DNA of 39,035 nucleotides from a virus, in IMG/VR virus record IMGVR_UViG_3300028377_000024, positions 1 through 39,035 of that record. One strand, given 5' to 3'. The notes under the pieces are model-generated. The model was not told the DNA's origin and did no database searches. It saw only the letters and a list, made by a program, of their open reading frames with translations. The position numbers were made by a program, and so were the translations under genes. Below, piece after piece: positions 1-39,035 of this stretch (within the stretch, counting starts at the first letter, position 1; every line of letters begins with the position of its first letter).

Positions 1-761
1 CATTGAAACTTTTGAGTAAGGTCTATTACTTTTGTTGTGTAGTTCGTCTTAATGGCATTAGCATATTTCTGATATCGTACAGCTTCTGGTTTTGTCATAT
101 TACCCATATACAGGGTATCATCTACTTGAGTAATATATTTAGCTGTTTCATAATAAGTATTATCTATAAGTATTTCTTCTATAGAACCGTCAATAGTTCC
201 TTGATTTCCTGTATAAGTAATCTGCATAGACGTATCAATAATAGATCTAGGACTCATCAGATTAACTTCTGCAATACCGCCATCTTCATAACGAATAGCA
301 GCTATCTGTATATTTTCTTTACTTTCATCTAGATTGTTTGCAGATATCTTAATAGATTTGCTGGTCTTATTGACAGGGTTCCCTTGATTAAAATAGTCTC
401 CTCCAAAATCATCTCTCTGTATACCCCTAACAATATCTATAGGTTTAGTAATTGTAGTAAAGTTACTAATATTACCTGCATCATCTACATACCTAGCTGC
501 AAATTGATAAGCTCCTGATATTAAAGAACCTCCAAAATCATCTACTTCTATTAAATCAAGATCAATAGGAAATTTACTAGATGGAAAGATGTTTAATTCA
601 TCAGGTGCTTCAAACCCTTCGTCTTTAGTGATATTGTAGAATCTAGGGGATGTAACTCCATCTGTCCAGTATATAATCATTTCTCCCTTCTCATTAATAC
701 GAGAAGTAGCTTGAACATTACTGGTTTTTTTAAATCCTACTTTTAAAAATTCTGAATACAT
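1..761 (-). CDS. Muzzle-type tail protein, C-terminal ORF (partial, runs off left edge)
   Basis: An open frame starts at the ATG at 761 and has no stop before the window edge; 253 codons are visible. The first 60 residues contain INEKGEMIIYWTDGV followed by SPRFYNI, and later come GAYQFAARYVDDAGNISNF and a region ending DTLYMGNMTKPEAVRYQ. This is the pattern I associate with the P22 gp10-like tail needle-housing (muzzle) proteins of crAss-like phages. In those proteins the segment normally follows the N-terminal DPVDQPEGTYR-type segment in one polypeptide; here that segment is in the separate upstream ORF 771-2804. The start lies in the same frame as the upstream ORF, 12 nt after the start of its TAA. 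It is expected to form the distal end of the short tail. The family call is moderately firm; the split is directly visible. Confidence 0.75.
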   Translation of the reverse strand, partial: MYSEFLKVGFKKTSNVQATSRINEKGEMIIYWTDGVTSPRFYNITKDEGFEAPDELNIFPSSKFPIDLDLIEVDDFGGSLISGAYQFAARYVDDAGNISNFTTITKPIDIVRGIQRDDFGGDYFNQGNPVNKTSKSIKISANNLDESKENIQIAAIRYEDGGIAEVNLMSPRSIIDTSMQITYTGNQGTIDGSIEEILIDNTYYETAKYITQVDDTLYMGNMTKPEAVRYQKYANAIKTNYTTKVIDLTQKFQ

Positions 762-770
762 AATGTCCTA

Positions 771-2804
771 TTATACTATGGTTATATCGTCTGTTGAATA
801 TGCAAAGCCTGCATTCTTAATATCTAGCTGCACTAGACCTGTTAAAGAATTATCGTCTGTATCTATAGTAACTACATTACTGTTTAAAGTAAACGTGTAG
901 TCAGAAGATACAGCTATACAGGCATCATATATTTTTTGTGCTATACTGTTAGCACTCTCTAATGCTGTGATAGGAGCTGTAGTTGCAAATACTGAACCAC
1001 CTATCTTTATATCAATCTGTTCGTTTACAGTATACCCATCATCTCCGCCATATAAAAATATAGTATAAGAACTAAATATTAACCCATTCCCTTCAATAGC
1101 AGTAGGTACTTTAAGAATGATAGAAGAACCGTTTTCAGAAAAACCTGCAATAAACTCAACACCTGACGCTGTAATGTTAGCGCTTAAACCAGGTATGTTT
1201 GTATTTACTTCATTAGCTAATATTGTTCGTATTATACTTGGCTTATAATTAGGTATTTTCCAGCAATAATCTACATTATTCCATTCAATGTAGAATATGT
1301 TATTACCAAAGCTTCCACATGTATCTGAAGCTTGACTAGGCCTGTTTAGCACGTCTACCTCGCCTGTATCAAAGGTAGGATCTGCATCATCATCTGCAGG
1401 TCCATTTATAGAGATTTCACCTTGAAATTCATCTACAAAAGCAACGTTAACAGTAACTAACCTATCTTTATTTTGGTAATTTACTTCATACATTCCTGCA
1501 TTTTGGAAAGTTCTCTGTATAGTTGTAGAGTTAGAACCATTAGCTGGAATGTTTAGGGTATCTTCTACAACCCCTTCAATAATTAGATCTGTATCTATTC
1601 CTGTACCTCCAGTATTATCTGCACCATAGCTTATGTCAACTGTTAGTGGTTGATCTCCGCTAAGAGGGCTAACATTTAGAAAAGCATTTGCAATCTCAGG
1701 ATCAGTTGGACCTCCTGTAACTTGGAATGTTTCTGTTAATCCTAAGAATTTAACTGTGTATGTTCCTAAAGCTATAACATTAAGAAGATCAAATGTTTGA
1801 CTAGAAGTTGTCTGGCCAGATATAGTTATCGTATCTACTATCTGATTTTCCACAATTAGATCTGCAGATATTGAAGAGCTAGACATATTAGTAGCTCCAA
1901 ATTCTATTTCTACATCTAGTGGAGTTACTCCTGTGGTAGGTGTTACATTCAAGAATGCTCCTTCTAATCCTTTTACAGCTGTGGCTCCTGAACTTGCCCA
2001 TGTACTAGGACTTGTAGCATTAACTGCTCTCATTTCTACAGTATATGCTTGCCAGTCTGATAGTCCTGTAAGGGTAAAAGTACCTCCTGTAATACCTGTA
2101 AATGTACCTGCTCTTTTAACAACACCATTATTAACTCTATATTCGTACTTTGTAATAGGAGTTCCACCATCATCAGTAGGAGCTGTAAACGTAACATCTA
2201 TTTCAGTTCCATTTTGATCTAATGAAACACTAACAGGGTTAGGCGCTGTAGTTTGACTACCAGATGCAGTTATATCACCTAAAGCGTTTGTAGCGCGCAC
2301 TTCAAATTCATATTCTACACCATCGCTAACGTTATATGTAGTAGATCCTATTAAAGATGTACCTTCAGATTGCCATGCTCCAAAAGATCCTCCTACAGGT
2401 CTGATTCTAGTTTCTACAGCTGTAATAGATGAAAGACCGTCTTCTATTAACCATGAAAAACTAATCTGATCATGAGCTATATATTGCTGACTTGTTATTG
2501 ATATCTCTGGAGCTGTAAAATTTCTTTCTTGCAATAGAACAAATTCATCACCATCATCTTTTTGTATTAAAATACCTCCTGGATAGAATAGAACTACATC
2601 CCCATTTGGTAAGGGAACATGACCTATAGGATTATACCTATTACCATATAGATCTTCTATAGTAAACTTATTTATAGTACCTTCTTCAGTAACTACCGAT
2701 CCCACAATATCATTAATATTGATATTTTCAGCGTGCCTGTATGTGCCTTCTGGCTGATCTACAGGATCACAATCAGTATATAAACCTTTAAGTCTTTTGC
2801 TCAT
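771..2804 (-). CDS. Muzzle-type N-terminal segment fused to FN3/Ig-like domains
   Basis: 677 aa. Residues 1-95 (KGLYTDCDPVDQPEGTYRHA, then VVTEEGTINKF and NGDVVLFYPGGILIQ) match the N-terminal signature of crAss-like muzzle (P22 gp10-like) proteins. After about residue 97 the sequence changes to two fibronectin type III-like domains (roughly 97-190 and 190-285; each has a typical GLSDWQAYTVEMRAVNA-type strand). Two related Ig-like/CARDB-like repeats follow (about 285-365 and 375-455; both begin AFLNV with P-L-D/T-V), then about 220 residues I cannot assign. The ORF ends in tandem stops, TAA TAG. The muzzle continuation starts in frame just afterwards (ATG at 761). I infer that surface-adhesion domains were inserted into the muzzle and the polypeptide was broken in two. 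A sequencing or assembly error is unlikely, because two stops in tandem lie between the ORFs. Confidence 0.75.
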   Translation of the reverse strand: MSKRLKGLYTDCDPVDQPEGTYRHAENININDIVGSVVTEEGTINKFTIEDLYGNRYNPIGHVPLPNGDVVLFYPGGILIQKDDGDEFVLLQERNFTAPEISITSQQYIAHDQISFSWLIEDGLSSITAVETRIRPVGGSFGAWQSEGTSLIGSTTYNVSDGVEYEFEVRATNALGDITASGSQTTAPNPVSVSLDQNGTEIDVTFTAPTDDGGTPITKYEYRVNNGVVKRAGTFTGITGGTFTLTGLSDWQAYTVEMRAVNATSPSTWASSGATAVKGLEGAFLNVTPTTGVTPLDVEIEFGATNMSSSSISADLIVENQIVDTITISGQTTSSQTFDLLNVIALGTYTVKFLGLTETFQVTGGPTDPEIANAFLNVSPLSGDQPLTVDISYGADNTGGTGIDTDLIIEGVVEDTLNIPANGSNSTTIQRTFQNAGMYEVNYQNKDRLVTVNVAFVDEFQGEISINGPADDDADPTFDTGEVDVLNRPSQASDTCGSFGNNIFYIEWNNVDYCWKIPNYKPSIIRTILANEVNTNIPGLSANITASGVEFIAGFSENGSSIILKVPTAIEGNGLIFSSYTIFLYGGDDGYTVNEQIDIKIGGSVFATTAPITALESANSIAQKIYDACIAVSSDYTFTLNSNVVTIDTDDNSLTGLVQLDIKNAGFAYSTDDITIV

Positions 2805-3183
2805 TGTCTAAGTTACCATATTTTTGCCTGTAGCGTTGATTTTCTTTATCTAAACGAGAAATAGTTTTTTCCATATGTTTCACTCTTTCCATAAGAATAC
2901 GTACATCAGCTTTAGCTTCTGCAAGCTCTTCAGTTCTTTTAAGTTCTCGTTTATGTATTTCTTTACGTTCTGTTTCAAACTGATCTATCTGTTTACTCAA
3001 TGTATCTAGCCTGTTCTCTAAGTTTTCAATTAGTTTTTGGGTAGCTACATTGCTAGATTCTTGCTTATGCTTACCAGCATCTATAAATAGTTTGATGTAT
3101 TTATACATCACACCACCTATAACAACAGATATTACATACCCCATAGTTTGCCAAACAGGACTATTTAGAAATTCTTCATTCAT
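2788..3183 (-). CDS. Holin-like membrane protein with coiled coil
   Basis: 131 aa from the ATG at 3183, which has a GGAGG eight to twelve bases upstream; a TTG at 3198 in the same frame would add five residues and is less likely. Residues about 12-33 (WQTMGYVISVVIGGVMYKYI) form one hydrophobic helix. The rest is charged, with heptad-like Leu/Ile spacing (ENLENRLDTLSKQIDQ and onwards), a long coiled coil. It overlaps the end of the DUF5675-like gene upstream by 8 nt and the start of the muzzle N-terminal gene downstream. One N-terminal membrane helix next to a putative lysis gene fits a holin or spanin-like role, but a tail-associated function is possible. Function is inferred from position and topology only. 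Confidence 0.55.
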   Translation of the reverse strand: MNEEFLNSPVWQTMGYVISVVIGGVMYKYIKLFIDAGKHKQESSNVATQKLIENLENRLDTLSKQIDQFETERKEIHKRELKRTEELAEAKADVRILMERVKHMEKTISRLDKENQRYRQKYGNLDNEQKT

Positions 3184-3631
3184 TAATAACCTCCACAATT
3201 ATATCGTTATCAATTATATTGTAAAGCTTATTAATAGTATGAGTAGAGTTAGTAATGTCTTTTATACCATCACCATCTATATCCACAAAATCTTCACCTA
3301 CTAGGACACAACCTTTTATATCAGGCAATCCTGTATTAGGATTATTACTTCCAGCAAAGTTCCCTTTATGTATAAGAATTTCTGATCGTTTAGGAACATC
3401 TTTAATCCATATACTATTATCAAACTTAGGAGATTGATGTTTTACTGCTTTGTATCTACCTTCTGGTATACAAGATAAATCTATCTTATTGTCTTTCCAA
3501 GATAATTCAAGAGTCTTACACTCGAATAGTGTTATATCTCTACAGAAATTTTCATCCCCTACTACACCTATAACCTTAAGATGTCCTAAAGTCTGCTTCT
3601 CTTTATAAGTTCTTTCTATAATCAGTTTCAT
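3176..3631 (-). CDS. DUF5675-like protein, putative lysis function
   Basis: 151 aa. The pattern CKTLELSWKDNKIDLSCIPEGRY, then SPKF, VPKRSEILIHKGNFAGSNN and GCVLVG, is what I know of the DUF5675 family, common in phages of Bacteroidota and Proteobacteria and often near lysis genes. The conserved Cys, His (ILIHKGN) and second Cys (GCVLVG) suggest a small catalytic fold acting in the periplasm or on the cell wall, but the family's reaction is not established to my knowledge. A short insert, VDIDGDGIKDI (about residues 115-125), resembles a calcium-binding loop. It overlaps the holin-like gene, which supports a lysis cassette. Confidence 0.65.
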   Translation of the reverse strand: MKLIIERTYKEKQTLGHLKVIGVVGDENFCRDITLFECKTLELSWKDNKIDLSCIPEGRYKAVKHQSPKFDNSIWIKDVPKRSEILIHKGNFAGSNNPNTGLPDIKGCVLVGEDFVDIDGDGIKDITNSTHTINKLYNIIDNDIIVEVINE

Positions 3632-3633
3632 TA

Positions 3634-4422
3634 TTAATCTTTAACTGGTTGATAAGCCATTCCTGCTAATGTAGATGGTTCTTCTGTTCTATCATCAAAT
3701 ACAGATTGTGAGTTTTCTAATACATTAGGTATTAGTGTTACCCAATTCTTAGCAAACTCTTGATATCTGACAGGATCTGGCATAAGAGCTTTTGTTTTAG
3801 CCTGAGAGCAATAGTGTTGCCATCTATCCTCTGCTACTGCCCAGGTAATCTGTTGCTTTCCTGCAGGATGCTCCATACCACTTTCAAGCATCTTCATTAC
3901 AATATACCAATATAACGCTTGAGAAAAACTATAATGATCAGGCACATGAGGAAAACCATCACAGTCTGTAGCTATACCTTTATAGACAACTGCAATCCAG
4001 TCTTCTTCAAAACTAGTATGGATATAATTACCCTGTACAAAAAATGTTTCTTCACAATATGTTTTAGCTTGCTTCTGAGAGTTATAGCTATCAATCATAG
4101 AAGGATGATAGCCTGTATTCTCATACGTCATTAGTTTAGGAAAATCCTCTTTCTTAGGAGGGTTATCACCTTCTCTGTTAGCATTAAAATATCCATAACG
4201 AACTTCATCTAACCTGTACAACCCTTCTGGTAGTACTGCTTTATGAGAAGATGTTTTGACTATCTTAATTTTATTCTCTAACTGAGTTACAGACCCAGTA
4301 CCCTGTAAAGCCTCTCCCATCCACTCTACAGAATCAGATACCCAATCAGTATCCTGTATCTTTAGATCTCTAAAGACTTTTGAAATTATACGTTTAGAAG
4401 ATTGATATCCTTGTATAGCCAT
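3634..4422 (-). CDS. crAss-type virion protein, candidate tail ring/stabilisation protein
   Basis: 262 aa, soluble, with no signal peptide. The N-terminus (SSKRIISKVFRDLKIQDTDW and VEWMGEALQGTGSV) and the central LPEGLYRLDEVRY fit the conserved crAss-like structural proteins of the tail collar region that are encoded next to the muzzle gene. The ORF starts one base inside the stop of the gene at 4422-5093 (TAATG), so translation is probably coupled. The position between 223-aa and lysis/muzzle genes matches a head-tail ring or tail-stabilisation component. I recognise the genomic context better than the sequence, so the specific role is tentative. Confidence 0.5.
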   Translation of the reverse strand: MAIQGYQSSKRIISKVFRDLKIQDTDWVSDSVEWMGEALQGTGSVTQLENKIKIVKTSSHKAVLPEGLYRLDEVRYGYFNANREGDNPPKKEDFPKLMTYENTGYHPSMIDSYNSQKQAKTYCEETFFVQGNYIHTSFEEDWIAVVYKGIATDCDGFPHVPDHYSFSQALYWYIVMKMLESGMEHPAGKQQITWAVAEDRWQHYCSQAKTKALMPDPVRYQEFAKNWVTLIPNVLENSQSVFDDRTEEPSTLAGMAYQPVKD

Positions 4423-5093
4423 TATTTTGCTTCTGAGTTAGGTGTACTGTTAGCTGGTTGTTGAAACATTGTTATTTCTCCCTGAATGATATTCTTTGTA
4501 ATACTCTCTATCATATCCTGACTAATAGGAAAAGGTTCATTCTCATCATAAAGTTCAGAACCGTTAGTTCGTAAAAACTCAAATACTTGTTCAGGATCTT
4601 CAAATACTCCACGTACATTGAGCTTATCTGTTGCTACTGCGTTTTCAAGATAAACATAACCATTCTGATATATAGCATATTTATCTTTAGGAGTATACTT
4701 ATCGTATTGTTTATAGTAAGATCTGGCAGAGTTTACTAATGGAAAAGGTTCATTAAACTTACCCACAGTAGCAATATAAGTTAATCCTGGCTTTCTCTTT
4801 AAACGAATAGGAGTAGGAATCTTTTTAGAAGTTCTTCGTAGAAAATGAGTAGATAAGGTAGTATCATTCTCTGAAGAGTTCACTTGCTCTGTAGATAATA
4901 AGCCTAAATCCTGCTCAAATAGTTCTAACCTATTGCCATTCTTTTGAGCATCTCTACGTATATAGAGAGACCTATAATATTTAATAATAAACTTGACTTG
5001 ATCTAGAGATATATACTCATATGGTGCAGGTCTATTACCTTCAATGGCATTTTGTAAATTATAAGCTATTTGATTAAGAGATAGACTGTTCAT
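4422..5093 (-). CDS. crAss-type virion protein, candidate tail ring component
   Basis: 223 aa. The N-terminal half (MNSLSLNQIAYNLQNAIEG, LDQVKFIIKYYRSLYIRRD) is helical; a basic middle follows (FLRRTSKKIPTPIRLKRKPG), then a beta-rich region (LTYIATVGKF, YAIYQNGYVYLENA) and an acidic helical tail. This helical-plus-beta layout resembles the connector/ring proteins of podoviruses. It is translationally coupled to the downstream 262-aa gene and lies 1 nt from the 532-aa structural gene. I infer the two short genes form stacked rings below the portal. Without a structural search I cannot say which ring. Confidence 0.5.
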   Translation of the reverse strand: MNSLSLNQIAYNLQNAIEGNRPAPYEYISLDQVKFIIKYYRSLYIRRDAQKNGNRLELFEQDLGLLSTEQVNSSENDTTLSTHFLRRTSKKIPTPIRLKRKPGLTYIATVGKFNEPFPLVNSARSYYKQYDKYTPKDKYAIYQNGYVYLENAVATDKLNVRGVFEDPEQVFEFLRTNGSELYDENEPFPISQDMIESITKNIIQGEITMFQQPANSTPNSEAK

Positions 5094-5094
5094 A

Positions 5095-6693
5095 TTAAGC
5101 TCCTGTTGATATTCCTATTCGATAAATTATTTTAGCAACTTCTCCAGGTTGTAGTGTAATATGATCTGCAACATCGAGCACATTTCTTGTAAGAAGTACT
5201 GGATTTCTTCTATTGTACCCCCCGTTTAGTGCAACTTCTTTTATAGTGACATCTACACTTCCTCTATTTTCATAAAGTGCTTCTAGACTTATATAAGCTT
5301 GATTACCAGACGTTACTACTTCTTTCACATAAGTAGGATGATACCATAAAGACCCATCATAACCTCCATGAGGTATTCGAGTTTCTGTACTTGTTGCGTC
5401 TCTCATGTAATAATCATCTATATCAATATCATCTTCATTTGTGCCTACCTGCAACCCAAAAAAGCTTAAATCTGAATCCATGTTGAAGTGAAGGGGCCAG
5501 ATATAAAATTGACACCCTTTATTTAATTCCTCTAAACGATCTATACTACCTGAAGCATCAGAAGCGTCCCAATCTGTATTAAAATAATCTCTTGCAATCC
5601 TATTACTAGAAGAAAGCTCTCTATACATCATTTCATTAAAACCTGCTACAACACCTGACTTGCCTGAAGCTGTAATTTTAAATTCATAAGTAATAGTAAA
5701 GGATTCTTGGTCAGCCACTTGAAAAGGAGAAATTGCATCACGAGCTAGCAACGCTACTCCATTATGCCCTGCTTTATTTTCTCCATCCCTTCCAACTATT
5801 CTATCATAACCTGATGTACCACTGTCATGGGAAGCTCTAGCCATTAATCCCATTTCACGTATAATTTGAAGAACTCCTGATTTGTTAGTAAATTGCTGTG
5901 AAATAGCTATTTGAGAACTATCAACAGCAATAGTAGGGGTAGATATTTGAGGTTCTCCTGAAGATATTTCTATAATACTGCTATCTAAATATCCTGGTAA
6001 ATAGACATCGTGTAAAGATACAGGATCTGCTGAATTTCCCACAAGAATATTTGTAACCTCAAAAGCAAAAGATCTAGCTAATTTTATACCATTCCCATAA
6101 TCATCCCAAGAACTTAATACTTTAGCAGCAACTACTGCATTTGCATCAATAGCTTCACCTGTAGGTATATTTAACCCATCTAAAGTAAGTTCAGTACTTG
6201 TACTTGTAATAGATGTTATACTTAGTACTTTATAATTTCCAGAATAAGAAGAATCGCCAGTAAGGCAGCACATCTCAGCTTCTCTAATAAAATGTATTAC
6301 AGAATTTGAAGCATTATGAGAAACTGTAATAGTATTTCCATCCCAAGAAGTTATAGTAAATTGATGAGGTCTATTAAATGATTCTGGAGTACCATTAAAA
6401 AATCCATCTATTACAGGCATGACGTAACTAGCATTTTTACGAATACCTCCTTCTTGATATGTAGTACGATTATTACTATACGGGACAGCCTCATCCCAAG
6501 GAGTAGATCCTCCATTCATAGACATAGCTAGCTCAGCTAAAAAATGAAATAAAATGCTGTTTCCTTTTTCGTCAACAATAGTTTCTCCATTCTTTTCTAC
6601 TTTGATATTTAAATGCATAGCATCCTTGTTTATATCAAAACCAGTCTGGATTGTTTTCATTTCTTGCTTAGTTGTTTTAGCTGATGTTTTCAT
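5095..6693 (-). CDS. Large virion protein with duplicated C-terminal tail-type motif
   Basis: 532 aa with no signal peptide. It carries two related motifs: VALLARDAISPFQVADQESF leading into TITYEFKI (about residues 305-340), and VLLTRNVLDVADHITLQPGE leading into IIYRIGI at the C-terminus. Each is preceded by an E-x-x-L/A stretch (REMGLMARAS; IKEVALNGGY). This LLxR...V...Y pattern recurs at the C-termini of phage tail and appendage proteins, so the protein probably contains two copies of that beta-rich module. Neighbours on both sides are structural. The most likely role is a tail appendage or adaptor; its exact place in the virion is unknown. Confidence 0.5.
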   Translation of the reverse strand: MKTSAKTTKQEMKTIQTGFDINKDAMHLNIKVEKNGETIVDEKGNSILFHFLAELAMSMNGGSTPWDEAVPYSNNRTTYQEGGIRKNASYVMPVIDGFFNGTPESFNRPHQFTITSWDGNTITVSHNASNSVIHFIREAEMCCLTGDSSYSGNYKVLSITSITSTSTELTLDGLNIPTGEAIDANAVVAAKVLSSWDDYGNGIKLARSFAFEVTNILVGNSADPVSLHDVYLPGYLDSSIIEISSGEPQISTPTIAVDSSQIAISQQFTNKSGVLQIIREMGLMARASHDSGTSGYDRIVGRDGENKAGHNGVALLARDAISPFQVADQESFTITYEFKITASGKSGVVAGFNEMMYRELSSSNRIARDYFNTDWDASDASGSIDRLEELNKGCQFYIWPLHFNMDSDLSFFGLQVGTNEDDIDIDDYYMRDATSTETRIPHGGYDGSLWYHPTYVKEVVTSGNQAYISLEALYENRGSVDVTIKEVALNGGYNRRNPVLLTRNVLDVADHITLQPGEVAKIIYRIGISTGA

Positions 6694-6700
6694 AATAAAA

Positions 6701-7417
6701 TTAAGTTACAATAGTTGTTGCGTGTATATTACCAATATTTTCTTGAATATTTTCTTTAACAGTAGGTTTAGTACTACTTTCAAAAGAGGTACTAAGAGTA
6801 ACACTAGGGTTTGCTTTATTTTTACGTGCAGAAGTAATAGTGATATTATTTGTTTGCACAGTAGTTTCTAGTGGTATAAAGACTTCAGAACTCTCTACGT
6901 TTGTAGATAATTCAGCTATAACCTCTATTTCTGAAGGTACATAAAATATACCTCTAATGCTATTAGTATACCTCTGACCTAACCTACTTCTACCCATAGC
7001 TTGAAAGAAATGCAGAGAACCTGTAAAACTTACAGGAAAGGGTATTCTATTTTCAGATGTGAAATCTTCTGTCCACTCTGTTGTCCCTAAAAAAGTAGAA
7101 GGATCAAATGGATATCCTTCTCCAATACCCCAATTTATACGAGCTTGTACAGGAATATTAGAGCCATAACTAGCATATACTGTTAAATCAGGTGTTACAT
7201 ACCCTCCAATAAGCTCAAGACCAATTTCTTCTTCGTATATTTCAAAAGCTTTTACACACTCATTTGCATCCTTTACTTCTACAGTGTACCCACCAGCACC
7301 TTCTAGTTCAGGTACTTCAAAAACAGGATAGTCTTGCCATGCTTCAGTACCTTGTAGACGGTACTCAAATGGAGGAAAGTTTCCTGTAATATTTAATTTT
7401 AATCGTATAGTTGCCAT
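6701..7417 (-). CDS. Virion-associated protein with SprB-like repeat
   Basis: 238 aa. Residues 8-62 (FPPFEYRLQGTEAWQDYPVF, then EVPELEGAGGYTVEVKDANE C) read as one SprB-type repeat, the Ig-like unit (PPYTYSxDGG...G.YTVTVTDANGC) typical of the flavobacterial gliding adhesin SprB and other Bacteroidota surface proteins. The rest is beta-rich with many Thr/Ser and ends in a low-complexity tail (TLSTSFESSTKPTVKENIQE). It lies in a run of structural genes and is 4 nt from the next SprB-like gene. I infer a tail or fibre component that contacts the host surface. The repeat call is fairly good, the role is inference. Confidence 0.55.
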   Translation of the reverse strand: MATIRLKLNITGNFPPFEYRLQGTEAWQDYPVFEVPELEGAGGYTVEVKDANECVKAFEIYEEEIGLELIGGYVTPDLTVYASYGSNIPVQARINWGIGEGYPFDPSTFLGTTEWTEDFTSENRIPFPVSFTGSLHFFQAMGRSRLGQRYTNSIRGIFYVPSEIEVIAELSTNVESSEVFIPLETTVQTNNITITSARKNKANPSVTLSTSFESSTKPTVKENIQENIGNIHATTIVT

Positions 7418-7421
7418 AATA

Positions 7422-8576
7422 TTAAGGTGTTATCTCTGGACTAAATAACCAGAAGTTTGTACCAACATCATTAGGTGCAGATGCTTCTGTAACTAAATAA
7501 TACGTTCCCGCATAGGCAGAAGGAGGTCCAGTTCCTGAAGAAGCTGTACTTCCACTACTCCTGCACCATTTACCATATTCTTCTGTTGCAGTTGTTTGTA
7601 TAGTTTCTATAGAAGCAAAAGCAGTAGCAACATCTGTTGTTTGTACACCAGCTATTGTTCTAAATCCATCATCACCACTTTCAAATCCATATGTTGTATT
7701 TACTATCGTAATTTCATCTACAGCTAAGTCAGCTTCAAACCCTGTATTATTGTAGTGTCTCCATACAATTCTATAAGGAACGTCTGGAGTCTTATAATTA
7801 ATTGTTATTTCTTGCCAAGCATTTACACTAGTAAGTACTTCACTGTAAACTGTTTCAAGTATAGTTGCAGATTCATCTATGACATAGATTTCTAGTGTAC
7901 CTAAGTCATTACCATAAGAATGCATCTGGAATGTAGCAGATATTTGAGGGGCAAACTGTTCAATATTACTTCTAGCTCCCTCTATCCCATCTTTTACAGG
8001 TGCAACATAGGCAGAAGAATCGCCAGAAAAACTAGGTACATTAAATGAAGTACCAGTAATTAATGAAGTGTTTTGTTTAACATACCCACTACCTTCATCT
8101 AAATAGAGATTATATCCAACTATTTCTGCTATAGCTCCCCAAGAAGCATCAAAACTGTCTATATTTACGCTAACAGTAAAATCATCTATAATAGGTGAAG
8201 GTGTAATTGTAGTATCTATTGTGTCAAAGAAAGCATCCCTGGATTTGATAACATATGTTTGCCATTCTACTAAACCAGAAAACACATTACTAGATTGCCA
8301 TGTAACTCCACCATCTATAGAGTACTCATAGGGTGTATCTCCACCTAAAGCTTCTACTGTAGCATTATATGTAGAATCTCCATTATCTGCTAACGTTACT
8401 CCAAATATTTCAAAGTCAAATATAAACTGAGTATCCCAGCTTTCAAAGAATATAGGGCATTCTCCTGTGGGTGATGGTGGTACTGGATTATATGAGATAT
8501 AACCAGACCCCTGAAAGACCACACCTGATCTCTTACGTTTGTTTATAATAACACTTGAAGTGTGGTTTTTAGGCAT
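7422..8576 (-). CDS. Virion adhesion protein: SprB-like repeat, FN3-like domain, reordered MAM-like halves
   Basis: 384 aa. Residues about 55-115 (TYNATVEALGGDTPYEYSID and SGLVEWQTYVIKSRDAF) form an SprB-like repeat. An FN3-like domain follows (about 125-205; SWGAIAEIVGYNLYLDEGSG). The last 180 residues resemble a MAM-type jelly-roll, but the half that is normally C-terminal comes first (FQMHSYGNDLGTLEIYV, YRIVWRHYNN, DLAVDEITI), and the half that is normally N-terminal comes last (YGFESGDDGF, AYAGTYYLVTEASAP, FWLFSPEITP) and ends the protein. Its start overlaps the stop of the upstream 135-aa gene by 8 nt. It is probably exposed on the tail and binds glycans or protein on the host surface. 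Confidence 0.55.
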   Translation of the reverse strand: MPKNHTSSVIINKRKRSGVVFQGSGYISYNPVPPSPTGECPIFFESWDTQFIFDFEIFGVTLADNGDSTYNATVEALGGDTPYEYSIDGGVTWQSSNVFSGLVEWQTYVIKSRDAFFDTIDTTITPSPIIDDFTVSVNIDSFDASWGAIAEIVGYNLYLDEGSGYVKQNTSLITGTSFNVPSFSGDSSAYVAPVKDGIEGARSNIEQFAPQISATFQMHSYGNDLGTLEIYVIDESATILETVYSEVLTSVNAWQEITINYKTPDVPYRIVWRHYNNTGFEADLAVDEITIVNTTYGFESGDDGFRTIAGVQTTDVATAFASIETIQTTATEEYGKWCRSSGSTASSGTGPPSAYAGTYYLVTEASAPNDVGTNFWLFSPEITP

Positions 8577-8976
8577 TATCTTCTACTCTACTAATATCTT
8601 TAGTTACAGTAAATACACCTTCATAGAATGTAAATGTTTGATCTTGATCATCTGTTAACTCTAAATCATAAGGTTTACCTTCAAAAGCTACATCCATAAA
8701 TTCTTTAGGGTGTACAACCACTAGTAAGTCAAATATATCTAAAGCATCTCCTTGAGGAGTAGATTCTATACTAAAACTACTGTTGGGCATCTCTATAAGA
8801 GTTTCATCAGAATCTGCATCATCTTTTACCTGCAGTAAAAATGTCTTATTAGAAAAATCAAATGGAGTACCATCTCTATTATACCCTGTAATCTCCCATA
8901 CGAAGGTATCATTTCTTTTAGCTACAATATTCTTACAGACAGGATAGCCAGGAATATAAATGTCAGGTGAACTCAT
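8569..8976 (-). CDS. Phage beta-sandwich tail domain (LtfC/Gp6-like)
   Basis: 135 aa. The order NIVAKRNDTFVWEITGYNRD, FDFSNKTFLLQVKDD, then VVVHPKEF, KPYDLELTDDQDQTFTFYEG and a final VTKDISRVEDN fits the beta-sandwich domain found in many phage tail-fibre and baseplate proteins (R-G-D-T-F...G.PFDLTG.TF...Y.YDLE...G...V..DVTR). Here it is a stand-alone protein covering the domain almost exactly. It is followed, with an 8-nt overlap, by the SprB/MAM-like adhesion protein, so the two may be partners in one appendage. Confidence 0.6.
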   Translation of the reverse strand: MSSPDIYIPGYPVCKNIVAKRNDTFVWEITGYNRDGTPFDFSNKTFLLQVKDDADSDETLIEMPNSSFSIESTPQGDALDIFDLLVVVHPKEFMDVAFEGKPYDLELTDDQDQTFTFYEGVFTVTKDISRVEDNA

Positions 8977-9020
8977 AATAAAATAATTTAGTGGTTGTTA
9001 AAAATAGGTATTAATTCGTT

Positions 9021-9500
9021 TTAAGTCAATTTATCAAACTGTAAGTATGCAAGGTCATCATCTCGTAATAGGTTTTTAAGCTTGGTCTTATTTCCCATCT
9101 TTCCTCTAGTAGCTACAAATCTATAAGCTGTCTTATTTGTTACTGTACAGTGACCCTTATTCCAATAAAACCTACAGTACCAATCATTAGTAAAGTAGAC
9201 TAGCCAATTCTCCCCTTCTCCTGTTTTAGAATCATATAAATGTTTACCTTCATCAAGAAGCTTCTGCTTTAGTTTATTACTTTCAGCCCAATTAACTTGT
9301 TGGTTACTGTAATTGCGCTTAATCCTAGCTATAGAAATTGTAGAGAGATTAGCACCAAGATTAATTTTCTCTCCTTTTAGTATGATCTCATCCATAACCA
9401 TCTCATTAAATTCCTGGCATATGGCGGACCACTCTTTATAGGAAAGTTCTCCTCCTCTATCTACATAAAATTCATATATCTCAGGTGAATTATAATTCAT
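9021..9500 (-). CDS. Conserved crAss-like hypothetical protein
   Basis: 159 aa. The C-terminal two thirds (RIKRNYSNQQVNWAESNKLK, GEGENWLVYFTNDWYCRFYW, TAYRFVATRGKMGNKTKLKN, DDDLAYLQFD) look like a protein family conserved among crAss-like phages in the head-gene neighbourhood. Aromatic-rich strands (YFTNDWYCRFYW) and a basic C-terminus suggest a small globular, possibly nucleic-acid-binding protein. It overlaps the phosphoesterase gene by one base (TAATG). I cannot assign a function; co-expression with the phosphoesterase is the main clue. Confidence 0.55.
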   Translation of the reverse strand: MNYNSPEIYEFYVDRGGELSYKEWSAICQEFNEMVMDEIILKGEKINLGANLSTISIARIKRNYSNQQVNWAESNKLKQKLLDEGKHLYDSKTGEGENWLVYFTNDWYCRFYWNKGHCTVTNKTAYRFVATRGKMGNKTKLKNLLRDDDLAYLQFDKLT

Positions 9501-10735
9501 TAAAAGGTATCTCTAAAGTTTGCAAATTGTCCAAAATCAGGATTAAATACATGAGCTTCTAGACTCTTTAATCCTATATGGTATCCATTATTTCTATCCC
9601 AAGTACTTTGATTGAAGCTAATATCTCTAAGAAAGTTAACAGTATATCCACGTACATCTACTTTACGTAGAAAACGATATTCTTCTTTGTGATGAATGTC
9701 TCCAAGAAACATCTCTCTATATTTTGTTTCTCCCCACATGGCAGGTACTTCTTCTGCTACATCCAATGGTAACTGCTTTACTCGTCTCTTCTCATGCTTA
9801 CCATGTGCAAAAGATAGCAAGTTCTTACCAAATTTCCTGTGATGCATGGGTTTTGATATGTTTGATAGTATTACTCTCTGAGAATTGGCATATAACGCCT
9901 TCAAAACTTCATTAAGATAGAAGACCTTATCTTCATCATGATTGCCCTCTACAGGTACCAATTCTACTTCCTGAGCGAATGTTAAGCCTTTAGATACCAT
10001 ACCAGATATGGCAGATACCCCTAATTGGAAGCTTTCTTTCCAATGGACACTTAATTCTTGAGGAGTTCCTGCTTTTGTCTGACTGAAAGAGCCATTTGTA
10101 TTAAAGAAGTCATTTCCTATAGGAATGTACAGTTTCTTTATTCCATGAGGGCTAATCCAATTATAGATACGTGCTACAGAATCTGCTATTAAAGCTAGAT
10201 TTTCTTCAATCGTATATCCTTTGCCCACTTCAGATAGTTTATCTATATGGGCATCATATACATTCATAATAGCTGCATTGTTTCCAGTATATAGTATTAC
10301 ATCTGGTATAGATAAAGGAGTTATAGATTCTTTGATTGCCTCTAAAATAGATTCCGTATAATTCTCTTCTTCGATTGTTTTAGGTACAACAGAGTATCTA
10401 CGTCTACCTGCTGAATCTGTCCAATACTTTACATCGTTATAGGGATCAATTCTATCATAGTCAATACCTACAGATTCACAGTATTCTTTTAATGTCTGAT
10501 CATTTTCAGCTGTGAACTTAGATTTTGCTCCTGTATTAGGTCTGTTTGAATGTTCATTATCATGCTGCTCTTTAGAGTCATATTCATCATAATTACCTTT
10601 ATTAGCTTTAAGCTCTCCCTTAGCTTCTTTTACTTTACCAGGGGCAGTCCCTAGATACTCTGCTAATTTCTCTGCTCCCCATTTCTTGTATCCAGGTTTA
10701 TTATCAAGAAATTCTCGTATTTGAGGTATTGTCAT
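9500..10735 (-). CDS. Calcineurin-like metallophosphoesterase with N-terminal HTH-like region
   Basis: 411 aa. The metal-binding motifs of the family are present in order: DAH (161-163), GND (207-209), GNHD (264-267), AHG (310-312) and GDIHH (345-349). This predicts a di-metal phosphodiesterase or phosphatase. Residues 1-45 look like a helix-turn-helix (IPQIREFLDNKPGYKKWGAE), separated by an acidic, Asn-rich linker (about 46-75). A metallophosphoesterase in the head-gene region is known in crAss-like phages. The HTH-like part suggests it acts on DNA, but the substrate is unknown. It is coupled to both neighbours (TAATG downstream, ATGA upstream). Confidence 0.8.
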   Translation of the reverse strand: MTIPQIREFLDNKPGYKKWGAEKLAEYLGTAPGKVKEAKGELKANKGNYDEYDSKEQHDNEHSNRPNTGAKSKFTAENDQTLKEYCESVGIDYDRIDPYNDVKYWTDSAGRRRYSVVPKTIEEENYTESILEAIKESITPLSIPDVILYTGNNAAIMNVYDAHIDKLSEVGKGYTIEENLALIADSVARIYNWISPHGIKKLYIPIGNDFFNTNGSFSQTKAGTPQELSVHWKESFQLGVSAISGMVSKGLTFAQEVELVPVEGNHDEDKVFYLNEVLKALYANSQRVILSNISKPMHHRKFGKNLLSFAHGKHEKRRVKQLPLDVAEEVPAMWGETKYREMFLGDIHHKEEYRFLRKVDVRGYTVNFLRDISFNQSTWDRNNGYHIGLKSLEAHVFNPDFGQFANFRDTF

Positions 10736-11349
10736 AAAAGTCGTCTTAGTTTAAAGGTTAGTGGCATGGAAAACCCTATACTATGAGTTTCAAAGTGAGT
10801 GTTATAATTGTAATAAAAATGATACCTATTCCTAGTCATGAAGCCACCAGAGACAGATAAGTAATCCAAGTCAGTAAATTCCGCACCTACAGTAAAGTAT
10901 GGCTTAGGATTCTCTACTTTTGTAATAGTCTTTGTTGTATTGATCGTATTCGTAACTGTTCTATTGAAAGTCCAAACAGTTTCTTTAACCAATCTGCGTT
11001 TGGTAAAGTATTCAAAATCTTGTGAGGTAAGCGTACCTTGTACAGTTGTAGTCCATAGTGCAGAGATTAGAGAATCAGCATAAACCAATCTGTATTCATT
11101 CATACCAGATGATATTGGTACAGGTTTGGGTACTTCTATTTCTACAAAAACAGTATCTTGTTTAGGTTCAGGTATGCGTTCAGAATACTCTCTGTAAACA
11201 GCTGAACTATCTATTTCTACAGTAATTTCTTTCTCAACAACTACTTCTACTTCTTTTGTAATAAAGTCTGGAGTGAAGAGATATATACCTATAGTGTAAA
11301 TGATGAGTAATGATATAGCCCCTCCAATAATCTTAATAGGTGTTTTCAT
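10732..11349 (-). CDS. Membrane-anchored protein with beta-rich C-terminus
   Basis: 205 aa. Residues 7-26 (IIGGAISLLIIYTIGIYLF) form an N-terminal transmembrane helix. A periplasmic-type region rich in Val/Glu/Thr follows, and the last 60 residues alternate in a beta-barrel-like way (YFTVGAEF, YLSVSGGFM, YHFYYNYNTHF, HSIGFSMPLTFKL). This anchor-plus-extended layout occurs in Bacteroidota phages. A role in lysis (spanin-like) or in DNA passage through the envelope is possible but unproven. It lies between the terminator of the 394-aa structural gene and the phosphoesterase gene, which it overlaps by 4 nt. Confidence 0.5.
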   Translation of the reverse strand: MKTPIKIIGGAISLLIIYTIGIYLFTPDFITKEVEVVVEKEITVEIDSSAVYREYSERIPEPKQDTVFVEIEVPKPVPISSGMNEYRLVYADSLISALWTTTVQGTLTSQDFEYFTKRRLVKETVWTFNRTVTNTINTTKTITKVENPKPYFTVGAEFTDLDYLSVSGGFMTRNRYHFYYNYNTHFETHSIGFSMPLTFKLRRLL

Positions 11350-11363
11350 ATAGAGAAGATAAT

Positions 11364-11396
11364 AAAAAAGGGAGAAAGTGTGAAACTCTCTCCCTT
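11364..11396 (-). terminator. Rho-independent terminator after the 394-aa structural gene
   Basis: On the minus strand, an 8-bp perfect stem (AAGGGAGA/TCTCCCTT) is followed at once by a run of T interrupted once. It lies 26 nt past the stop of the 394-aa gene and 15 nt before the next start, so it probably sets a higher level for the structural gene than for the downstream genes. Confidence 0.8.
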
Positions 11397-11421
11397 AAAA
11401 GTTTAGATTAAGGTAAATACC

Positions 11422-12606
11422 TTATACACCAAAAAAGGTGTTAAAATCTACACTATCACTTGCTAGAACGCCTGCTTGGAAAGCTAGGACAATCTCTACA
11501 TACTTATTGCTCTTAGCAATGTTTTCAGTAGTATTTGTTCTATAAAGAATAGTTACCAGATCGTATGTTAGATCTGAATCTGCAAAGAACTCAGGCTTCT
11601 CAGCTTCAAACGGAGTAGCTCTGTAGAAGAATGATTGGAAACCTTGAGTATTCTTTTCCATATTAGCTACTTGTAAATAGCTTCCTGAACCAGTGACAGG
11701 AGCAGCTGAAGAAGTCAGTGGAGTTGATCCAAAGTCTTCTGAAAGGGCTGTACGGAAAGAAGTTACTTGATCTTCAGTATCAATCTCAATTCCTTCATTG
11801 TTATCAGGTGCTGGAGTAGCTCCAGTAAGTTTCAAGCCTGAAGCATCATCTGCATCAGGTGCTGTAGAAGTAAATCCAACAGCAACATCAGAAACTGTTT
11901 CTCCTGCAAAAGGACGTCCAAGAGTAGCTACATCTCCATCAAGTGCTTTAACATAGTACACTGGATAGCCTGTATCGGTAGCATGGCCAATTCTTACATA
12001 GTCTCCTGCACTAAGATTAGCTGCATCTCCAAAAGTAGCTTGATCACTACCTTGAATAATAGATACGTCTGTTGCAGAAGCACTACCGTTATTTAGAACA
12101 GCAGTAGTCAGTTCACTAACTACATCTACTTGTACAAAAAATCGAGGATTCTTTATAGCTACCTTTGCAATCTCAGTAGCAATAGTGAATGGAATTACAC
12201 CAACACTCTTTGTAAAGTAGTTTGCGCTCATCGTTGGATATGGCTCATAGCCATTAGTTACATCAACAGTTTTCAGGAAATAATCTCCTGCTCCTGCTTC
12301 AATATCTCCATTAGTTCCGTTATATCCTACAAAAGTAACCTGACGAACAGGGGCTTCATAGGCTTTCGTTACAACTTTTTCGATCTTGCCTTTTTCCAGT
12401 ACGTGTGTCCTTACAGGGCTCTTACCTGCGGATACACCCTGAGCAATGATCATTTCATCAGTAGCGTTAGCGCCTGTAAGATCTAGGCTTCCTCCTGCTT
12501 GTGCATCAAATATACCAATTTGAGCTTTAGGTAGCTCACTTGGGTAACTATATGCATCTGCAGCAGCATCTGCTACGGCTGTATTATTAAATAGTAAATG
12601 TCTCAT
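11422..12606 (-). CDS. Abundant structural protein, candidate auxiliary capsid/decoration protein
   Basis: 394 aa. It is rich in Ala, Thr, Ser, Val and Asp and uses more G/C-ending codons than its neighbours, as highly expressed phage genes often do. The N-terminus (RHLLFNNTAVADAAADAYSY) and internal beta-rich stretches (SAGDYVRIGHATDTGYPVYY, YVKALDGDVATLGRPFAGET) have the look of a virion surface protein. It has its own leader with two hairpins and its own terminator, both unusual in this tightly packed operon and consistent with high output. The position after the MCP and ring genes fits an auxiliary capsid or tail protein. Not identified by motif. Confidence 0.5.
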   Translation of the reverse strand: MRHLLFNNTAVADAAADAYSYPSELPKAQIGIFDAQAGGSLDLTGANATDEMIIAQGVSAGKSPVRTHVLEKGKIEKVVTKAYEAPVRQVTFVGYNGTNGDIEAGAGDYFLKTVDVTNGYEPYPTMSANYFTKSVGVIPFTIATEIAKVAIKNPRFFVQVDVVSELTTAVLNNGSASATDVSIIQGSDQATFGDAANLSAGDYVRIGHATDTGYPVYYVKALDGDVATLGRPFAGETVSDVAVGFTSTAPDADDASGLKLTGATPAPDNNEGIEIDTEDQVTSFRTALSEDFGSTPLTSSAAPVTGSGSYLQVANMEKNTQGFQSFFYRATPFEAEKPEFFADSDLTYDLVTILYRTNTTENIAKSNKYVEIVLAFQAGVLASDSVDFNTFFGV

Positions 12607-12634
12607 AATTGTGACTTTTTAGTTATAGGTTGGG

Positions 12635-12669
12635 TGTGTCCTTTCAGACACAAGTAGCTTCATTGCTAC
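12635..12669 (-). promoter_or_regulatory. Tandem hairpins in leader of the 394-aa gene
   Basis: Two perfect stem-loops stand side by side: TGTGTC/GACACA (6-nt loop) and GTAGC/GCTAC (6-nt loop). They occupy the 92-nt gap upstream of the ATG at 12606 and lack a T run, so they are not ordinary terminators. They could stabilise the 5' end of an abundant mRNA or mark a processing site. Confidence 0.45.
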
Positions 12670-12698
12670 ATTCTTTAAATATATTTATAAAAATTTGT

Positions 12699-13403
12699 TT
12701 ATCCAACTTCTTTAGCTGGTTGTTGACTTCGGACACTAGAGGCGAATAAATTAACAGCTACATCTAATATATTATCATGTAAGTGATTAGGTAGCTCAGA
12801 ATCTGTACCACTCTCTATATTCATAGGAGTAGGTTCTTTTAAATAATCAATAATGACTTTATCTACTAAAAACTTACCGTCTGTATATGCCATAATGTTA
12901 TCATCATTAATAGTACATAGAGGTCGTTTAATCTTTGTAGTATTAAAAGGATCGCTAAGAATATCGTAAATATCATCTGGTTGTACAACTTCATTAACTA
13001 CGATTCTCTCTTCAAATTCAGCTGAAGAACGTTTATCGTTTGCTACAGTGAATGATATAGAAGGATAATTATAGTGTACCACACTCTTGCTAGCTAATAG
13101 AAACATATAATTACTAGGCAACTCTACAGTATCTACAAAATATCCAGTAGGTGTTATAGCTGCACTGCTATAACCAGTATCCAAACTAGTATTACGAGTA
13201 ATAAGAACTCTAAAGTCATCTACTCTCTCAGGATTCTGTTCATAGATCCTCTTATCTGTAGTAAAATTCTCATAGGCTTCTTTTACAATAGCTAGTTGAG
13301 CTCTGTTTAACCAGTATTCAATGTCATCAGTGTATAATTGAAGCGCTGAATCAAGTTGGTTCACCTTAATCCCAAAGCGATATTGCATTTCTTTTATCGT
13401 CAT
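12699..13403 (-). CDS. Ring/head-tail connector-like protein (paralogue 1)
   Basis: 234 aa. Its plan matches the neighbouring gene at 13403-14044: an N-terminal helical segment (MQYRFGIKVNQLDSALQLYT, DIEYWLNRAQLAIVKEAYEN), a middle beta section (GYFVDTVELPSNYMFLLASK), a late FLVDKVIIDYLKEPTPMNIE strand, and an LPNHLHDNILDVAVNLFASS helix at the end. These match the second protein's FLNEAVKDYIKEQY, DLPADYLYYIFSRLEFN, IRFTYLKSPMKISLEG and LPEHTHQEVVNLAVRKIL. The pair are therefore paralogues. Location just after the MCP block fits head-tail ring proteins of crAss-like phages. The stacked-ring role is inferred. Confidence 0.6.
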   Translation of the reverse strand: MTIKEMQYRFGIKVNQLDSALQLYTDDIEYWLNRAQLAIVKEAYENFTTDKRIYEQNPERVDDFRVLITRNTSLDTGYSSAAITPTGYFVDTVELPSNYMFLLASKSVVHYNYPSISFTVANDKRSSAEFEERIVVNEVVQPDDIYDILSDPFNTTKIKRPLCTINDDNIMAYTDGKFLVDKVIIDYLKEPTPMNIESGTDSELPNHLHDNILDVAVNLFASSVRSQQPAKEVG

Positions 13404-14044
13404 TACTCAGTTTGTGTTTGCTGTGATCCTATAATAGTAAGAATCTTTCGTACAGCTAGGTTAACTACCTCCTGATGCGTATGCTCAGGAAGACTAGTAA
13501 ATTCAGTTGATTCATTTCCTTCTAGTGAAATTTTCATAGGAGACTTAAGATATGTAAACCGTATATCAGTAGTATTATCCAGACTATTTAGAGAATCACC
13601 TATTACTATAACAGAATCATTCTCTATCAGTAAGGGAAATTCTCTAAATATTGGTTTATTATAATCGGTTTCTACATAATCTTTTATACCTTTAGAACCT
13701 AGTTTCCTACAGTTCTTCCATTCTCCATTAAATTCTAATCTTGAGAAGATGTAATATAAATAATCAGCAGGTAAATCTGCCTGTGCAGCATTTGGTATAT
13801 ATGAAACTGCTGAAATGTTAGCTAAAGAAACGTTTGTAATCAAAGTTCTTAAGTTCTCATTTACAAACTGAGACTTCATGTCTCTATTTTCATTCTTTAA
13901 TTGACTATACTGTTCTTTGATATAGTCCTTGACTGCTTCATTTAAGAAATAATCTACTTCTTCTTTTAAAAAATCATCATAAACATTGGAGGCAATCTGT
14001 TGTGCCCCCAAGTTTACTCCGATATGTAGTTCTTGAAATGTCAT
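13403..14044 (-). CDS. Ring/head-tail connector-like protein (paralogue 2)
   Basis: 213 aa. The shared motifs with the 234-aa neighbour are D-x-x-x-x-x-L-N-x-A near residue 35, LPADYLYYIFSRLEF in the middle, YLKSPMKISLEGNESTEFTS and a final LPEHTHQEVVNLAVRKILTI. The YLK.P......E....LP.H.H..++..AV signature is common in phage neck/connector proteins that dock under the portal. The stop overlaps the start of the next gene by one base (TAATG), so the two are made together. Confidence 0.6.
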   Translation of the reverse strand: MTFQELHIGVNLGAQQIASNVYDDFLKEEVDYFLNEAVKDYIKEQYSQLKNENRDMKSQFVNENLRTLITNVSLANISAVSYIPNAAQADLPADYLYYIFSRLEFNGEWKNCRKLGSKGIKDYVETDYNKPIFREFPLLIENDSVIVIGDSLNSLDNTTDIRFTYLKSPMKISLEGNESTEFTSLPEHTHQEVVNLAVRKILTIIGSQQTQTE

Positions 14045-14045
14045 T

Positions 14046-14906
14046 TTAAGCGACTACAGATTTTCTATCTTCTAGTTTAGCTTTCATATCATTTATCTCT
14101 TTACTGTGTTTGGTGCTTTTGAAGAATCCAACAGCATCATCTAAACTTTCACCTACTACTTCATCAATATAGAAATAACTGTTACCTGACTTACGCAGCA
14201 CTTCATTCTCTACCAGATCAGCAATAAGATCTTTGATCTCAAGTCTACTATCTGTAGCTACGTCATAAAAGCGTGTAGGATCAGTTTCCATTGCAGTGTG
14301 CAATGAGTTTTCTTTCTGGCTCTTACTCATTTTATCAGGATTACCAGAACCTATTACTCGAAGTACTCGATTAATAGCCTTCTCATCATCCATTACTTTA
14401 GAGAACTCTCTATAAGCTTTTGCTTTAGATTTAATACGATCATTCTCTTCTTTTGTCTCTCTGTCAGGATCATGAATATAAAAACGCTTTTTAACGCTCT
14501 TATTCATTTCTGATTTAGACTTTGCTACGTGAGGATGTTTCTTTGCCCAAATATACGTTAGGTAGTCTTTTACAGACTCAGGATATCCATCTTCATCTAT
14601 ATTAAGGTTAAGTACAGTTCCTTCTGAGGGAACTTTTATAGTAATACTTCTCCAGAAATTACGTGCTTCTTTTCTGAAATCATCAGAATCAGCAGGTACA
14701 TCTATAATGAGAGGAAGCAACGTTTTCTCAAGCTGCTTATTCTTATTTGTTAGAGGTACATTATCTACATATACACTACCCAATCTATGGATAGCTGTCT
14801 GTCTGATTTCAATAGGCACATGGCTACTATGAGCCTCCTTACGTATAATTTGTACCTGTTTTTGTTGAGGTTCTAGCCCTGTTTCAGTTAATGTCTTTTT
14901 ACTCAT
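14046..14906 (-). CDS. Conserved protein downstream of the MCP, possible head-associated protein
   Basis: 286 aa, basic and helix-rich in the C-terminal half (DRETKEENDRIKSKAKAYRE, FSKVMDDEKAINRVLRVIGS). A wHTH-like segment sits near 215-255 (LEIKDLIADLVENEVLRKSG, NSYFYIDE). The N-terminal part (LGSVYVDNVPLTNKNKQLEK, FWRSITIKVPSEGTV) is beta-rich. The gene directly follows the MCP in crAss-like order. The ESVKDYLTYIWAKKHPHVAK segment looks like a conserved phage motif, but I do not know its function. A head-assembly or internal protein is plausible. Confidence 0.5.
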   Translation of the reverse strand: MSKKTLTETGLEPQQKQVQIIRKEAHSSHVPIEIRQTAIHRLGSVYVDNVPLTNKNKQLEKTLLPLIIDVPADSDDFRKEARNFWRSITIKVPSEGTVLNLNIDEDGYPESVKDYLTYIWAKKHPHVAKSKSEMNKSVKKRFYIHDPDRETKEENDRIKSKAKAYREFSKVMDDEKAINRVLRVIGSGNPDKMSKSQKENSLHTAMETDPTRFYDVATDSRLEIKDLIADLVENEVLRKSGNSYFYIDEVVGESLDDAVGFFKSTKHSKEINDMKAKLEDRKSVVA

Positions 14907-14920
14907 AATTTTAATTTAGG

Positions 14921-14967
14921 TTGTCTTCTTCTAGTTAAAATAGTGATGATGCGAAGGAAGAAGACAA
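14921..14967 (-). repeat. 11-bp inverted repeat downstream of the MCP gene
   Basis: Arms TTGTCTTCTTC (14921-14931) and GAAGAAGACAA (14957-14967) are perfect complements with a 25-nt loop, in the 92-nt gap between the MCP stop and the next start. There is no T run, so it may be a 3'-end stabiliser or processing site for the MCP mRNA and not a strong terminator. Confidence 0.55.
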
Positions 14968-14998
14968 AATGTTCAACCTTCACACCACCACAAATAAT

Positions 14999-16417
14999 TT
15001 ACTCAGCTACACACTGAAGATCAATAGAAGTATCAAACCTTTTCAGGCATACTCCAGCAGTCTTCAAGAAATGTACACTAGCACCATCAATGTCACTAGC
15101 TCTGAGTGGGCTGTTACCCATTCCACGAGGAACTACTGAACCAGCTACTCCCCATTTCATCATTTCACGACCTTTCTTATTGATCATTTGGATGTTAGTC
15201 TCACCATCATAGCGAGATTGATCAACAAATACCATTCTGTAAGATTCCATAGGAAGCCCACTTTCAGGGTGTCGTCTACTTGCCTGAGCAAGTGCTGATC
15301 TGTCAAACAGGGGCGTTTTAACCACATTGATAGTATGACCATCAATGTGCTCATAACGTTTGAAGTATCCTGTCAGTTTCAGTTCTCTACCTGATCCTTC
15401 AAGGAACTTACCATCTGAATAGATAGTAAAGCCAGTATTTCCAAGCTCTTCTTTCATAGCTCTGTCAAATTCTCTAGCTCCACCTGTACCTGTGTACAGA
15501 GTTACGTTCATTGCTTGTGCGTCAGTCATTCCAAAGAATACATCACCAATCAACTCACGAAGCTTGCTTGCAGTCAAACGACTGTATGTATCTTTGTTAA
15601 TGATTTGATCAAGAAGACCAGGACCTACTTGTACAGGCTGACCATTCTCATCTTTCATTTGTACAACTCCATTAGAGTCATATGATCTCTTACCATACCA
15701 TAGGTACAGTTCAGATTCTTCTTTCCAGCTTAGGAAATGTTGCCATTCCTCATAGTCCATCCAGAATTTAGATGTACGTCCACCTTCAATAGGTAGCTCA
15801 AATTCAGCTACATAGTCCTTAGCATTACCAGAGAACTGGTAAGACTTACGTATAGTCGTCAGTTTATGACGAACCTTAGCAGGTGATTGCCAGTTAGCTG
15901 CATTCCCTCTGGAGAAGTCAACACCTACAGGTGCAAACATTTGACCAAAGTTCTTACCTGACTGCACATCTTCTGCAGGCATGGCAGGAATATCAGGGCT
16001 AGCAAGTTCTACAGTGTAATCCCAGTTGTTTCCATTAGGACGTGGTTCTCCCATAATACGAACCTGTACTCCTGATTCAGAGACAAGAATGTATCGGTTA
16101 ATAAACCATTTATCAGGGAATGTTAGGACAAAAGGTTGTCCTCCTCTACCCAAGTCAGCAGTGCTGGCTGGTGTCTTTGCAATAGGTCGAGTTTTTCTGA
16201 AGTGATAATTCACGTCATACTCATACTCAAGCTTATCAATAGATTTTGTATTGCCAAGACCCTCGGTTAGAAAACTGAGAGGAAATTTCTTATCCTCTCG
16301 ACCACCCAAATGGGTAATCATAGGAGAAATCCTTTCAGGACTTGACACTAGTGCATTTGACAGACTGTTCATGTCTGTCATCTGATCACTATTATAATAT
16401 GTCTTTTTTACTTTCAT
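14999..16417 (-). CDS. Major capsid protein, crAss-like (HK97 fold expected)
   Basis: 472 aa, close to the roughly 490 aa usual for crAss-like MCPs. Recognisable stretches are MITHLGGREDKKFPLSFLTE near the N-terminus, the YEYDVNYHFRKTRPIAKTP segment, TFPDKWFINRYILVSESGVQ (about 95-115), a GKNFGQMFAPVGVDFSRGNA loop, and VTLYTGTGGAREFDRAMKEE (about 305-325). No cleavable N-terminal scaffold domain is visible. A separate acidic scaffold gene lies just upstream. Codon use is richer in G/C and regular, consistent with very high expression. It forms the capsid shell. Of all the genes here, this and TerL are the most secure. Confidence 0.85.
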   Translation of the reverse strand: MKVKKTYYNSDQMTDMNSLSNALVSSPERISPMITHLGGREDKKFPLSFLTEGLGNTKSIDKLEYEYDVNYHFRKTRPIAKTPASTADLGRGGQPFVLTFPDKWFINRYILVSESGVQVRIMGEPRPNGNNWDYTVELASPDIPAMPAEDVQSGKNFGQMFAPVGVDFSRGNAANWQSPAKVRHKLTTIRKSYQFSGNAKDYVAEFELPIEGGRTSKFWMDYEEWQHFLSWKEESELYLWYGKRSYDSNGVVQMKDENGQPVQVGPGLLDQIINKDTYSRLTASKLRELIGDVFFGMTDAQAMNVTLYTGTGGAREFDRAMKEELGNTGFTIYSDGKFLEGSGRELKLTGYFKRYEHIDGHTINVVKTPLFDRSALAQASRRHPESGLPMESYRMVFVDQSRYDGETNIQMINKKGREMMKWGVAGSVVPRGMGNSPLRASDIDGASVHFLKTAGVCLKRFDTSIDLQCVAE

Positions 16418-16457
16418 AGTTATTATTATTGTTTAAGGTTAGGTTGAAATAGCAAGT

Positions 16458-17588
16458 TTAATCAATTCTAAACTCTAGTTTTTCAACGTTTCCGCTGCTT
16501 TTTTCTAGATCAGGGTCTTGACTGTCACTTCTACTACGATCTTTGTTACTCTTTAATTTATCTTTCAAACTTTTAGTAGCCTTTGAGCTACCTTGCTTCT
16601 CCATCATCTTAGCTACATTATCTATCCCATAAAACAGGATAAGATCCACTGCCAGATGATCTTCTGTTGTCATTTCATTACTTCTCTTATCCCGTTCAGA
16701 AACCCCTGTCTCAGGATCTGGATTAATAAATGACTTAAATTCTTCCTTCTTCGATTCAGAAACTGGAATATTTCTTACAGTACCTTTATCAATAATGGTA
16801 TTGACTTCTTTCCAAGACTCTTCAGCTTGCTCACGTTGAGCTTTTTTACGTGCTTCAGTCTCTTTAACAATATGCTGTTTCTCTTGCTTTTGAACCTCTC
16901 TGAGATCATTTAGAGAATCCTTAGATTCATCTAATAAATTACCAGAATCTTCAATAGCCTGGATGTTACGTTTGATTCTACCATCTGATAGACCTTTAGA
17001 CTGTAAAGATGCACGTATAATCTCTTTTTGAGAATCAACATCATTTTCATCAATACTTATTTTACTAAAGTCAGTAGGAGGATAGAAGGTTTTAATAAAA
17101 TCTTCAGGATCTCCACCAGAAGCTTCATATTCATATAAAGCTTTTACATTAGGTGAAGCCTCTACCATCTCATTATAACGTCTTTCAGACTCCTTTTGAC
17201 CAATAAGTTTCGTTAATTTAGTAAGGCCTTCTTCAGTATCTTCAATACCTTCTAATTCGCCTTCTTCAAATTCATAACCAAATCCTTGCATGATGGTATC
17301 AACAACTCTAGGCTCATCATCTTTATCGCCTTTATCGCCTTTATCATCATCATCTTCATCTTCCTCATCAGATTCTTTAGACTTAGACTTAGATTTGCCT
17401 TCATCAGATTTATCATCTTTTTTAGACTTATCTTCATCATCTTTGTCTTCATCTTCATCAGTTTTAGGATCTTCAAGCTCTTCAAGCTCAGGCTCTTCAT
17501 TTGCACTAGGGTCTGCTAAAGCCCCAAAGTCTATATCATCTACTGATAGTCGTTCTTCTTCTTGTTTGTCTTTGTCTTCGTCTGCCAT
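16458..17588 (-). CDS. Capsid scaffold-like acidic protein
   Basis: 376 aa. Residues 1-95 are extremely rich in Asp, Glu, Lys and Ser (for example DEDEDKDDEDKSKKDDKSDE), coded by short tandem repeats on the DNA. The middle and C-terminal part is helical and charged (coiled-coil stretch around DESKDSLNDLREVQKQEKQH) and ends in a basic/acidic tail. A highly acidic coiled-coil protein between portal and MCP is the standard place and appearance of a scaffold. No protease motif is visible. The repetitive acidic section is the likely source of length variation between relatives. Confidence 0.7.
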   Translation of the reverse strand: MADEDKDKQEEERLSVDDIDFGALADPSANEEPELEELEDPKTDEDEDKDDEDKSKKDDKSDEGKSKSKSKESDEEDEDDDDKGDKGDKDDEPRVVDTIMQGFGYEFEEGELEGIEDTEEGLTKLTKLIGQKESERRYNEMVEASPNVKALYEYEASGGDPEDFIKTFYPPTDFSKISIDENDVDSQKEIIRASLQSKGLSDGRIKRNIQAIEDSGNLLDESKDSLNDLREVQKQEKQHIVKETEARKKAQREQAEESWKEVNTIIDKGTVRNIPVSESKKEEFKSFINPDPETGVSERDKRSNEMTTEDHLAVDLILFYGIDNVAKMMEKQGSSKATKSLKDKLKSNKDRSRSDSQDPDLEKSSGNVEKLEFRID

Positions 17589-17662
17589 AGTTGAATATAT
17601 GTAGTTTAATGGTTATTTGTAAAATTATTTTTTATAGAATCGTGTACCTTAATTATATGACA

Positions 17663-19936
17663 CTAATTGTTCTTAGGCTTATTTGTCTGTGTACGTTTAA
17701 TGCTAAGGTCTACTCTTTTAAGGGCTTCTTCTACCCTGTTAGCTCTACGCTCTTCATTGATTTTTTGCTGCTCAAGTTGAGTATTATCAACGTTTTTAGC
17801 TTGGTCTACAGTATTACGCATGTTTTGTACGTCTTTCTGTGCTTCAGCTTGGATGAGAGCTTCTTCAATTTTTGTTTGATTATCTCTAATATTTCTACGT
17901 TCTTCACCTTCCATCTCAGCTTGCTTGATAGACATATCCATTTCTTTAGCTTCTTTCTCCATTTCTGCTATAGCTGCTTCTTGCTTGGCTCTAGCATCTT
18001 CTGCTAATTCAATCTTACGTTTGATTTCAGCAAAGCTGTCAGATTCTAAGATAGAAGCAATAGTAGACATATCTCCTTGATTTTGAGCAAATGCCTGTGT
18101 CATATTCTTCATCCTATCCAGATTCTCTATATCTTTCCTAGCAGATGATATGAAGACACCATATTCAGCTTCAGAATATTGCTGACCATCTAATTCAAAG
18201 AATTGCTGTGTACCATCTGGCATAAGGTATGTTCCTTTTTTACCATTTATCCAAATCTCTTGACTGTTATCTACAAGACCTTGTGCATTACGTTCTTCAA
18301 AACGATTATGTTTTCTAAAATAATCTTCTGTTATATAGGATGATTGTATAATAGATTGCTCTGTTACACCCTTACCATCATAAGAATCTATATTACCCTG
18401 TCTTTGTCTAGGTACACCAGATGCTTCAAACCATTCCTGTTTTACAGAATCTAATAAAACAATGTATTGTTCTATTGTTCTGATAGATAGGTCTAACGCT
18501 TTCTTAGCTTGTGGGTTTAATTTCTTACCTTCCTGATTGTAGTCCATCCATGCTATACCTGTAACTTCCAGATAATGCATAAACTCATCTATACCCCAAT
18601 CGCCTGGTATAAGGGATAAATCGAATTCTGCTACAATATCTTTTGACTTAGCAATAGATAGCTCAAGCCTGTACTTGTAAATATCATAGATAAGCTGATA
18701 GGGAATACCCATCATTACTAGTGAGATATTAGCGGAATTCCTGTTTGAGTATTTTCTACCATTGACAGGAAGTTTACATCTAGAAGGATTATCTAACGAT
18801 CTTCGTTGATTTTCACATGGATATGTATCTATATAGATATTATCATCTATACGAACACCCTGCCATGATTCATTTACCCATAACCATTCTACTGATTCTT
18901 CTTCTGAAGGTTCATAATTTTCATCAACTATTCTTTCTTCAGGCTTACCTGTCATTTCATCTATGTATGTCAGAAATCCTATTTTCTTAAAGGACTTCCA
19001 ATAGACTTCCATAACTTCAATGAGACGATCATTATCATTCTCAGGAGCTTCTGTATCTGAACTAAACGATAAAAAGCTTTCACGGTTGTATTCAGGATCT
19101 TCTAGATAATCAACATCTTCAGGAGTTAGCTCTTTGTGCCATTTATCTATGATAGATGATGCAGTCATGAATCTACGTAATACACACCAGTCACCATCTT
19201 CTACAAACTCCAGCTCAGGATCTTTATCATAGTCTATATCCAAAGGGTTAACTACTCGATACTCAGGCTCATTATTGTTTGTACCTATAAAAGCGTACTC
19301 TTCACCTGCTACAAGAAAGTCTTTCCACAGCTTTTGATTTTTATCGTATACTTCACAATACTGCTTAATAAAGTTCCATGCATGTTGGCCAAGCTCACTT
19401 CGTATATCTGTATAATTTCTTTGAAAGAAGTCAATCTTTTCCTCTACAGTAATTTGATCCTGCTGTTGTTGCTGTTGTTGTTGCTGTGGGTTTTTAGCTT
19501 CTACTCTTTTCTGCAGAATACTATAAAATTCATCTGATAGGGCTTCTACAATAGCTTCCTGCTCTTTCTCTTTCTTAATATCTGTAGCATCAGAATTGAC
19601 TGCAATTACAGAAGCATTGTCTGGTCTTCGAGCTTTCTCCCCAATGAGAACATCAACAATAGGTTTGATGATATTATATCTTTTCAGATCAGCTGGTACA
19701 TTCTTACGTTTAGCTCCTCCATAAGGCTGTAGAACATATCTATAATCTTCACTATGCTTATGACCATTGTAATAATCATACAGTTTTTTAATATCTGAGC
19801 CATAGCCAGAGTTTCTATTAAAGAAAGATAGTTCTATATAAGCATCTACAGTTTCTTCTTTCCACTCTTGATCTTTTTGATCAAAAGGAATCTTCTGTTT
19901 GGGTATTCTATGTAATGTACTTTTATCTACAGCCAT
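17663..19936 (-). CDS. Portal protein, crAss-like
   Basis: 757 aa, near the usual 700-800 for crAss-like portals. Typical segments are RYVLQPYGGAKRKNVPADLK (about 66-85), IIKPIVDVLIGEKARRP (about 89-105), DWCVLRRFMTASSIIDKWHK (about 235-255), and QRRSLDNPSRCKLPVNGRKY further on, followed by a stem-like helical region and a long C-terminal coiled coil (AEDARAKQEAAIAEMEKEAK onwards). Residues 151-159 are nine consecutive glutamines encoded by a CAA/CAG run, followed by one Asp and another Gln. Directly adjacent to TerL (no gap). It forms the 12-mer at the capsid vertex through which DNA is packaged. Confidence 0.8.
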   Translation of the reverse strand: MAVDKSTLHRIPKQKIPFDQKDQEWKEETVDAYIELSFFNRNSGYGSDIKKLYDYYNGHKHSEDYRYVLQPYGGAKRKNVPADLKRYNIIKPIVDVLIGEKARRPDNASVIAVNSDATDIKKEKEQEAIVEALSDEFYSILQKRVEAKNPQQQQQQQQQDQITVEEKIDFFQRNYTDIRSELGQHAWNFIKQYCEVYDKNQKLWKDFLVAGEEYAFIGTNNNEPEYRVVNPLDIDYDKDPELEFVEDGDWCVLRRFMTASSIIDKWHKELTPEDVDYLEDPEYNRESFLSFSSDTEAPENDNDRLIEVMEVYWKSFKKIGFLTYIDEMTGKPEERIVDENYEPSEEESVEWLWVNESWQGVRIDDNIYIDTYPCENQRRSLDNPSRCKLPVNGRKYSNRNSANISLVMMGIPYQLIYDIYKYRLELSIAKSKDIVAEFDLSLIPGDWGIDEFMHYLEVTGIAWMDYNQEGKKLNPQAKKALDLSIRTIEQYIVLLDSVKQEWFEASGVPRQRQGNIDSYDGKGVTEQSIIQSSYITEDYFRKHNRFEERNAQGLVDNSQEIWINGKKGTYLMPDGTQQFFELDGQQYSEAEYGVFISSARKDIENLDRMKNMTQAFAQNQGDMSTIASILESDSFAEIKRKIELAEDARAKQEAAIAEMEKEAKEMDMSIKQAEMEGEERRNIRDNQTKIEEALIQAEAQKDVQNMRNTVDQAKNVDNTQLEQQKINEERRANRVEEALKRVDLSIKRTQTNKPKNN

Positions 19937-22000
19937 TTAGTGTCTTAATCGGTTAAAGAAATCATCGTTAGTTCTGCTAGGTTGTTTAGGCGCTATAGTA
20001 TAATTAAATAATTCTTTGTCATAGTACATTCCTACCATGAGCGCACGAACTCTATCAAAGTTACCTTTTTTATTGTATTTAATCAATTCTTTTAATAAGG
20101 CAGTATCATATATCGTATTTAGTATCTTAACAGGGTTGCCATCCTTGTCTTTTCCTATAACAGTAAGTAGCCAGTCTCTTATATAAATTTCACCTTGATC
20201 TATTCTAGGAGTAGTCATATGCATTCCATAGGGACGATTTACTCTATTACTTTGAAGCTCTTTCTTGTCGAGCATTTCAAACTCTTCTTCCAGGTAGTGT
20301 AATTTTTTAAATCTCTTAGCGTAGCCTATTACATCTCCACGATCATTTTCAAATCCTATCTTAGCACCATAATACTCAGCTAGTAAAAATAGATTCTTGT
20401 TATATTCATCTTGAGTAGATGGTCTTCCTACATAAGAAGCTACAACAGCTCCATTAAAAGTAGGAGAGAAGTTATTGGTACGTTTAATTATATAAGCAGC
20501 ACCTAAAGATTCTTTATCAGAAGAGCTATCATGAGCATAAGGATCATGGCATACGATGTATAATCCTTTAGGTATATTACCGTCTTGAGATCTATATGGA
20601 GCTTCTTTAATACATATAGCTCCTGTAAGATCATCTTTTTTGCTATGAGGATAGACAAGAATAGGTTTAACATCCTGAGAAGGTTTAAACTTAATCTTAT
20701 TGTTTGCACCTGTATACAACTGTCCAGGTGTCATTATAGAAGTCCTACCAGATGCTTTTACTTTATTGTATTGAGCGTTGAGTTCCTGAGTTGGGAACAG
20801 ATTATTATCTGAAGATAATACAGCTTCTGAGGGTTTCTCAGCATGCTCTGCTACATATTGTTGGAAAGCTTTGGCAGAATCACCTTTCTTCTTGTTCTTA
20901 CGTTCTGACTGCTCATACTCATAAGCACCCTCTCTATCAGAATTACCATCTTCATCAATATACCCATCAAGGTTTAAACAGTTAGGATGAAAGAATCCTG
21001 CATCTGTTCCTTCAGCACCATCATCCCAGATATTATCAAACACTAAACAGTCATACACAGAGGGTCTTTCAAACAAAGCTTCTGCAGATGTAAAATCAGC
21101 TCCTTCAGTACCACCAGTACCAAAAGAAATCATAATACCAAGAGTTTTGGCACCCTGTTTTACCAAAGGCATAGCAATCTCCCATGCATCTAGTAGCTCA
21201 GGAAACTTACCTGACTCTTCCCATAAAATCAGTTCACCAGCAGCTCCACGTACAGCATCAGGGTTATCATGAAGAGAAATACCTGCAATAAGAGACTGCC
21301 TACCTTTTTCAATTTCTTTACCATCTAATTTTCGTTTATATCCTGACTTTTTATAATCTGTCTGATCTTTTAATCTAGGCTGACCCCAAGGCGTATGTTC
21401 ATCTACATGAGATAAAAATTCCCATGCTTTGTTAAGAATAGCATCTTTACCATCCAGATACTTACTATCACCAGCTAAGATAAAGTTTTTACTACGCTTA
21501 ATATGATAGTAGTTTCTGACACACATAGCAGCATTCTTATATGAATACCCTTTTCTACGAGCTTTGAGAAGATTTAAGTGCTTGTTATGCTTTCTGGCAT
21601 ACTCCACAATAGAGAAGTAAAAATAATCACCATCATAGAAAGCAGGGAAAGTATTCTCCCTTTTAGACATCATATTCCCTTCATTATCCTCTACTTCTAC
21701 AGCTCTATCAATAAGGCAGTAGTTTAAATAGAAATAATGGTAACCTGTTATATAGGTTTCATTAGGGGCTGTATATCCATATAGGCACCTGTCTACTTCT
21801 CTATCCCAGTGTTTTTCAAATTCAGTCTGATCCAGGTAAGGGTCTAGTTTTGTGTAGACTCCATGCTCTTTAAAGTAATGAGCTGCAGGAGAGAATAGAT
21901 AGGAATCTTTGAAGAACATAGAATCATAATCAAGATGGATTCTTCCTTCTTCTGTAACTTCTATAATATCTTCAATTCTCTTAGTTACATTATCCTTCAT
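19937..22000 (-). CDS. Terminase large subunit (TerL), crAss-like
   Basis: 687 aa. The ATPase domain has a Walker A-like ARRKGYSYK (147-155; the arginine-rich form used by many terminases), FILAGDSKY (173-181) and a Walker B LILWEE (257-262). The nuclease domain shows a catalytic-type Asp in YIVCHDPYAHD (481-491) and FENDRGDVIGY (550-560), which fits the RNase H-like fold of headful terminases. It packages DNA into the procapsid through the portal. Its start lies 11 nt inside the upstream 188-aa gene, which is a good candidate for a small terminase partner. Confidence 0.85.
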   Translation of the reverse strand: MKDNVTKRIEDIIEVTEEGRIHLDYDSMFFKDSYLFSPAAHYFKEHGVYTKLDPYLDQTEFEKHWDREVDRCLYGYTAPNETYITGYHYFYLNYCLIDRAVEVEDNEGNMMSKRENTFPAFYDGDYFYFSIVEYARKHNKHLNLLKARRKGYSYKNAAMCVRNYYHIKRSKNFILAGDSKYLDGKDAILNKAWEFLSHVDEHTPWGQPRLKDQTDYKKSGYKRKLDGKEIEKGRQSLIAGISLHDNPDAVRGAAGELILWEESGKFPELLDAWEIAMPLVKQGAKTLGIMISFGTGGTEGADFTSAEALFERPSVYDCLVFDNIWDDGAEGTDAGFFHPNCLNLDGYIDEDGNSDREGAYEYEQSERKNKKKGDSAKAFQQYVAEHAEKPSEAVLSSDNNLFPTQELNAQYNKVKASGRTSIMTPGQLYTGANNKIKFKPSQDVKPILVYPHSKKDDLTGAICIKEAPYRSQDGNIPKGLYIVCHDPYAHDSSSDKESLGAAYIIKRTNNFSPTFNGAVVASYVGRPSTQDEYNKNLFLLAEYYGAKIGFENDRGDVIGYAKRFKKLHYLEEEFEMLDKKELQSNRVNRPYGMHMTTPRIDQGEIYIRDWLLTVIGKDKDGNPVKILNTIYDTALLKELIKYNKKGNFDRVRALMVGMYYDKELFNYTIAPKQPSRTNDDFFNRLRH

Positions 22001-22556
22001 TATACTTGTTTATCTTGTACCCCCCACGAACTTCAATCTCTTTATCTCTCTGTTTTTTAACACGTTCTTCTAGTTTCTCTAGTGAATCTGTTATCTCTCC
22101 CATTCTCTCAAGAGCACGTATAACATCATTTACCTTATGCTTAGGCTTACCTTTATCGTCTTCTTCTGTAAGATCTACAGCATTAAGATAGCTAATAATC
22201 GTATAGCACCCTTCTCTAGCAGACTGAAGTAATCTTACAGGTAGAGTTTCAGTCATCTCCTTATACTTTTCAGATGCTTCTAAGAGTTTTTTATCTGGTT
22301 TATATTTGTCATCATCAAAGATTAGCTTGCCTACTTTAGTCCAGCGCTCTTCTTCTTCTAACGCCTGATAAGGAGATAGAGGATCAAACATAAAATAGAT
22401 CCAGGCAAATTCTTTCGTTGCATGTTTCTTTTTTCTACCATCTGAATCTCCTTCAGATCCTTTATCCCTAGCTATAATGTCTCTAAAGACAGGGATAGCT
22501 CGTATCTCAGGATTAGGTGTAGCGTAATTATCCTTTACTTTTAAGAGTTCTATCAT
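21990..22556 (-). CDS. Conserved protein before TerL, candidate small terminase
   Basis: 188 aa. KEFAWIYFMFDPLSPYQALE (48-67) is a distinctive segment seen in proteins encoded beside TerL in large Bacteroidota phages. The C-terminal half (VNDVIRALERMGEITDSLEK, LEERVKKQRDKEIEVRGGY) is a long coiled coil. It overlaps TerL by 11 nt and the gene upstream by 4 nt (ATGA). Position and oligomerising coiled coil are consistent with a DNA-recognition (small terminase) role, but no clear HTH is visible, so this is inference. Confidence 0.55.
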   Translation of the reverse strand: MIELLKVKDNYATPNPEIRAIPVFRDIIARDKGSEGDSDGRKKKHATKEFAWIYFMFDPLSPYQALEEEERWTKVGKLIFDDDKYKPDKKLLEASEKYKEMTETLPVRLLQSAREGCYTIISYLNAVDLTEEDDKGKPKHKVNDVIRALERMGEITDSLEKLEERVKKQRDKEIEVRGGYKINKYNEG

Positions 22557-22846
22557 CTGATACTTTCTTTAGTAGTTCCAAAAGTAAATTTGTCTTTCTT
22601 TGTATAGGCTTCTTCCTTCGCTTCTACATTCTTCATTTCTAGTAATTCTGCAAATTTCTTTAATACATCAGCCATATGCTTTAATAACATAGATATAACT
22701 GGATTCTTAAAATAAACTCTTCTATAATTAAGTTCAATATCTTTATACAGATCTAATAGTTGATCTCTCAAGACTTTTAAGATTACATCTCCATTTGGAA
22801 CATCTGTAGAGTTTATATCAGGTTGATTTTTTAAGTGTTCTGCCAT
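22553..22846 (-). CDS. Small conserved hypothetical protein
   Basis: 97 aa. One predominantly helical protein (VILKVLRDQLLDLYKDIELN, ISMLLKHMADVLKKFAELLE) with a basic C-terminus. It overlaps the IHF-like gene upstream by 29 nt and the candidate small terminase gene downstream by 4 nt. I do not recognise it. The tight coupling suggests a packaging or nucleoid-related accessory. Confidence 0.55.
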   Translation of the reverse strand: MAEHLKNQPDINSTDVPNGDVILKVLRDQLLDLYKDIELNYRRVYFKNPVISMLLKHMADVLKKFAELLEMKNVEAKEEAYTKKDKFTFGTTKESIR

Positions 22847-23045
22847 TACTGTTCTCCTTTAATTTTTTAAGTCTGTAAGGATGCACATCAAATTTACCAA
22901 AATAAGGCAATCGTATAGATTCTCCCCCTCCTTTCTTCATAACATAGGCTATACATTCTATTTGGGACTGCACAGCTTTCTCTATTTCTTTCTTTGTCTT
23001 ATTATGTTTTTTAGCCAGGTAATCTATTATTTCTGATCTATCCAT
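22818..23045 (-). CDS. IHF/HU-like DNA-bending protein (short crAss-type)
   Basis: 75 aa, against about 90-100 for bacterial IHF/HU subunits. MDRSEIIDYLAKKHNKTKKE and the IRLPYFGKFDVHPYRLKKLK segment are the family's dimerising helices and beta-hairpin base. The PYFGKF motif corresponds to the GFGxF core of HU/IHF. crAss-like phages carry IHF-like genes near TerL. It probably bends or compacts DNA for packaging or transcription. It lacks a long DNA-binding arm, which is usual for this short viral subtype. Confidence 0.7.
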   Translation of the reverse strand: MDRSEIIDYLAKKHNKTKKEIEKAVQSQIECIAYVMKKGGGESIRLPYFGKFDVHPYRLKKLKENSNGRTLKKST

Positions 23046-23383
23046 TTTATCTTAAATACAACTTCTTTTTCATTATTAGGAACTAGTAACCAATGAATTT
23101 CATAGCCTGAGTCTATCTTTCTGATAGCTTTTTTATCATGCATTCTTTTAATATAGTTATTTAAAGTATTGAAATTATCTCTACCTAATCTTTCTGCTAC
23201 CTGTTTCTTTATTTCAGTACAAAATACATTAATGTCTATATTAGATGCTTTTAATTGTTTTTGCTTATCAATAAATGCAGCTAGTACTTTGATTTCAGTA
23301 TCAGTGAGTCCAAAGATACCGTTCATTAGCTGAACATACTGAAAAGTAGTTTTAATCTTTACGGTTGTCTTTTTCTCTGTCAT
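23027..23383 (-). CDS. Winged-helix-like small protein
   Basis: 118 aa. MNGIFGLTDTEIKVLAAFID (20-39), followed by EIKKQVAERLGRDNFNTLNN and YIKRMHDKKAIRKIDSGYEI, reads as a winged helix (recognition-helix region around 65-85) and a beta wing. The sequence LTDTEIKVLA is typical of MarR/replication-initiator-like wHTH proteins in phages. It overlaps the IHF-like gene by 19 nt, so it may regulate or co-act in DNA binding. Target unknown. Confidence 0.5.
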   Translation of the reverse strand: MTEKKTTVKIKTTFQYVQLMNGIFGLTDTEIKVLAAFIDKQKQLKASNIDINVFCTEIKKQVAERLGRDNFNTLNNYIKRMHDKKAIRKIDSGYEIHWLLVPNNEKEVVFKIKWIDQK

Positions 23384-23675
23384 TTAGTGATTCATTTAAT
23401 TTAATCTTGTATATGTTATCATCTGATTTTTGGATCTCACAGTTATCTGCACTTTCATTAAATGCTGATATAAGCTGATCAAAATTAGGTGTTTTCTTAC
23501 TTATATGATTCAGTAGAGAGGCTAATTCTTTAGAGGCTTGTATTACTTCGTCTACAATCCTTTTCATGTTCTTATCTCTTTTCTCTAAAGTAGATACTTT
23601 TCGTTTAATACGCTCATATGTATCTAAGCTGATCTTTAATTCTCCTACAATTTCAAATTCTTTAGTTATATCCAT
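23352..23675 (-). CDS. Small hypothetical protein with coiled coil
   Basis: 107 aa. Residues about 14-60 (ISLDTYERIKRKVSTLEKRD and VDEVIQASKELASLLNHIS) form a coiled coil; the C-terminal region is polar. It overlaps the next gene by 32 nt and the previous one by 1 nt (TAATG). Not recognised. Gene overlap and uniform codon use support that it is real. Confidence 0.5.
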   Translation of the reverse strand: MDITKEFEIVGELKISLDTYERIKRKVSTLEKRDKNMKRIVDEVIQASKELASLLNHISKKTPNFDQLISAFNESADNCEIQKSDDNIYKIKLNESLNDREKDNRKD

Positions 23676-23941
23676 TATAGATACAGGGTTGGTTGGTATT
23701 CTTTGTTATATCTAATAGCACAGATAGGCTCTTTAGTATCAGATCGTGTAAAGATATAGCAAAGTGCCCCCTCTTCACTTTCAAACTGATACTTTAAAAT
23801 ATGTGCTTCAGGATTCTCAGACTTTATTTTCTTCTCAAAGTCTCTGAGAAAGGGATGAATAATATCGTTTGCTGTATTGTAGATTTGCTTAGCAAACTCG
23901 CTGTCTTGTTTCTCTGGTTGCTTCTTTTTATTAACTGTCAT
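23675..23941 (-). CDS. Small hypothetical protein
   Basis: 88 aa, soluble. An N-terminal basic helix (VNKKKQPEKQDSEFAKQIYN) is followed by a beta hairpin-like end (GALCYIFTRSDTKEPICAIR, YNKEYQPTLYL). It is the first gene after the inverted repeat at 23943-24006, so that repeat probably lies in its leader or promoter region. Function unknown. Confidence 0.5.
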   Translation of the reverse strand: MTVNKKKQPEKQDSEFAKQIYNTANDIIHPFLRDFEKKIKSENPEAHILKYQFESEEGALCYIFTRSDTKEPICAIRYNKEYQPTLYL

Positions 23942-23942
23942 A

Positions 23943-24006
23943 AGTGTATTATAAAGTTATTGTCTTCTTCATTACGAAGATATAACAAACTTCTTTATAA
24001 TACAAG
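23943..24006. repeat. Nested inverted repeat between spike cassette and DNA-binding genes
   Basis: A perfect 12-bp pair, TGTATTATAAAG (23945-23956) and CTTTATAATACA (23993-24004), encloses a second near-perfect stem (TTATTGTCTTC/GAAGATATAA). The whole 70-nt gene-free gap is therefore a single nested cruciform or RNA hairpin. It carries no T run. It may be an operator or an mRNA processing or partial-termination site. Confidence 0.6.
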
Positions 24007-24011
24007 TATAA

Positions 24012-24503
24012 TTAAACCTGGCTCCATCCAAAGTGTCCATATTGCCCGCTTGGTTTTCTAAACCCTTGTCCTTGATCAATAAGCTCATAGGTATTACCTT
24101 CATCAACAACTTTCGTACCCAAGTCCATTGCTTGAAATTCATGAGATTGGAAACTGCTCCATTCGGGAATATTTGTTGGATCTGGAACTCGAATGAATAA
24201 TGCTGGTACATCTTCTACATTGTGATGAGTTCTATAATGAGGTTGTCTGGCTTTTACGGGTGTTCCATTATAATTATACACCCTCTCTTCAACCCATTCT
24301 CCCTCTTCTGGAAGATCAGGAAGTTTGGCTGTGAAGTTAGATACAAATGCAAGTTGTGTCGCTTCATCTTCGGTAAGTTCAAATACCAGTTGACCTGTAA
24401 CCGTTTCTTGATCGGGGTTCGTTTGTCCTATATGAAGAACATCTCCCGTCTCATCGTGAGCTACCCAATACGTTGTCTTTGTTGGTTTGCTTATTCGTCC
24501 CAT
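24012..24503 (-). CDS. Lectin-like spike tip protein (chitin-binding-like C-terminus)
   Basis: 163 aa. The C-terminal 60 residues (ALFIRVPDPTNIPEWSSFQS, MDLGTKVVDEGNTYELIDQG, then YGHFGWSQV) follow the pattern of small CBM5/12-like carbohydrate-binding domains of phage tail fibres (LGxKVxHxGxxYxSxxxxxxxxPxxxGxW). The N-terminal part resembles a fibre-tip chaperone-like segment with Thr/Pro-rich strands (DETGDVLHIGQTNPDQETVT). It starts one base inside the stop of the 547-aa fibre gene (TAATG), so it is coupled to it. I infer a glycan-binding tip or adaptor for the fibre. Confidence 0.6.
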   Translation of the reverse strand: MGRISKPTKTTYWVAHDETGDVLHIGQTNPDQETVTGQLVFELTEDEATQLAFVSNFTAKLPDLPEEGEWVEERVYNYNGTPVKARQPHYRTHHNVEDVPALFIRVPDPTNIPEWSSFQSHEFQAMDLGTKVVDEGNTYELIDQGQGFRKPSGQYGHFGWSQV

Positions 24504-26146
24504 TATACACTACCTCCGTCTGTGATTGTCCATGCTGGATCTGGATTTACTCCTGTAAGATAATTATGAGCGTCTACTGCGTTGTCATAAGGTGTTCCGC
24601 CGTATATTGTTGAGTTATAAGTTATCGTTCCTGCTCCTAATGCTATTCCTGAAGGAAGGCCTGCATTTCCGTCTACAAAATTACCCCATCCGATAAGTGC
24701 TCTGGAATAGTTCTCTGCAGAGAGTCCTGAAGACTCAAACATCCGACTCATATCCGTAACGGAACTCACATTCCAACTTCCTATATCCTGATTGAATGCA
24801 GAGGCTGCATGGAACATCCTGTACATATTCGTAACAGAACTCACATCCCATCCTGAAATATCCTGATTGAATGCAGAGGCTTGATAAAACATAAATCCCA
24901 TATACGTAACGGAACTCACATCCCAACTTCCAATATCCTGATTGAATGCAGAGGCTTGATAAAACATAAATCCCATATCCGTAACGGAACTCACATTCCA
25001 ACTTCCTATATCCTGATTGAATGCAGAGGCTCCAAAAAACATAGTATACATATTCGTAACAGAGCTAACATCCCAACTTCCAATATCCTGATTGAATGCA
25101 GAGGCTTGATAAAACATAAATCCCATATCCGTAACGGAACTCACATTCCAACTTCCTATATCCTGATTGAATGCAGAGGCTGCATGGAACATCCTGTACA
25201 TATTCGTAACAGAGCTAACATCCCATCCTGAAATATCCTGATTGAATGCAGAGGCTTGATAAAACATAAATCCCATATTCGTAACAGAACTCACATCCCA
25301 ACTTCCTATATCCTGATTGAATGCAGAGGCTGCATGGAACATCCTGTACATATTCGTAACAGAACTCACATCCCATCCTGAAATATCCTGATTGAATGCA
25401 GAGGCTTGATAAAACATAAATCCCATATACGTAACGGAACTCACATCCCATCCTGAAATATCTTGATTGAATGCAGAGGCTTGATAAAACATAAATCCCA
25501 TATACGTAACGGAACTCACATCCCAACTTCCAATATCCTGATTGAATGCAGAGGCTCCAAAAAACATAGTATACATATTCGTAACAGAGCTAACATCCCA
25601 TCCTGAAATATCCTGATTGAATGCAGAGGCTTGATAAAACATAAATCCCATATACGTAACGGAACTCACATCCCATCCTGAAATATCTTGATTGAATGCA
25701 GAGGCTGCACGGAACATATGTCCCATATTCGTAACAGAGCTCAAATTAGGTATATCCGTAAACGTTCCAATCATATTTGAACAGCCATAGAACGCTTCTT
25801 CCATGCTCTCCCATGCAATATTACCCCAGCTCTGAATCTCTAATAACTTGAGCTTGTCTCCGCCATTAGCAAACTGAATATGAGGGAAAATTCCTGTTAT
25901 CCCTACAATATATTCTCCTGCTGTGGCATAGGTATGAGTAGCATCTCCCGTTAGCCCTGTGGAGATGTTCCCATCCCCCCAGTCTACATCGTAGTTGAAT
26001 GTTCCTACTCCCGTAGGAATGGTGAATTGAGTATCAGTAGAAGTACCCGCATTATCACTCTTCACAAGCATTTGGAAAGCAGGGTTTGATTCTGATACTC
26101 CCCTTGATTTTATCGTATTAAGTGATATAGCTAATCCTAGCTTCAT
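24503..26146 (-). CDS. Repeat-fibre adhesin: PKD-like domain plus 13 DUF285-type repeats
   Basis: 547 aa. Residues 25-85 contain a PKD-like domain ([36 protein letters not shown]). Residues 141-465 are thirteen consecutive 25-residue units of the form [15 protein letters not shown](S/G)(G/S)W(D/N)VSSVT(N/Y/D), the DUF285 (surface-protein 26-residue) repeat found in Bacteroidota, Mollicutes and Lactobacillales surface proteins. A degenerate unit (MSRMFESSG) and a unique C-terminal cap follow. There is no signal peptide, so unlike its bacterial relatives it is not predicted to be exported. The gene starts 1 nt downstream of the spike-base-like gene and overlaps the lectin-like gene. I infer a head-spike or tail fibre that borrowed a bacterial adhesin repeat. 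Confidence 0.75.
24752..25726. repeat. 13 x 75-bp in-frame tandem repeat array
   Basis: Thirteen near-identical 75-bp units, each one DUF285 repeat, fill 975 bp without spacers. Four module types differ in residues 4-8 of the unit: MFYQ (seven copies), MFHA (three), MFFG (two) and MFRA (one), shuffled in order. Flanking residues also switch between SGWD, GSWD and GSWN. Identity at the DNA level is very high between copies, which should permit expansion, contraction and gene conversion. Confidence 0.9.
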
Positions 26147-26147
26147 A

Positions 26148-26426
26148 TTAGTATAAGGCTATTATATTTGTAACTGTACTTGACTCTTTAATATATATAG
26201 GTCTTATTTCTATAATAATCCCTACAGGTAATCCTACAAACGTACTTTCAATACCTCTATGATCTATTACTGTAAGGTCTCCTTCTCCCCCTATATACAA
26301 TGCTCTAGGTATTTTACTACCTTTTAGTTCTTTATTATCATCAGGAGAGACAGCTCCAAAATTAAAGCTGGTTGATTGATCTTTTACTGCTTTTGTGGTT
26401 TTATTAATATTTTCTGATAAACCCAT
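26148..26426 (-). CDS. Spike-base-like virion protein
   Basis: 92 aa. The C-terminal two thirds ([20 protein letters not shown], then [20 protein letters not shown] and a final NIIALY) match a widespread phage domain of the form ALYVGGaGDvtV...G....F..VpaG..lpvrv.rv....T.a..IVALY. That domain is annotated as the head-spike base protein in gene transfer agents (RCAP_Rcc01079 type). It is the first gene of the three-gene cassette with the repeat fibre and lectin-like tip, and the first structural gene after the tRNA array. The base role is inferred from that family. Length agrees with the family. Confidence 0.65.
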
Positions 26427-26468
26427 AGCTTGGTTTCATTTGATTAGGCGTTAAAGCTTAAGATAGCT

Positions 26469-26516
26469 CTACCACTTGCATAAAGTCAAATAAAATTATG
26501 CAATATCATCTGGTAG
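26469..26516. repeat. Hairpin downstream of the tRNA array
   Basis: Two concentric perfect stems, CTACCA/TGGTAG (outer, 6 bp) and TTGCATAA/TTATGCAA (inner, 8 bp), lie between tRNA-Trp (ends 26531 on the minus strand) and the spike-base gene start (26426). No T run follows on the minus strand, so it may be an RNA processing or partial-termination hairpin separating the tRNA transcript from the late mRNA. Confidence 0.55.
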
Positions 26517-26530
26517 GGAATGTATAATTG

Positions 26531-26601
26531 CACTAGAAGCTGGATTTGAACCAACACCCACAGGTTTGGAATCTGTGTGACTACCGTTATCTTATTCTAG
26601 C
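26531..26601 (-). tRNA. tRNA-Trp (CCA)
   Basis: Acceptor GCTAGAA pairs with TTCTAGT (one G-U). The anticodon loop TTCCAAA gives CCA. T loop TTCAAAT is regular. One A-C mismatch closes the anticodon stem. The 3' CCA is not encoded (GCA follows). Confidence 0.85.
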
Positions 26602-26606
26602 ATTTG

Positions 26607-26678
26607 ATGGCAGGAGGAGAATCGAACTCCCATCTAACTGGTTAACAGCCAGTCGCTTTACCATTAAGCTACCTACCA
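26607..26678 (-). tRNA. tRNA-Asn (GTT)
   Basis: Acceptor TGGTAGG/CCTGCCA, D stem GCTT/AAGC, anticodon stem ACTGG/CCAGT with loop CTGTTAA (GTT), T loop TTCGATT. All arms fold well. Confidence 0.9.
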
Positions 26679-26685
26679 TTATATT

Positions 26686-26758
26686 GAGGGATCTGTAAGA
26701 CTCGAACTTACACCGACAGGGACACGACCTGCCATGCTACCATTACAATAAGAACCCT
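26686..26758 (-). tRNA. tRNA-His (GTG)
   Basis: Anticodon stem GCAGG/CCTGT with loop TCGTGTC gives GTG; position 33 is C instead of the near-universal T. The acceptor (GGGTTC/GATCCC) has one T-T mismatch and the D arm is weak. Boundaries are within about 2 nt. Confidence 0.75.
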
Positions 26759-26762
26759 AATG

Positions 26763-26834
26763 TACTCATGGTAGGATTTGAACCCACATAAAAGGACTTA
26801 GAAGATCCTTGCATATCCATTCTGCCACATGAGC
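26763..26834 (-). tRNA. tRNA-Arg (TCT)
   Basis: Acceptor GCTCATG/CATGAGT, anticodon stem AGGAT/GTCCT with loop CTTCTAA (TCT), T loop TTCAAAT. It decodes AGA/AGG, frequent in this AT-rich genome. Confidence 0.9.
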
Positions 26835-26882
26835 ATTAATGTAACACTTAATTAATGTATGCTTCTATTCTTACATTAAAAG

Positions 26883-26971
26883 AGGAGAGCAAGGGGATCG
26901 AACCCTTACAAGCCTTTTCAGACTCATCATGGTTTTCAAGACCAATAAGTACGCCAACCATACGGCTCTCC
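26883..26971 (-). tRNA. tRNA-Ser (TGA)
   Basis: Acceptor GGAGAGC/GCTCTCC, loop CTTGAAA gives TGA, and a long variable arm (GATGAGTCTGAAAAGGCTTG) marks it as type II. T loop TTCGATC. Confidence 0.9.
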
Positions 26972-26979
26972 TTATTATG

Positions 26980-27068
26980 TACCCCAGGAGGGGCTCGAAC
27001 CCTCAATCCCAATTTATCGGGCGGTGGATTTTAAGTCCACTGCGTATCTCCATTTCCGCCACCAGGGT
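26980..27068 (-). tRNA. tRNA-Leu (TAA)
   Basis: Acceptor ACCCTGG pairs with the 3' side through two G-U pairs. Anticodon stem GTGGA/TCCAC with loop CTTAAAA gives TAA. A long variable arm (GCCCGATAAATTGGGA) is present. Confidence 0.9.
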
Positions 27069-27075
27069 TAATAAG

Positions 27076-27162
27076 AGGAGAGAACTGGATTTGAACCAGA
27101 AAGTTCTATGACTTCCACCTGTTTAGCAAACAGTGCTCAAGACCAACCTGAGATTACTCTCC
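27076..27162 (-). tRNA. tRNA-Ser (GCT)
   Basis: Acceptor GGAGAG/CTCTCC, loop TTGCTAA gives GCT, with a long variable arm (GGTGGAAGTCATAGAACTTT). T loop TTCAAAT. Confidence 0.88.
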
Positions 27163-27234
27163 TTATGTAAGATTTTATCTAATTTCTTTACATATTATAT
27201 CATTATTTAAAGTTTTGTCTGTTTTCTTTATTAG

Positions 27235-27318
27235 TACCAGAGAAGAGACTCGAACTCTTAATCCTCTAAGGCGTTAGTTTCTAAGACTAATGTGTATATC
27301 CATTTCCACCACTCTGGC
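27235..27318 (-). tRNA. tRNA-Leu (TAG)
   Basis: Acceptor GCCAGAG/CTCTGGT, anticodon stem TTAGT/ACTAA with loop CTTAGAA (TAG), long variable arm. A 72-nt AT-rich gap separates it from the tRNA-Ser (GCT). Confidence 0.9.
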
Positions 27319-27322
27319 ATTG

Positions 27323-27393
27323 CTGGAGGAGCAGGGATCGAACCTGCATTCTAGGGTTCAAAGACCTATGTCCTGCCATTAGACGATCCTCCA
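27323..27393 (-). tRNA. tRNA-Gln (TTG)
   Basis: Acceptor TGGAGGA/TCCTCCA, loop CTTTGAA gives TTG, T loop TTCGATC. One T-C mismatch closes the anticodon stem. Its 5' end abuts a terminator-like hairpin (27394-27428). Confidence 0.88.
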
Positions 27394-27428
27394 AAATAAA
27401 AAAGACTCCCTGAGTCAACAAGGAGCCT
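27394..27428 (-). terminator. Terminator-like hairpin immediately upstream of tRNA-Gln
   Basis: On the minus strand, AGGCTCC pairs with GGAGTCT (one G-U) and is followed by TTTTTTATTTT. It ends one base before tRNA-Gln starts. It can end transcription of the upstream half of the array, or act as an attenuator for the downstream half. Confidence 0.65.
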
Positions 27429-27459
27429 TATGTTATTACTGTATTATGTCTAAAGTAAA

Positions 27460-27526
27460 AGCAATTACATAGTATCTCCCCTGTCTCTCTGTCTGAGCGA
27501 CCAATTAAAATTACTATGTAATTGCT
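27460..27526. repeat. 15-bp perfect inverted repeat in the gap between tRNA sub-arrays
   Basis: AGCAATTACATAGTA (27460-27474) and TACTATGTAATTGCT (27512-27526) are exact complements with a 37-nt loop. They sit in the 179-nt gap (27394-27572) between two tRNA groups. The loop does not look like a tRNA. It may be an operator, a promoter region, or an RNA hairpin for processing. Confidence 0.7.
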
Positions 27527-27572
27527 GTAGTTTCATACATCTATAATAATGGTATCTATAATTAAAGTCAAG

Positions 27573-27643
27573 TACTCCCAGAAAGATTTGAACTTCCATT
27601 TCTTCTATGTAACAGAAGAAGTCTACCATTGACGTATAGGAGC
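27573..27643 (-). tRNA. tRNA-Val (TAC)
   Basis: Acceptor GCTCCTA/TGGGAGT, anticodon stem CTTCT/AGAAG with loop GTTACAT (TAC), T loop TTCAAAT. The anticodon stem can extend by two more pairs (TT/AA). Confidence 0.85.
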
Positions 27644-27648
27644 AAAAG

Positions 27649-27721
27649 AGCCCTTGACAGGAGTTGAACCTGTACTCAGAGGTTCGTAATCTCTGTTTCT
27701 ATCCAGTTGAATTACAAGGGC
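27649..27721 (-). tRNA. tRNA-Arg (ACG)
   Basis: Acceptor GCCCTTG/CAAGGGC, loop TTACGAA gives ACG, T loop TTCAACT. A34 would need deamination to inosine by a tRNA adenosine deaminase to read all of CGT/CGC/CGA. One A-C mismatch closes the anticodon stem. Confidence 0.85.
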
Positions 27722-27726
27722 TAATG

Positions 27727-27802
27727 TACTCAGGGATGGAATTGAACCAACGTGTACCAGCTAACCTTTCTACCGTGTATCAGACGGAGGGTATACCTGA
27801 GC
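27727..27802 (-). tRNA. Aberrant tRNA, probable Ile (GAT)
   Basis: Acceptor GCTCAGG/CCTGAGT and a regular T arm (GTTGG/CCATC, loop TTCAATT) frame a 75-nt molecule. The only anticodon-like arm is CCGT-CTGATAC-ACGG (anticodon GAT), but it begins about 16 nt from the 5' end, where a D arm should be. The stretch after it (GGTTAGCTGGTAC) looks like a D-arm sequence in the wrong place. CTGATACACG and CTGGTACACG are near-duplicates. It may be a rearranged or defunct tRNA-Ile. Confidence 0.4.
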
Positions 27803-27806
27803 ATGG

Positions 27807-27879
27807 AGAACACAATGAGATTTGAACTCATATAAAAGGTTTTGCAGACCTTCGCCTGAAGCCATTCAGCCATATGTTC
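27807..27879 (-). tRNA. tRNA-Cys (GCA)
   Basis: Acceptor GAACATA/TGTGTTC, D stem GCTG/CAG, anticodon stem AAGGT/ACCTT with loop CTGCAAA (GCA), T loop TTCAAAT. Confidence 0.9.
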
Positions 27880-27884
27880 TTTTG

Positions 27885-27958
27885 TTGACCTGATCAGATT
27901 TGAACTGATTATCTCCTCTTTATGAGAGAGGTGCTTCTACCACATAAGCTACAGGTCG
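27885..27958 (-). tRNA. tRNA-Met (CAT), C1-A72 mismatch
   Basis: D stem GCTT/AAGC, anticodon stem CCTCT/AGAGG with loop CTCATAA (CAT). The first acceptor position is C opposite A, the hallmark of bacterial initiator tRNA, but the three G-C pairs typical of the initiator anticodon stem are absent. It could be initiator, elongator or Ile2 type. Confidence 0.85.
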
Positions 27959-27965
27959 ATATAAG

Positions 27966-28037
27966 TGCAGGATACCAGACTCGAACTGGTAGATCAACTT
28001 TGGAAGAGTCACATGTTGCCATTAACATCAATCCTGC
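27966..28037 (-). tRNA. tRNA-Gly (TCC)
   Basis: Acceptor GCAGGAT/ATCCTGC perfect, D stem ATGT/ACAT, anticodon stem TGACT/AGTTG with loop CTTCCAA (TCC), T loop TTCGAGT. Confidence 0.9.
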
Positions 28038-28042
28038 AAAAG

Positions 28043-28115
28043 ATCCTCCATAGGGAATCGAACCCTCTTCCTTGGTTTACAAAACCAAACCTCATCCAGT
28101 AAAGGCTTTGGAGGA
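28043..28115 (-). tRNA. tRNA-Thr (TGT)
   Basis: Acceptor TCCTCCA/TGGAGGA perfect, anticodon stem TTGGT/ACCAA with loop TTTGTAA (TGT), T loop TTCGATT. Confidence 0.9.
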
Positions 28116-28124
28116 ATATGTATG

Positions 28125-28197
28125 TGGAGCCACTGAGACTTGAACTCAGACACCTACCGTGCAAGGGTAAGATTCTATCCAATTAAATTATAGCCCC
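28125..28197 (-). tRNA. tRNA-Ala (TGC)
   Basis: Acceptor GGGGCTA/TGGCTCC with G-U pairs; anticodon stem TTACC/GGTAG with loop CTTGCAC (TGC); T loop TTCAAGT. It lacks G3-U70 at the canonical place only if the boundary is shifted; as drawn, the third pair is G-U, the alanine identity element. Confidence 0.88.
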
Positions 28198-28205
28198 TAA
28201 TGTTG

Positions 28206-28276
28206 CAGTCTAAACGGGACTTGAACCCACACCCCCTTCAGTGACAGTGAAGTGCTCTACATTAAGCTACTAGACC
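28206..28276 (-). tRNA. tRNA-Asp (GTC)
   Basis: Acceptor GGTCTAG/TTAGACT, anticodon stem CTTCA/TGAAG with loop CTGTCAC (GTC), discriminator G as expected for Asp. T loop TTCAAGT. Confidence 0.9.
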
Positions 28277-28285
28277 ATATATGTG

Positions 28286-28359
28286 TGGAGATACAAGGAC
28301 TTGAACCTCATCATTCCCAGGGCTTCAACCTAGAGCACTACCTGTTATGCTATATCTCC
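28286..28359 (-). tRNA. tRNA-Phe (GAA)
   Basis: Acceptor GGAGATA/TATCTCC perfect, anticodon stem CTAGG/CCTGG with loop TTGAAGC (GAA), T loop TTCAAGT, discriminator A. Confidence 0.9.
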
Positions 28360-28417
28360 AAATATTGTTATTTGTAACAACTTATAGAATTAAAATGTTG
28401 ATAATACTAACAACTTG

Positions 28418-28489
28418 TCAGGGTGCGGGGTAACGATCCCCGTTCCACAGTTTAAAAGACTGTTGCTTCACCGTTAAAGCTTCACCCCA
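28418..28489 (-). tRNA. tRNA-Lys (TTT) with unusual T loop
   Basis: Anticodon stem ACAGT/ACTGT with loop CTTTTAA (TTT). T stem CGGGG/CCCCG encloses ATCGTTA instead of the usual TTCGANT, so the T-loop signature is missing. The acceptor needs two G-U pairs (TGGGGTG/CACCCTG) and position 8 is A. Confidence 0.75.
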
Positions 28490-28554
28490 ATATATCTTGG
28501 TTATAGGTATATTATTAAGCCCAAATGGGCTTTGTTATATCAGCGATATATTGG
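28487..28554. repeat. 10-bp inverted repeat and short palindrome between tRNA-Lys and tRNA-Tyr
   Basis: CCAATATATC (28487-28496) and GATATATTGG (28545-28554) are exact complements and enclose a tight palindromic hairpin, AAGCCCA/TGGGCTT with a 2-nt loop (28516-28531). The left arm includes the first bases of tRNA-Lys. Possibly a processing hairpin; nothing else is seen in this 117-nt gap. Confidence 0.5.
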
Positions 28555-28606
28555 AATGATAGTATTGTCATCGTTTTACTCTATTTTAATGTTATATTTG
28601 CCATCG

Positions 28607-28687
28607 TGCAGAGAGAGGGATTTGAACCCCCACAGACTTTCGTCCAGTGGTTTACAGCCACCTATGCTCGCCAATACTAGTCTCTAC
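28607..28687 (-). tRNA. tRNA-Tyr (GTA)
   Basis: Acceptor GTAGAGA/TCTCTGC, loop CTGTAAA gives GTA, and a long variable arm (TGGACGAAAGTCTG) is present as expected for bacterial Tyr. T loop TTCAAAT. Confidence 0.88.
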
Positions 28688-28764
28688 ATAGCCGTTTTTT
28701 ATTGACTTAACGGTACTTACCGTACTCTATCTTTCAAGAGAGGTTATTTCAAACGGAACCTTAT

Positions 28765-28843
28765 GTCTGGTAGGTTGGATTTGAACCAACGGATTATTTA
28801 GCTTCCAAAGCTAACGAGTTCAGCCCTCTGCATTGCTACCAGA
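28765..28843 (-). tRNA. tRNA-Pro (TGG)
   Basis: Acceptor TCTGGTA/TACCAGA perfect, anticodon stem TTAGC/GCTAA with loop TTTGGAA (TGG), T loop TTCAAAT. It is the first tRNA of the array, just below the terminator at 28855-28893, so the array promoter should lie in or near 28843-28900. Confidence 0.88.
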
Positions 28844-28854
28844 TTTCATAAACC

Positions 28855-28893
28855 AAAAAAAAAAAGCCTTCTCAAAATCAATTAAGAAGGCTT
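28855..28893 (-). terminator. Strong Rho-independent terminator
   Basis: On the minus strand, a 9-bp perfect stem (AAGCCTTCT/AGAAGGCTT, 12-nt loop) is followed by at least nine T. It closes the operon of tRNA-Met, membrane protein, Asp-box protein and tiny ORF, and separates it from the tRNA array. Confidence 0.9.
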
Positions 28894-28914
28894 AGGAGGT
28901 AATCATTTTCATGC

Positions 28915-28995
28915 TTATCTACATACACCTTCTCCTGCTATGGCACCATCTCCACAACGGGTAATCGGCTTATATGTAAATACGTTTAATTTCAT
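28915..28995 (-). CDS. Tiny ORF (26 aa)
   Basis: ATG at 28995 to TAA at 28915, 15 nt after the Asp-box gene and 22 nt before the terminator stem. The product contains two Cys and ends GDGAIAGEGVCR. Its place between a gene and its terminator supports that it is translated, but the length gives little statistical support. Function unknown. Confidence 0.35.
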   Translation of the reverse strand: MKLNVFTYKPITRCGDGAIAGEGVCR

Positions 28996-29010
28996 ATCCT
29001 CAATATATAT

Positions 29011-30585
29011 CTATTTAAACATCTTGTCAAATTCTTTTTTAGGAAATTTGGCAATATATAGACCTGCATAGAAGTCAAAGTCATTTTCATAGTGAATGTC
29101 ATCTCTATACCCATAGAATACATACACATACCCATCTTTCTCAACAATATGGAATGGTTGCATCTGACCAACTTCTACACAATCTTTGCATGTAGGATTA
29201 GGTACATCTTTAGGTGTTTTGCGTTCATGGAAGTTTCTAGGGATAACGCTACTATTATTAAGTAATTCTACTCTTCCACCATTAAGTATAGCAGGAACAA
29301 TGATTGTTTCCCCAGTAAAACGAAATCTTCTACGAAAATCATACTTAAAATCTCCTGCACCACGCTCTATTACTCTGTCTTTCTCCTTCTTATACAACTT
29401 GACGAGCATCCTAGACTCATCTAATAGGACAGATGAATAGAAGTCAGCTATTCCATTCTCTTTTTCTTCATTCCAACCAGATGTTTCAGGAGTGTCATAC
29501 CATTCAGGAGCTGCTATAATGTCTCCTCTACTCCAGGTCTTTCCTTTATCTGCAGATACGTGAAGAGATATACCTCTACGATCTTTTAATACTTCATCTA
29601 TAACACGTTTATGCATCCAATCAGGAGCATACTTCTTAAAAGCTTCTTCAATACGTGGTATGTCATCAACTTTAGGATAATCAGGCATGATTCCACCCCA
29701 ACCACCTTTATTACGATCTCTGCTATTTCCTCTTACTCTACCTGTAGCAAAAATGTCTCCTTGAATCTCATTCATATTAAGAGCTCCATCCAGTTTCCAA
29801 TCATATGACCCTTTAAATGTTAACTTCTTAAGATCATCTGATACATCAAATACCTTAATTTGGTCTCCCTCCTCATCTTTATACTTCTCTCTATAGAAGA
29901 TAATATCATCACTAGACAGTTGAAAGTATGTTCCTTTTGTCTGATTAGCAGCTTTTTTAAGACCTTCCCAGTTTTCAAGATTATCGCTTTCAAAGTAAAC
30001 CATTCGTTCACCTCTGCGATCAAAGGTATAAAGTCTCCACTTTCCTTTGTACTCTATTAACCCCCTTAAACCAGGTGTAAACACACCATTCTTACTGTCT
30101 TCATGTATAGTAATCTTTTTTACTTCTTCTACTGGATCAGGTTTATCATCAGACTCATCGTCAGACTCATCGTCATTATGATCTTCTTCACCTATAAATA
30201 CACTAAATCTTCCACTTACATACTCACTATCCAGACTAACTATCTGTACTCTCCACAATCCTATCTTACCTATCCATATTTTAATAGGCTTATCCTCATC
30301 TACATCCCCTACATAGTCTACAACTGAGTGTATCTTCTCAGGATTAGTACCCCCTGGTTCTAGATTTTCAGGAACATATTGATATAGTATGTTCAATTCT
30401 TCTTTAGAATCAGCTGACACTATAATATGATTACCCTCTGACTTGACTTTTATATTAGTAACAGGTTCAGGTTCAATAGGTTCATCTAGTATAGCTAATT
30501 GAGCTATGGCTTTCTCCATGAATTCTTCAGCTTCTCTGTTTTTCCCAAGAGCTTCTCTTAGATCTTTTAGTATAAATTCTTTCAT
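29011..30585 (-). CDS. Asp-box (BNR) protein, sialidase-like beta-propeller candidate
   Basis: 524 aa. One clear Asp-box/BNR motif, SADKGKTWS (about residue 342), and several propeller-like strand pairs (RGLIEYKGKWRLYTFDRRGE, YFESDNLENWEGL, FHIVEKDGYVYVFYGYRDD) suggest a glycosidase-type beta-propeller (sialidase or GH32/43-like). Residues 1-35 are helical, 45-130 are an Ig-like domain, and an acidic linker (DDESDDESDDKPDPVEEV) leads to the propeller. There is no signal peptide, so it is likely a virion or intracellular protein. It overlaps the upstream membrane protein by 4 nt (ATGA). It could be a tailspike-like depolymerase, but the catalytic residues cannot be confirmed by eye. Confidence 0.55.
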   Translation of the reverse strand: MKEFILKDLREALGKNREAEEFMEKAIAQLAILDEPIEPEPVTNIKVKSEGNHIIVSADSKEELNILYQYVPENLEPGGTNPEKIHSVVDYVGDVDEDKPIKIWIGKIGLWRVQIVSLDSEYVSGRFSVFIGEEDHNDDESDDESDDKPDPVEEVKKITIHEDSKNGVFTPGLRGLIEYKGKWRLYTFDRRGERMVYFESDNLENWEGLKKAANQTKGTYFQLSSDDIIFYREKYKDEEGDQIKVFDVSDDLKKLTFKGSYDWKLDGALNMNEIQGDIFATGRVRGNSRDRNKGGWGGIMPDYPKVDDIPRIEEAFKKYAPDWMHKRVIDEVLKDRRGISLHVSADKGKTWSRGDIIAAPEWYDTPETSGWNEEKENGIADFYSSVLLDESRMLVKLYKKEKDRVIERGAGDFKYDFRRRFRFTGETIIVPAILNGGRVELLNNSSVIPRNFHERKTPKDVPNPTCKDCVEVGQMQPFHIVEKDGYVYVFYGYRDDIHYENDFDFYAGLYIAKFPKKEFDKMFK

Positions 30586-31040
30586 AATTTAAGTATGTAT
30601 CCAGTTAATATTAATAAGAATGCTATGATTTCAATCCACCATATTGCATTCTCTTTGTTAAATAGTATGATAGATAAAGATAAGAATAACACCAATGGTA
30701 GCCAAACATCATATAATAAGCCTAAACCAATGAGCGCTGAGCTTATAGCTATTCCAGCAGCAACCCCGTGTAATATCTTTGAATGTGCTAAGTTTTCTCT
30801 ATACTCCATTGTAACACCTGTAAATAACAGTCCTGCAGAGGTAAGAAAACCCCATCCTTCCATACCTTGAAAGAGGTTTAAGAAAGCTAATGCCCAGCAC
30901 ATTAACATGAAATAATACTTTCTATCTTCTCCAAAGTGATAAGCTGTAGAAGAAATACTATCAGGTATACCAAATAGCCTGTAAGTTACAATGATATAAA
31001 CAATGAATATGGTAAGTTGGGCTATTGTTATATAGATCAT
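30582..31040 (-). CDS. Polytopic membrane protein (5-6 helices)
   Basis: 152 aa from the ATG at 31040. The same frame reads upstream to 31124, but that part lies inside tRNA-Met and is not protein. Hydrophobic helices cover about 1-22, 45-62, 65-78, 92-113, 115-127 and 131-150, so the protein is almost entirely in the membrane. No catalytic motif is visible. The first gene after tRNA-Met in a three-gene operon, it is coupled to the Asp-box gene. Could be an inner-membrane holin-like or exclusion protein. Confidence 0.55.
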   Translation of the reverse strand: MIYITIAQLTIFIVYIIVTYRLFGIPDSISSTAYHFGEDRKYYFMLMCWALAFLNLFQGMEGWGFLTSAGLLFTGVTMEYRENLAHSKILHGVAAGIAISSALIGLGLLYDVWLPLVLFLSLSIILFNKENAIWWIEIIAFLLILTGYILKL

Positions 31041-31042
31041 AG

Positions 31043-31116
31043 TGGCGCTGACAGGATTTGAACCTGCGTCATTCAGGATATGAGCCTGAGCTGGAACCAC
31101 TCCAGTCCACAGCGCT
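31043..31116 (-). tRNA. tRNA-Met (CAT), second copy
   Basis: Anticodon stem TCAGG/CCTGA with loop CTCATAT (CAT), D stem CTGG/CCAG, T loop TTCAAAT. The first acceptor position mismatches (A opposite C). It lies 2 nt upstream of the membrane-protein ATG, so it heads an mRNA and must be processed from it. Could be initiator, elongator or Ile2. Confidence 0.85.
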
Positions 31117-31220
31117 AAGTTCATCTAATATACAAATACTGTTATAATCATCAAAAAAATATAGTAAAAATTTTAGGAGTCCCACCCTATACAGAAATAA
31201 AAGAATATATCCATGATCAA

Positions 31221-31270
31221 CCCCCCCTGTGGAAGCCGTCTACTTCTATATACAGGGAGGGGTATTTTTT
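31221..31270 (+). terminator. Terminator-like hairpin with T run
   Basis: CCCCCCCTGT (31221-31230) pairs with ACAGGGAGGGG (31252-31262; one bulge) and is followed by TATTTTTT. It reads as a plus-strand terminator, although no plus-strand gene is seen to its left in this window, so it may end a short RNA starting near 31120-31200. Confidence 0.6.
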
Positions 31271-31346
31271 AAAAAGTAGTGTGTGTGTCGATGTGAAGAC
31301 CACCTCTTAAAGTGACCCCTACTGATTAACGGGCTTTAGACACCCC

Positions 31347-31362
31347 CGCATTCTTAAATGCG
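31347..31362 (+). repeat. Perfect short hairpin (CGCATT/AATGCG)
   Basis: Arms CGCATT and AATGCG with a 4-nt loop (CTTA), preceded by five C. It lies 64 nt upstream of the ATG at 31426, in its probable leader. Confidence 0.5.
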
Positions 31363-31425
31363 AACTATATTGGGCGTAGAGTTGATACACAACTTAGACC
31401 CATTAACCTAAATAGGAGATAGATC

Positions 31426-32070
31426 ATGGAACAAGGATTCGTTAAGCAACGTATGTCAGTAGAGAACATGGAAGAGAAACAGACCAAGATCATTGGTGTG
31501 CGTCCTACCAAGGATGATTCAAAAGTCCAATTAGTATTCCTGCAGAACACAGGGCAGGTCAACTTATTGGCAATGCATAACTTAGGTGATGAACGTTGGA
31601 ATTCCAGCAATGGTAGACCAGCATGGATCACATCAACACTCACAGCTATTGAAGCGCTGTATGGTAGCACATATCCAGAAGTGTTGGTTGCATCTAAGAA
31701 GTGTATTGAAGATCAGGATTATGTGAGTCTTGATATCAATAACCCTGAGATTCAGGGTAATAGAGTGGTTGTTCAGTTTAATGAGACACTCACTCCAAGG
31801 GCAACTGATATAGCCACAAGTGAAAGGCTAAAACAGAATGCCAAGCAGGACGGGAATGGTAACTTCTTGCTTAAGGACGGTTATGCCATCTTTGAGCGGA
31901 TTACTTTGGACTTCATGAAGAATGTGGACGAGATTCACAATCGTATTGAGCATGATAGTTCTACTACCGATTTCCAAGATCTGCAGTATCAGGAGCCTAA
32001 TGCTTCAAGTACAGCAACCAAGGAACCTGCGCCCAAAGGTGACAAGGATCTCGTTGGTAAAGAGCAGTAA
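31426..32070 (+). CDS. Well-expressed early protein, possible ssDNA-binding protein
   Basis: 214 aa. It is G/C-richer and has more regular codon use than its neighbours, a strong upstream AGGAG (AATAGGAGATAGATC) and two terminators after it, so it is a single-gene, high-output unit. The N-terminal 100 residues are beta-rich (QTKIIGVRPTKDDSKVQLVF, TGQVNLLAMHNLGDERWNSS); the C-terminus (from about 178) is acidic, polar and disordered (QEPNASSTATKEPAPKGDKD). This OB-like body plus acidic tail is how phage single-stranded-DNA-binding proteins look, but I see no diagnostic motif. Function is tentative. Confidence 0.45.
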   Translation: MEQGFVKQRMSVENMEEKQTKIIGVRPTKDDSKVQLVFLQNTGQVNLLAMHNLGDERWNSSNGRPAWITSTLTAIEALYGSTYPEVLVASKKCIEDQDYVSLDINNPEIQGNRVVVQFNETLTPRATDIATSERLKQNAKQDGNGNFLLKDGYAIFERITLDFMKNVDEIHNRIEHDSSTTDFQDLQYQEPNASSTATKEPAPKGDKDLVGKEQ

Positions 32071-32077
32071 ATATTCA

Positions 32078-32110
32078 GGGGGAGTAGGTTGATAGCCTGC
32101 TCCTCCCTTT
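32078..32110 (+). terminator. Terminator hairpin 1 after the 214-aa gene
   Basis: An 11-bp stem (GGGGGAGTAGG with CCTGCTCCTCC, two G-U pairs) is followed by CTTTAAC. The stem is very stable but the T run is short. A second hairpin lies 16 nt on. Confidence 0.75.
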
Positions 32111-32122
32111 AACAACAAGGTT

Positions 32123-32160
32123 AAAAACCTGCGGTTTTTGTTTTTTTATTTTATTTTTTT
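32123..32160 (+). terminator. Terminator hairpin 2 after the 214-aa gene
   Basis: AAAAACC/GGTTTTT with a 3-nt loop, followed by a long T-rich tract (GTTTTTTTATTTTATTTTTTT). It backs up hairpin 1. Confidence 0.85.
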
Positions 32161-32163
32161 TTC

Positions 32164-32252
32164 TGCTTCAGCAAACAGACTAGAGATGAGTTCCACAGTC
32201 TATTCATCACTACCAGATGATATTCTCTCTTTGCTTCAGCACACAAACTAGA
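32164..32252 (+). repeat. Imperfect 21-bp direct repeat upstream of the 107-aa gene
   Basis: TGCTTCAGCAAACAGACTAGA (32164-32184) and TGCTTCAGCACACAAACTAGA (32232-32252) match at 19 of 21 positions, 68 nt apart, between the terminator and the ATG at 32277. A duplicated promoter, or a binding site for a phage regulator, is possible. Confidence 0.65.
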
Positions 32253-32276
32253 CACTATAAACTCAATCACATCACC

Positions 32277-32600
32277 ATGACTAAACTAGAACAAGTATTA
32301 CAAAGCGATTTATACATTGAATTAGGTAAAGAGAAAGTACTCTCTATTATTAAAGACATTAGGGAAGAGGAGTATCTGTACTTTCTTTGTAACATGTTTC
32401 AAGCTAAGCTGCAAGATCAGGACATTTACACTAGTAAAGAGTTAATACAAGAGTTCTTTAATATCTTTAGACCACCTCATGCTACTCGTGAATACCATAA
32501 TTCTTTCTGGTGCCTAGGAGATGAACACATACCTAAAAGAAGAGGTGTTTTAGATGTTATAATCAACACATTGGAAGAGTTAGAAGAGATTCTTGGTTAG
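32277..32600 (+). CDS. Small acidic hypothetical protein
   Basis: 107 aa from the ATG at 32277. An in-frame ATG at 32217 lies between the two direct repeats and would add 20 residues of unlikely composition. Helical protein (KLEQVLQSDLYIELGKEKVL, YLYFLCNMFQAKLQDQDIYT) with a C-terminal KRRGVLDVIINTLEELEEIL helix. Not recognised. It ends in TAG, showing TAG is a stop here. Confidence 0.55.
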   Translation: MTKLEQVLQSDLYIELGKEKVLSIIKDIREEEYLYFLCNMFQAKLQDQDIYTSKELIQEFFNIFRPPHATREYHNSFWCLGDEHIPKRRGVLDVIINTLEELEEILG

Positions 32601-32936
32601 TCTATGTGTATGACGACCAGGACACCCACCATTACTTTTTTCTTCTTTTCTACTACTCTCTAAATCATAAATTGTACTAATATTACACTTTTGTATTAAC
32701 TCTCTTTACAATGGTATATACAATTCACTAGTCATTTAACATTCAAAACTCACAAAATAATGGATAAATTTATTTACTATCTATAAACCATCTTTATAAT
32801 TATGAAGTAAAGTTTGATGGAGGTAACACTCATCAAGTACTAGGCAAGTATAACATTTCATTTAATCATGAATTTAAACCTAATAGACCTAGAAACAAAA
32901 GGATGAAAAACCGTTAATTTAAAACACATATACACT
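32601..32936 (+). other. 336-nt gap with a possible degraded small gene
   Basis: No intact gene is seen. The frame ending at the TAA at 32914-32916 encodes a plausible 39-residue protein tail (YEVKFDGGNTHQVLGKYNIS and onwards) without any ATG at its start. An ATG at 32762 in another frame gives only eight codons (MDKFIYYL). A frameshifted remnant is the simplest reading. The left 140 nt are AT-rich with no structure that I can see. Confidence 0.4.
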
Positions 32937-33173
32937 ATGACAGTAGATGAACGAATATATGAAATATGGAATCATGTAAGTAAGATAGCTAATGAAGATC
33001 CTGAGTTTGCTAGATCGTTAGTAAACTTAGAGTCTGTGCCTCAATGGTTACGGGATAAACTCAATCAGAATGAGGAGAAAATCGTGATATCCAAACTTAA
33101 AAATCAGATTACAAATGTGGATTCAATGACTTTATTATGGTATCAATTACAAAATGGGGAAGTAAAGAATTAG
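32937..33173 (+). CDS. Small hypothetical protein
   Basis: 78 aa, soluble and helical (VDERIYEIWNHVSKIANEDP, DSMTLLWYQLQNGEVKN). The start follows the A-rich leader typical of this region. Its 3' end overlaps the start of the interrupted gene at 33137. Not recognised. Confidence 0.5.
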   Translation: MTVDERIYEIWNHVSKIANEDPEFARSLVNLESVPQWLRDKLNQNEEKIVISKLKNQITNVDSMTLLWYQLQNGEVKN

Positions 33174-33322
33174 AGATAGGAACTGAGCATGACAAAGATG
33201 AAGAACTTGAGGTAACAATATTAAATGATGAAGGTGATGATATAAGCGTATGGCTGAAAAAAGAAGAAGTCAAATGACTTATAGAACATCTTCAAATGTT
33301 AGCTCTTGACTTACCATTTTAA
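33137..33322 (+). pseudogene. Small gene interrupted by an in-frame TGA
   Basis: ATG at 33137 starts a 46-codon frame (MVSITKWGSKELEIGTEHDK ... ISVWLKKEEVK) that ends at TGA (33275-33277). The same frame continues for 14 codons, LIEHLQMLALDLPF, to TAA at 33322. WLKKEEVKxLIEHLQ is a common ending of small phage proteins, so the parts look like one gene of 61 codons. Either the TGA is a mutation that leaves a functional 46-aa protein, or the gene is decaying. No suppressor tRNA for TGA is present in this window. Confidence 0.6.
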
Positions 33323-33352
33323 CTAATTAATAACACTTAAATACATAATACT

Positions 33353-33661
33353 ATGCATGGAAAATCTTGGACAACCGAAGAAGAAGAAATACTACAGGAT
33401 TATACTTACACTTTTCCTGAACAGACGAATCTTAGTAAGGCTGAAATAATTCACGCTGAAGGTTTGCTTAATTATAGGACTGAGCAAGCTATTTCTGTTA
33501 GATTCTCTGTACTTAAATCCAGAAAAAAAGAACAGAAAAAGAACGAAACTGAAACAATAGTCAGAAAAAAAGGTTCAGAAATAGCAGTACAGATAGCTAC
33601 TGCTGTGTTAAATGAACTTACATCAGAGGAGCGTAAGAAAGTATTTCTTAATTTCCTCTAG
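33353..33661 (+). CDS. SANT/Myb-like small DNA-binding candidate
   Basis: 102 aa. SWTTEEEEILQDYTYTFPEQ followed by AEGLLNYRTEQAISVRFSVL fits the helix-loop-helix of a SANT/Myb-like domain (W near residue 6, R-T-x-x-A-I-x-x-R at the recognition helix). The rest is basic and helical (SRKKEQKKNETE onwards). Probably binds DNA and may regulate early genes. Inference from one domain-like stretch. Confidence 0.5.
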   Translation: MHGKSWTTEEEEILQDYTYTFPEQTNLSKAEIIHAEGLLNYRTEQAISVRFSVLKSRKKEQKKNETETIVRKKGSEIAVQIATAVLNELTSEERKKVFLNFL

Positions 33662-33694
33662 TATACCATTAATAATAAAACTCACGAGGTAATA

Positions 33695-34153
33695 ATGAAA
33701 TATTCAGATGATTTAGTTCCTATGTCTAATAAAAGACTGGAACTTGAAAATATCGCTAAACAACTCTCTAACATACCAGCCATATATTCTGGTGGGTGTG
33801 GTATAGCTGCTTATGCTCTATATCAAAAAGCAAAAGAGCTGTTTCCTGATGGTGATGTGCAGATTGTTTACTCATATAATTTTAAAGATGAGTATAAAGC
33901 AAACGAGTCAGTGATTGAATCTAATGATTTAACAGGTGTTCATTCACCAGCTCATTGTTATATAACATTAAATGGTGAAAGGATAGATGTAATATATAAT
34001 GAAAAGTGGAATTATAATACAATAAATACCACACGAGAATTTCTTGAACATTCTATTACTAGCTCTTCCTGGAATCCAAGATTTAATAGAGGAGAATGGA
34101 TACCTGAAATAGAACAAATAACAGGAGTAGACTTACAGTTTGCTCTGCACTAA
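33695..34153 (+). CDS. Cysteine-protease-fold-like phage protein
   Basis: 152 aa. C35 in YSGGCGIAAYAL, H87 in SPAHCYITLNG and D98 in GERIDVIYN lie in the order and spacing of a transglutaminase/NlpC-like C-H-D arrangement. The motif GGCG-x-A-x-x-L followed by H-x-x-x-x-x-x-G is seen in small phage proteins of unknown role. It could be a peptidase, amidase or a non-catalytic relative. No export signal, so it would act inside the cell. Confidence 0.5.
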   Translation: MKYSDDLVPMSNKRLELENIAKQLSNIPAIYSGGCGIAAYALYQKAKELFPDGDVQIVYSYNFKDEYKANESVIESNDLTGVHSPAHCYITLNGERIDVIYNEKWNYNTINTTREFLEHSITSSSWNPRFNRGEWIPEIEQITGVDLQFALH

Positions 34154-34164
34154 AACTCATTATT

Positions 34165-34338
34165 ATGAAAAAACAAGATCAAAACATACAAATAGCAGTG
34201 GTAATAACAACGATTATAGCTTGTGTAGTAGCTTACTCAGCTGTCGATCAAGGACACTATGATCTAGTAATTGCTATGCTTCTTATATTAATCGTGAACT
34301 TTTGTATAGTTCCTAAACAAAAGCCCTATGAGACTTGA
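34165..34338 (+). CDS. Tiny membrane protein (two helices)
   Basis: 57 aa with two hydrophobic helices (about 8-26, IQIAVVITTIIACVVAYSA; and 33-51, DLVIAMLLILIVNFCIVP). The stop overlaps the start of the next ORF by 11 nt. Type of protein unknown; it could act on the host inner membrane. Confidence 0.5.
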   Translation: MKKQDQNIQIAVVITTIIACVVAYSAVDQGHYDLVIAMLLILIVNFCIVPKQKPYET

Positions 34339-34486
34339 CCAATTAACCAGCTATGAGCTCAAAGAACGTATTAAAACTCTCAATGATACGATTGTAAGGA
34401 TAAGAAATTATGCTACAAGAGAAGATATTGAGGCGTTGGAAGCGGAGATTGAGCTCATTCAAAAAGAACAGGAGAACCGATGTTAG
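34328..34486 (+). CDS. Tiny coiled-coil protein
   Basis: 52 aa, one long amphipathic helix (MRLDQLTSYELKERIKTLND, then RNYATREDIEALEAEIELIQ). It overlaps its upstream and downstream neighbours by 11 and 7 nt, which suggests coupled translation of three small genes. Confidence 0.5.
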   Translation: MRLDQLTSYELKERIKTLNDTIVRIRNYATREDIEALEAEIELIQKEQENRC

Positions 34487-34587
34487 GAGAATTTTGGAGT
34501 ACAGTTGTCTATATAATCGTCATGGGCATCATCAATGGTACTATCGTGTACATCATCGTACAGATAGCTAAATCAGCAGATAAATAA
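34480..34587 (+). CDS. Tiny single-span membrane protein
   Basis: 35 aa with one hydrophobic helix (about 8-29). Third member of the overlapping trio at 34165-34587. Two of three are membrane proteins, so they may work together at the membrane. Confidence 0.45.
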   Translation: MLGEFWSTVVYIIVMGIINGTIVYIIVQIAKSADK

Positions 34588-34606
34588 CCCTTAAAACCGA
34601 CTAGTT

Positions 34607-34822
34607 ATGACTATAATAAAAGAAATCATCATCCTTTTAGTATTTATGGTTAACATCTTATACACTATTTGGATAAGCTTTGAAGTATTAAGCTTAATGG
34701 TATATGCACATATAATGCCTGAGATATATCAAGATTATAAATCTCATGTAAGTATGATGCAAGTATCTTATGCAACATTAGTAGTTATTAGTTACTTAGG
34801 ATATATAGAATGGTTTGTATGA
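34607..34822 (+). CDS. Small membrane protein
   Basis: 71 aa with two hydrophobic segments (about 1-30 and 50-68; IIILLVFMVNILYTIWISFE, VSYATLVVISYLGYIEWF). Not recognised. It ends in TGA, showing TGA is a stop here. Follows the tiny membrane-gene trio by 19 nt. Confidence 0.5.
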   Translation: MTIIKEIIILLVFMVNILYTIWISFEVLSLMVYAHIMPEIYQDYKSHVSMMQVSYATLVVISYLGYIEWFV

Positions 34823-35134
34823 GTGTGAATTGTATACAGTGACCCTTTCTGTAGGACTTTTTGTAAAAAAAAAATTCCCAGTTAGGGTTTAACTGTATAT
34901 TTCCACTGACCAGCTTATGTTTCCAGAAAGGATAAGAACCCATATCAGCTTTATAATACAGCAATTTATTGTTGCTATTGGGGACAACACTACCTCCTAT
35001 GAAATGCCTTTGGAGTTAGCCAACCCAACTTCTGACCTGATACTACGTCCACTGGAGCCTCTCAGGTGATAGAGTGTTTTTAACTCTGCAACACCACTAA
35101 AATAAAAATTAAACTCACCAATCAAAAGATAATT
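34823..35134 (+). other. 312-nt G/C-richer region with hairpins and a weak ORF
   Basis: It begins with a hairpin (CAGTTA/TAACTG, 34879-34895) after a run of nine A, and near its end has AGAGT/ACTCT (35071-35087). A 50-codon ORF (34917-35069) is open but uses C/G-rich codons unlike its neighbours and has no recognisable motif, so it may be chance. An sRNA or cis-acting region is equally possible. Confidence 0.4.
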
Positions 35135-35656
35135 ATGAAAAAACATGCACTAACGGGATTTGGACATTTAATATACCCTATCTTCAAAGACTCAAAGAGA
35201 GCTGTTGAAAGAATAACACAGATAGTAGACTTTATGGATCAAAACTTCCATAAAAACCATGTATACTTTGGAACAGGAACATCTGGTGCTATCATTCTTA
35301 CTCTAATTAATCATCTATTCAATCGTAATATTGTCCTTGTTAACAAAGGCAGTACTCACCACAGGATGATTATAGAAGGTAAAGTTAATGGTAACTCTAT
35401 AAATCATGCTACTGAACTATATAATCGCAGACAGGAATATCATTTTGTATTTATAGATGATTTCTTAAATACAGGAGCTACTGCTATGAAATGTCTACAT
35501 ACTGTCTTAGGCCAAGCTAGCAACTTACCTCTTGATTTAAGAGCTAAAGTTGATGTAATGTTTGATGCTGTAGCTATACTATCTAAATGTGGTAGTAATG
35601 ATGTAATTAATAGTTTAAATGACTACACTAAACATTACATACAAATAGAGGATTAA
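35135..35656 (+). CDS. Phosphoribosyltransferase-like protein
   Basis: 173 aa. FVFIDDFLNTGAT (104-116) is the 13-residue PRPP-binding motif of type I phosphoribosyltransferases (two acidic residues, then TGxT). YFGTGTSGAIIL (44-55) is the usual PPi loop. No hood signature identifies the base. The enzyme would add PRPP-derived ribose phosphate to a base, or salvage nucleotides for phage DNA synthesis. It precedes the interrupted gene at 35659 by 2 nt. Confidence 0.75.
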   Translation: MKKHALTGFGHLIYPIFKDSKRAVERITQIVDFMDQNFHKNHVYFGTGTSGAIILTLINHLFNRNIVLVNKGSTHHRMIIEGKVNGNSINHATELYNRRQEYHFVFIDDFLNTGATAMKCLHTVLGQASNLPLDLRAKVDVMFDAVAILSKCGSNDVINSLNDYTKHYIQIED

Positions 35657-35658
35657 TT

Positions 35659-35964
35659 ATGGGAGAAATAGCAGACATGATGATAGATGGTATTTTAGAC
35701 TGTTAAACAGGTGAATATATTGGACCACCTGTAGGATATCCTAGAACATCATCTGGTAGGAATAGGAATAGTGCAGTAAGAGGAATCAAAAACTTTCTTA
35801 GAATTCATACTGACATGGCTAATGAGGACTTGCACAAATATTGTCTTACATATCTAAAAGAGACTGGATTAGAATTCAATAATGCGCCACCTTGGATAGA
35901 TGTAGGAGAAATTATACAAAAAGACTTTGAGCAATTTGCTCAATACGTTAAATCAAAACAATAA
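35659..35964 (+). pseudogene. Small conserved gene interrupted by an in-frame TAA
   Basis: From ATG at 35659, 15 codons (MGEIADMMIDGILDC) end at TAA (35704-35706). The same frame then runs open for 85 codons (TGEYIGPPVGYPRTSSGRNR ... FEQFAQYVKSKQ) to TAA at 35964. IADMMxDGxLDxxTGEYIGxxxGYPRT is a pattern I associate with small phage proteins. A single C-to-T change (CAA to TAA) would explain the stop. There is no internal ATG near the break. It is either inactivated or read through. Confidence 0.7.
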
Positions 35965-35979
35965 CTAAATATCAAAACA

Positions 35980-36069
35980 ATGAATGAAGAAACACTCGCA
36001 ATACTTTACCCTGAGATGTACGGTGAAGAAGACCAATCAGAGTCAATGACAATCATTGATCTAGCCTAA
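35980..36069 (+). CDS. Tiny acidic ORF
   Basis: 29 codons, MNEETLAILYPEMYGEEDQS, ending in IIDLA. Fits an A-rich leader and the dense gene packing. Length gives weak support; not recognised. Confidence 0.35.
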   Translation: MNEETLAILYPEMYGEEDQSESMTIIDLA

Positions 36070-36104
36070 AACAAATAATATTTAATACTTATAGGACTAA
36101 TACT

Positions 36105-36449
36105 ATGAAAAAGATAACACAGTTGTTAACACGCAGTAACAAGCAAATATCACAAGCAAGAGCACATCGTATTACTAAAAGTGTAGATACTTCTTTTCAG
36201 AAGAAAGTATTGAACCTAGAAGGTGAGATCTCTCAGATGGAAGATAGGAGAGAGCGTCTGCTTGATATGTCTTCAAGTAACGTAACTACAACCAAGAATG
36301 CAGTAGATGATCTCGAAGCAGATGGGTTTGTAGATGCTATTACTGACATTGATATTAAGCTTGAGCTTAAGAGACGACACATTAAAGTCGTTAAACAGTC
36401 TCAAGAAGATATCATGGGAGATGTAGTTGAAGATACGGACCAGTCATGA
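36105..36449 (+). CDS. Coiled-coil small protein
   Basis: 114 aa, polar and helical, with heptad-like stretches (KVLNLEGEISQMEDRRERLL, DIDIKLELKRRHIKVVKQSQ). Its codon use is more regular than in its neighbours. The TGA stop overlaps the next ATG (ATGA), so it is coupled with the deoxyribosyltransferase-like gene. Function unknown. Confidence 0.5.
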   Translation: MKKITQLLTRSNKQISQARAHRITKSVDTSFQKKVLNLEGEISQMEDRRERLLDMSSSNVTTTKNAVDDLEADGFVDAITDIDIKLELKRRHIKVVKQSQEDIMGDVVEDTDQS

Positions 36450-36982
36450 TAGATGTCTATTTTAGTATATCCAAGCAGTATAGGAAGTATGCTGATAAAG
36501 ACTATGATATTTTAGGTAGCTCCTTAAAAGCTATAGGCTATGAATCAGATGAGTTTAAGTTACGTAAGTTCAGTTCATCTGTTTATACATCTTGTGAGAA
36601 TGAAGTTAGATATCCTGACTTTATGGTTACAAGCTTGCCTCATATAGGTAAACTTATAGGTAAAGGTAGTTACATAGAAATAGAATATGCTAGAGATAAT
36701 GATATACCTGTATTTGTGATTATTGATGTCGATAGCAAAAGAAAGATGTTTCTTGTAGACTATGCTAAGCCTGTATATGAGAATGATTGGGTTATGCATG
36801 CTCGAATTACTCTCTACGATGAGGAGCCTATAGGTAAACAGCGTATGAAGGCTATATTCTCTAACTTCAACATAGATGAGCCTAAATCAGCTAAAGATCG
36901 CTGGATCAGAACAAACTCTCCTGTTACAGAAGAGATCGAAGAGACAGTAGATCAATCAGAGAACATATTGTTCTTGTTATAA
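36446..36982 (+). CDS. Nucleoside 2-deoxyribosyltransferase-like protein
   Basis: 178 aa. GSYIEIEYARDNDIPVFVI (74-92) matches the E-I-x-x-A-x-x-x-x-x-P-V core of the NDT/DUF4406 fold (also related to TIR-like NAD-cleaving proteins); MIDVYFSISKQYRKYADKDY is the usual first strand and loop. The predicted substrate is a nucleoside or NAD-type glycosidic bond. Together with the phosphoribosyltransferase-like protein it suggests nucleotide metabolism or modified-base work. Moderate confidence; fold-level only. Confidence 0.55.
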   Translation: MIDVYFSISKQYRKYADKDYDILGSSLKAIGYESDEFKLRKFSSSVYTSCENEVRYPDFMVTSLPHIGKLIGKGSYIEIEYARDNDIPVFVIIDVDSKRKMFLVDYAKPVYENDWVMHARITLYDEEPIGKQRMKAIFSNFNIDEPKSAKDRWIRTNSPVTEEIEETVDQSENILFLL

Positions 36983-36990
36983 ATTTAAAC

Positions 36991-37020
36991 GGGGGGGGGA
37001 AACTTTCTCCCTCTTATTTT
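36991..37020 (+). terminator. Weak terminator after the NDT-like gene
   Basis: A run of nine G leads to GGGGG/CTCCC around AAACTTT, followed by TCTTATTTT. The stem is short and the G run is a likely indel hotspot. Confidence 0.45.
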
Positions 37021-37042
37021 AACTCTCAAAACAAATAATATT

Positions 37043-37375
37043 ATGTTTACAAACTCTACAAGAGTCTCTCATAAACTAGAAGGTCCTAAAAGATTGGAGG
37101 GTGAGTACTTTAAACCATACAAGAAAAGAATACGTAAAGAGAATACCCTTATTGATAATTATATGAAAGGTGAAATTGTCTGGTATCCTGGTGGTATGGA
37201 TAGTAGATCTATGCTATTATCACTAGCATTTCAAGGTAAAATTGAAAGCTCTGTAGTAAAACAGGTTCTTTCTAGTGCTCAAGGTACATTAAAAGGTAAG
37301 CCTACAGGTGAGTTACAACCTAATGGACTCCCTGTGCGTGCTAACATTAAATTGGAAGCTGAGCGTGAGAAATAA
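37043..37375 (+). CDS. Small basic hypothetical protein
   Basis: 110 aa, basic, with FKPYKKRIRKENTLIDNYMK and an internal GEIVWYPGGMDSRSMLLSLA segment, then QGTLKGKPTGELQPNGLPVR. Not recognised. It sits alone between two terminators and before the tmRNA gene. Basic N-terminus suggests nucleic acid or ribosome binding, but there is no proof. Confidence 0.5.
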   Translation: MFTNSTRVSHKLEGPKRLEGEYFKPYKKRIRKENTLIDNYMKGEIVWYPGGMDSRSMLLSLAFQGKIESSVVKQVLSSAQGTLKGKPTGELQPNGLPVRANIKLEAEREK

Positions 37376-37405
37376 TTTCAACTAGTCGGTTGAAGGTAGG
37401 AGTGA

Positions 37406-37445
37406 GAGAAGCTGGTATAATTTTGTACTGGCTTCTCTTTTTATA
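37406..37445 (+). terminator. Terminator before the tmRNA gene
   Basis: GAGAAGC (37406-37412) pairs with GCTTCTC (37431-37437), with a TGGTA/TACTG extension inside, then TTTTTAT. It separates the 110-aa gene from the tmRNA, so the tmRNA should have its own promoter between about 37446 and 37489. Confidence 0.8.
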
Positions 37446-37489
37446 TTATATAAAATACTGTTATATTACAGATTCATTGATAAAAACAT

Positions 37490-37849
37490 GGGGGATTTCT
37501 GGATTCGACAGGATGTACCGTGTTATGTTTACAACGTGGCTGATGGACTACCATTACAGTTAAATTGAACTGACAACAATCAATCATCTAAAATTGTAGG
37601 GTTTATTGGCTCTGCAAGACAAGAACTGGCTCAAGCAGCTTAGACTTGTTCGTTCTACCTGATGCTAATAAGGAATCATAGAGCGTTATAATTAGCAGAT
37701 CACCTGTGAGAAGGTTATAGAAACTCTGAGTGACAGCTAAGTAGCTATACTTTACTAGCTCATATAATATAATGTGAAAAATAGCAAATCGTTGTACAAT
37801 AAATATAATGACAGCATTTTGGACAGGGGTTCGACTCCCCTATCCTCCA
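37490..37849 (+). ncRNA. ssrA: Complete tmRNA (ssrA) with unusual tag
   Basis: The 5' end (GGGGGAT, then TGGATTCGACAGG) and the 3' end (GGACAGGGGTTCGACTCCCC, then TATCCTCC and A) form the tRNA-like domain: a 7-bp acceptor (one G-U), the conserved GGATTCGAC D-loop signature, and an AGGGG/CCCCT T stem. Length 360 is normal. The 3' CCA is not encoded. The predicted tag frame ends at TAG (37641-37643) and reads GSARQELAQAA (resume codon near 37602-37608; exact start uncertain). The C-terminal Ala-Ala is retained, but the usual LAA is AQAA. It would rescue stalled ribosomes and mark the product for proteolysis. Confidence 0.9.
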
Positions 37850-37866
37850 CTTTAAAAGCTAATCTT

Positions 37867-37974
37867 ATGGATGATAATCAAATTATATGCCCAGAGTGTT
37901 TAGAATTTAGTTCTGAAGAAGAATTAGATGAATACTACGGACTATGCAAAGACTGCGCAGAAGATGCAGAGTAG
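37867..37974 (+). CDS. Tiny zinc-ribbon-like protein
   Basis: 35 aa from the ATG at 37867. CPEC and CKDC pairs, 21 residues apart, form a zinc-ribbon or rubredoxin-like knuckle (IICPECLEFS, YGLCKDCAEDAE). A longer reading from 37774 would overlap the tmRNA 3' end and is rejected. Its start is 17 nt after the tmRNA, so it may share its promoter. Confidence 0.55.
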   Translation: MDDNQIICPECLEFSSEEELDEYYGLCKDCAEDAE

Positions 37975-38056
37975 CATCATAGAACTGTTAGTGGTAATCT
38001 GTATGATTATACTTGCAGTAGAAACAATAAGACTGGGAAAGTTCCAGGTTAAATAA
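37964..38056 (+). CDS. Tiny membrane ORF
   Basis: 30 aa (MQSSIIELLVVICMIILAVE, then TIRLGKFQVK), one transmembrane helix followed by a basic tail. It overlaps the end of the zinc-ribbon ORF by 11 nt in another frame. The short length makes it tentative. Confidence 0.35.
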   Translation: MQSSIIELLVVICMIILAVETIRLGKFQVK

Positions 38057-38187
38057 CAACGTTCAATTTGAAGGAGCTGCTGAAAGCATAAAATAAAACA
38101 ACTAATTATAATTATAATCTGTTGTATTATCTTTAATAGTGTGGCGCTAAAGCAAGTAAGCAGCTCTTTTCTTAATAAGAGGACATT

Positions 38188-38481
38188 ATGATAGAAGACA
38201 AAGATGTAAGCATGCTAATAATAGCTCCAGAGAAAGGAGGTGGTGAAGGCCCTTATTACTTATTTGCAGAAAATGGTGAAGGACTAGCTAGTCACTGGTG
38301 CTCTTCTTCAGGATTTGCTAGAGGTGATCTTCATGATAACAGACCTGAAAGAATAAAAGAGTACAAGGAAAAGTATGGTGAGTACAAAGTAAAGTTTCTA
38401 GATGAATCTGGTATCACTGAAGATGAGTTGTTGAAACGTAATAAGGAACACGCAAAAGTTAACGGTTACTATAAAGAATAA
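38188..38481 (+). CDS. Small conserved phage protein
   Basis: 97 aa. The run EGLASHWCSSSGFARGDLHD followed by NRPERIKEYKEKYGEYKVKF appears to be a conserved phage motif of unknown function. The start is preceded by a purine-rich stretch (AAGAGGACATT). Its frame continues after the TAA into the lipoprotein-like ORF. Confidence 0.55.
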   Translation: MIEDKDVSMLIIAPEKGGGEGPYYLFAENGEGLASHWCSSSGFARGDLHDNRPERIKEYKEKYGEYKVKFLDESGITEDELLKRNKEHAKVNGYYKE

Positions 38482-38688
38482 CATAGTGTAGTACTATTTA
38501 GCATTTTATTTATTTCAGGGTGTGGACAGATTGAGAAATCTTATGAGAATGCAAATTATAAAACTCTAGTCAATAAGGAGGTTGACTTGAAGTTTTACAG
38601 TGGTGGAAGTTTAGTAGCAGAATACAAAGATGCTACTATCACTTACAGTAATAGTGATTCTGAAGCTACCTACTTTGAAATCGAATAG
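38482..38688 (+). CDS. Lipoprotein-like ORF without an obvious start codon
   Basis: Open frame from just after the TAA at 38481 to TAG at 38688, 68 codons. VVLFSILFISGC GQIEKSY is a lipoprotein-type hydrophobic stretch plus lipobox (ISGC, Cys at 38521), and YKTLVNKEVDLKFYSGGSLV, then EYKDATITYSNSDSEATYFE, is a plausible mature domain. No ATG, GTG or TTG lies before the hydrophobic part. The start may be non-canonical, or the 5' end may be damaged by a small indel (ATAAAGAATAACATA upstream would suit a lost start). Confidence 0.45.
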   Translation, partial: HSVVLFSILFISGCGQIEKSYENANYKTLVNKEVDLKFYSGGSLVAEYKDATITYSNSDSEATYFEIE

Positions 38689-38702
38689 GTAGTTTCTTTT
38701 TT
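38662..38702 (+). terminator. Terminator overlapping the end of the lipoprotein-like ORF
   Basis: GAAGCTACCTA (38662-38672) pairs with TAGGTAGTTTC (38686-38696) over 11 bp with one G-U, and six T follow. Overlap with the last codons is common in compact phage genomes. Confidence 0.85.
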
Positions 38703-38728
38703 AATACTAACATTTAAATTAAGAGAAT

Positions 38729-38941
38729 ATGAGTACTGACTTAAAAAAGTTAAAAGATACTGGTTCAAGAAGTGTACCCATGACTGTTAATAGATATTGG
38801 GGCGGTGAGGAGAATGGTTCTTGTATTCAACTTACAGCAGAACAAGAAGATGGTTCTATTGGATATATACAATTAAATCCTATAGATATTGCTGAGTTAA
38901 TAGTAATATTTAAAGATCATATTTTTAATAATAGCAATTAA
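38729..38941 (+). CDS. Small hypothetical protein
   Basis: 70 aa, soluble (SRSVPMTVNRYWGGEENGSC, IQLTAEQEDGSIGYIQLNPI, ending in a helix). Beta-rich and well formed, with a conserved look (RYWGGxxxGxCxQLT, then a Y-x-QL-x-x-x-D-x-x-E-L helix), but I do not know a function. Confidence 0.5.
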   Translation: MSTDLKKLKDTGSRSVPMTVNRYWGGEENGSCIQLTAEQEDGSIGYIQLNPIDIAELIVIFKDHIFNNSN

Positions 38942-38953
38942 ATAAGGAATACT

Positions 38954-39035
38954 ATGGTAATACTTAAATTAACTCATGCTGTTTCAGGTTATAATTATAG
39001 CACTGCTATAGATTCTAGTTTAGAAGAGGCTGAAG
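38954..39035 (+). CDS. Partial ORF at the right edge
   Basis: ATG at 38954 opens a frame (MVILKLTHAVSGYNYSTAID and onwards) still open at the window end, 12 nt after the stop of the 70-aa gene. Too short to identify. Confidence 0.4.
   Translation, partial: MVILKLTHAVSGYNYSTAIDSSLEEAE

Follow-up and report, generated by a model that had tools for sequence, protein, structure and literature searches.

That phages, crAss-like ones among them, can carry tmRNA genes is documented: ten phages were listed in 2014 (PMC4131195) and 402 of 18,146 phage genomes in 2021, with upkeep of the translation machinery or degradation of host proteins as suggested roles (PMC9004378). Phage DS6A carries a tRNA-domain-only molecule without a tag frame (PMC4131195), the crAss-like phage cr7_1 (NC_055895) has a permuted two-piece tmRNA, annotated in RefSeq, with the 13-residue tag DNVNNIVDYTNVA, and the Cellulophaga phage Calle has one published tmRNA together with 20 tRNAs (PMC8776804). 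The most frequent tag length in the 2025 tmRNA database paper is 10 residues (PMC11915505). We found no account, in the searchable papers, of systematically long tags without an LAA end in Bacteroidota phages. Long tmRNA tags are known in mycobacteriophages, and the LAA end is usual, not obligatory, in the tmRNA family: accepted tmRNAs with other ends exist.

Here we analyse a 39 kb viral fragment, positions 1-39,035 of the record IMGVR_UViG_3300028377_000024 (hereafter the window). Like that of DS6A, its tmRNA is phage-borne, but it has a tag frame; like cr7_1, its genome is crAss-like, but the tmRNA is in one piece. The window shares a one-piece tmRNA and a long non-LAA tag with the Cellulophaga phages Calle and phi38:1, with Flavobacterium psychrophilum phages such as FpV4 and with the crAss-like phi14:2. 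The tags of these phages nevertheless differ from its own, being 30-38 residues long, unrelated in sequence, with a GN... start and a common xANM motif. Bacteroidota tmRNAs with the tag DNNYSYRLAA resemble the window tmRNA in the tRNA-like domain, the GACAAC context, an A at -4 of the resume codon and overall length (363-371 nt, with 360 nt in the window). They have a 10-residue tag ending in LAA where the window has a 23-residue tag ending in QAA. An extra hairpin predicted within the window tag template is not a feature of that clade. Neither the gene nor the phage is of a new kind; what sets the window tmRNA apart is its unusual tag.

A complete tmRNA gene in a crAss-like phage fragment

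Judged by the homology of its terminase, portal and major head protein, the window is a fragment of a crAss-like phage (Crassvirales). The terminase is 38-41% identical to those of crAss-like phages over ~90% coverage, and the major head protein matches PHROG 11589 (E 2e-93) with 24-34% identity to crAss-like records; portal and terminase have PHROG matches as well. We called 20 tRNA genes in the window. Beside the tRNA cluster, on the minus strand (24503-26146), lies a gene for a 547-residue protein with many near-identical repeats, BspA/DUF285-like by eye.

The one-piece tmRNA (ssrA) gene occupies positions 37490-37849 on the plus strand (360 nt), from the acceptor stem to the discriminator A, with CCA not encoded. 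The initial annotation had placed a full tmRNA at exactly these coordinates. The Rfam model RF00023 matches 37490-37852 over its full length (cmscan, model positions 1-374 of 374, 79.2 bits with a gathering threshold of 47, E 2.6e-29). The annotation had named Infernal and ARAGORN as checks: Infernal gives a high model score with the resume codon in the frame it had read, while ARAGORN, run on the window, did not call the gene.

The acceptor and T arms, described earlier as intact, are both seen in the sequence. The 5′ part of the tRNA-like domain (37490-37512, plus strand) comprises the acceptor strand GGGGGAU and the D-arm region UCUGGAUUCGACAGG. Its 3′ part (37820-37849, plus strand) comprises UGGAC, the T arm, the acceptor strand AUCCUCC and the discriminator A. 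The acceptor stem has 7 bp and is of the alanine type with a G3-U70 wobble; the T arm pairs AGGGG with CCCCU (5 bp) around the loop UUCGACU. The 5′ region UCUGGAUUCGAC is present, and both sequence and alignment give a D-arm region without an anticodon arm.

The pseudoknots are suggested rather than resolved. PK1 pairing is ambiguous. A candidate PK2 (37651-37697, plus strand) has two 7-bp helices, CGUUCUA/UAGAGCG and UGCUAAU/AUUAGCA; it is equalled by 92 of 500 shuffles, not significant alone, and we dropped it as support for the tmRNA.

The gene had also been described as a transcription unit of its own, which holds for its upstream side. An intrinsic-terminator-like hairpin with a 16-bp stem and a T run (37404-37446, plus strand) ends the upstream operon. 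We found no terminator-like element downstream of the tmRNA, and a 35-codon ORF (37867-37974, plus strand) begins 18 nt after the discriminator. Its product, MDDNQIICPECLEFSSEEELDEYYGLCKDCAEDAE, has two CxxC motifs, is zinc-ribbon-like and found no match in a PHROG search. This CxxC...CxxC mini-protein is possibly co-transcribed with the tmRNA. A phosphoribosyltransferase-like gene also lies near the tmRNA (35135-35656, plus strand; PHROG 2068, E 4e-4), and in phi38:1 and Calle a phosphoribosyltransferase is located directly 3′ of the tmRNA.

The resume codon and the predicted tag

The most likely resume codon is GAC at 37572. The predicted tag template runs from this codon to the last Ala codon (37572-37640, plus strand; 23 codons) and would encode DNNQSSKIVGFIGSARQELAQAA, followed by the stop codon TAG at 37641-37643, which adjoins a predicted H5-like helix (GACAAG/CUUGUU). 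In the Rfam alignment, the model resume codon falls on this GAC. From there the frame is open for 23 codons into ELAQAA-TAG, which is the frame that the initial annotation had picked independently. Its TAG stop and its ...LAQAA end were read correctly; its start was set near RQEL, so that its tag was too short because the resume codon lies upstream.

We also scored candidate sites with a position matrix built from 75 unique Bacteroidota resume contexts (positions -7 to +6). GAC 37572 is the top site with 7.1 bits, a score reached by about 5-10% of shuffled windows, and the runner-up scores -2.5. With each tmRNA left out in turn, the matrix placed the actual resume site at the top for 116 of 120 Bacteroidota tmRNAs. 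A shorter matrix (-7 to +3) favours position 138 (GSSSLDLFVLPDANKES), an implausibly late start beyond the positions where resume sites are known to lie.

The context of the codon agrees with that of its bacterial counterparts. With a hyphen before the resume codon, the window reads TTGAACT-GACAAC and the DNNYSYRLAA clade AATAATT-GACAAC; the fuller reads are TTGAACT-GACAACAATCAATC and AATAATT-GACAACAATTATTC, respectively. In E. coli the A at -4 (A86) is essential and a G at -5 is tolerated (PMC2481249). The window context GAACT-GAC keeps the A at -4, and its frame ends in GCA GCT TAG. An independent pair of phage tmRNAs (L269 and L346) has the context TTGAATT-GACAAC and 25-residue tags, that of L269 being DNVFNVSENFLNEASVFSTRELAAA by the resume rule. 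By the same rule, a tmRNA in a record with a crAss-like terminase (L326) has the tag DNRQSEGAAIINMAFANVRVAVAA, which begins DNRQS.

Other readings of the tag were discarded. The E. coli rule offers UUU (UAGGG-UUU, FIGSARQELAQAA), dropped on the Bacteroidota contexts, and GGC (TTATT-GGC, GSARQELAQAA), dropped with a score of -9.0 compared to 7.1 for GAC 37572. A frame from GCU (ALQDKNWLKQLRLVRST) has both position and end wrong. Recoding of the TAG was rejected because the window ORFs are intact under the standard code (table 11; 29 TAA, 5 TGA and 4 TAG stops) and the window record has no suppressor tRNA.

The end of the tag compared to bacterial tags

The initial annotation had called the C-terminus atypical, and comparison with bacteria bears this out. 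Among Bacteroidota tmRNAs that we collected, ARAGORN read 122 and 120 gave usable tags. These are 8-19 residues long, mostly 9-10, with GENNYALAA (25 of 120) and DNNYSYRLAA (22 of 120) as the commonest. They end in LAA (89), MAA (29), FAA (1) or YAA (1), and QAA is found in none of the 120. The hydrophobic LAA-type end is thus absent from the window tag, while 118 of the 120 end in LAA or MAA. No identical tag occurs among the Bacteroidota sampled.

The suggestion that such a tag would evade host ClpXP is a different matter. E. coli ClpXP depends above all on the terminal Ala-Ala-COO-, and KM rises modestly when the antepenultimate Leu is mutated (PMC7652416). Because the window tag retains the Ala-Ala end, escape from host proteolysis is unsupported. 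The other suggestion, that the host is flooded with a competing tag, is likewise unsupported. The best-supported expectation is that the tag would be a functional degron, perhaps one of lower efficiency; a weaker or adaptor-independent degron is possible.

Long tags recur in other phages

Scanning viral contigs with the window T-arm sequence, which is independent of the tag, recovered many phage tmRNAs. Starting from one of these, we found that 29 F. psychrophilum phage records, phi38:1/phi40:1 and the crAss-like phi14:2 carry tmRNAs that are not annotated; the tmRNA of Calle, reached in the same way, is annotated. For example, the cultured Flavobacterium psychrophilum phage FpV4 (KT876724.1) carries an unannotated tmRNA on the minus strand near 82.0-82.4 kb (L388, 2501-2915), with a 35-residue tag, GNTNNSVVSLEDNAQVEANMNMAFSLIREDVAVAA, by the resume rule. 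In phi38:1 the unannotated gene (L389, 1201-1562) has a minus-strand ORF annotated over the locus, and the rule gives the tag GNNTNAVNAQIEANMEAVNAILNLEVAVGV. In Calle_1 (L390) the annotation places the tmRNA ~50 nt further downstream than the covariance model does. The tmRNA-like gene of phi14:2 (KC821624.1; L391, about 1163-1632) is below the Rfam threshold, and ARAGORN finds it but cuts its tag short; the resume rule gives 38 residues, GNDTDNTQLKANMTVVHNILNGSDALIGSSVQKLAMVA. ARAGORN thus misses some of these phage tmRNA genes or truncates their tags.

In crAss-like and related phages, some with hosts not identified, LAA or MAA ends occur in 0 of about 12 tag families, with lengths of 17-38 residues. 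Across 19 phage tag families, deduplicated by hand, not independent and several without an identified host, the median length is 24 compared to 9 in bacteria. None of the long phage tags ends in LAA or MAA, while the shorter tags of other phages (8-14 residues) mostly end in LAA. That long tags never ending in LAA or MAA recur in crAss-like and related Bacteroidota phages, with synonymous change preserving the peptide in some families, may be new.

Two tag families could be compared at codon level. The tags of FpV4 and L313 give pS 0.62 and pN 0.12, those of L302 and L332 pS 0.47 and pN 0.11. Differences in both families are mainly synonymous, which points to selection on the peptide.

Origin of the window tmRNA

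When the tRNA-like domain is scored without the tag, each of the 12 bacterial tmRNAs (of 122) that come closest has the tag DNNYSYRLAA or DNNYSYSLAA, the best matching the window at 53 of 64 positions. Acquisition from a host of this DNN clade is plausible, but a phage tmRNA (L318) is closer still, at 56 of 64. The tag GNFIQKIVGWFQSVIAGFKSRTVFSY of L318/L351 (record G300) has KIVG, as does the window tag, through different codons; this common stretch may be chance.

We found no close relative of the window tmRNA. Exact-pattern scans of viral contigs with its own 5′ and tag sequences returned no matches, and the two genes upstream of it led to no relatives. We searched 37 viral records related by terminase, of which some span 78-83 kb, and none had a tmRNA above threshold; carrying the gene is thus not a general trait even of near relatives, although fragments are weak evidence. 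Window proteins had no homology to the loci around several phage tmRNAs. Viral matches to TTCTGGATTCGACAGG are mostly host copies at prophage ends or marine permuted tmRNAs.

Proposed function and alternative explanations

The analysis shows the gene, the integrity of its domain, the frame, the atypical long tag and the phage context. From the sequence features, we consider it probable that this is a working phage-encoded tmRNA that would resume translation at GAC 37572 and rescue ribosomes via host SmpB, its tagged chains probably still being degraded. The tmRNA would be transcribed during infection and processed by host RNases, the host nucleotidyltransferase would add CCA, and host AlaRS would charge it with alanine through G3-U70. 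Host SmpB and EF-Tu would then bind it and allow entry into ribosomes stalled on truncated mRNAs. Translation would resume to add (Ala)-DNNQSSKIVGFIGSARQELAQAA, and the TAG stop would free the ribosome. Tagged chains are probably ClpXP substrates because the tag ends in Ala-Ala, perhaps weaker ones than with a host LAA or MAA tag. The phage would gain rescue capacity under mRNA cleavage or tRNA shortage, the same need that its 20 tRNA genes suggest.

No smpB gene was found within the 39 kb window record. Another viral record (G287) encodes a full SmpB (36229-36654, L377, 170.9 bits) in addition to its tmRNA (35398-35755), and some phages may bring the pair together.

The principal alternative is that the tag serves mainly for something other than degradation, so that rescued phage proteins are spared or sent to a different protease, or that the tag acts as a peptide. 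The missing LAA and MAA ends and the length of 17-38 residues across the crAss-like and related tag families favour this, as does the conservation of some families by synonymous change, which implies that the peptide matters. Yet several phage tags, including that of the window, retain the Ala-Ala-COO- that is the main ClpXP signal (PMC7652416), and we found no relative close enough for a selection test on the window tag. We regard this alternative as unlikely.

We weighed two further explanations. As proposed for the tRNA-domain-only form of DS6A, the molecule could act as a decoy, sequestering SmpB or blocking the tmRNA of the host, and DS6A-like molecules do inhibit tmRNA when expressed (PMC4131195, PMC11915505). 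A decoy, however, needs no mRNA-like part, open frame or stop, and the window tmRNA keeps all of these, which makes this role very improbable. tmRNA genes are common integration sites, and several of the viral matches are host copies at prophage ends; the gene could accordingly be a functionless, decaying host copy gained by recombination at an att site. We give this very little credence: the tRNA-like domain is intact, the remainder differs widely from every host gene sampled, a scan of right-arm proteins of this crAss-like phage recognised no integrase, and other crAss-like phages also carry tmRNA.

Beyond the probable rescue function of the window tmRNA, a bolder reading, which we consider unlikely, would group the Bacteroidota phage tmRNAs as a class in which the tag has been lengthened and the LAA end lost. 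Their tag would be a selected phage peptide with a purpose other than, or in addition to, that of a host degron; it might, for instance, direct rescued proteins to a particular protease or away from it. The cultured phages phi38:1 and Calle of Cellulophaga, and phi14:2, carry such genes and make the idea directly testable. If long non-LAA tags do alter the fate of rescued proteins, these phages would have split the two jobs of tmRNA, the freeing of ribosomes and the marking of proteins for destruction.
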